Made by a program: the position numbers and the translations under genes. Below are positions 1 through 32,515 of a DNA stretch of 32,515 bases, in pieces (within the stretch, counting starts at the first letter, position 1; every line of letters starts with the position of its first letter). This stretch comes from Thermoflexus sp. (GTDB lineage: Bacteria > Chloroflexota > Anaerolineae > Aggregatilineales > Aggregatilineaceae). The stretch lies in contig DYGW01000015.1 of NCBI GenBank assembly GCA_020724485.1, forward strand, positions 1-32,515, written 5' to 3'. Below the pieces are notes generated by a model. That model did no database searches and had not been told where the DNA came from. It worked only from the letters and a program-made list of their open reading frames with translations.

Positions 1-1140
1 AACCTGCGCGATCCCGTGCTCTATCGCATCCTGCACGCCGAGCACCCGCGCACCGGCGACGCCTGGTGCATCTACCCGATGTACGACTGGGCGCACGGGC
101 AATCGGACTCGATTGAGGGCATCACCCACTCGATCTGCACGCTGGAGTTCGAGGATCACCGCCCGCTCTATGACTGGTTCCTCGACGCGCTGGGCATCTA
201 CCACCCGCAGCAGATCGAGTTCGCCCGCCTGAACGTGACCTATACGGTGATGAGCAAGCGCCGGCTGCTGCGCCTGGTCAATGAGGGGCGCGTGCGCGGC
301 TGGGACGACCCGCGTATGCCGACGCTGTCTGGCTTGCGGCGGCGCGGCTACACGCCAGAGGCCATCCGCGACTTCGCCGAGCGCATCGGCGTCTCCAAAG
401 CCAACAGCGTGGTGGACATCCAGCTTCTTGAACACTGCCTGCGCCAGGACTTGAACAGGCGCGCCGAGCGCCGTATGGCCGTGCTCAACCCGCTGCGCGT
501 GGTCATCGAGAACTATCCGGACGATCTCGTCGAGCAGATGGAGGCGGTCAACAACCCCGAAGACGCGAGCGCCGGGACGCGCCCGGTGCCCTTCTCCAAA
601 GTGCTCTACATTGAGCGCGACGACTTCATGGAAGACCCGCCCAAGAAGTTCTACCGGCTGGCTCCGGGGCGCGAAGTGCGCCTGCGCTACGCCTATTTCG
701 TCACCTGCACGGATGTGATCAAGGACGAGCGCGGTGAGATCGTCGAGCTGCGCTGCACCTACGACCCGGCCACGCGCGGCGGCGATGCCCCCGACGGGCG
801 CAAGGTCAAGGCGACGCTGCACTGGGTGTCGGCGGCGCACGCGCTGGACGCCGAAGTGCGCCTCTATGATCACCTGTTCACCGTGCCCGACCCGTCTGAG
901 GTGCCGCCGGGCAAGGACTTCACCGACCTGCTCAACCCGGACTCGCTGCAGGTGCTCGCGGGCTGCAAGCTGGAGCCGTCGCTGGGCAACGCCCGCCCCG
1001 GCGACCTGTTCCAGTTCGAGCGGCAGGGCTACTTCTGCGCCGACCCGGACGGCGCGCCAGGGGGGCCGGTGTTCAACCGCACGGTGACGCTCAAGGACAC
1101 CTGGGCCAAGATTCAGCAGAAGGAGCAGGGTGGGGGGTAG
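1..1140 (+). CDS. glnS: Glutaminyl-tRNA synthetase, 3' part (5' end outside window)
   Basis: Class I aminoacyl-tRNA synthetase that charges tRNA-Gln with glutamine in the cytosol. The reading frame is open from the first base, so about 380 C-terminal residues are present and the N-terminal HIGH half of the Rossmann fold lies upstream. Recognisable GlnRS signatures include [27 protein letters not shown], the KMSKS-type loop VMSKR, and [20 protein letters not shown]. These are followed by the two beta-barrel anticodon-binding domains, ending in a GQGGG-type tail and a TAG stop. The [13 protein letters not shown] set fits GlnRS rather than a non-discriminating GluRS. Having GlnRS means the cell can charge tRNA-Gln directly, without needing the GatCAB amidotransferase route for it. 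A perfect hairpin follows the stop by 14 nt. Confidence 0.96.
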
Positions 1141-1154
1141 AGGCGGCGAACTCA

Positions 1155-1187
1155 AGACTTCCGAAGTCTACGAGACTTCGGAAGTCT
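1155..1187. repeat. Perfect 15-bp inverted repeat (GACTTCCGAAGTC family, copy 1)
   Basis: The left arm AGACTTCCGAAGTCT (1155-1169) and the right arm (1173-1187) are exact reverse complements around a 3-nt loop. Each arm is itself an odd palindrome (AGACTTC-C-GAAGTCT). A second copy of the core is at 5730-5764. The position just behind glnS would suit a transcription terminator, but there is no clear T-run, so a dispersed repeat is at least as likely. Confidence 0.8.
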
Positions 1188-1212
1188 GTTCTTGCATACG
1201 GCGGGTGAGAGC

Positions 1213-2076
1213 ATGGTAGACGGGGGGAGAACCATTCTGGCAGCGCCGTTCCTCAAATGGGCGGGTGGCAAGGGCCAACTGCTCGCCCAGTACGAGCCGT
1301 TTTTCCCTCGGGAGCCGGTGTGCGGCTACTTCGAGCCGTTCGTCGGCAGCGGCGCGGTGTTCTTCCACCTGCAAGGTAGGGGCCTGTTCGAGCGCGCTTA
1401 TCTGTCCGAAGTCAACGCGGAGTTGATCACCTGCTACCTGGCCGTGCGCGACGCGGTAGACGACCTGATCGCCGCGCTCCAGGGCCACGAGTGCGATCAC
1501 GCCGAGCACGGGGCGGCGCATTACTACGCCGTCCGCGCCTGGGACCGCGCGCCCGGCTGGGCCAGCACGCCGCTCGTGCGCCGCGCCGCGCGGATGATCT
1601 ACCTCAACAAGACCTGCTACAATGGGCTGTGGCGGGTCAACAGCCGGGGGCACTGCAACGTCCCGATGGGCCGCTACCGTCGCCCGGACATCCTCAACGA
1701 GGGGCGGCTGCGGGCGGCGGCGCGGGCGCTGCAAGGCGCAGAGATCACCGTCGCGGGGTTCGAGCGGGTGCTTGAACGCGCCGGGCGTGGCGACTTCGTC
1801 TACTGCGATCCGCCCTACGTCCCGCTCAGCGCCACCGCCAACTTCACCAGCTATTCCGCCGCGTCATTTGGCGAGGACGAGCAGCGCCGCCTGGCCGAGG
1901 TCTTCGCCGCCCTGGATCGGCAGGGCTGCCGCGTTATGCTCAGCAACTCCGACACGCCGCTCGTGCGCGCGTTGTACCGCGCTTTCCGCATCGAGACAGT
2001 CAGCGCGCGGCGCAACATCAACTCGGCCAGGCACAAGCGCGGGGCCGTCAGCGAGGTGGTCGTGCTGAACTACTGA
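1213..2076 (+). CDS. Dam-type (D12 class) adenine-specific DNA methyltransferase
   Basis: Transfers a methyl group from S-adenosylmethionine to N6 of adenine in DNA. The order of motifs is that of the Dam/D12 (alpha) class. FLKWAGGKGQLL is near the N terminus, followed by the AdoMet-binding FEPFVGSGAVFF, the LNKTCYNGLWRVN segment, and the catalytic DPPY inside FVYCDPPYVPLS. The family often recognises GATC, but specificity cannot be read here. The ATG at 1213 is preferred because GGTGAG lies just upstream; an in-frame TTG at 1192 would overlap the hairpin edge. Length is about 287 aa, normal for the family. No restriction endonuclease is adjacent, so it looks solitary. The next gene is convergent. 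Confidence 0.93.
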   Translation: MVDGGRTILAAPFLKWAGGKGQLLAQYEPFFPREPVCGYFEPFVGSGAVFFHLQGRGLFERAYLSEVNAELITCYLAVRDAVDDLIAALQGHECDHAEHGAAHYYAVRAWDRAPGWASTPLVRRAARMIYLNKTCYNGLWRVNSRGHCNVPMGRYRRPDILNEGRLRAAARALQGAEITVAGFERVLERAGRGDFVYCDPPYVPLSATANFTSYSAASFGEDEQRRLAEVFAALDRQGCRVMLSNSDTPLVRALYRAFRIETVSARRNINSARHKRGAVSEVVVLNY

Positions 2077-2112
2077 TGGCGGAACCAACACTATGTCGCG
2101 CAATCGCTGCGG

Positions 2113-2188
2113 GTGGTGAGTTCTGAGTGAGGAGTCTTGGGTCTAGAGCAAGGGACAATCTCATGACTCAAAACTCCAGACTCACAAC
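2113..2188. terminator. Imperfect long hairpin between convergent genes
   Basis: GGAGTCTTGGGT (2131-2142) pairs with ACTCAAAACTCC (2166-2177), with one mismatch and one G-T pair. An outer stem of 2113-2124 with 2178-2188 extends it. It lies between the convergent methyltransferase and rodA genes and could end transcription from both sides. The right side contains ACTCCAGACTCAC, which recurs at 21701-21713 at the 3' end of the histidine kinase gene, so it may also be a dispersed repeat. Confidence 0.45.
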
Positions 2189-2226
2189 CATCATGCGGAA
2201 TTGAAAGGCTTCCTTCATGAGGGGAA

Positions 2227-3333
2227 CTAGACGAACTCTCGCGCGTGGCGGCGCATGATCACGCTCTCCACCAGGCCGATGCCGATCATCATCGTGATCA
2301 GCGACGACCCGCCCGAACTGACGAAGGGCAACGTCAGGCCGGTGACGGGCAGGATGTTGAGATTCATCCCGATCGACACCATCGTCTGGAAGAAGATCAT
2401 CCCGCCGACGCCGTAGCAGATCAAGCTGCCCAGCGCGTCGGCAGCCCTGGCCGCCCCGCGCAGACAGCGCCAGACGACGACGCCCATCAGCGCGATGACC
2501 GTTGTTGCGCCGATGAAGCCCGTCTCCTCGGCGATGACGCTGTAGATGAAGTCCGTATGGCGCACGCGCAAGAAGCGCCCGCGCGTCTGTGAGCCGTTGG
2601 CATAGCCCTTGCCCACCACGCCGCCGGAGCCGATGCTGATCAGCGCCTGGTCAATGTTGTACTGGGCGTCCTTGTCGGAGCCGGGGAAGGCGAAGGAGAT
2701 AATGCGCTGGCGCTGGTAGCCTTCCATGCCCTGCCAGAGGATAGGCAGCATCAGCAGGCCGGCTACCACGAACATGCCCAGATGACGCAGCCGCAGCCCC
2801 GCCGCCCAGACCATCACGAACCACACGAAGGCGATCACCGTGGTGGTGCCCAGGTCGGGCTGGACGAAGATTATCAGCGTCGGCACGGCGACATAGCCCA
2901 GCGAGACGAGCACCGTGCGCAGACGGCCCATGTCCTCGTAGCGGTCGGCGAGGTGCTGGCCGAGTGTCACCACCAGCAGAATCTTGGCCAGTTCCGACGG
3001 TTGCACCTGCAGGCCGACGTTCAGCCAGCTTTGCGCGCCCGCCGCGCCCACCGCGCCCAGGCCGGCCACCAGCCCCAGGATGAACAGGATGAACCCGTAC
3101 AGAAAGCCGTGAATGCTGCCCAGCAAGCGGTAATCAATGGCCGCGACGACGAGCAAGACCGCCACGCCGACAATCGAGTACTGAATCTGGCTGGGCACGC
3201 GGTTGATCAGGTCGGGGTCAACCGCGTCGAGCGTGGCGCTGCGGATGAACAGAATGCCGATGATCATCAGCAGCACAATCACGCCGAGCAAGATGAAGTC
3301 AAAATCGCGCCAGAGGCTTGGCTTCGCCTGCAT
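2227..3333 (-). CDS. rodA: RodA, SEDS-family peptidoglycan glycosyltransferase
   Basis: Integral membrane SEDS protein that polymerises lipid II into glycan strands for cell elongation with a partner class B PBP. It has 368 aa with about ten hydrophobic segments. Family signatures visible are AQSWLNVGLQVQPSELAK (about 100-117), FVQPDLGTT (about 157-164) and VRHTDFIYSVIAEETG. The aspartate of the last motif (residue 261) matches the essential aspartate of RodA/FtsW. The C terminus has NILPVTGLTLPFVSSGGSS. The N terminus and the link to the min genes favour RodA over FtsW, although the families are close. It is last in the minC-minD-minE-rodA series, 158 nt after minE, with its own promoter in that gap. 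GGGTGAG lies 7 nt before the ATG. Confidence 0.92.
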   Translation of the reverse strand: MQAKPSLWRDFDFILLGVIVLLMIIGILFIRSATLDAVDPDLINRVPSQIQYSIVGVAVLLVVAAIDYRLLGSIHGFLYGFILFILGLVAGLGAVGAAGAQSWLNVGLQVQPSELAKILLVVTLGQHLADRYEDMGRLRTVLVSLGYVAVPTLIIFVQPDLGTTTVIAFVWFVMVWAAGLRLRHLGMFVVAGLLMLPILWQGMEGYQRQRIISFAFPGSDKDAQYNIDQALISIGSGGVVGKGYANGSQTRGRFLRVRHTDFIYSVIAEETGFIGATTVIALMGVVVWRCLRGAARAADALGSLICYGVGGMIFFQTMVSIGMNLNILPVTGLTLPFVSSGGSSLITMMIGIGLVESVIMRRHAREFV

Positions 3334-3382
3334 ACACCACTCACCCGCTCATCCGATACAACCCGTCACACTCGTCGCGCCG

Positions 3383-3410
3383 ATTATAGCGGCCTCTGCC
3401 GGGCGGTCAA
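3383..3410 (-). promoter_or_regulatory. Strong sigma70-type promoter for rodA
   Basis: On the minus strand, TTGACC (3405-3410), a 16-nt spacer and TATAAT (3383-3388) form a near-consensus promoter about 43 nt upstream of the rodA start from the predicted initiation point. It lies in the minE-rodA gap, so rodA can be transcribed apart from the min genes. Start position is inferred from spacing only. Confidence 0.7.
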
Positions 3411-3491
3411 CTGCGGGATCAAAACGCAGGGAATGCCCCAGCATCCCCTGCGCGCGCCTGTCCAACAATGCCCGCTGCCCGAACGGACACC

Positions 3492-3899
3492 TCATTCTCT
3501 CTCTGGCTCGGCCTCGTTGTCCTCTGGCTGAGCCTCGACCGCCGCTTCGTCCTCTGGCTCGGCTGCCGTTTCGGGCGGCTCGCTGTCCTCCTTCGCCTCG
3601 CTGTCGTCGGAGGGTTCGGGCGAAGCGGCCAGCGCCTCGTAAGCGCGCTCGCGCTGCAGAGGGATGTCGGCGACCAGATAGTTCTTGCGGTCCCGCTGCT
3701 CGAACTTGATCTGCACTTCCATCTCGTCAATGCGGATGTAGTGTTTGATCACGTCAATGATCGCGGTCTGCATCTCGTGGAGCTTCTCCGGCGCGAGATC
3801 GCTGCGGTCGGAGACGAGCACGAGCTTCAGCCGCTCTTTGGCGATTTCGGCGCTTGTTGGCTCGCGGCGTCCCTTAAAGCGTTCAAATAGCGAGGTCAT
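3492..3899 (-). CDS. minE: MinE, cell division topological specificity factor with acidic tail
   Basis: Partner of MinD that stimulates its ATPase and drives release from the membrane, placing the division site. The N terminus MTSLFERFKGRR looks like the amphipathic membrane-binding segment. It is followed by the MinD-contact helix region (EIAKERLKLVLVSDRSDLAP) and the C-terminal dimer domain (VIKHYIRIDEMEVQIKFEQRD, then YLVADIPLQ). The ATG at 3899 follows GGGGGGTG; an in-frame GTG at 3905 is too close to that site. The protein is about 135 aa, against roughly 90 for typical MinE. The extra C-terminal 50 or so residues are almost only E, D, P, A and S and look disordered. The gene follows minD by about 20 nt. 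Confidence 0.93.
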   Translation of the reverse strand: MTSLFERFKGRREPTSAEIAKERLKLVLVSDRSDLAPEKLHEMQTAIIDVIKHYIRIDEMEVQIKFEQRDRKNYLVADIPLQRERAYEALAASPEPSDDSEAKEDSEPPETAAEPEDEAAVEAQPEDNEAEPERE

Positions 3900-3920
3900 C
3901 GGCACCCCCCAACGCCTGTA

Positions 3921-4733
3921 TCATGCTCTAGATCGGCGGAATAGCCTGGCCAGCCGGCGGAACAACCCACCCTTCTTACGCTCCAATTCCCCGATCGGGA
4001 CCTTCGCACCAGTGATACGCCGCGCGATGTCGCGGATCGCCTCGGACGCCGGGCTTTTCTGATTGTCGAGCGTCAGCGGGCTGCCCCTGTTCGAGGAGAC
4101 GATGATCTGCTCGTCGTCGGGGATCACGCCCAGCAGCGGCGTGGAGAGAATGTCCAGCACGTCGTTGACCGACAGCATGTCGCCTCGGCGGATCATGTCG
4201 GGCTTGGCGCGGTTGATCACCAGGCTGGTCGGAATCTTGCGCCCCTCAGCCTCCACCAGCCCGATGATGCGGTCGGCATCGCGGACGGCGGGTGCTTCGG
4301 GGTTGGTGATGATGATGACCTCGTCCGCCGGAGCCAGCGCATTGCGAAAGCCCCACTCGATCCCCGCTGGGCTGTCAATCAGGATATAGTCATAGTCGCC
4401 GCGCAGTTGGTTGGCCAGCGCGATCATATCCTGTGGGCTGACGGCGGTTTTGTCGCGCGTCTGTGCCGCTGGCAGCAGGTAGAGATCGGGCACCCGCTTG
4501 TCCTTGATCATCGCCTGGCGCAGCTTGCAACGCCCCTCGACCACATCCACCAGATCGTAGACGATGCGGTTCTCCAGCCCCATGACGACATCCAGGTTGC
4601 GCAGCCCGATGTCGGCGTCAATGCAGACGACTTTCTTGCCCAGGTTGGCCAGCGCCACAGCCAGATTCGCCGTCGCAGTCGTCTTGCCAACCCCCCCCTT
4701 GCCGGAGGTAATGGTGATGACTCGTGCCCCCAT
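3921..4733 (-). CDS. minD: MinD, septum site-determining ATPase
   Basis: Membrane-cycling ATPase of the ParA/MinD family that recruits MinC and is displaced by MinE. The deviant Walker A SGKGGVGKTT (residues 10-19) carries both lysines, K12 and K17. CIDADIGLRNLDVVMGLENR and IDSPAGIEWGFRNA are characteristic MinD segments. The C terminus, GGLFRRLARLFRRSRA, is a clear basic amphipathic membrane-targeting helix. The ATG at 4733 is chosen because GAGAGG precedes it and MGARVITITSGKGG matches the family N terminus; an in-frame ATG at 4760 would add nine residues. It sits between minC and minE on the same strand. Confidence 0.96.
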   Translation of the reverse strand: MGARVITITSGKGGVGKTTATANLAVALANLGKKVVCIDADIGLRNLDVVMGLENRIVYDLVDVVEGRCKLRQAMIKDKRVPDLYLLPAAQTRDKTAVSPQDMIALANQLRGDYDYILIDSPAGIEWGFRNALAPADEVIIITNPEAPAVRDADRIIGLVEAEGRKIPTSLVINRAKPDMIRRGDMLSVNDVLDILSTPLLGVIPDDEQIIVSSNRGSPLTLDNQKSPASEAIRDIARRITGAKVPIGELERKKGGLFRRLARLFRRSRA

Positions 4734-4828
4734 CCAATCGCCTCTCGTTCTCAAGAACATCCCCGCAGCCAGACTCGCCCGCCGTCCGGCTCGCGCGCTT
4801 TAACCCGGCCTGCTCCCCTGCCTGCCGC

Positions 4829-4850
4829 GTCCCTGGCGGCTCGCCGGGAC
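4829..4850 (-). other. Small stem-loop in the minC-minD gap
   Basis: GTCCCTGGCG (4829-4838) pairs with CGCCGGGAC (4842-4850) with a single bulged base, five nt beyond the minC stop codon. There is no T-run after it in the direction of transcription. It could protect or separate the minC message; a role is not shown. Confidence 0.3.
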
Positions 4851-4854
4851 GCCC

Positions 4855-5550
4855 TCACTCCCAGGCGACCGCTTCAATGCGCCCGTTGCGCACCAGGGCC
4901 TTTTCGGGGCGCGGCTTGCGCTGCTTGTCGTCGGGCGAGATGGTAATATACCCGGCGATGCGAAGCTGCGTCGGGGCCAGGTGCAGCGCGCACACTACCG
5001 CCGACTCGTCGCCCCCCGCACCGGCATGGACAATGCCGCGCAGCCGCCCCCACACAATAATGTCGCCCTCAGCGACGATCACCGCGCCCGCGTTCACGTC
5101 GCCCACCACCACCACGTGCCCGTCGCTGTGAATGGTGCGCCCGTTGCGCAGGGTACGCTTGACCATCACGCCGGGCGATCCGTACTCTTCGGGATCAATC
5201 GGCGGCGGGCGTAGCTCCAGCGCCTCGCTCTGCTCCTCAACCAGCTCGGTTACGTGCAGCGTTGTGCGCAGTTCCAGCTTGCGCGCGGCATCGAGTGTGG
5301 CGTCGCTATCGCTCAGCACCGCCTTGAGGATCACGCCGCGCTCCTCAAGCTGCTTGCGCACGTTGGCCAACTCATGACGGCGCAACTCGCGTGGCCCCAG
5401 CGAGAGCGTCACCTGCGCGCCGCGAAAGAAGCTGCCTTGCCCGTCAATCAGCGTGATGAGCCGACCGGTCAGGTCAGACCAGCGTCCATCGGGCTTGACG
5501 GTGACCAGCAACCCCTCTTTAATGCCCTTCAGCGTGATCGAATCATCCAT
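4855..5550 (-). CDS. minC: MinC, septum site-determining inhibitor
   Basis: Inhibitor of FtsZ polymer assembly that MinD brings to the membrane. It has 231 aa, the usual size. The N-terminal FtsZ-inhibiting domain (about 1-100) contains SITLKGIKEGLLVTVKPDGRW and RGAQVTLSLGPREL. A linker rich in E and P follows. The C-terminal beta-helix domain is recognised by VKRTLRNGRTIHSDGHVVVVGDVNAGAVIVAEGDIIVWGRLRG, read here in pieces, and by AHAGAGGD/ALHLAPTQLRIAGYI-type turns. It is first of the min-rodA series, with a 121-nt gap before the minD ATG. Upstream is a 376-bp gene-free region shared with a divergent gene. Confidence 0.94.
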   Translation of the reverse strand: MDDSITLKGIKEGLLVTVKPDGRWSDLTGRLITLIDGQGSFFRGAQVTLSLGPRELRRHELANVRKQLEERGVILKAVLSDSDATLDAARKLELRTTLHVTELVEEQSEALELRPPPIDPEEYGSPGVMVKRTLRNGRTIHSDGHVVVVGDVNAGAVIVAEGDIIVWGRLRGIVHAGAGGDESAVVCALHLAPTQLRIAGYITISPDDKQRKPRPEKALVRNGRIEAVAWE

Positions 5551-5926
5551 AGGCGTGCGACAATTGGCGCTGTTCCTGTGTGCTGCCCACCCCGACAGGT
5601 GTGACGCTAGACTCCACTACTACTATACTCGATTTCTACAGTCCTGCTATCACGGATGCGCATTTCCGCATCGGGCGCTCGCAAAGCCTGTCAGGTAGGG
5701 GCGCTGCTTTACTCTGCCCGACTCAGCATCAGACTTCCGAAGTTTTCAATACTTCGGAAGTCTGGCTGCGGGATGCACGCAGCGAGGCAGGGTGAGGTCA
5801 GTAGCCCTGCGTCCAGCGAGTCACTGAGGGCCTTTGCACACACCCAGGGCCACAGTCCTATTTCCGATCCCCTTGCCGCGCGGTACACTAGCTGCACACG
5901 ATGGGGCGAACCCAGGAGGTGTGCCC
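5551..5926. other. Divergent intergenic region between minC and the beta-propeller gene
   Basis: No gene is seen here. On the minus strand TATAGT (5622-5627) is a possible -10 for minC without a convincing -35. On the plus strand TACACT (5884-5889) is a possible -10 for the next gene. The region holds the second GACTTCCGAAGTC hairpin (5730-5764). It also holds a 16-nt stretch around 5787-5802 (GGCAGGGTGAGGTCAG) that resembles the right end of the element at 7240-7323 and may be a remnant of it. Short open frames across this stretch have no protein-like features. Confidence 0.5.
5730..5764. repeat. Perfect 14-bp inverted repeat (GACTTCCGAAGTC family, copy 2)
   Basis: CAGACTTCCGAAGT (5730-5743) and its exact reverse complement (5751-5764) flank a 7-nt loop TTTCAAT. 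The 13-nt core AGACTTCCGAAGT is identical to the hairpin at 1155-1187. The two copies differ in loop and flanks, as expected for a dispersed palindromic repeat rather than a gene duplication. Confidence 0.8.
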
Positions 5927-7177
5927 ATGAACCCACGTTCGCGCTGGCTGTGCGTGCTGTGGGCGGTGGGGAGTGTCCTGGCGCTGGCGCTGCCGCTGGT
6001 GAGCATAGCGCGCGGCCAGCAAAGCGACGTGGCCCTGGCCTACGTCTGGCAGGACACGGTCACGCTGGCCGACTCCGCCGGGCAGCCGTTGGAGCAGACC
6101 GGCCCCACTTTCACCTACGGGCGGGGCGCGCGCCTGTTCTGGACTGCCGACGGGCGTATGCTCTACATCGCCCGCGACGACGGCCTGTACGCGACCGGCG
6201 CGACGGGCGGCGCGGCAGTGCGGGTGCCTGGTTTCTACGGGCGCACACTGACACTCTCGCAGGACGGGCAGACGCTCTACTACCTGGAGACTGTCTCGCC
6301 GCAGCAGGCTGGTGACCAGTTCCCTGATCGCGTCTCCTTCCCCTTCCGCGACCTGGATTTCAGCGCCGCCGACGGCGGCACCGGGCGGCTGACCGGCTAC
6401 TTCGGGCGCTTCCAGGCGGGGTCATCGCAGGTGGCGGTCACGTTCGCGGCGGCGCTCTACGTGCGCGACGGCGGCTTGCTCGGCCCTGGCCGTCCGAACC
6501 TGTGGCCCACCTTCGGCGCGAACGTGTTCGGTACGTGTTGCTTCCCCGACCCAGGGCTGGCGCTTTACAGCGTTGGCACGGGCGATTTCGCCGTCTACGA
6601 TGCCGAGTTCATGCCCGGCGCGGCGGAGACTAACCCGGCGCGCACGCACCTGGCCGGGCCGACCGTCAACAGCGTGCTGCGCGTGATTGACCTGATCACC
6701 GGCGGCGTGCGCGATTACGAGATCGCCATCGCCGGGGGGATCGGTGTCATCGAGCGCGTCGCCTGGTCGCCGGACAACGCCTTCCTCTATTTCATCGCCC
6801 GCCAGCCTCCCACGACGCCGCTGGCGTTGGACAAAGAGCCGACTTTCTCCGTTGACCTGCGCAGCGCCGACATCATCCTCTACCGTCTGAACCTGGTCAC
6901 GGGGGTCATCCGCGAGCTGGCTCGCCGCCCCGATGTGTATGGCGTCAGCGCGCTGGCAGCGACCGAACGCTACGTCTTCGCCGTCGTGGTAGACCCGAAC
7001 ACACTGCTGGTCAATGACCTGAACGCGCGCCGCGTCTGGCCGGGCGCGCAGCCAACCGACCCGGAGATGCAGGTCTACATGCCAGCCACGCACCTCTGGC
7101 GGGTCGCGGCAGAGGGCGGCGCGGCGGAGGACATTGCCGAGAACGTGTGGGGTCTGGCCGCGCGGCCCATCCGCTGA
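5927..7177 (+). CDS. Secreted beta-propeller-like protein of unknown function
   Basis: The start ATG at 5927 follows a perfect AGGAGG by 7 nt; an upstream in-frame ATG at 5834 has no such site. The product is about 416 aa. It begins with a signal peptide (RSRWLCVLWAVGSVLALALPLV, cleaved near ARGQQ), so it is probably exported. The rest is beta-rich with repeats of the TolB/WD type: LFWTADGRMLYIARDDGLY, LTLSQDGQTLYYLE and VAWSPDNAFLYFIAR. These resemble propeller blades, in which a value is read off a displayed sequence of sheets. There is no enzyme motif. It may be a TolB-like or peptidase-associated propeller; I do not recognise the family. Two cysteines (FGTCCFPDP) lie next to each other near residue 200. 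Confidence 0.8.
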   Translation: MNPRSRWLCVLWAVGSVLALALPLVSIARGQQSDVALAYVWQDTVTLADSAGQPLEQTGPTFTYGRGARLFWTADGRMLYIARDDGLYATGATGGAAVRVPGFYGRTLTLSQDGQTLYYLETVSPQQAGDQFPDRVSFPFRDLDFSAADGGTGRLTGYFGRFQAGSSQVAVTFAAALYVRDGGLLGPGRPNLWPTFGANVFGTCCFPDPGLALYSVGTGDFAVYDAEFMPGAAETNPARTHLAGPTVNSVLRVIDLITGGVRDYEIAIAGGIGVIERVAWSPDNAFLYFIARQPPTTPLALDKEPTFSVDLRSADIILYRLNLVTGVIRELARRPDVYGVSALAATERYVFAVVVDPNTLLVNDLNARRVWPGAQPTDPEMQVYMPATHLWRVAAEGGAAEDIAENVWGLAARPIR

Positions 7178-7239
7178 GTCGCGTTTAGGGATGGACAGGC
7201 ATTAAGATTGGTCTGTGATCTGGAGTGGCTCCTTACCTT

Positions 7240-7323
7240 ACCTCACCCCCGCTCGGCCCGCTGACCAGGGCCTCGCCGCCTGGAGAGGGGGCAAGCCGGG
7301 CGCAACGTGGCAGGGGGTGAGGT
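7240..7323. repeat. Inverted-repeat element with ACCTCACCCCC ends, copy A (84 bp)
   Basis: ACCTCACCCCC (7240-7250) and its exact reverse complement GGGGGTGAGGT (7313-7323) bound 62 bp of GC-rich spacer with further weak pairing (CCGCCTGGAGAGGGGG). It encodes nothing. Two further elements with the same ends lie at 25235-25330 and 30078-30318, so this is a small non-autonomous repeat family. It lies between the propeller gene and the SDR gene, in a 250-bp gap with no other feature. Confidence 0.75.
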
Positions 7324-7427
7324 CAGCGGGCTCTCTTCTTCATGCTTCCCACCTTGCCGTCCGCCTCTGAAGCCGGGTCATGGAGGGGAGACCTGCAAGA
7401 CGCTTCACTTGGCAGAAAGGTACCGCT

Positions 7428-8237
7428 GTGCAGTTATTCCGCAAGGCACTGCTCCCCACTGATGCGCCGCGCGTGCTGCTGATCACCGGCGGGTCGTCGG
7501 GCATTGGCCGGGCGGCGGCCCTGCTGTTTGCGGCCCTGGGCGACCAGGTGACCGTGACTGGACGCCGCGCCGACCGCCTGGACGCGCTGCGCCGCGAGGT
7601 CGAGACACGCGAGCTACCGGGCATGATCCTGCCCGTCATCGCCGACGTGACCGACTCCGACGCCATGCAGCGCACTGTCGCCCTGACGCTGGCCGAGTTC
7701 AACCGGCTCGATGTGCTGGTCGCCAATGCCGGAATCGGGCATCGCGGCGCGCTGGTCGAGGCGGAGTGGGCGGACATCGAGACAGTGTTGCGCACCAACA
7801 TTGACGGCGTGATTCACAGCGTGCGGGCGGCGGTACCGGCCATGCGCGCCAGTGGCGGCGGGCACATCGTGATTATTTCGTCGGTGCTGGGGCCGTTGCC
7901 GGGGCCTTACGTTAGCGTCTACTGCGCCAGCAAAGCTGCTGTAGACGCGCTGGGGCGCGCGCTGCGCGCTGAGCTGCGCGCCGACCACATCCATGTGACC
8001 GTGCTCTGGGTGGGACACACGGACACTGAATTCGCCGAGCGGCGGCTTGGCCAGCCGGGGCGCGTCGCCTCAAGGTGGCCGGCCATGACGCCAGAGCAGG
8101 TCGCCGGGGGCATCGCCCGCGCGCTGGAGCGCAAGCCGCGCACCATGACCCTGCGCTGGCGCGATAGCGCCCTGCTGTGGGCGGGCCGCCACTTCCCAGG
8201 GCTGGCTGAGCGCCTCCTGGCGCACATCTACGGTTGA
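7428..8237 (+). CDS. Short-chain dehydrogenase/reductase (SDR)
   Basis: NAD(P)-dependent oxidoreductase of the classical SDR family; the substrate is not predictable. The Rossmann cofactor motif TGGSSGIG is near residue 20, TGRRADRLD supplies the second-strand arginine favouring NADP, and NAG (VANAGIG) follows. The catalytic set is IIISSV with YCASK, giving the usual Ser-Tyr-Lys arrangement. A C-terminal hydrophobic segment (LLWAGRHFPGLAERLLAHIYG) resembles SDRs that touch membranes. The start is uncertain: the GTG at 7428 is preceded by AGAAAGG, while an in-frame ATG at 7380 would add 16 residues with a weak site. The VOC gene begins 46 nt downstream but has its own promoter-like -10. Confidence 0.88.
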   Translation: MQLFRKALLPTDAPRVLLITGGSSGIGRAAALLFAALGDQVTVTGRRADRLDALRREVETRELPGMILPVIADVTDSDAMQRTVALTLAEFNRLDVLVANAGIGHRGALVEAEWADIETVLRTNIDGVIHSVRAAVPAMRASGGGHIVIISSVLGPLPGPYVSVYCASKAAVDALGRALRAELRADHIHVTVLWVGHTDTEFAERRLGQPGRVASRWPAMTPEQVAGGIARALERKPRTMTLRWRDSALLWAGRHFPGLAERLLAHIYG

Positions 8238-8259
8238 CGCGTGCGGACACTGCTACAAT
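8234..8259 (+). promoter_or_regulatory. Extended -10 promoter for the VOC gene
   Basis: TGCTACAAT (8251-8259) is an extended -10 box. TTGACG at 8234-8239, overlapping the SDR stop codon, is only 14 nt upstream of the -10, so the -35 is doubtful. AGGAGG (8271-8276) then lies 7 nt before the ATG. The match suggests that the VOC gene can be transcribed separately. Confidence 0.45.
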
Positions 8260-8283
8260 CAGTGGAGACCAGGAGGACTGCGC

Positions 8284-9156
8284 ATGAACGCCTACAGCCT
8301 GCCCGCCACGACCCACATGGCCTACGCCCATTTGCGCGTTGCCGACCGCGAGCGCGCGTTGGCGTTTTACCGCGACCTGCTCAGCCTGCACCGGATTGAC
8401 GCGGACGGTCCGGGCGCGGCGCTCTCGGCGACTGGCGCGCAGCCTCCGCTGATCGTGCTGGAGGCGCATTCCGGTGCGCGGCCCAAACCGCCGCGCACGA
8501 CCGGACTATATCACGTGGCAATCCGCCTGCCGGATCGCACGGCGCTGGCACGCACCCTGCGGCGGCTGGTTGAGCGGGGGTGGCCGCTGCAAGGGGCAGC
8601 GGATCACGGCGTCAGCGAGGCGCTCTATCTGAGCGATCCCGACGGTAACGGGCTGGAATTGTATACCGACCGCCCGCGCGACGAGTGGCCCTGGCAGGAT
8701 GGACAGGTCGCGATGGTCAGCGAGCCGCTCGACGTGCGCGCTCTGCTCAGCCTGGCCCGCGAGCCGGCGGAGACGATTGATCCGCGCGCGGACATCGGCC
8801 ACATGCACCTGCAGGTATCCGATCTGGCGCGCGCGGAGGCGTTTTACTGCGGGCTGCTGGGGTTCGAGGTCATGCAGCGCACCTATCCGGGCGCGCTGTT
8901 TGTGGCGGCGGGCGGCTATCACCACCACCTGGGGCTGAACATCTGGGCCGGGCGCAGTACGCCCCCACCGCCGCCGGATGCTGCCGGGCTGGTGGCCTTC
9001 GGCGTGCGCCTGCCGGATGTGGCGGCGTGGCAGGCTTTGGTGGGGCGGCTGGAAGGCGCGGGAGCGGCGCTCGATGTTCAGGACGACGCTGACGGCACGC
9101 GCCGCGCCCTGGTGCGCGACCCGGACGGTACCGGCGTGGCGCTGCTCGCGCGCTAG
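8284..9156 (+). CDS. Two-domain VOC (glyoxalase/extradiol dioxygenase) family protein
   Basis: 290 aa made of two vicinal-oxygen-chelate domains, about 12-130 and 165-290, an arrangement like CatE-type catechol dioxygenases. In the N-terminal domain the likely metal ligands are His in AHLRVADRERALAFYRDLL, His in LYHVAIRLPD and Glu in DPDGNGLELYTDRP. In the C-terminal domain HMHLQVSDLARAEAFYCGLLG and HHHLGLNIW keep histidines. However, the position of the metal Glu is Ala in DPDGTGVALLAR, so that site seems incomplete. Extradiol dioxygenase activity is therefore a guess. The ATG follows AGGAGG. The gene is convergent with dnaE, with only 16 bp between them. Confidence 0.85.
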   Translation: MNAYSLPATTHMAYAHLRVADRERALAFYRDLLSLHRIDADGPGAALSATGAQPPLIVLEAHSGARPKPPRTTGLYHVAIRLPDRTALARTLRRLVERGWPLQGAADHGVSEALYLSDPDGNGLELYTDRPRDEWPWQDGQVAMVSEPLDVRALLSLAREPAETIDPRADIGHMHLQVSDLARAEAFYCGLLGFEVMQRTYPGALFVAAGGYHHHLGLNIWAGRSTPPPPPDAAGLVAFGVRLPDVAAWQALVGRLEGAGAALDVQDDADGTRRALVRDPDGTGVALLAR

Positions 9157-9172
9157 TGCTGCGCTCTCCCTC

Positions 9173-12100
9173 TCATTCCACGATGACGTTGTCCGCGCCG
9201 AGCATGTTGGTGGCGAAGGTCAAGATGTCGTCGTTGATGCGGATCGGGTTGTTCGGGAACTCTAGGCAGGCCCGCCGTCCCTCACCCTCTAGAATGAAGC
9301 GAAAACGATCCCGGCCCGGATACTGCGTCAGGAAGCCGTGCAGTCGCCGCAGCTTGCGCCGGTCGGCGGTGGAATCGCCGGAGCGGGCGATGGTCAGGGT
9401 CAGCATCCGGCTAGGAGCGAGCGCGACTTCGCGCGGCGGCTCGGCGGGCAGGTGCCGCCGCGTGGGGACGGGCGGCAGGGCGTCGGCGTCGGCGGGCGCG
9501 ACCGGCGGCTGTACGGGCGCGGGCGGGCGCACGCGGCCCAGCTCGTCGAAGGCGGATTCGCGCTGAGATGTCTTCTCCTCGTCCGGCGGGCGGACTTCCG
9601 TCACATGGCCGGTTGCCTTGTGGGAGTCGTAGTACGGCTCCGGCGACCAGCCGCTGGCCCATTCCGCCTCTAACCAGCCAGGCACCTCGCGGTCGGTGAT
9701 CATCCCAGGATCGGGCCGGGGCTGCGGCGCGCTGTGCGCGGGTGAGGGGGGCACGATCGGCGGCGTGTCGGGCGCGCTGGCCCCCGCCGACGCCGGGATG
9801 ACCGGCTCGGTGACTGGTGTGGGCTGCTCGTCTTCGTGCGCGGCGACCATCTCGCCGGTCTCCTCGTCAAAGGGGCCGTTGTCTTCGCCGTCGGCCTCCT
9901 CGTCGAGGGCAGCCGGGCCTTCGTCGGCGATCCACGACAGGCGCAGGTCGTCGAGGCTGGGCGGGTGCTCGACGGCGGATATCACGTCGAAGTTCTGCGT
10001 GACAGCATCCACGATGACCTGCATATCGCCGCGCGAAGTGTCCGCTTTGCCTTTGACGACCAACACGGCATCCTCGTCTACGAGGTCCTGATACTGCGCC
10101 CAGGTGCGCGGGAACATGACGGCGCTGATTGTGCCGGTGATGTCCTCGATGGTCAGCACGGCCATCGGGTCGCCGCGCTTGGTGAAGAAGGTGCGCAGGG
10201 TGCTGACCAGCCCGGCGATGGTCACCGGCAGGCCGTTGGCCGCTTCGCCCGCGTCGGTTAGCTCGGCGCTAGTGTGGGTGGTGACCTGCTGAAGCTGGGC
10301 CATCACCGATTTGAGCGGGTGATCGGTCACGTAGAGGCCGACCAGCTCGCGCTCCCAGTTGAGCATCTCGCGCTTGGAGATCGGCTCGACGTCGTGCAGG
10401 CTGGCCAGGATGCTCTCCTGCGCGCCAAAGTTGACGCCCGTCTCCGCCCCGAAGAGACTCATCTGCCCCGCGTCTTTGGCTTTGTGGTGATCGGCAGAGA
10501 AGCTGACGATGCGATCCAGCGCCGCCAGCAAGGTGGGGCGGCTGGCGAACTCATCCAGCGCGCCGACCTTGATCAGCGACTCCAGCGCGCGCTTGTTGAC
10601 GATGCGCGCGTCCACGCGGCGGCAGAAGTCGTCCAGGTCGCGGAAGGGGCCGCCCTCCGCGCGGGCGCTGAGGATGTGCTCCAGCGGCCCGACGCCCACG
10701 TTCTTGATCGCGCCCAGCCCGAAGCGGATGGCGCGCGCCCCGTCCGGCTGCGTCTCGATGCTGAAATCTAGCTCGCTGCTGTTGACGGTGGGCGGCAACA
10801 CGGCGATGCCCATGCGGTGGCAATCGGCGGCGAAGAGGCCGACCTTGCCGGAGTCGTCGCGGTGCACGCTCATCAGCGCGGCCATGTACTCGTGCGGGTA
10901 ATGGCACTTGAGGAAGGCCGTCTGGCAGGTGAGCACGGCGTAGTCGGCGGCATGGCTTTTGTTAAAGCCATACCGCGCGAAGAACTCGATGTCGTCGAAG
11001 ATGGCGTTGGCCGTGTCGGGGTCTACGCCGTGCTGCGGGCCGCGCTCAATGAAGGTGGTGCGGTGCTGGAGCAGGTCTTCTTTCTTCTTCTTGGACACGG
11101 CGCGGCGCATCAGGTCGGCTTCGCCCAGCGAGTAGCCGAAAAGCTCCGCGCCGATCTGCATGATCTGCTCCTGGTAGACGATGATGCCGTAGGTCTCTTC
11201 CAGGATCGGCTTGAGCTTCTCGTGCTTATACTCGATGGCCTCGCTGTCGTGCAGGCGGCGGTTGTAGGTAGGGATGTACTCCATCGGGCCGGGCCGGTAG
11301 AGCGCGATTCCGGCGACGATGTGCTCGAACTTCTGGGGGCGCATGTCGCTCAACATGCGCCGCATCCCCTGCGACTCCAGTTGGAAGACGCCGATGGTCT
11401 CGCCGCGCCCCAGCATCTCGAACACAGCGGCGATCTTGCGCGAGGTCTCCAGGTCGTCGGGGTCGGGGCGGTAGGGGATGTTCGACAGGTCGTAGTGGAT
11501 GCCGTGATATTGCTCGATCATCTCACACGCCCGGCGCATGATGGTCAGCGTAGAGAGGCCGAGGAAGTCCACCTTGAGCAGCCCGATCGACTCGCAGGTC
11601 TCCATCGGGAACTGGGTGACCATCTTCACCGGCGCGTCTTCTGCCGAGCCTTTGGTCGGGCGGTGCAGGGGGATGTACTCGACCAGCGGCTTGTCGGCGA
11701 CGATGACGCCGGCGGCGTGCGTGCTGGCGTGCCGCGTCACGCCCTCAAGCTGGCGGGCTGTGTCAATCAGTTTGCGCGCTGTCTTGTCGGTCTCATAGGC
11801 GGCTTTCAGGTCGGGCAGGGCTTTTTCCGGGTCGTCGCCCAGCGCGTCCTTGAACTTGATCGGCTTGCCCGCGCCGGGGATCAGGCGGGCGATGCGGTCT
11901 ACTTCAGTGGACGGCAGGTCGAGCACGCGGCCCACGTCGCGGATGGCCGCCTTGCTGCCCAATGTCCCGAAGGTGATGATGGCGGCGACCTTGTCTTCGC
12001 CGTACTTCTGCGCGCAGTACTGGATCATCTCGGCGCGGCGGTCTTCAGGGTAGTCCAGGTCAATGTCGGGCATCGAGACGCGGCCCGGATTGAGGAAGCG

Positions 12101-13273
12101 CTCGAAGAGCAGGCCGTTGGTCAGCGGATCAATGTTAGTGATGCCCAGGCAGTAAGCGGCCACGCTGCCCGCGCCGGAGCCGCGCACATTCCACCAGATG
12201 TCGGCGTGGCGGGCGAACTCGCACAGATCCCACACGATCAGGAAATAGGTGTCGAAGCCCATCTCGTGGATCATGCGCAGTTCGTAGTCTAGCCGGGCGC
12301 GTATCACGGGGTCGTTGGCGCGCCCGCCGTAGCGCCAGCCCAGGCCGCGCTCGCACAGGTAGCGCAGGTAAGTCTCGGCGGTGTGCCCCGCCGGCACCGG
12401 GAAGACGGGCAGGTGATAGCCGTCTGAGTCCAGGTGCACGTCGCACATTTCGGCGATGCGCAGTGTGTTGCTCAGCGCCTCCGGCACCTCGCGGAACAGC
12501 CGCCACATCTCTTGAGCGGTGCGCAGGTGGAAGGTCTGGCTTTCGAAGCGGAGTCGGTTCTGCTCGGCCTTGACGTTGCCCGTCTGGATGCAGAGCAGGG
12601 TGTCGTGAGCGTCGTAATCTTCTTCAAGCACGTAGTGCACGTCGTTGGTGGCGACGAGCGGCACATTGCTATAGCCCTGCCGCTCCAACAGCCAGCGGTT
12701 GAGCACGTGCAACTGCTCGATGTGGTGGTGTTGTAGCTCCAGGAAGAAGTTGTCGCGCCCGAAGACATCCTGGTACCAGCCGATGCGCTCCAGGGCCTCG
12801 GCCTCGCGCCCCTGCTCGACCAGGCGCGGAATCTCGGCGGCCAGGCAGCCGGAAGTGGCGATCAGCCCGGCGGCGTGTGCGGCGAGCAGGTCGTGATCCA
12901 CGCGCGGGCGGTAGTAGTACCCCTCAAGCTGCGCTGCCGAGGCCAGCCGCAGCAGGTTCTTGTAACCGGTCTGGTCGCGCGCCAGCAGCAGCAGGTGATG
13001 GGGCTTGCTGTCTAGCTCGCTGTCGCGGTCGTAGCGGGTGCGGCCCCAGGGGGTGATGTACGCTTCCACGCCAATGATTGGCTTGACGCCCTCGGCGCGG
13101 CACGCCCGGTAGAAGTCAATCACGCCGAACATCGTCCCGTGATCGGTGATGGCCAGCGCGGGCATGTCCAGTTCTTGGGCCCGCCCGACCAACCGGTTGA
13201 TCTGGCTCAGGCCGTCGAGCAGGCTGAACTCCGTGTGGACGTGCAGATGGACGAAGTTGGGCGCGTCCGGCAT
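9173..13273 (-). CDS. dnaE: DNA polymerase III alpha subunit
   Basis: Replicative polymerase catalytic subunit, 1366 aa. The PHP domain is at about 1-290 with HLHVHTEFSLLDG (H9, H11, H13), TDHG (D44, H45), GVEAY (E70), SGCLAAEI and TNDVHYV, a full-looking metal set. The polymerase domain has MPDIDLDYPEDRR, where D403 and D405 are the catalytic pair, and LLKVDFLGLS with the third aspartate, D569. Helix-hairpin-helix and tau-binding regions follow. The OB fold is at about 1030-1120 (PVTIAGLVSTLRTFFTKRGDPMAVLTIEDITG). About 150 residues rich in E, D, P and A form a linker before a C-terminal domain ending at DNVIVE. The family is usually about 1160 aa, so the linker accounts for the extra length. 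No intein is seen. A TATAAT extended -10 lies 57 nt upstream of the start. Confidence 0.97.
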   Translation of the reverse strand: MPDAPNFVHLHVHTEFSLLDGLSQINRLVGRAQELDMPALAITDHGTMFGVIDFYRACRAEGVKPIIGVEAYITPWGRTRYDRDSELDSKPHHLLLLARDQTGYKNLLRLASAAQLEGYYYRPRVDHDLLAAHAAGLIATSGCLAAEIPRLVEQGREAEALERIGWYQDVFGRDNFFLELQHHHIEQLHVLNRWLLERQGYSNVPLVATNDVHYVLEEDYDAHDTLLCIQTGNVKAEQNRLRFESQTFHLRTAQEMWRLFREVPEALSNTLRIAEMCDVHLDSDGYHLPVFPVPAGHTAETYLRYLCERGLGWRYGGRANDPVIRARLDYELRMIHEMGFDTYFLIVWDLCEFARHADIWWNVRGSGAGSVAAYCLGITNIDPLTNGLLFERFLNPGRVSMPDIDLDYPEDRRAEMIQYCAQKYGEDKVAAIITFGTLGSKAAIRDVGRVLDLPSTEVDRIARLIPGAGKPIKFKDALGDDPEKALPDLKAAYETDKTARKLIDTARQLEGVTRHASTHAAGVIVADKPLVEYIPLHRPTKGSAEDAPVKMVTQFPMETCESIGLLKVDFLGLSTLTIMRRACEMIEQYHGIHYDLSNIPYRPDPDDLETSRKIAAVFEMLGRGETIGVFQLESQGMRRMLSDMRPQKFEHIVAGIALYRPGPMEYIPTYNRRLHDSEAIEYKHEKLKPILEETYGIIVYQEQIMQIGAELFGYSLGEADLMRRAVSKKKKEDLLQHRTTFIERGPQHGVDPDTANAIFDDIEFFARYGFNKSHAADYAVLTCQTAFLKCHYPHEYMAALMSVHRDDSGKVGLFAADCHRMGIAVLPPTVNSSELDFSIETQPDGARAIRFGLGAIKNVGVGPLEHILSARAEGGPFRDLDDFCRRVDARIVNKRALESLIKVGALDEFASRPTLLAALDRIVSFSADHHKAKDAGQMSLFGAETGVNFGAQESILASLHDVEPISKREMLNWERELVGLYVTDHPLKSVMAQLQQVTTHTSAELTDAGEAANGLPVTIAGLVSTLRTFFTKRGDPMAVLTIEDITGTISAVMFPRTWAQYQDLVDEDAVLVVKGKADTSRGDMQVIVDAVTQNFDVISAVEHPPSLDDLRLSWIADEGPAALDEEADGEDNGPFDEETGEMVAAHEDEQPTPVTEPVIPASAGASAPDTPPIVPPSPAHSAPQPRPDPGMITDREVPGWLEAEWASGWSPEPYYDSHKATGHVTEVRPPDEEKTSQRESAFDELGRVRPPAPVQPPVAPADADALPPVPTRRHLPAEPPREVALAPSRMLTLTIARSGDSTADRRKLRRLHGFLTQYPGRDRFRFILEGEGRRACLEFPNNPIRINDDILTFATNMLGADNVIVE

Positions 13274-13329
13274 GGTGCGTGTTCCCCGTTCCCCGCGTGG
13301 CAGTCGAACACATAAGCGAACCTGCGGCC

Positions 13330-13338
13330 ATTATAACA
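13330..13338 (-). promoter_or_regulatory. Extended -10 promoter for dnaE
   Basis: The minus strand reads TGTTATAAT, a TG-N-TATAAT extended -10 box, 57 nt upstream of the dnaE ATG. I see no -35, which extended -10 promoters often lack. Confidence 0.5.
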
Positions 13339-13410
13339 CCGTCATCCAGCGCCGGGCCTTAAATTTCTCGATCGCGTACAATGAGGGCGGGAGCACTTGG
13401 AGGAAGAACA

Positions 13411-13926
13411 ATGAGCCAGACGCGGGCAGGCTCTCCCGATTTCCCGCCGCGTATCACGCTGTGCGTGGGCGCGGTGGTGCGGCGCGGCGATGCCGTGCTG
13501 TTCGTCCGGCAGACGTATGGCGAAGGACTGACCGGCGTCTGGACGCTGCCCTGGGGATTCGTGCAGGGGGCGCTGCCCGATGGCGCGCCGGACCCGCCGC
13601 ACCTGGCGGCTCTGCGCGAGACGCTCGAAGAGGGCGGCGTTCGCGCCACCATTGCCGGGCTGCTGGGCGTGCAGAACCACACCAGCCGGTCTGGCGAGCC
13701 GCGCGTGTACCTGCTGTTCCTGTGCCAGCACATCGCCGGCGAGCCTACCCCTGACGGCACAGAGACCGACCGCGCGGCATACTTCTCGCTGGCTGACCTG
13801 GAGTCGCTGGACGAGCCAGTAGATGCCTTCTGCCTGTGGCTGGCCCGGCGTGTGCTGCGCGGCGCATACCATCTGATCCCGCTGGAAGCGGCGAACCCCT
13901 ACACCCCGCACGATGCATTCTTCTAG
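13411..13926 (+). CDS. Nudix hydrolase
   Basis: Hydrolase that cleaves nucleoside diphosphates linked to another group; the substrate is unknown. 171 aa from the ATG at 13411, which follows GGAGG by 7 nt; an in-frame ATG at 13381 lacks a site. The Nudix box is recognisable as GFVQGALPDG plus LAALRETLEEGG, keeping the catalytic REXXEE. Aspartate occupies the place of the first box glutamate, and the glycine end is lengthened by a PDGAPDPP insertion. The fold context VGAVVRRGDAVLFVRQTYG and WTLPWGF is typical of ADP-ribose pyrophosphatase-like members. TACAAT at 13377-13382 is a possible -10. It is divergent from dnaE. Confidence 0.88.
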   Translation: MSQTRAGSPDFPPRITLCVGAVVRRGDAVLFVRQTYGEGLTGVWTLPWGFVQGALPDGAPDPPHLAALRETLEEGGVRATIAGLLGVQNHTSRSGEPRVYLLFLCQHIAGEPTPDGTETDRAAYFSLADLESLDEPVDAFCLWLARRVLRGAYHLIPLEAANPYTPHDAFF

Positions 13927-14061
13927 CGACACTGTCTCTCGCGCTGGTTTGACTTTCGCAATCGCAAAGTTTGATTATACTAACTATCAGTCGCCTGGCT
14001 GCCTGGGCGATGGTGGGCTAGGCACGCTTGCCAGGCCCTGCCAGCCCGCGCCGCTGCCCTT

Positions 14062-14089
14062 GCTGACGGCTGATCGCTGACGGCTGATC
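14062..14089 (+). repeat. Exact tandem duplication of a 14-bp unit
   Basis: GCTGACGGCTGATC occurs twice in direct succession (14062-14075 and 14076-14089), followed by GCTGG, 24 nt before the start of the next gene. The unit contains GATC and resembles the degenerate repeats at 19661-19823. The surrounding gap 13927-14113 also has TATACT (13976-13981), a possible -10 for the next gene. Confidence 0.7.
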
Positions 14090-14113
14090 GCTGGTGTCGA
14101 AGGAGAGTGACCC

Positions 14114-15022
14114 ATGTCTGCGCCAACACGTCGAGCTTTTCGCATCGCCATCCTGGCCGGCTGGCTGATCCTGGCGTTGCTCATCGTCGCGCCGGCTCTG
14201 GCCCAGGGCGGCGAAAGCACCCCGCCGGCTGAAGGGGCGGCGACCGCTGGCACGCCCGAAGACCTGAGCGAGGCCGCCGCGCGCCTGGTGCCGCTGCTGG
14301 TGGGTGCGGCGTTGATCGAGCGCACACTGGAATTCATCTTCGCCTGGTCGCAGCGCGCGGCGCTGGACGCCACCAGCTCCATGCGCGGCATCGCCACGCG
14401 CATCACCGGGCTGGTCAGGGTGGACTTCCGCCAGGCCTACGAGCAGCTTGATGAGCTAAGCGACGCGTTGCTGCGCCGTCAGAAGGCGGGCGTGCCCGCC
14501 GAAGTTGGCGACCCTTCCTCCCAGGACCCCGCCGACTGGCCGCTGCATCACCTGGAGGAGCAGCTTACCGCTGTCGAGACCCTGCTGACCAGCACCGAAG
14601 CCAAGCTCAAGCAAATCCTGGACTCGCCGCTCTACAAAGAGCGCAAGAAGATGGTCGCCGGGGTGCTGAGCATCGTCATGGGCGTGCTGCTCGCCTTCGC
14701 CACCGGCCTGCGCCTGTTCGAGCCGCTAGATGTGCGGGTCACTGGCTGGTTCGAGGGCACGTTCAAGATCATTGACATTGTGCTGGCCGGCATCCTGATG
14801 GGCCTGGGCACGGACTGGGTGCACCAGGTGATCAGTGTGCTGACCAAAGGCCAGCGGGCGCTGGGCCGTGCCGGAGAGAGCGTCAAGTTCGACCCGGACG
14901 AGGTCAAGAACCTGGCCGCCGAAGCCATCCAGGAGGAGTTCGACAAGCAGTGGCGGGCGCTGCGCGAGCAGATGCAGGCCGAGATCGCCGCCGCCGTGCG
15001 CTCGGACACCTCACCCGGTTGA
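14114..15022 (+). CDS. Membrane protein of unknown function
   Basis: 302 aa; I do not recognise the family. The N terminus is a signal peptide (FRIAILAGWLILALLIVAPALA, cut near ALAQGG). A moderately hydrophobic helix is at about 58-78 (LVPLLVGAALIERTLEFIFAW). A charged helical part (about 95-175, with HHLEEQLTAVETLLTSTEAKLKQIL looking coiled-coil) follows. Two clear transmembrane helices are at about 178-200 and 218-242, then a soluble helical tail. AGGAGAG precedes the ATG. The following M23-like frame continues in the same frame directly after its TGA, so the two may work together. Confidence 0.8.
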   Translation: MSAPTRRAFRIAILAGWLILALLIVAPALAQGGESTPPAEGAATAGTPEDLSEAAARLVPLLVGAALIERTLEFIFAWSQRAALDATSSMRGIATRITGLVRVDFRQAYEQLDELSDALLRRQKAGVPAEVGDPSSQDPADWPLHHLEEQLTAVETLLTSTEAKLKQILDSPLYKERKKMVAGVLSIVMGVLLAFATGLRLFEPLDVRVTGWFEGTFKIIDIVLAGILMGLGTDWVHQVISVLTKGQRALGRAGESVKFDPDEVKNLAAEAIQEEFDKQWRALREQMQAEIAAAVRSDTSPG

Positions 15023-15088
15023 AGAGAGACGCCGCAGGCGGCGCCCCTCATTGACGAGGTAGCAACGGCCCCGCCGTCGCGGGCTGCG

Positions 15089-16384
15089 GTGCCGCGCGTG
15101 CGGCGTGCGGCGGTGTCTCTGCCCGCCCTGCCCGACAGCGCCATCCCGCTGCGCGACGTGACCGTGACCGTGCGGCCCGGCGGCACGACCATTTTCGCCG
15201 CGCCGGACAGCCGCGCCGAGACGGTCGGCGAGCTGGCGACGGGCACGCCACAGGAAGTGCGCGCGGTGCTGTTTGGCGAATGCACGTGGCTCGGCCTGCC
15301 CTGGGCGTCCGGCAGCGCGTGGATTCCCGGCGAGGACACGGACTTCGCGCGCTCCCCCGCCTACAACCAGGTGGTCGCTGCGTGGTACGAGTCGGCGGCG
15401 GTGCTGGCGTTCCGGCGCGCGGTCGCCGCCGATCTGCTGCGCCTGCGCGGGGCGGACGCGAAGCAGTTAGCCAGGCTGGATACGTTGAGCGGCGAGGCGC
15501 TGCGCCAGTTGGAAGAGACGCTCAGCCGCCAGACCATGCCGCCAGCGGCGTTCCAGATACACGATCTGGCAGCGCGCCTGGGCCTGCCCGCGCCGTTTGA
15601 GTTCCTGCCGGTGCATCCCTCGCCGCCCGGTGATGTCGCGGCGCTGGAGTTCCAGGGCTTCGGCCCGACGACCATCGCCTTCGAGAACTGGCCACTCTTC
15701 TACGAGCGCACGCGCGGCATGAATCCCGGCGTGGATTTCTTCGTCCCCGAAGGATCGCCGCTGATCGCCGTGGCCGACGGGGTGATCGTGGACTTTCGCT
15801 TCCTGGCGCACGAACAGGATCGCTCGCTGGCTCTGCGTCCCTACCTGCCAGACCCGTACCGCGCACCCGACGGTTCGCGCGTGCTGTCCAATGTCATCGT
15901 CGCCTACGGGCACCTGACCGGCGACCCGACGGCGGAATTGGCCCGTATTGGCGACGAGGTGCGCGCCGGGCAGATCATCGGCACGTCCGGCTGGCCGGTT
16001 TACGTGGATGAGGATGGCAGCGTGACCGTACAGGGCAACAACGCGCATCTGCACCTGGAAGTGCACCTGGTCACCGACGGCGAGCGCAGCTTCGGCAGCC
16101 GCCAACCGTGCAACCCGCTGCTGTTCTGGTCGCCGCGCCTGGTTGCGTTGCAGGCTCGGCTGGCGGCGAACAGCGTCTTCCCGCCCTATCCCCCCGGCGG
16201 GCAGCCCTGGGGACGGCTGGGCTTCTTTACCATCGGCTGCTTCCGCACCGAGCCAGAGGACATCGTGTGGTACTACGAGCCGAGCGCCGGGGCGCAGTGG
16301 CCGGCAGGTGTCTACGACCTGAACGCGACGCTCGCCTATCTGCAGACGTTCAAGCCGTACCGGGTCGGTGGGGGTGAGGAGTGA
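15089..16384 (+). CDS. M23 (LytM)-like protein with SH3-type domain, one metal ligand altered
   Basis: About 431 aa from a GTG at 15089. It begins with a bacterial SH3-like domain (about 20-85: VTVRPGGTTIFAAPDSRAE, TWLGLPWASGSAWIPG), a helical linker, then an M23 peptidase fold at about 195-345. That fold is seen in GVDFFVPEGSPLIAVADGVI, AYGHLTGDP and NNAHLHLEVHL. H275 and H320-x-H322 are kept. The usual first ligand in HxxxD is Asn (N212-PGV-D216), so metal binding may be changed or lost. The start is uncertain: there is no ATG, no clear ribosome site and no signal peptide. The frame is open back to the TGA of the preceding gene at 15020, in the same frame. Activity on peptidoglycan is inferred from the fold only. 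Confidence 0.75.
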   Translation: MPRVRRAAVSLPALPDSAIPLRDVTVTVRPGGTTIFAAPDSRAETVGELATGTPQEVRAVLFGECTWLGLPWASGSAWIPGEDTDFARSPAYNQVVAAWYESAAVLAFRRAVAADLLRLRGADAKQLARLDTLSGEALRQLEETLSRQTMPPAAFQIHDLAARLGLPAPFEFLPVHPSPPGDVAALEFQGFGPTTIAFENWPLFYERTRGMNPGVDFFVPEGSPLIAVADGVIVDFRFLAHEQDRSLALRPYLPDPYRAPDGSRVLSNVIVAYGHLTGDPTAELARIGDEVRAGQIIGTSGWPVYVDEDGSVTVQGNNAHLHLEVHLVTDGERSFGSRQPCNPLLFWSPRLVALQARLAANSVFPPYPPGGQPWGRLGFFTIGCFRTEPEDIVWYYEPSAGAQWPAGVYDLNATLAYLQTFKPYRVGGGEE

Positions 16385-16408
16385 GCGCGGTCTGAGCAGA
16401 GGTGCTCC

Positions 16409-16849
16409 ATGCGCACCTACAACGATCCGCCCCCCAACCTGGCGCAGGGGATTCATCTCGTGCAGTCTGGGGACAGGCGGGCGGCGCTGGCGTATCTGCG
16501 TCGCGCGGCGCAGGACGAGCCGCTCACGGCGGAGGGATGGCTGTGGCTGGCCGCAGCGACCGATGATCTGCCGGAATACCGGCAAGCGGTGACCCAGGCG
16601 CTGCGCCTCGACTCGCGTCACCCGGTCGCGCGGCGGATGCGCACTGAGCTAGAACGCCTGGACGGGGCAGCGGCGCACACCGCGCCCTGGCTGGCCTCCG
16701 CTGACACGCCTCCCCCGCCGCGCGCGAACGCCGCCGCTCCCGGTGATGGGACGCGGCGGCGCGTGTTGTGGGTGGCGCTGGCCCTGCTGGCGGCGGCGGG
16801 GCTGTGCGCCCTGTTCGCGGGCGCGCTGTTGGTGCTGGTGGGCGGCTGA
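16409..16849 (+). CDS. Small TPR-like protein with C-terminal membrane anchor
   Basis: 146 aa. The first 75 or so residues look like two tetratricopeptide-like helical pairs (IHLVQSGDRRAALAYLRRAAQDEP, then GWLWLAAATDDLPEYRQAV and ALRLDSRHPVARR). A proline/alanine-rich linker and one C-terminal hydrophobic helix (VLWVALALLAAAGLCALFAGALLV) follow, so it is probably tail-anchored with the TPR part in the cytosol. Such domains bind other proteins; no partner can be named. It starts 24 nt after the M23-like gene with AGAGGTG upstream, so it is likely co-transcribed with it. It is convergent with the next gene, 14 bp away. Confidence 0.75.
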   Translation: MRTYNDPPPNLAQGIHLVQSGDRRAALAYLRRAAQDEPLTAEGWLWLAAATDDLPEYRQAVTQALRLDSRHPVARRMRTELERLDGAAAHTAPWLASADTPPPPRANAAAPGDGTRRRVLWVALALLAAAGLCALFAGALLVLVGG

Positions 16850-16863
16850 AGCGCGCCGTCGGA

Positions 16864-17859
16864 TCAGTGACTCTCCTCCCACTCGCGCACGACGGCCATC
16901 AGCAGCGCGCGGACTTCTTCATCGTCTATGTCGCCCACGCCCTCGTAGAACTTCCCATCTACCTCGATTTGCACGCCGCCGCTGAGCGCGGGCCGGACGT
17001 GAATCGTGCGCCCGGCGAATTGCGGCATCTCGCGCAGGCGCTCTTGCAGCAGGTCTTCGATCTGGTCGGCGATGGACAGTTCTGGCTGTTCCAGAGGAGT
17101 CTCTACCGGCTGGCCCATTGCCAGGCGCGTCACCTGGCGCAGCATCGAGCGTTCGCGCGGCGGGGCGATCTCGTCTGTGGGCATGTCGCGGTCCTGGCTG
17201 GCGCGCGCGGGAGCGGCGGGCTGTGGGTGGGCCAGAGCGTCCAGGTCACGCATCACATTCTCGAACCGCCGGGCCAGGTCAGCGCTGCGTAATTCGGCCA
17301 GCGAGCGGAATTGCCGGTCGCCAATGGCGACGATCAGCCCGCCGTCGGCCAGGTCGCGGTACACGCGCAGCAACTCTACCACGTCCCCAGACGGCGTGTC
17401 GGCGGGCGGCTGCTCGTCTTCCGCAGCCATGAAGGGGGTCTCACCCTCGGCGGTCTCGTCTGGTGGTGGGGTGGGCGCTGGCTGCGCCGGTCGCGGGGAG
17501 GGGTCAGCGGCGCGGGCCGGGCGCAAGATTTCGCCCGCCAGACCGCCGGTGAGCATCCCCAGGTCTGGCAGCGGCATCGCGGCGTCGGGCGGGAGGGCCG
17601 GGGTGGGGCGGGGGCGTTTGGGGCCGGTTAGCCGCTGGTAGAAGGCGACCGGCAGGCTGGGCAGCGGCTCAAGCCCCTGGGCGGCGCGCCGGCGCCGTTC
17701 GGACGCACGCTGGAACACCAGCGCCATCAGCGCCACCCAAATTGCGCCCGCGATACAGGTGAGGATGAGCAGCCCGCTCACCTGGCCCAGAAAATCTGTC
17801 GTCCCGGACGATTCGCTCAGTGCAAGCGTGTGCAGCAGGGAACCCAGTGCGGCGGCCAT
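16864..17859 (-). CDS. Membrane-anchored protein of unknown function with proline-rich linker
   Basis: 331 aa; family not recognised. One N-terminal transmembrane helix (about 27-50, VSGLLILTCIAGAIWVALMALV) is followed by a basic RASERRRR stop-transfer. A proline-rich stretch (about 78-155) leads to a soluble part with VVELLRVYRDLADGGLIVAIGDRQFRSL. The C-terminal 70 residues are compact (IADQIEDLLQERL, GRTIHVRPALSGGVQIEVDGKFYEGVGDI) and probably face the cytosol. The C-terminal domain has no catalytic motif. GAGAGGG precedes the ATG. It follows fpg on the same strand after 54 nt and is the last gene of that run. Confidence 0.75.
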   Translation of the reverse strand: MAAALGSLLHTLALSESSGTTDFLGQVSGLLILTCIAGAIWVALMALVFQRASERRRRAAQGLEPLPSLPVAFYQRLTGPKRPRPTPALPPDAAMPLPDLGMLTGGLAGEILRPARAADPSPRPAQPAPTPPPDETAEGETPFMAAEDEQPPADTPSGDVVELLRVYRDLADGGLIVAIGDRQFRSLAELRSADLARRFENVMRDLDALAHPQPAAPARASQDRDMPTDEIAPPRERSMLRQVTRLAMGQPVETPLEQPELSIADQIEDLLQERLREMPQFAGRTIHVRPALSGGVQIEVDGKFYEGVGDIDDEEVRALLMAVVREWEESH

Positions 17860-17913
17860 AGAACCCTCTCAGGATAACTCGCTGGACAGAGGCCGCTTTC
17901 AGTATCGTTCTCA

Positions 17914-18732
17914 TCAGCGCGCTTGGCAAGCCGGGCAGTAATGCGTGCTGCGCCCGCCAATCACGGCGCGCGCGATGGGCTGGCCGCAGCGCGGGCAGGG
18001 CTGGCCGCCGCGCCCGTAGACGCTCAGGGCCACCTGCGCCGAGCCGCGCGTCCCATCCGGCTTGCGGTACCAGTTGACGCTGGCCCCTTCGCGGGCGATT
18101 CCGGCGGCCAGCGTCGCGCGGATGGCCGCGTGCAGCCGCGCGATCTCCTCCTCCGCCAGCGAGTCGGCGCGGCGCAGCGGGTGCAGTCCGGCGGCGAAGA
18201 GCGCCTCGTCCGCGTAGATGTTGCCCAGCCCGGCGATGAACGCCTGGTTGAGCAGCAGCGGCTTAAGCAGGCCCGCGCGCCCGGCGAGGCGAGCGCAGAA
18301 CGCTTCGAGGGTGAAGGCGTCGTCGAGCGGCTCCGGGCCCAGCGCGCCGACGACCTGCGCCGGGTCTTCGACGAGGTAGACGCGCCCGAATTTGCGCGCG
18401 TCGGAGAAGCGCAATTGGTGAGCGTTGTCGAGCTGGAAGGTGAAATGCACCCAGCGGTCGGCCTCGTCCGTCGAGCTGTCGGGCGTGACGTACAGCCGCC
18501 CGGTCATCTTCAGGTGGATGATCAGTGTGTCGGGGTTTAGCGCAATGAGAATGTACTTGCCGCGCCGGGTGATGCCGCGCACCGGCTGCCCGGCGATGCG
18601 CGCGGTGAAGCGCGGGCCGTCCGGCGTGACCAGGCAGTTGGGCCAATCGTAGGCGACGCTGACGATGGTGCGCCCGGCCAGCGGGCCGCGCAGCCCGCGC
18701 ACCACTGTTTCGACTTCGGGCAGTTCGGGCAT
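17914..18732 (-). CDS. mutM: Formamidopyrimidine-DNA glycosylase
   Basis: Base-excision repair enzyme that removes 8-oxoguanine and formamidopyrimidines and nicks the abasic site. The N terminus MPELPEVETV supplies the catalytic proline (P2, left after Met removal) and glutamate (E3). RRGKYILI carries the conserved lysine. HLKMTGRL, SDARKFG and GLGNIYADEALF match the family. A C-terminal zinc finger C-x2-C-x16-C-x2-C (PCPRCGQ to YCPACQ) binds DNA. 272 aa, normal length. AAGGAAGG lies just before the ATG. It is 42 nt after the MBL-fold gene. Confidence 0.96.
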   Translation of the reverse strand: MPELPEVETVVRGLRGPLAGRTIVSVAYDWPNCLVTPDGPRFTARIAGQPVRGITRRGKYILIALNPDTLIIHLKMTGRLYVTPDSSTDEADRWVHFTFQLDNAHQLRFSDARKFGRVYLVEDPAQVVGALGPEPLDDAFTLEAFCARLAGRAGLLKPLLLNQAFIAGLGNIYADEALFAAGLHPLRRADSLAEEEIARLHAAIRATLAAGIAREGASVNWYRKPDGTRGSAQVALSVYGRGGQPCPRCGQPIARAVIGGRSTHYCPACQAR

Positions 18733-18774
18733 GGGCGTCCTTCCTTCGGGCGCGTGGGCGAGCGCGGCGGGGGC

Positions 18775-19635
18775 TTACGCATACTCTGCCGCGACCGGCT
18801 GCAATGTCCGCCCGCCCCGCTCATTCTCGACGAAATGCGCGGCGGCGATCTGCGTGTCGTGCTGGAAGATGAGCAGCCCGCCGCTGTCCAGCGCCCACTG
18901 CTGCCAGCGCCGCTTCGTCTCCAGCGTGACCAGCGGCTCGACATCGTAGGCGGTCATCCAGGCCAGCCGCTCAAAGTGGACGGCGTAGCTGGCCAGGTCG
19001 GCGACGAAGAGCGCGGACTGCCCGCCGCTCTCGAACAGCACGGATTGGTGGCCGGGCGTGTGGCCGGGCGTGACGACGGCCCGCACGCCGGGGAGCAGCG
19101 TCGTGTCGCCGTCCAACAGGCGAAGCTGCCCAGGCTCGTGCAGCGGGACGTAGTTGTCTGGGAAGTAGGTGGCGCGCGTGCGCTCGTTGGGGTGCATGGC
19201 GTCCTCGAATTCGCGGCGCTGGACGACATACTCGGCGTTGGGGAAGGTGGCGACGATCGCCCCGCTCGGCGCGACGTGCGTGTTGCCCGCGCAGTGATCG
19301 GCGTGCAGGTGCGTGTTGATCACCATGTCCACGTCCGCCGGGGCGACACCCAGCCGGGCCAGCCCGTCGAGCAGGGTGCCGCGTGGATGCTCCAACCCCC
19401 ACAGATCGGCCATGCGGCGGTTGAGCTTGTCGCCCAGGCCGGTGTCCACGACGAGGGTTTTGCCGGCGGCGCGCACTAGCAGGCAGGTGAGGATCATCGG
19501 GACGCGGCTCTGCTCGTCGGGCGGCAGGTAGCGGCTCCACAGGGCGCGCGGCACGAGTCCCCACACGCCGCCGGAGTCGACCCACACGACGCCGTCGCTG
19601 ATCAGGTGAATGTGAATGTCGCCGAGGGTGAACAC
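18775..19635 (-). CDS. MBL-fold metallo-hydrolase
   Basis: Metallo-beta-lactamase-fold hydrolase of the lactonase/glyoxalase-II-like group, 286 aa with a GTG start. The metal motif THLHADH (residues 108-114) keeps H109, H111, D113 and H114. TPGHTPGHQS supplies the next histidine, VADLAS the bridging aspartate, and IFQHDTQ the last histidine. Two catalytic metals, probably zinc, are expected. An AHL lactonase-like role is possible, but the substrate cannot be told from sequence. The signature SGGVWGLVPRALWSRYLPPDE is seen in this group. It heads the run with mutM. GAGG lies about 12 nt upstream of the GTG, so the start is less sure. Confidence 0.88.
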   Translation of the reverse strand: MFTLGDIHIHLISDGVVWVDSGGVWGLVPRALWSRYLPPDEQSRVPMILTCLLVRAAGKTLVVDTGLGDKLNRRMADLWGLEHPRGTLLDGLARLGVAPADVDMVINTHLHADHCAGNTHVAPSGAIVATFPNAEYVVQRREFEDAMHPNERTRATYFPDNYVPLHEPGQLRLLDGDTTLLPGVRAVVTPGHTPGHQSVLFESGGQSALFVADLASYAVHFERLAWMTAYDVEPLVTLETKRRWQQWALDSGGLLIFQHDTQIAAAHFVENERGGRTLQPVAAEYA

Positions 19636-19660
19636 GAGTTAGGGCTGCCTCGTGAGAACA

Positions 19661-19823
19661 GTTTTCAGTGATCAGTATGCGGTTTTCAGCGATCTGCTCA
19701 TCGGGCAGTGGCTTCTGGTTGGAGCCGGATCAAGGTGACTCAGGGTAACGCAGCCTGACAACTGACCACCGATCACCGACAACTGGCGACCGGTGACTGA
19801 CCACTGATCACCGATAACCGATC
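19661..19823. repeat. GATC-rich degenerate repeat region between divergent genes
   Basis: GTTTTCAGTGATC (19661-19673) and GTTTTCAGCGATC (19682-19694) are 12/13 identical at a 21-bp distance. Two 23-bp units starting at 19761 and 19796 are 21/23 identical at a 35-bp distance. Six GATC sites fall at 19670, 19691, 19728, 19771, 19806 and 19820. The region lies between the MBL gene and the SRAP promoter. It codes for nothing. Confidence 0.65.
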
Positions 19824-19832
19824 ACCAAGTCG

Positions 19833-19861
19833 TTGCATTCGCCACCAAACTGCCGTATAAT
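19833..19861 (+). promoter_or_regulatory. Sigma70-type promoter of the SRAP gene, probably giving a leaderless message
   Basis: TTGCAT (19833-19838), a 17-nt spacer and TATAAT (19856-19861) form a near-ideal promoter. The ATG that must start the protein is at 19869, 7 nt after the -10, where transcription is expected to begin. There is no ribosome-binding site. Confidence 0.75.
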
Positions 19862-19868
19862 CGAACGT

Positions 19869-20549
19869 ATGTGCGGACGATTTGCGCTCACTGGAACCGA
19901 CTCTGTCGCCATCGCTGAGGTGTTCGGCCTGCACGACGTGCCCGACCTGCCGCCGTGCTATAATATCGCGCCTACGCAGCCGGTCGCAACTGTCGTGCGC
20001 GATGCCGAGGGCGGGGCGAACCAGTTGGCGATGATGCGCTGGGGCCTGATCCCTTCCTGGGCCAAAGACCCCACCATCGGCAGCCGGCTGATCAACGCGC
20101 GCGGTGAGACTGTCCACGAGAAGCCGAGCTTCCGCAGCGCCCTGCGCCGCCGCCGCTGCCTGATCCTGGCGGACGGTTTCTACGAGTGGCAGGCGCGGCC
20201 CGACGGCCCCAAGCAGCCCATGTTCATCACGCTCAAAGACGGCGGGCTGTTCGCCTTCGCTGGGCTGTGGGAACGCTGGACTGAGCCGGAAAGCGGTGCG
20301 GCGCTGACGACCTGTACGATCATCACGACCGCCCCCAATGAGTTGATGGCCGCGCTGCACAACCGGATGCCGGTCATCCTCCCCCGCGCCGACTACGACG
20401 CCTGGCTCGACCCCGCGCGCAGCGATCCGGCGCAGATCATGTCCCTGCTGCGCCCGTACCCCGCCGAGGACATGGTCTATTACCCCGTGTCGCGCCTGGT
20501 CAACGATGTGCGCCACGATAGCCCGCGCCTGATCGAGCGGGCAAGGTAG
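19869..20549 (+). CDS. SRAP-domain protein (YedK/HMCES family), abasic-site shielding
   Basis: Crosslinks to abasic sites in single-stranded DNA and protects them. About 226 aa. The start is fixed by chemistry: the catalytic cysteine must be residue 2 after Met removal, and MCGRFALT begins at 19869. An upstream in-frame ATG at 19833 would bury it. Other active-site residues match the YedK set: N76 in INARGE, E106 in DGFYEW and H164 in LHNRMPVIL. YNIAPTQP and RWGLIPSWAKD are family hallmarks. It is divergent from the MBL gene and near mutM, so DNA-damage functions cluster here, though on opposite strands. Confidence 0.95.
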   Translation: MCGRFALTGTDSVAIAEVFGLHDVPDLPPCYNIAPTQPVATVVRDAEGGANQLAMMRWGLIPSWAKDPTIGSRLINARGETVHEKPSFRSALRRRRCLILADGFYEWQARPDGPKQPMFITLKDGGLFAFAGLWERWTEPESGAALTTCTIITTAPNELMAALHNRMPVILPRADYDAWLDPARSDPAQIMSLLRPYPAEDMVYYPVSRLVNDVRHDSPRLIERAR

Positions 20550-20683
20550 GTCTTTTCTCTGCGCTTCATCAAATCAGCGGAGACAGGTTGCTCACAGGAC
20601 ATACGCCCGGCGCGAGCGTCTATCCTGCACTATACTGGGGACTGGGAATGGGTGAGTATGTCGTGGAGAAACGAGGTGAAGCG

Positions 20684-21574
20684 ATGTTCTGTCGTCTGCT
20701 GGCTGTGATGCTCATCTTCGTCGTGATCGTGCTGGCTGCCGCGCCGGGGACTGCGGCGGCGGGCGGATCGCTTGGCCCGCGCGCCATGCTCTACGCCTAC
20801 TACGACCTGATCAACGCCCGCAATTACTGGCCGGCGTACCAGCAGTGGATCAGCCCGCCGCAGACCTACGCGCAGTTCGTCGCCGGCTATGGCGATACCG
20901 CGTCGGTGGCAGTCTACTTCGGCGGATTCCAGCCGGGCGCGATCACCGCCATCGAAGGGCGCGTGCCGGGCGTGCTGATCGGCTACCGCACCAACGGCAC
21001 AGTTGCCGCGTTCAGCGGGTGCTACAGCGTGCGCTACAACTCGGCTGCGTCCGGCATGGCCCAGTGGACGATCACCGGCGCGAACTTCCAGCCGATGCCC
21101 GTCGTCCCACCCGACACGGCGACCATCTGGCAGCAGACGCTCGATACGTGGTGCTACAGAGCGCCGGATTTCGCCGGGTCGTACACCAGCGTGCAGCAGA
21201 TGCTCCTTGACTACATCGAAGCGGTCAACCGCGCCGACTATGGCGACGCCTACGCGTTGTGGGCCAATCCGCCGCAAACGTACCAGCAGTTCGTGGCGGG
21301 GTGGGCGGACACGACGGAGACGGTTCTGTTCTACGGGTCGTACCAGTACAGCGGAGTCTACGGCGTGGGCGAGACCGGGCGCGTGCCTGTGGTGATGATG
21401 GGCTACCACACTGACGGCAGCCTGGTCGCCTACCAGGGCTGCCTGGGTGTCAGTTATGATGCGACCCTGCTGCGCCGCTGGAGCCTGTGGCGGACGTATC
21501 TGCGTCCGATGGCCTTCAGCACGACGCCCGACGCCTACGCGGTCTTCAGCGCGCTCGCCGCGTCGTGCTACTGA
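20684..21574 (+). CDS. Secreted protein with two copies of one domain, unknown function
   Basis: About 296 aa from the ATG at 20684, which follows GAGGTGA; earlier in-frame ATGs at 20588 and 20648 have weaker sites. The N terminus is a signal peptide (LAVMLIFVVIVLAAAPGTAAA). The mature part is a tandem repeat. Repeat 1 (about 33-118) contains YYDLINARNYWPAYQQW, SPPQTYAQFVAGY, GRVPGVLIGY and SGCYSVRY. Repeat 2 (about 172-258) contains YIEAVNRADYGDAYALW, NPPQTYQQFVAGW, GRVPVVMMGY and QGCLGVSY. The shared PPQTY-QFVAG and GRVP signatures, with a single cysteine in each repeat, show an internal duplication. The fold resembles secreted NTF2-like or ligand-binding modules, but the family is not recognised. 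It has no known partner nearby. Confidence 0.8.
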   Translation: MFCRLLAVMLIFVVIVLAAAPGTAAAGGSLGPRAMLYAYYDLINARNYWPAYQQWISPPQTYAQFVAGYGDTASVAVYFGGFQPGAITAIEGRVPGVLIGYRTNGTVAAFSGCYSVRYNSAASGMAQWTITGANFQPMPVVPPDTATIWQQTLDTWCYRAPDFAGSYTSVQQMLLDYIEAVNRADYGDAYALWANPPQTYQQFVAGWADTTETVLFYGSYQYSGVYGVGETGRVPVVMMGYHTDGSLVAYQGCLGVSYDATLLRRWSLWRTYLRPMAFSTTPDAYAVFSALAASCY

Positions 21575-21621
21575 GCGGTGCCTGATGCGGATCAGCGATC
21601 ATGACGGTCATCACCGTCCAG

Positions 21622-21652
21622 CGTAGGGGAGGGTTTCAAACCCTCCCCTACG
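21622..21652. repeat. Perfect 15-bp hairpin between convergent genes
   Basis: The 15-bp arm CGTAGGGGAGGGTTT (21622-21636) and its exact reverse complement (21638-21652) are separated by one base. It lies in the 135-bp gap between the convergent secreted-protein and kinase genes, so it could serve as a terminator in both directions. Its sequence is of the type often dispersed in Chloroflexota and cyanobacterial genomes, so it may be a repeat copy. Confidence 0.7.
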
Positions 21653-21709
21653 AGACATCTTGCGCGCGTTGCCTGGAGCGTTCCGCGCCTTGAACTCACG
21701 ACTCCAGAC

Positions 21710-24700
21710 TCACGACTCGCCGCTCGCCTCCGCCGCCAGGGGCAGGGTGAAGGTGAAGGTGCTGCCCCGGCTTTCCTCGCTCTCGGCCCATACCTGCCCG
21801 TTATGGGCGTGGACGATCTGCTGAACGTTGTAGAGGCCCAGGCCGCTGCCATCGAAGCGCCCCCGGTGGGCGCGGAAGAATCGCTCGAACAGGAATGGAA
21901 TCTGATCGGCGGGGATGCCGATACCCTCGTCACTGACGGATACGACCGCGCAGTTGCGCGCCGCGTCGCGGGTCACGCGCACGACAATCGCGCCGCCCTG
22001 CGGCGAGAATTTGACGGCGTTGCCGATCAGGTTGTCCAGGGTGCGCGTCAGGCGGTTGTAGTCGCCCTCGACCAGGATGTGCTCGTCGGTGATTTCGGCG
22101 CGAAAGGTCAGGTGCGGGCGGCTGCGGTGGACGACCTGGGCCGAGGCGACGGCCTGAGCGCACAGCTCGCTCACGTTGACGGTGCCCAGTTCCAGCGTCT
22201 CGCGGCTGATCGGCTTGGCGGCCATGATGTCCTGTGTCATGCGCTCAATGGCCTTGCTGCGCCGGATGATCTGGTCGAGCACTTCCTGCTGGTAGGCGGT
22301 CACCGGGCCGATGTCGCCGTCGTGCATCATCCCCGCATACCCATAGACGATCTGCAGCGGGCTGCGCAGGTCGTGGCTCACCTGGTAAACCAATTCCTTG
22401 CGCAGCGCGTCCTGCGTTTGCAGCAGGGCGTTGGCCCTGGCCAGCTCGTCGGCGCGCTCGCGTGCCTCGCGCAGTAGGCGCAGCGTCTCGATGATGGCTG
22501 CGATCTGCCCGCCAGCGATGGTCAGCACGCGCTCGTGATCCGGGGTGAAGGCGTCCGGCTGGGTGCTGTCAATCCCCAGCGAGCCAACAGTCCGCCCGTG
22601 CACGGTGAGCGGCACCACCAGCAACGAGCGGATTTCCGGCACGACCACGCGGAAGTTGGGGTCGGCCTGGGTGTCAGGCACATAAATCACGCGCCCAGTC
22701 GCCACGACTTCGCCGGCCACGTACTCGCCGTACTTGAAGCGAGCCGCGCGGATTTGTTCAGGCGTCAGGTTGGCCCCGGCTAGGGTGACCACCTCGTTGG
22801 TGGCCTCGTCGAGCAGGGCGATGGACGCCGCTGTGCACTGGTACACATCGCGGATGGTCGTCACGACGGCGTTGAGCACGTCGTCAAGCTGTTCCATCTC
22901 GCTCACATGGCGCGCCAGCTCGTGCAGGCCGCTGACTTCGGACAGGCTGCGCTGCAGTGTGAGGGTATAGCGCGCGTTCTCGAAGGCGGTCGCCCCTTGC
23001 AGGCAAAGCAGGTCCAGAATGCGGCGCATGTCGGCGCGGAACACGTGCGGCTCACGGAAGAAGAGCGCCAGCATAGCGAACGTGGTGCCGCCGCGCGCGA
23101 TGGGCACAACCGCCGCTGCGCGTCCGAGCCAGTCCTCGCCCACTGCGGCGAGGAGGGTCGGTTCGCGGGCGATGTCTTCCACGAAGATTGGCTCAGAGGT
23201 GCTCTGCACGCGCGCGCTGAGCGCGACGGGCGCGGCAACGTGGGCGCGCTCCGCGTCATTGACGGGGGCGGCTTTGCCCCGGCGCGGGCAATGCCACTCG
23301 GTGGCCTCCCACGGTTGCCCTGGGCTGAGCAACAGGTGTGTGTCGTCTGGCGCGAATAGCTCGGCGGCGGCGTTCGTCACCAGGCGGGCCACTGCTTGCG
23401 GGTTCTGCACGGCGGCCAGTTCCAGGCTCATCTTGTGCAGGGTTTCGAGGGCGTGCAGGCGCTCGGCGGTCTGGTCGTAAAGCTGGGCGTTGCGCACGGC
23501 TACGGCGATAGTCCCGGCGATGGTCTCCAGCAGGTCAATATCGTCCTGGGTGTAGCTGTGCGGCTCGTAGCTTTGCACACTGATCACGCCGACGATCTCA
23601 TCCTGCACCAGCAGCGGCATCATCAGCACGCTGCGCGGCATCTCGTCCTGGATGATGATCTCCGGCGGCAGTGGCTCGTTCTCAGTGTCGTGGAGGATCA
23701 GCGGGCGGCGCGTGCGCAGCACCAGCCCGGTGATCCCTTCGTCCGCGCCCTGGAACTCGTCGGGGCGGCGCTGCCCGAAATCGTAGGAGCCGACGATGTG
23801 CACAACCTGGGCCTCGGCATCCAGCAGGCCGATGAAGAAGGTCGAGGCGTCCATGAGCCGGGCGACGTTCTGGTAGATCATCTCCAGCACGCTGGTCAGG
23901 TCAAGCTGGCTGATAGCCAGGCTGATCTCGTTGAGCACGCGCAGGCGCTCGGCATGGCGCTGCTCGTCCTGGTACTGGCGCGCGTTGTGCAGCGCAGCGG
24001 CGATCTGGATGGCCAGCGCGTGGGCTAGCTCGGCGTCTTCTTGCGAGAACTGGTTTGGGTCGGGGCTGTCAAGGTTTAGCTCGCCCAGGAAGTGCCCGTG
24101 ATGGACGAGCGGCGCGCCCAGCCAACTGCGAATGGGGCGGCGCGAGGGCAGCACCCGCCAGCGCGGATCGGTGAGCGTGTCGTTGATGATCAGCGGCTGG
24201 CTGGTCTCGCGGAGGAAGCGGCTCGTCTCAAGCTCTGGTGGACTCTCGCGGATCAGCGAGCGATCGCGCTCGATGGCCTCGTTGTGCCAGCGCCGCACCT
24301 GAACAGTTTTGTCGCGCTCCAGGAAAAAGATCGCGCAGCTTGAGCACGGGATCAGGCGATGGACTTCACGTAGGACGGTCTCCATCAGCCTCTCGACGTC
24401 GAGCATGGACGAGACGGCGGCCTGGATGGCGTAGAGCGTGTCCAGCCGGTCGCGCACGCGCTCGATGACATGGTGCAGCAGCAAGAACTCGTCGCGGCCT
24501 GGCAGCCGCCAGACCGAGGCGCGGATCGGGATGCACCGGCCTTCGGCGGTCTGCATGGAGAGCGAGAACGTGTCGGACATGCGCTCCGGGTGGGCCAGCA
24601 GCGCGTTCCACCGCTCGCGCACGTACTCGCGGCTCTCCGGCGCGATGAACTCCAGCGCTCTGCCGCCGATAATCGCCTCCAGGGGGTAGCCGTAGTAAGC

Positions 24701-24823
24701 GGCGACGGTCGGCGTGGCGAAGCGGACGATGCCGCTGGCATCCACGACGGCGATAGCGTCAGACAGGCTGCGCGCCGGTTCTTCCGTGCTGAGTGGTGAA
24801 GTGATGGCGCTCTCCTTCTCCAT
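21710..24823 (-). CDS. Sensor histidine kinase with PAS and four GAF domains
   Basis: 1037 aa and no transmembrane helix, so probably cytosolic. Domains in order: PAS (about 17-115, VVDASGIVRFATPTVAAYYGYPLEAIIGG); four GAF domains at about 125-280, 290-440, 450-610 and 615-775; HisKA with the phospho-acceptor H817 in YQVSHDLRSPLQIVYGY; and HATPase_c with DNLIGNAVKFSP (N), DEGIGIP (G1), FERFFRA (F) and GSGLGLYNVQ (G2). All kinase boxes are intact. The GAF domains probably bind small ligands, but none can be named. There is no receiver domain, and no response regulator lies nearby. It starts 6 nt after the small membrane protein gene and closes the cassette headed by a winged-helix protein and a KaiC-like ATPase. 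Confidence 0.95.
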   Translation of the reverse strand: MEKESAITSPLSTEEPARSLSDAIAVVDASGIVRFATPTVAAYYGYPLEAIIGGRALEFIAPESREYVRERWNALLAHPERMSDTFSLSMQTAEGRCIPIRASVWRLPGRDEFLLLHHVIERVRDRLDTLYAIQAAVSSMLDVERLMETVLREVHRLIPCSSCAIFFLERDKTVQVRRWHNEAIERDRSLIRESPPELETSRFLRETSQPLIINDTLTDPRWRVLPSRRPIRSWLGAPLVHHGHFLGELNLDSPDPNQFSQEDAELAHALAIQIAAALHNARQYQDEQRHAERLRVLNEISLAISQLDLTSVLEMIYQNVARLMDASTFFIGLLDAEAQVVHIVGSYDFGQRRPDEFQGADEGITGLVLRTRRPLILHDTENEPLPPEIIIQDEMPRSVLMMPLLVQDEIVGVISVQSYEPHSYTQDDIDLLETIAGTIAVAVRNAQLYDQTAERLHALETLHKMSLELAAVQNPQAVARLVTNAAAELFAPDDTHLLLSPGQPWEATEWHCPRRGKAAPVNDAERAHVAAPVALSARVQSTSEPIFVEDIAREPTLLAAVGEDWLGRAAAVVPIARGGTTFAMLALFFREPHVFRADMRRILDLLCLQGATAFENARYTLTLQRSLSEVSGLHELARHVSEMEQLDDVLNAVVTTIRDVYQCTAASIALLDEATNEVVTLAGANLTPEQIRAARFKYGEYVAGEVVATGRVIYVPDTQADPNFRVVVPEIRSLLVVPLTVHGRTVGSLGIDSTQPDAFTPDHERVLTIAGGQIAAIIETLRLLREARERADELARANALLQTQDALRKELVYQVSHDLRSPLQIVYGYAGMMHDGDIGPVTAYQQEVLDQIIRRSKAIERMTQDIMAAKPISRETLELGTVNVSELCAQAVASAQVVHRSRPHLTFRAEITDEHILVEGDYNRLTRTLDNLIGNAVKFSPQGGAIVVRVTRDAARNCAVVSVSDEGIGIPADQIPFLFERFFRAHRGRFDGSGLGLYNVQQIVHAHNGQVWAESEESRGSTFTFTLPLAAEASGES

Positions 24824-24829
24824 CGTGCG

Positions 24830-25189
24830 TCAACCTCGCGAGCGTGGCGGTGTTCCCCGCGCTTCCTGACCCCGCACCAGCCAGCCCCAATAGCGCCAGG
24901 CGACCACCACCGCCAGCGTGACCGCCGCCGCCAGCGGCAGGTCGTGGGCCAGCGCCCATGCCGAGCCGCCTCCCGTCGCACGTTGTTCGGACGCGGTGAG
25001 GCCAACAGCCAGAAGCCGGACAACCAGCGGCGGCAGCAGCAGCACGAGGGCGGCGTAAAAGCCCCGGTAGAGCGGTGGGCGGCCCATGACCTGGCCGAAC
25101 CGGCGGCTGATCTGGGCCAGCACCCACAGGGCCAGCATCAGCCCCAAGGGGGCCGTCGCGCTTGCCAGGACAGCCAGATCGCCCAACAT
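24830..25189 (-). CDS. Small membrane protein, three helices, unknown function
   Basis: 119 aa with hydrophobic segments at about 3-27, 43-64 and 82-104, ending in a basic tail. It has no recognised family. Its stop is 6 nt before the kinase start, and the kinase ribosome site lies inside its 3' end, which supports co-translation with the kinase. With the 97-aa protein upstream it may supply a membrane partner for the soluble kinase or the KaiC-like protein. That role is inference. Confidence 0.65.
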   Translation of the reverse strand: MLGDLAVLASATAPLGLMLALWVLAQISRRFGQVMGRPPLYRGFYAALVLLLPPLVVRLLAVGLTASEQRATGGGSAWALAHDLPLAAAVTLAVVVAWRYWGWLVRGQEARGTPPRSRG

Positions 25190-25234
25190 GACCGCGACGC
25201 GCTCCGGCGGGCGCGCTTCAGAAGCCGTTTGATA

Positions 25235-25330
25235 ACCTCACCCCCCGGCCCCCTCCATAGACGGAGAGGGGGAGTCATTTCGCGGTTAAGTCCCCTCTCC
25301 GCGTGTGGAGAGGGGATTTAGGGGTGAGGT
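25235..25330. repeat. Inverted-repeat element with ACCTCACCCC ends, copy B (96 bp), inside the cassette
   Basis: ACCTCACCCC (25235-25244) and GGGGTGAGGT (25321-25330) are exact inverse repeats. Inside is a perfect 10-bp hairpin, TCCCCTCTCC (25291-25300) with GGAGAGGGGA (25307-25316) around a 6-nt loop. A CCCCTCC/GGAGAGGGG pair lies to its left. It fills the 155-bp gap between the two small membrane-protein genes and could lower transcription across the cassette. Confidence 0.75.
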
Positions 25331-25344
25331 AAACCGCAGTTCAC

Positions 25345-25638
25345 TCAGCGCCCGCGTATCATCAGCCGGTAAATGTGTATGCACAGCGCGCCCGTGATCG
25401 CGCCCCCGGCGGCAGCGAGCAGATCGGCCAGCGCGTCGCCGATAAGCTGGTCGCGCACTGTCTGGCGGATGGGGGCGCCGGCGAGCACGGCGATAGCCAG
25501 CGCGAAGAGGAGATAGTGGGTTCGCTCGCCGGAGAGCCGTTGATAGAAACGCGCAATAAGCGCGAGCAGTACCAGGAGTGCGCTCACGCCCAACCAGGTG
25601 TACAGGGTCACGATCTGGTGGACAGTGATGCTGCCCAT
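25345..25638 (-). CDS. Small membrane protein, three helices, unknown function
   Basis: 97 aa with hydrophobic segments at about 8-30, 41-57 and 70-90, joined by short charged loops (ARFYQRLSGERTH, IRQTVRDQLIG). It has no recognised family. GAGGTGAGG precedes the ATG. It follows the KaiC-like gene by 33 nt on the same strand. A strong reading frame with a good site, plus conserved-looking gene order, supports a real gene. The product could tether cassette proteins to the membrane. Confidence 0.65.
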   Translation of the reverse strand: MGSITVHQIVTLYTWLGVSALLVLLALIARFYQRLSGERTHYLLFALAIAVLAGAPIRQTVRDQLIGDALADLLAAAGGAITGALCIHIYRLMIRGR

Positions 25639-25671
25639 GCGACCCTCACCTCTGCCGCGCCTGCCTGGCCC

Positions 25672-26451
25672 TCACTTCTTCCCAGGGGTCAGAAAGGCGG
25701 CGGCGAACGCTTCAGTGTGCGTCATGACCGGTGTGCCACTCATAATACCGTGAGTGCCCGCAAAGCGCGACCGTACTTCCAGCCCGCGCGCGGTGATGGC
25801 GTACTGGCGGATGTCGGTCGCGTGGCCACTGCCGCGCTGTTTGAGCACCAGCAGCGCCTTGTGCACGGCGCTCTCAATCTCGACATAGCGCAGCAGCAGG
25901 TACGAGTCTACTACATAGGCTAGGTCGTCGTCGCCCTCGCTCGTCTCACCCAGCAGGGCGGGGTTCTCGCGGGTGAGCACGGCAGTCAGCCCCATGCGCT
26001 TGAGGGCGTTGATTAGCTCGAACCCCAGCAGGCGTAGCTCGACGGGGTCGGCGGCCAGACGCTCGAAGTGACTCAGGCTATCCACGACCACCCGCCGCGC
26101 GCCGATCTGCTCGATCAGCGTCTCCAGCCGCCCGCTGGTGCGGCGCACGTCGGCGAGCGTCACTTCGGGGCTGGTCTGGATCACGCGCAGCCGCCCGGCG
26201 GCCTGGTGCGCGGCGAAATCCCAGCCGAAGTTGGCCGCGTCGCGGATCAGGTGTTCGGGGAATTCCTCGAAGGTCAGGATGATGCCCGGCTCGCCGTGCG
26301 CGGTGATGCCGTGCTCGATGAACTGCATGGCGAGTGTGCTTTTGCCGGTGCCCGGCGCGCCCTCGACCAGGTTGGCAGTCCCCGGCAAGAAGCCGCCGGC
26401 GAGCATCTCGTCCAGCCCGGCGATGCCCGTAGGGACGCGGGGCGTGATCAT
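25672..26451 (-). CDS. KaiC/Rad55-like RecA-superfamily ATPase
   Basis: Single-domain KaiC-like ATPase of 259 aa. Walker A is GAPGTGKST (residues 31-39, K37), the paired glutamates ILTFEEFPEHL (E62-E63) take the place of the KaiC catalytic glutamates, and Walker B is RRVVVDSLSHF (D124). RVPTGIAGLDEMLAGGFLPG is the characteristic start of the family. Its ATG overlaps the stop of the winged-helix gene by ATGA. Relatives act in clock-like or signalling assemblies; a clock role is not supported here because no KaiA or KaiB is present. It is second in the cassette ending with the PAS-GAF kinase. Confidence 0.93.
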   Translation of the reverse strand: MITPRVPTGIAGLDEMLAGGFLPGTANLVEGAPGTGKSTLAMQFIEHGITAHGEPGIILTFEEFPEHLIRDAANFGWDFAAHQAAGRLRVIQTSPEVTLADVRRTSGRLETLIEQIGARRVVVDSLSHFERLAADPVELRLLGFELINALKRMGLTAVLTRENPALLGETSEGDDDLAYVVDSYLLLRYVEIESAVHKALLVLKQRGSGHATDIRQYAITARGLEVRSRFAGTHGIMSGTPVMTHTEAFAAAFLTPGKK

Positions 26452-26840
26452 GGCCGCTCCCTTTCCCGACGCAGGCTGCGGATGACGTGGTAGATCGCTT
26501 TGATGCGGAACTGGCGGTCGTCGCAGGCCCGCATGAAGCTATCGAGCAGGGCGACCGTGTTGTTGTCGGCGGTGAGCGTATAGACGCGCAGATCGGCCAG
26601 GGTCTCCACTTCCAGCACCCCGGCCTGGGCCAGTTGGCGTAGCTCCGGCTCGACTACGCGCACATCGCGCCCGGTGTAGCGGGCGAGATTCTCGGCGGTA
26701 TCGGCGGTGTGCGGGTTGGCGTGGAAGAAGCGCACCAAATCCCACTTGATGAAGGTGTTGATGCGCGTGCGCAGCAAGTCTAGCAGGCGCGGATCGATGT
26801 CGTCCATCAAGTGCGCGGCGTCGTCCTGGGCGTCTGCCAT
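26448..26840 (-). CDS. Winged-helix protein paired with a KaiC-like ATPase
   Basis: About 130 aa. The segment LLDLLRTRINTFIKWDLVRFFHANPHTADTAENLARYTGRD, followed by VVEPELRQLAQAGVLEVE and LRVYTLTADN, reads as a winged helix-turn-helix fold with a wing. DNA binding or partner binding is likely. The ATG at 26840 follows GAGGGGG; the GTG at 26855 has a poorer site. Its stop overlaps the KaiC-like start by ATGA, so the two are probably translated together. The C terminus (SFMRACDDRQFRIKAIYHVIRSLRRERE) is helical and basic. The role is not established. Confidence 0.85.
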   Translation of the reverse strand: MADAQDDAAHLMDDIDPRLLDLLRTRINTFIKWDLVRFFHANPHTADTAENLARYTGRDVRVVEPELRQLAQAGVLEVETLADLRVYTLTADNNTVALLDSFMRACDDRQFRIKAIYHVIRSLRRERERP

Positions 26841-26902
26841 CCGAGTCCCCCTCACACATGCACCGCTGGCCCTGGGCTAAACGCCTGGGCTTGGCTTCGC
26901 TA

Positions 26903-29833
<2,931 letters not shown>

Positions 29834-29924
29834 ACTGCCTCACGCGGGCGGGACGGCGCAGCAGCGCGGTTCCGCCATACAATACACGTCACACGTGCTC
29901 AGGGCTGGAGATGATGCCGGACGG

Positions 29925-29933
29925 ATTATACCA
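29925..29933 (-). promoter_or_regulatory. Extended -10 promoter for secA
   Basis: The minus strand reads TGGTATAAT, a TG-N-TATAAT box, with no clear -35. It gives a leader of about 85-90 nt before the secA ATG. Confidence 0.5.
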
Positions 29934-30077
29934 TAGACAGGGTGGGGACGGTTAACCGCGTGTAGTAGGGGCGTAATTCGGATTTTGGGGCAAAGCATCA
30001 CCGCAGATGTGTCCTCTGCGTCTCCTCGGAAAAATGAGCTTTCGCCCTGGTTGATAGTTCGATCCTTCCCGTGCGCA

Positions 30078-30318
30078 ACCTCACCCCCTGCCCCCCTCTC
30101 CGCCAGCGGCTGATCATTACCCACATCTTGGGCTGTGCCTGCCCCCCATCCTCCGGCTCCTTCCCCCGCACGGGGGGAAGGAGGGCCAAATCCCCGAAGC
30201 GTTTTCCCCTCCCTCCGCGCAGCGTGGAGGAGGGGCCAGGGGTGGGGGGTGACTTGTGGGTAATGCATAGCCGCCAGCGGAGAGGGGGAAGTTGAGCGCA
30301 GCGAAACGGGGGTGAGGT
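30078..30318. repeat. Composite inverted-repeat element, copy C (241 bp), with a nested inverted repeat
   Basis: The outer ends ACCTCACCCCC (30078-30088) and GGGGGTGAGGT (30308-30318) are exact inverse repeats of the same family as 7240-7323. A second stem, 30092-30109 with 30271-30288 (CCCCCTCTCCGCC/AGCGGAGAGGGGG), is imperfect. Inside lies CATTACCCACA (30115-30125) with its exact inverse (30255-30265). That pair encloses a further perfect hairpin (CCTTCCCCC 30159-30167, GGGGGAAGG 30173-30181). The stacked structure suggests one small element inserted into another. It encodes no protein. Confidence 0.7.
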
Positions 30319-30465
30319 CAATCACTGACCATCCAGGGCAGGCCCCTTGCCTCTTTTTCATCCCTTTGGTGTGCTGCGCTAACAGCATGAACAGCTCTGC
30401 GGTTCAGAGAATCTCGCTCCCAAATCCGCACGGCAGGGAGGCGCGGGCATGGCCTTCTCCGGCGG

Positions 30466-31503
30466 CTAGGCGGGCGGCGCGCTGCCGTCACCGCAGGCAG
30501 CGGCCACCAGCGCCTGCACGGCACTGGCCGGGTCTAGCTCGCGGGCGACGACGCGGCGCACCGTCTCGGCCAGCGTTGCCGGGTCGTGGGCGGCCAGCAA
30601 GCGGGCCAGCAGCGCCTCGCGCAGCCGGGCCAGTAGCTCGGCCTCGACGCGCTGGCGCTCGCGGTCGGCGATCTCGCCGGTGCCGTGCAGGTGCGCGCGG
30701 TGCCGATCCAGGGCGGCGAGCACGTCGGCGATGCCCGTGTGCTCGGTGGCGATGGTCTCGATGACGGGCACAGTCCACGAGTCTACCGCGAGTGCTTCCA
30801 GTGGGGCGGGCAGCAGCCCCGCGCCGTGATGCCCCGCGTTGCGCAGGCGGTGCCCCAGCTCGAGCATGGCGCGCAGGGCGCGAACGGTGTTCTGTGCGCC
30901 GGGGCGGTCGGTCTTGTTCACCACCAGAATGTCGGCAATCTCCAGGATGCCCGCCTTGATCGCCTGCACGTCGTCACCCAGGCCCGGCGCGTCCACCACC
31001 ACCGTCGTATGCGCCATGCGCGCGATGTCCACTTCGCTCTGGCCCGCGCCTACCGTCTCCACCAGGACAATGGCGAAGCCTGCCGCGTCCAGCACGCGCA
31101 CCACGTCGCCGGTCGCCGCGGCCAGCCCGCCCAGGCTGCCGCGCGACGCCATGCTGCGGATGAACACGCCGCCGTCTCCGGCCAGGTCGGTCATGCGCAC
31201 CCGGTCGCCGAGCACGGCCCCGCCGCTGAAGGGGCTGGTCGGGTCTACGGCGACAATGCCCACCGTCTGCCCGCGCTGGCGCAGGGCCAGGGCCAAGGCG
31301 TTGACCAGGGTGGACTTGCCCGTGCCAGGCGCGCCGGTCACGCCGATGATGGCTGCCTGTCCCGTGTGTGGGTGAAGGCGGGCCAGTGCCTCCAGAGCGT
31401 CGGGCGCGCGGTTCTCGACGCGCGTGATCAGCCGGGCCAGGGCGCGGCGGTCACCGCCCAGCACGGCAGCGATCAGGTCAGCGGGGGCGCGAACCGGCGT
31501 CAT
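30466..31503 (-). CDS. meaB: MeaB/ArgK-type GTPase, methylmalonyl-CoA mutase chaperone
   Basis: G-protein that assists and protects B12-dependent methylmalonyl-CoA mutase. 345 aa. Walker A is GAPGTGKST (57-65); [41 protein letters not shown] and VVNKTD (the G4 motif) are family signatures. [27 protein letters not shown] is also characteristic. The ATG overlaps the TGA of the B12-binding subunit gene, so the two form an operon. The large mutase subunit is not in the window. Confidence 0.95.
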
Positions 31504-31907
31504 GCGGACGGGGCGGCCAGGGCGGTGCGGATGAAGCGAACGATGTTGTCGGTGTTGGTGCCGGGGCCGAACACGGCGCTGACGCCCTGCTCGCGCAGCG
31601 CGGGGATGTCGTCATCGGGGATGATTCCCCCAACGAGCACCAGCACGTCGTCCATCCCGGCGGCGCGCAGTTGTTCGAGAATGCGCGGGATGAGGGCCAT
31701 GTGCGCGCCGCTGAGGATGGACAGGCCCACGACGTGCACATCTTCTTGCAGCGCGGCCTCGGCGATCATCTCCGGCGTCTGGCGCAGGCCGGTGTAGATC
31801 ACTTCCATCCCGGCGTCGCGCAGCGCCCGCGCGATCACTTTGGCACCCCGGTCGTGCCCGTCCAGGCCGGGCTTGGCGATCAGCACGCGAATCTTCTCGT
31901 CGGTCAT
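31500..31907 (-). CDS. Methylmalonyl-CoA mutase B12-binding (C-terminal domain) subunit
   Basis: 135 aa, corresponding to the cobalamin-binding part of methylmalonyl-CoA mutase encoded as a separate polypeptide. The DxHxxG motif is D16-G-H18-D-R-G21, with H18 the lower axial B12 ligand. [31 protein letters not shown] and [14 protein letters not shown] follow the family. The start [14 protein letters not shown] at 31907 fits homologues. An in-frame GTG at 31973, only 10 nt after a TATAAT box, would add 22 residues without homology to the family. It catalyses succinyl-CoA/methylmalonyl-CoA interconversion only with its large subunit, which is not here. Confidence 0.93.
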
Positions 31908-31982
31908 GGCGGTTCGTTGGCTCCGTTCAGGTGTCCGTTGCCGATGGAGTGGGTTGGCTGGCGACCGGCCCACTGTGTGGTC

Positions 31983-31988
31983 ATTATA
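31983..31988 (-). promoter_or_regulatory. Candidate -10 for the mutase subunit-meaB operon
   Basis: TATAAT on the minus strand, 75 nt upstream of the preferred mutase-subunit start, with no recognisable -35. Together with the divergent TGCTACAAT at 32032-32040 it makes a compact two-way promoter region. Confidence 0.4.
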
Positions 31989-32031
31989 CCGGAAATGGGG
32001 GCCGGCGCGCAGGTGCGTGGTTCCTGATGTG

Positions 32032-32040
32032 TGCTACAAT
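32032..32040 (+). promoter_or_regulatory. Extended -10 promoter for the PDZ protein gene
   Basis: TGCTACAAT is an extended -10 box, the same 9-mer as at 8251-8259. It lies about 50 nt before the ATG at 32091. No -35 is evident. Confidence 0.45.
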
Positions 32041-32090
32041 GCGGGCAGCGTTAACCAAGTCGTGCCATCGGGTGCGTTCGGAGCGGTGTG

Positions 32091-32515
32091 ATGCAGGCAA
32101 GCTCAATTCCCCGGCTCAACGTTCGCGGGCTGGCACCGGCGCTCGCTGCCGTCGGGCTGCTGATCGCCGGGGTGCTGCTCCTCGTTTACGCGGTCTCGGC
32201 TGCCGCCTGGTTGGATCGTCCCTTTCTCGGCGCTTTCCTGGAGCGCGACCTGACCGTTGGCCCGGCGGAGTCGCTGGCGGGCGCGGAGTGGCCCGCGCTT
32301 GACGCCGGGCTGCGCCAGGGTGACCGCATCACCGCGCTGGACGGCGCAGACCTGGAGTCGGTGCCCGTCGCCGAGCGGCTGGGCGCGCTGCACGACCTGT
32401 TGGCGCAGCACGCCCCCGGCGACGCCGTGAGCGTGCGCTTTGAGCGCGAGGGCGGGGCGGTACCCGCTGGGGCGCGGTGCGTTGGCCCGGCCAGTCCTGG
32501 CGACGCGCGCACCTG
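32091..32515 (+). CDS. Membrane-anchored PDZ-domain protein, 5' part (3' end outside window)
   Basis: The frame runs from an ATG at 32091 to the window end (141 complete codons). After a short arginine-containing head, residues about 15-39 form a transmembrane helix (LAPALAAVGLLIAGVLLLVYAVSAA). A PDZ-like segment follows (about 52-128: LTVGPAESLAGAEWPALDAGLRQGDRITALDGADLES, where the A-G-L-R-QGDRI turn is the PDZ signature). The rest is missing, so the family is open: the N terminus of a membrane sensor, protease or cyclase are all possible. It is divergent from the mutase subunit gene. Confidence 0.7.
   Translation, partial: MQASSIPRLNVRGLAPALAAVGLLIAGVLLLVYAVSAAAWLDRPFLGAFLERDLTVGPAESLAGAEWPALDAGLRQGDRITALDGADLESVPVAERLGALHDLLAQHAPGDAVSVRFEREGGAVPAGARCVGPASPGDART

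Follow-up and report, generated by a model that had tools for sequence, protein, structure and literature searches.

KaiC-family ATPases have been described in several settings besides the cyanobacterial clock. Short non-cyanobacterial KaiC homologues of about 250 amino acids lack the phosphosites and KaiB (Schmelling et al. 2017, PMC5520375). PMC5847659 cites Makarova et al. 2017 for the proposal that archaeal KaiC-like ATPases are signal-transduction hubs, and KaiC-REC fusions occur in Methanosarcinaceae (PMC5847659). ArlH, a KaiC-like protein, binds ATP and acts at the archaellum motor, where its autophosphorylation ends the contact with ArlI (PMC8978795). In Haloferax, the KaiC homologue CirA affects motility and cell shape; CsmR, a regulator, may be modulated by it (PMC13286277).

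The locus described here encodes a winged-helix protein (wH), a KaiC-family ATPase, two membrane proteins of 97 and 119 aa (TM97 and TM119) and a histidine kinase. Its KaiC resembles the short homologues in length and in lacking both phosphosites and KaiB; what it adds to them is the membrane pair and a C-terminal F-x3-F tail, whereas PMC5520375 reports no membrane partners (the word "membrane" does not appear in its text). It shares with the archaeal hubs, as far as the cited account of Makarova et al. 2017 goes, the linkage of a KaiC-family ATPase to signalling proteins, receivers and kinases among them, but differs from that account in being a bacterial single-domain KaiC with the F-x3-F tail, in a fixed unit with two paralogous proteins of three transmembrane (TM) helices. 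ArlH (FlaH), too, is a KaiC-like ATPase of one domain that acts together with membrane components (PMC8978795). However, the cassette KaiC scored 49.5 bits where the NCBIfam ArlH family requires 215, no archaellum genes adjoin it and its membrane partners are different, and identity with ArlH or an archaellum component was rejected. The closest solved structures by sequence are those of cyanobacterial KaiC, whose Walker A motif and catalytic glutamate pair are kept; unlike KaiC of the KaiABC system, the cassette protein has one domain rather than two, replaced phosphosites, membrane partners and no KaiB. A literature search found no paper on this gene set, and an earlier notice of the archaeal membrane pair in Makarova et al. 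2017 is possible.

The features found in the window, i.e. the whole 32,515-nt stretch of DNA analysed here, are listed in Table 1. The original prediction had described a tight run of five genes on one strand. All five open reading frames were found on the minus strand, and the ATGA overlap of wH and KaiC (wH stop ending at 26448, KaiC start at 26451), the 33-nt spacing from KaiC to TM97 and the 6-nt spacing from TM119 to the kinase were each exact. The order is tight at these three junctions but not between TM97 and TM119, which lie 155 nt apart. Nor does the run consist of five genes: secA, left out earlier, is separated from the wH start codon by 62 nt on the upstream side and belongs to the same-strand run, although it is probably context and not a functional part of the cassette. 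Alignment favoured the ATG at 26840 as the wH start over the in-frame GTG at 26855, which is a possible alternative. A promoter and terminator scan of the window gave signal at chance level only.

Table 1. Position, strand and basis of assignment of the cassette features and secA in the window.
Feature	Position	Strand	Basis
Histidine kinase, PAS-4xGAF-HisKA-HATPase, 1037 aa	21710..24823	(-)	Domain profiles
TM119, 119-aa membrane protein, three predicted TM helices, conserved WRYWGWL C-terminal motif	24830..25189	(-)	ORF and TM prediction
Dispersed palindromic repeat between TM97 and TM119	25225..25335	no strand	Matching places in the genome
TM97, 97-aa membrane protein, three predicted TM helices	25345..25638	(-)	ORF and TM prediction
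KaiC-family ATPase, single domain, 259 aa, C-terminal F-x3-F tail	25672..26451	(-)	PF06745 and PDB profile
wH, winged-helix protein, 130 aa	26448..26840	(-)	ORF and start alignment
secA, constant upstream neighbour in Chloroflexota	26903..29833	(-)	Context

The 155-nt gap is due to the insertion of the dispersed palindromic repeat, an element of about 110 bp that matches 41 places in its own genome, itself included, about 8 of which are long. The gap folds far better than shuffled sequences (z -5.6). The closest relative, a genome of the same genus (G004), has no repeat and a TM97-TM119 gap of about 28 nt; the wide gap in the window is a secondary insertion.

The predicted KaiC-like protein was confirmed as a member of the KaiC family, matching PF06745 with 169.2 bits against a curated cut-off of 26.6 and the PDB KaiC profile with an E-value of 1.2e-102. 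Among 19 KaiC sequences, the Walker A motif (GxxGxGK) and the first catalytic glutamate were invariant, and the second glutamate was kept in more than 90%, in agreement with the motifs first noticed. The positions which we take to be the paired Ser/Thr phosphosites of the clock protein's CII domain are occupied in the cassette KaiC by an invariant Ala and by Tyr/Phe. Profile search found KaiB (PF07689) in none of the 22 genomes with the cassette, and over cut-off in 7 relatives. In five genomes of the same taxonomic order (G025, G034, G041, G048 and G060), KaiB lies near a tandem-domain KaiC of about 500-640 aa and the cassette KaiC is missing; the tandem-domain KaiC of the KaiB genomes and the cassette KaiC did not co-occur in any of the 61 genomes surveyed in that order. 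The window's own genome carries a second KaiC paralogue (G000:C205:3254-3955; 44% identity), which has neither a membrane pair nor the tail.

The kinase was matched by PAS_4, four GAF stretches, HisKA (34.5 bits) and HATPase_c (105.5 bits), the latter two over cut-off, and its PAS-4xGAF architecture is as first described. It thus has both HisKA and HATPase_c of a two-component kinase, and no response regulator was found among the window's cassette genes, again as predicted; searching the genome of the window for the receiver that belongs to it returned generic matches only. The AlphaFold2 model of wH (pLDDT 86) had as its best structural match CadC (1u2w, E 3.9e-4), a winged helix-turn-helix protein of ArsR/SmtB type. 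Because the model resembles CadC and SmtB (about 14% identity to CadC), a transcriptional output of wH is plausible. Against PF25212 (HVO_A0114), the window wH scored 23.4 bits, below the cut-off of 27.6, though most of the wH homologues match it weakly (24 of 28 at E up to 0.1). Ten Bacillota loci (L157, L161, L162, L166-L169, L174, L176 and L179) carry a KaiC-like gene and, immediately after it, a segment weakly matching the cassette wH profile (19-32 bits).

Neither TM97 nor TM119 matched any Pfam or NCBIfam family over cut-off, and weak matches were scattered. Both have the same charge pattern, which suggests an N-out/C-in topology with a basic cytosolic loop. TM119 was modelled by AlphaFold2 as three long helices with a mean pLDDT of 90, and a fold search of this model against the PDB gave no usable relative (best E 1.4). 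The profiles of the two proteins align end to end with a probability of 88% and an E-value of 3.4e-6, a score that three-helix membrane proteins can reach by composition alone. In one genome (G036), the two are fused in a single 206-aa open reading frame (L092:7139-7756) beside wH and secA. TM97 and TM119 are probably paralogues by these sequence comparisons, and a heteromer of paralogues would be the simplest reading. Scanning 400 Chloroflexota genomes with the TM97 profile gave at least 5 matches, at least 3 of them strong; the first pass scored 12 candidates per genome, and this prevalence is a lower bound. Short membrane proteins are easily overlooked, and where TM97 or TM119 is recorded as absent the figures are likewise lower bounds.

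The recurrence of the cassette was surveyed in the 61 genomes of the order, followed by tblastn of the fetched loci; many of the genomes used here and below are metagenome-assembled genomes (MAGs). The order wH-KaiC-TM97-TM119 was found in all 22 genomes with a KaiC orthologue, which span five families, and the kinase followed TM119 in 21 of them. secA lay upstream wherever the contig reached. The genes overlap or sit a few nucleotides apart in many loci. The downstream flank usually consists of adenosine deaminase-like and MBL-fold genes (L053, L079-L084, L111-L125); the window's MBL-fold gene at 18775-19635 is related to this flank, and other genes lie between it and the cassette. The KaiC orthologue never occurred without wH and both membrane proteins, but the converse fails. 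G011 has wH-TM97-TM119-kinase without KaiC; G018, G031, G041 and G054 have wH-TM97-TM119, as does G036 with its fused pair; G045 and G057 have TM97-TM119-kinase without KaiC or wH; G023, G025, G044, G056 and G060 have TM97-TM119 without the other three; and G006, G010, G016 and G017 have wH-kinase without KaiC or the membrane proteins. As the pair persists in several genomes that lack KaiC, it has another partner or some role that does not depend on KaiC. In G001, the first wH codons are joined directly to mid-kinase sequence (L211:1-210), which removes the rest of wH, KaiC, TM97, TM119 and the N-terminus of the kinase. This fits a single deletion of the block, and could also be an assembly fault, since the G001 assembly is fragmented. 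The scar is flanked by C-rich palindromes similar to the repeat in the window.

Beyond the order, wH-KaiC-TM97-TM119 was present in 30 of 30 Chloroflexota loci from a named-genome scan and an HMM survey, including Thermoflexus sp. and Thermoflexales MAGs and partly the same genomes as above; the kinase was missing in about half of these wider loci. In 31 of 31 Fibrobacterota loci inspected, taken from 40 of 150 genomes with TM119, at least one receiver-domain protein, and often two, came next after KaiC-TM97-TM119. Candidatus Methanoperedens carries a tandem-domain KaiC with TM97 and TM119, and a receiver and a kinase lie downstream in some loci. Within its archaeal phylum, TM119 was found in 7 of 247 genomes, with TM97 and KaiC adjacent in 6 of the 7, and in some archaea a receiver-domain protein comes next after TM119. 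The receivers of Fibrobacterota and some archaea indicate that linkage of KaiC to a receiver is the more widely distributed pattern. The recurrence of the cassette order is well beyond chance. It extends across families and, for the core, across phyla and domains, which is the outcome that the original prediction had named as support for a functional unit. Two further loci, from candidate division FCPU426 and an unclassified bacterium (L158, L159), encode a tandem KaiC of about 630 aa with a C-terminal receiver domain, and in one Methanoperedens locus the tandem KaiC is immediately preceded by a small protein that looks by eye like Roadblock/LC7 (L171:8855-9229).

The F-x3-F motif was found in the short C-terminal tail of 53 of 53 distinct KaiCs linked to the TM pair, compared with 0 of 37 unlinked ones. 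These counts take in related sequences, and a p-value computed for the association overstates the case because of this relatedness. The tail also occurred in another 32 rows of linked KaiCs, partly repeats of the same loci, and was absent from the tandem KaiCs and KaiC paralogues of the order. In the KaiC tree, the Chloroflexota cassette clade (support 98/88) stands beside Fibrobacterota in a joint clade (100/97), the archaeal linked KaiCs are placed elsewhere and the Chloroflexota paralogue without membrane genes forms a separate clade; the motif is thus kept in separate bacterial and archaeal clades.

These findings, all of them sequence-based, bear on how the parts are connected. KaiC of the cassette type was always accompanied by both membrane proteins, which makes a strong case, from gene content, for a KaiC-membrane pair link. 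The original prediction had also suggested that the membrane proteins connect the cytosolic kinase to an output formed by KaiC and wH. The link between KaiC and the membrane proteins stood up well, and no KaiC/wH pair without membrane proteins, the arrangement that would have spoken against the cassette as a unit, was seen in the surveyed genomes. A bridge to the kinase agrees with the place of the kinase directly after TM119 in nearly all cassette genomes of the order, and with the two genomes in which the pair and the kinase persist without KaiC or wH. However, about half of the Chloroflexota loci in the wider survey have no kinase, Fibrobacterota have receivers in its place, and four genomes keep wH and kinase without the pair, so that this wiring is unlikely. 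As the kinase is optional, and wH-kinase and TM97-TM119 each occur separately, the membrane proteins are better called partners of KaiC.

A purely inherited gene order, in which a stable secA-adenosine deaminase region of Chloroflexota is passed on and the genes do not act together, seems quite unlikely for the whole cassette. The secA and adenosine deaminase/MBL flanks are fixed across families, and wH, the TM pair and the kinase are lost separately, as this reading would expect. In several Fibrobacterota loci, by contrast, the flanks are carbamoyltransferase and uvrA. Since the flanks differ between lineages, the KaiC-TM97-TM119 triad is kept together independently of its surroundings there and in archaea. 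Inheritance could still hold for wH and the kinase, whose tie to KaiC is confined to Chloroflexota and there to a single fixed position behind secA. Judged by their distribution, these two genes are modular, lineage-specific additions, whose link to KaiC rests on gene order inside Chloroflexota.

The conserved site also raises the question of whether TM97 and TM119 are accessory proteins of Sec-dependent export, with KaiC as a secondary passenger, and the adjacency of secA, TM97 and TM119 is indeed kept even where KaiC, wH and the kinase are missing. In Fibrobacterota and archaea, however, the pair stays with KaiC and receivers among other neighbours, and these contexts disfavour the idea, which we consider improbable. 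To our knowledge, archaea have no SecA, which also counts against it. Least probable of all, a reduced Kai-type timekeeper with kinase output as in cyanobacteria would agree with the KaiC-family ATPase beside a histidine kinase and with KaiC proteins as the closest solved structures, but this clock or circadian oscillator was rejected because the protein has a single domain, KaiB is absent from all 22 cassette genomes and both clock phosphosites are replaced.

We therefore favour, with a probability of about 0.58, a reading in which the KaiC ATPase is held at the membrane by TM97 and TM119 through its tail and is coupled to the kinase and wH here and to receivers elsewhere. The core would be the three-gene unit KaiC-TM97-TM119. 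Single-domain KaiC would form a hexameric ring, which the two paralogous three-TM proteins, joined in a complex, would hold against the membrane's inner face, and by analogy the conserved F-x3-F tail may be the docking contact. ATP binding and hydrolysis by KaiC would set the state of the membrane complex, its nucleotide state acting, again by analogy, as the switch. Two-component parts would be coupled to this complex, namely the PAS-4xGAF histidine kinase in the window and receiver-domain proteins in Fibrobacterota and archaea, and the ArsR-like wH is a likely output or co-regulator in Chloroflexota; this direction of the signal within the cassette is presumed. The wider proposal, that TM97 and TM119 are an undescribed two-subunit membrane receptor or anchor that serves KaiC-family ATPases exclusively, which they would bind via F-x3-F, common to Chloroflexota, Fibrobacterota and archaea with lineage-specific outputs (wH or receiver), we hold to be somewhat better than an even chance.

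These observations bear on the role of KaiC relatives outside clocks and archaella. A membrane pair that travels with one subset of KaiC across two domains of life is a concrete and testable partner, and the F-x3-F tail, which in our survey marked exactly the pair-linked subset, provides a sequence marker for it. If the favoured reading is true, two small families of proteins, unnamed in any profile library, would gain a function. The recurrence of the KaiC-TM97-TM119 pairing in unrelated bacteria and in archaea suggests an undescribed means by which KaiC switches are attached to the cell membrane.
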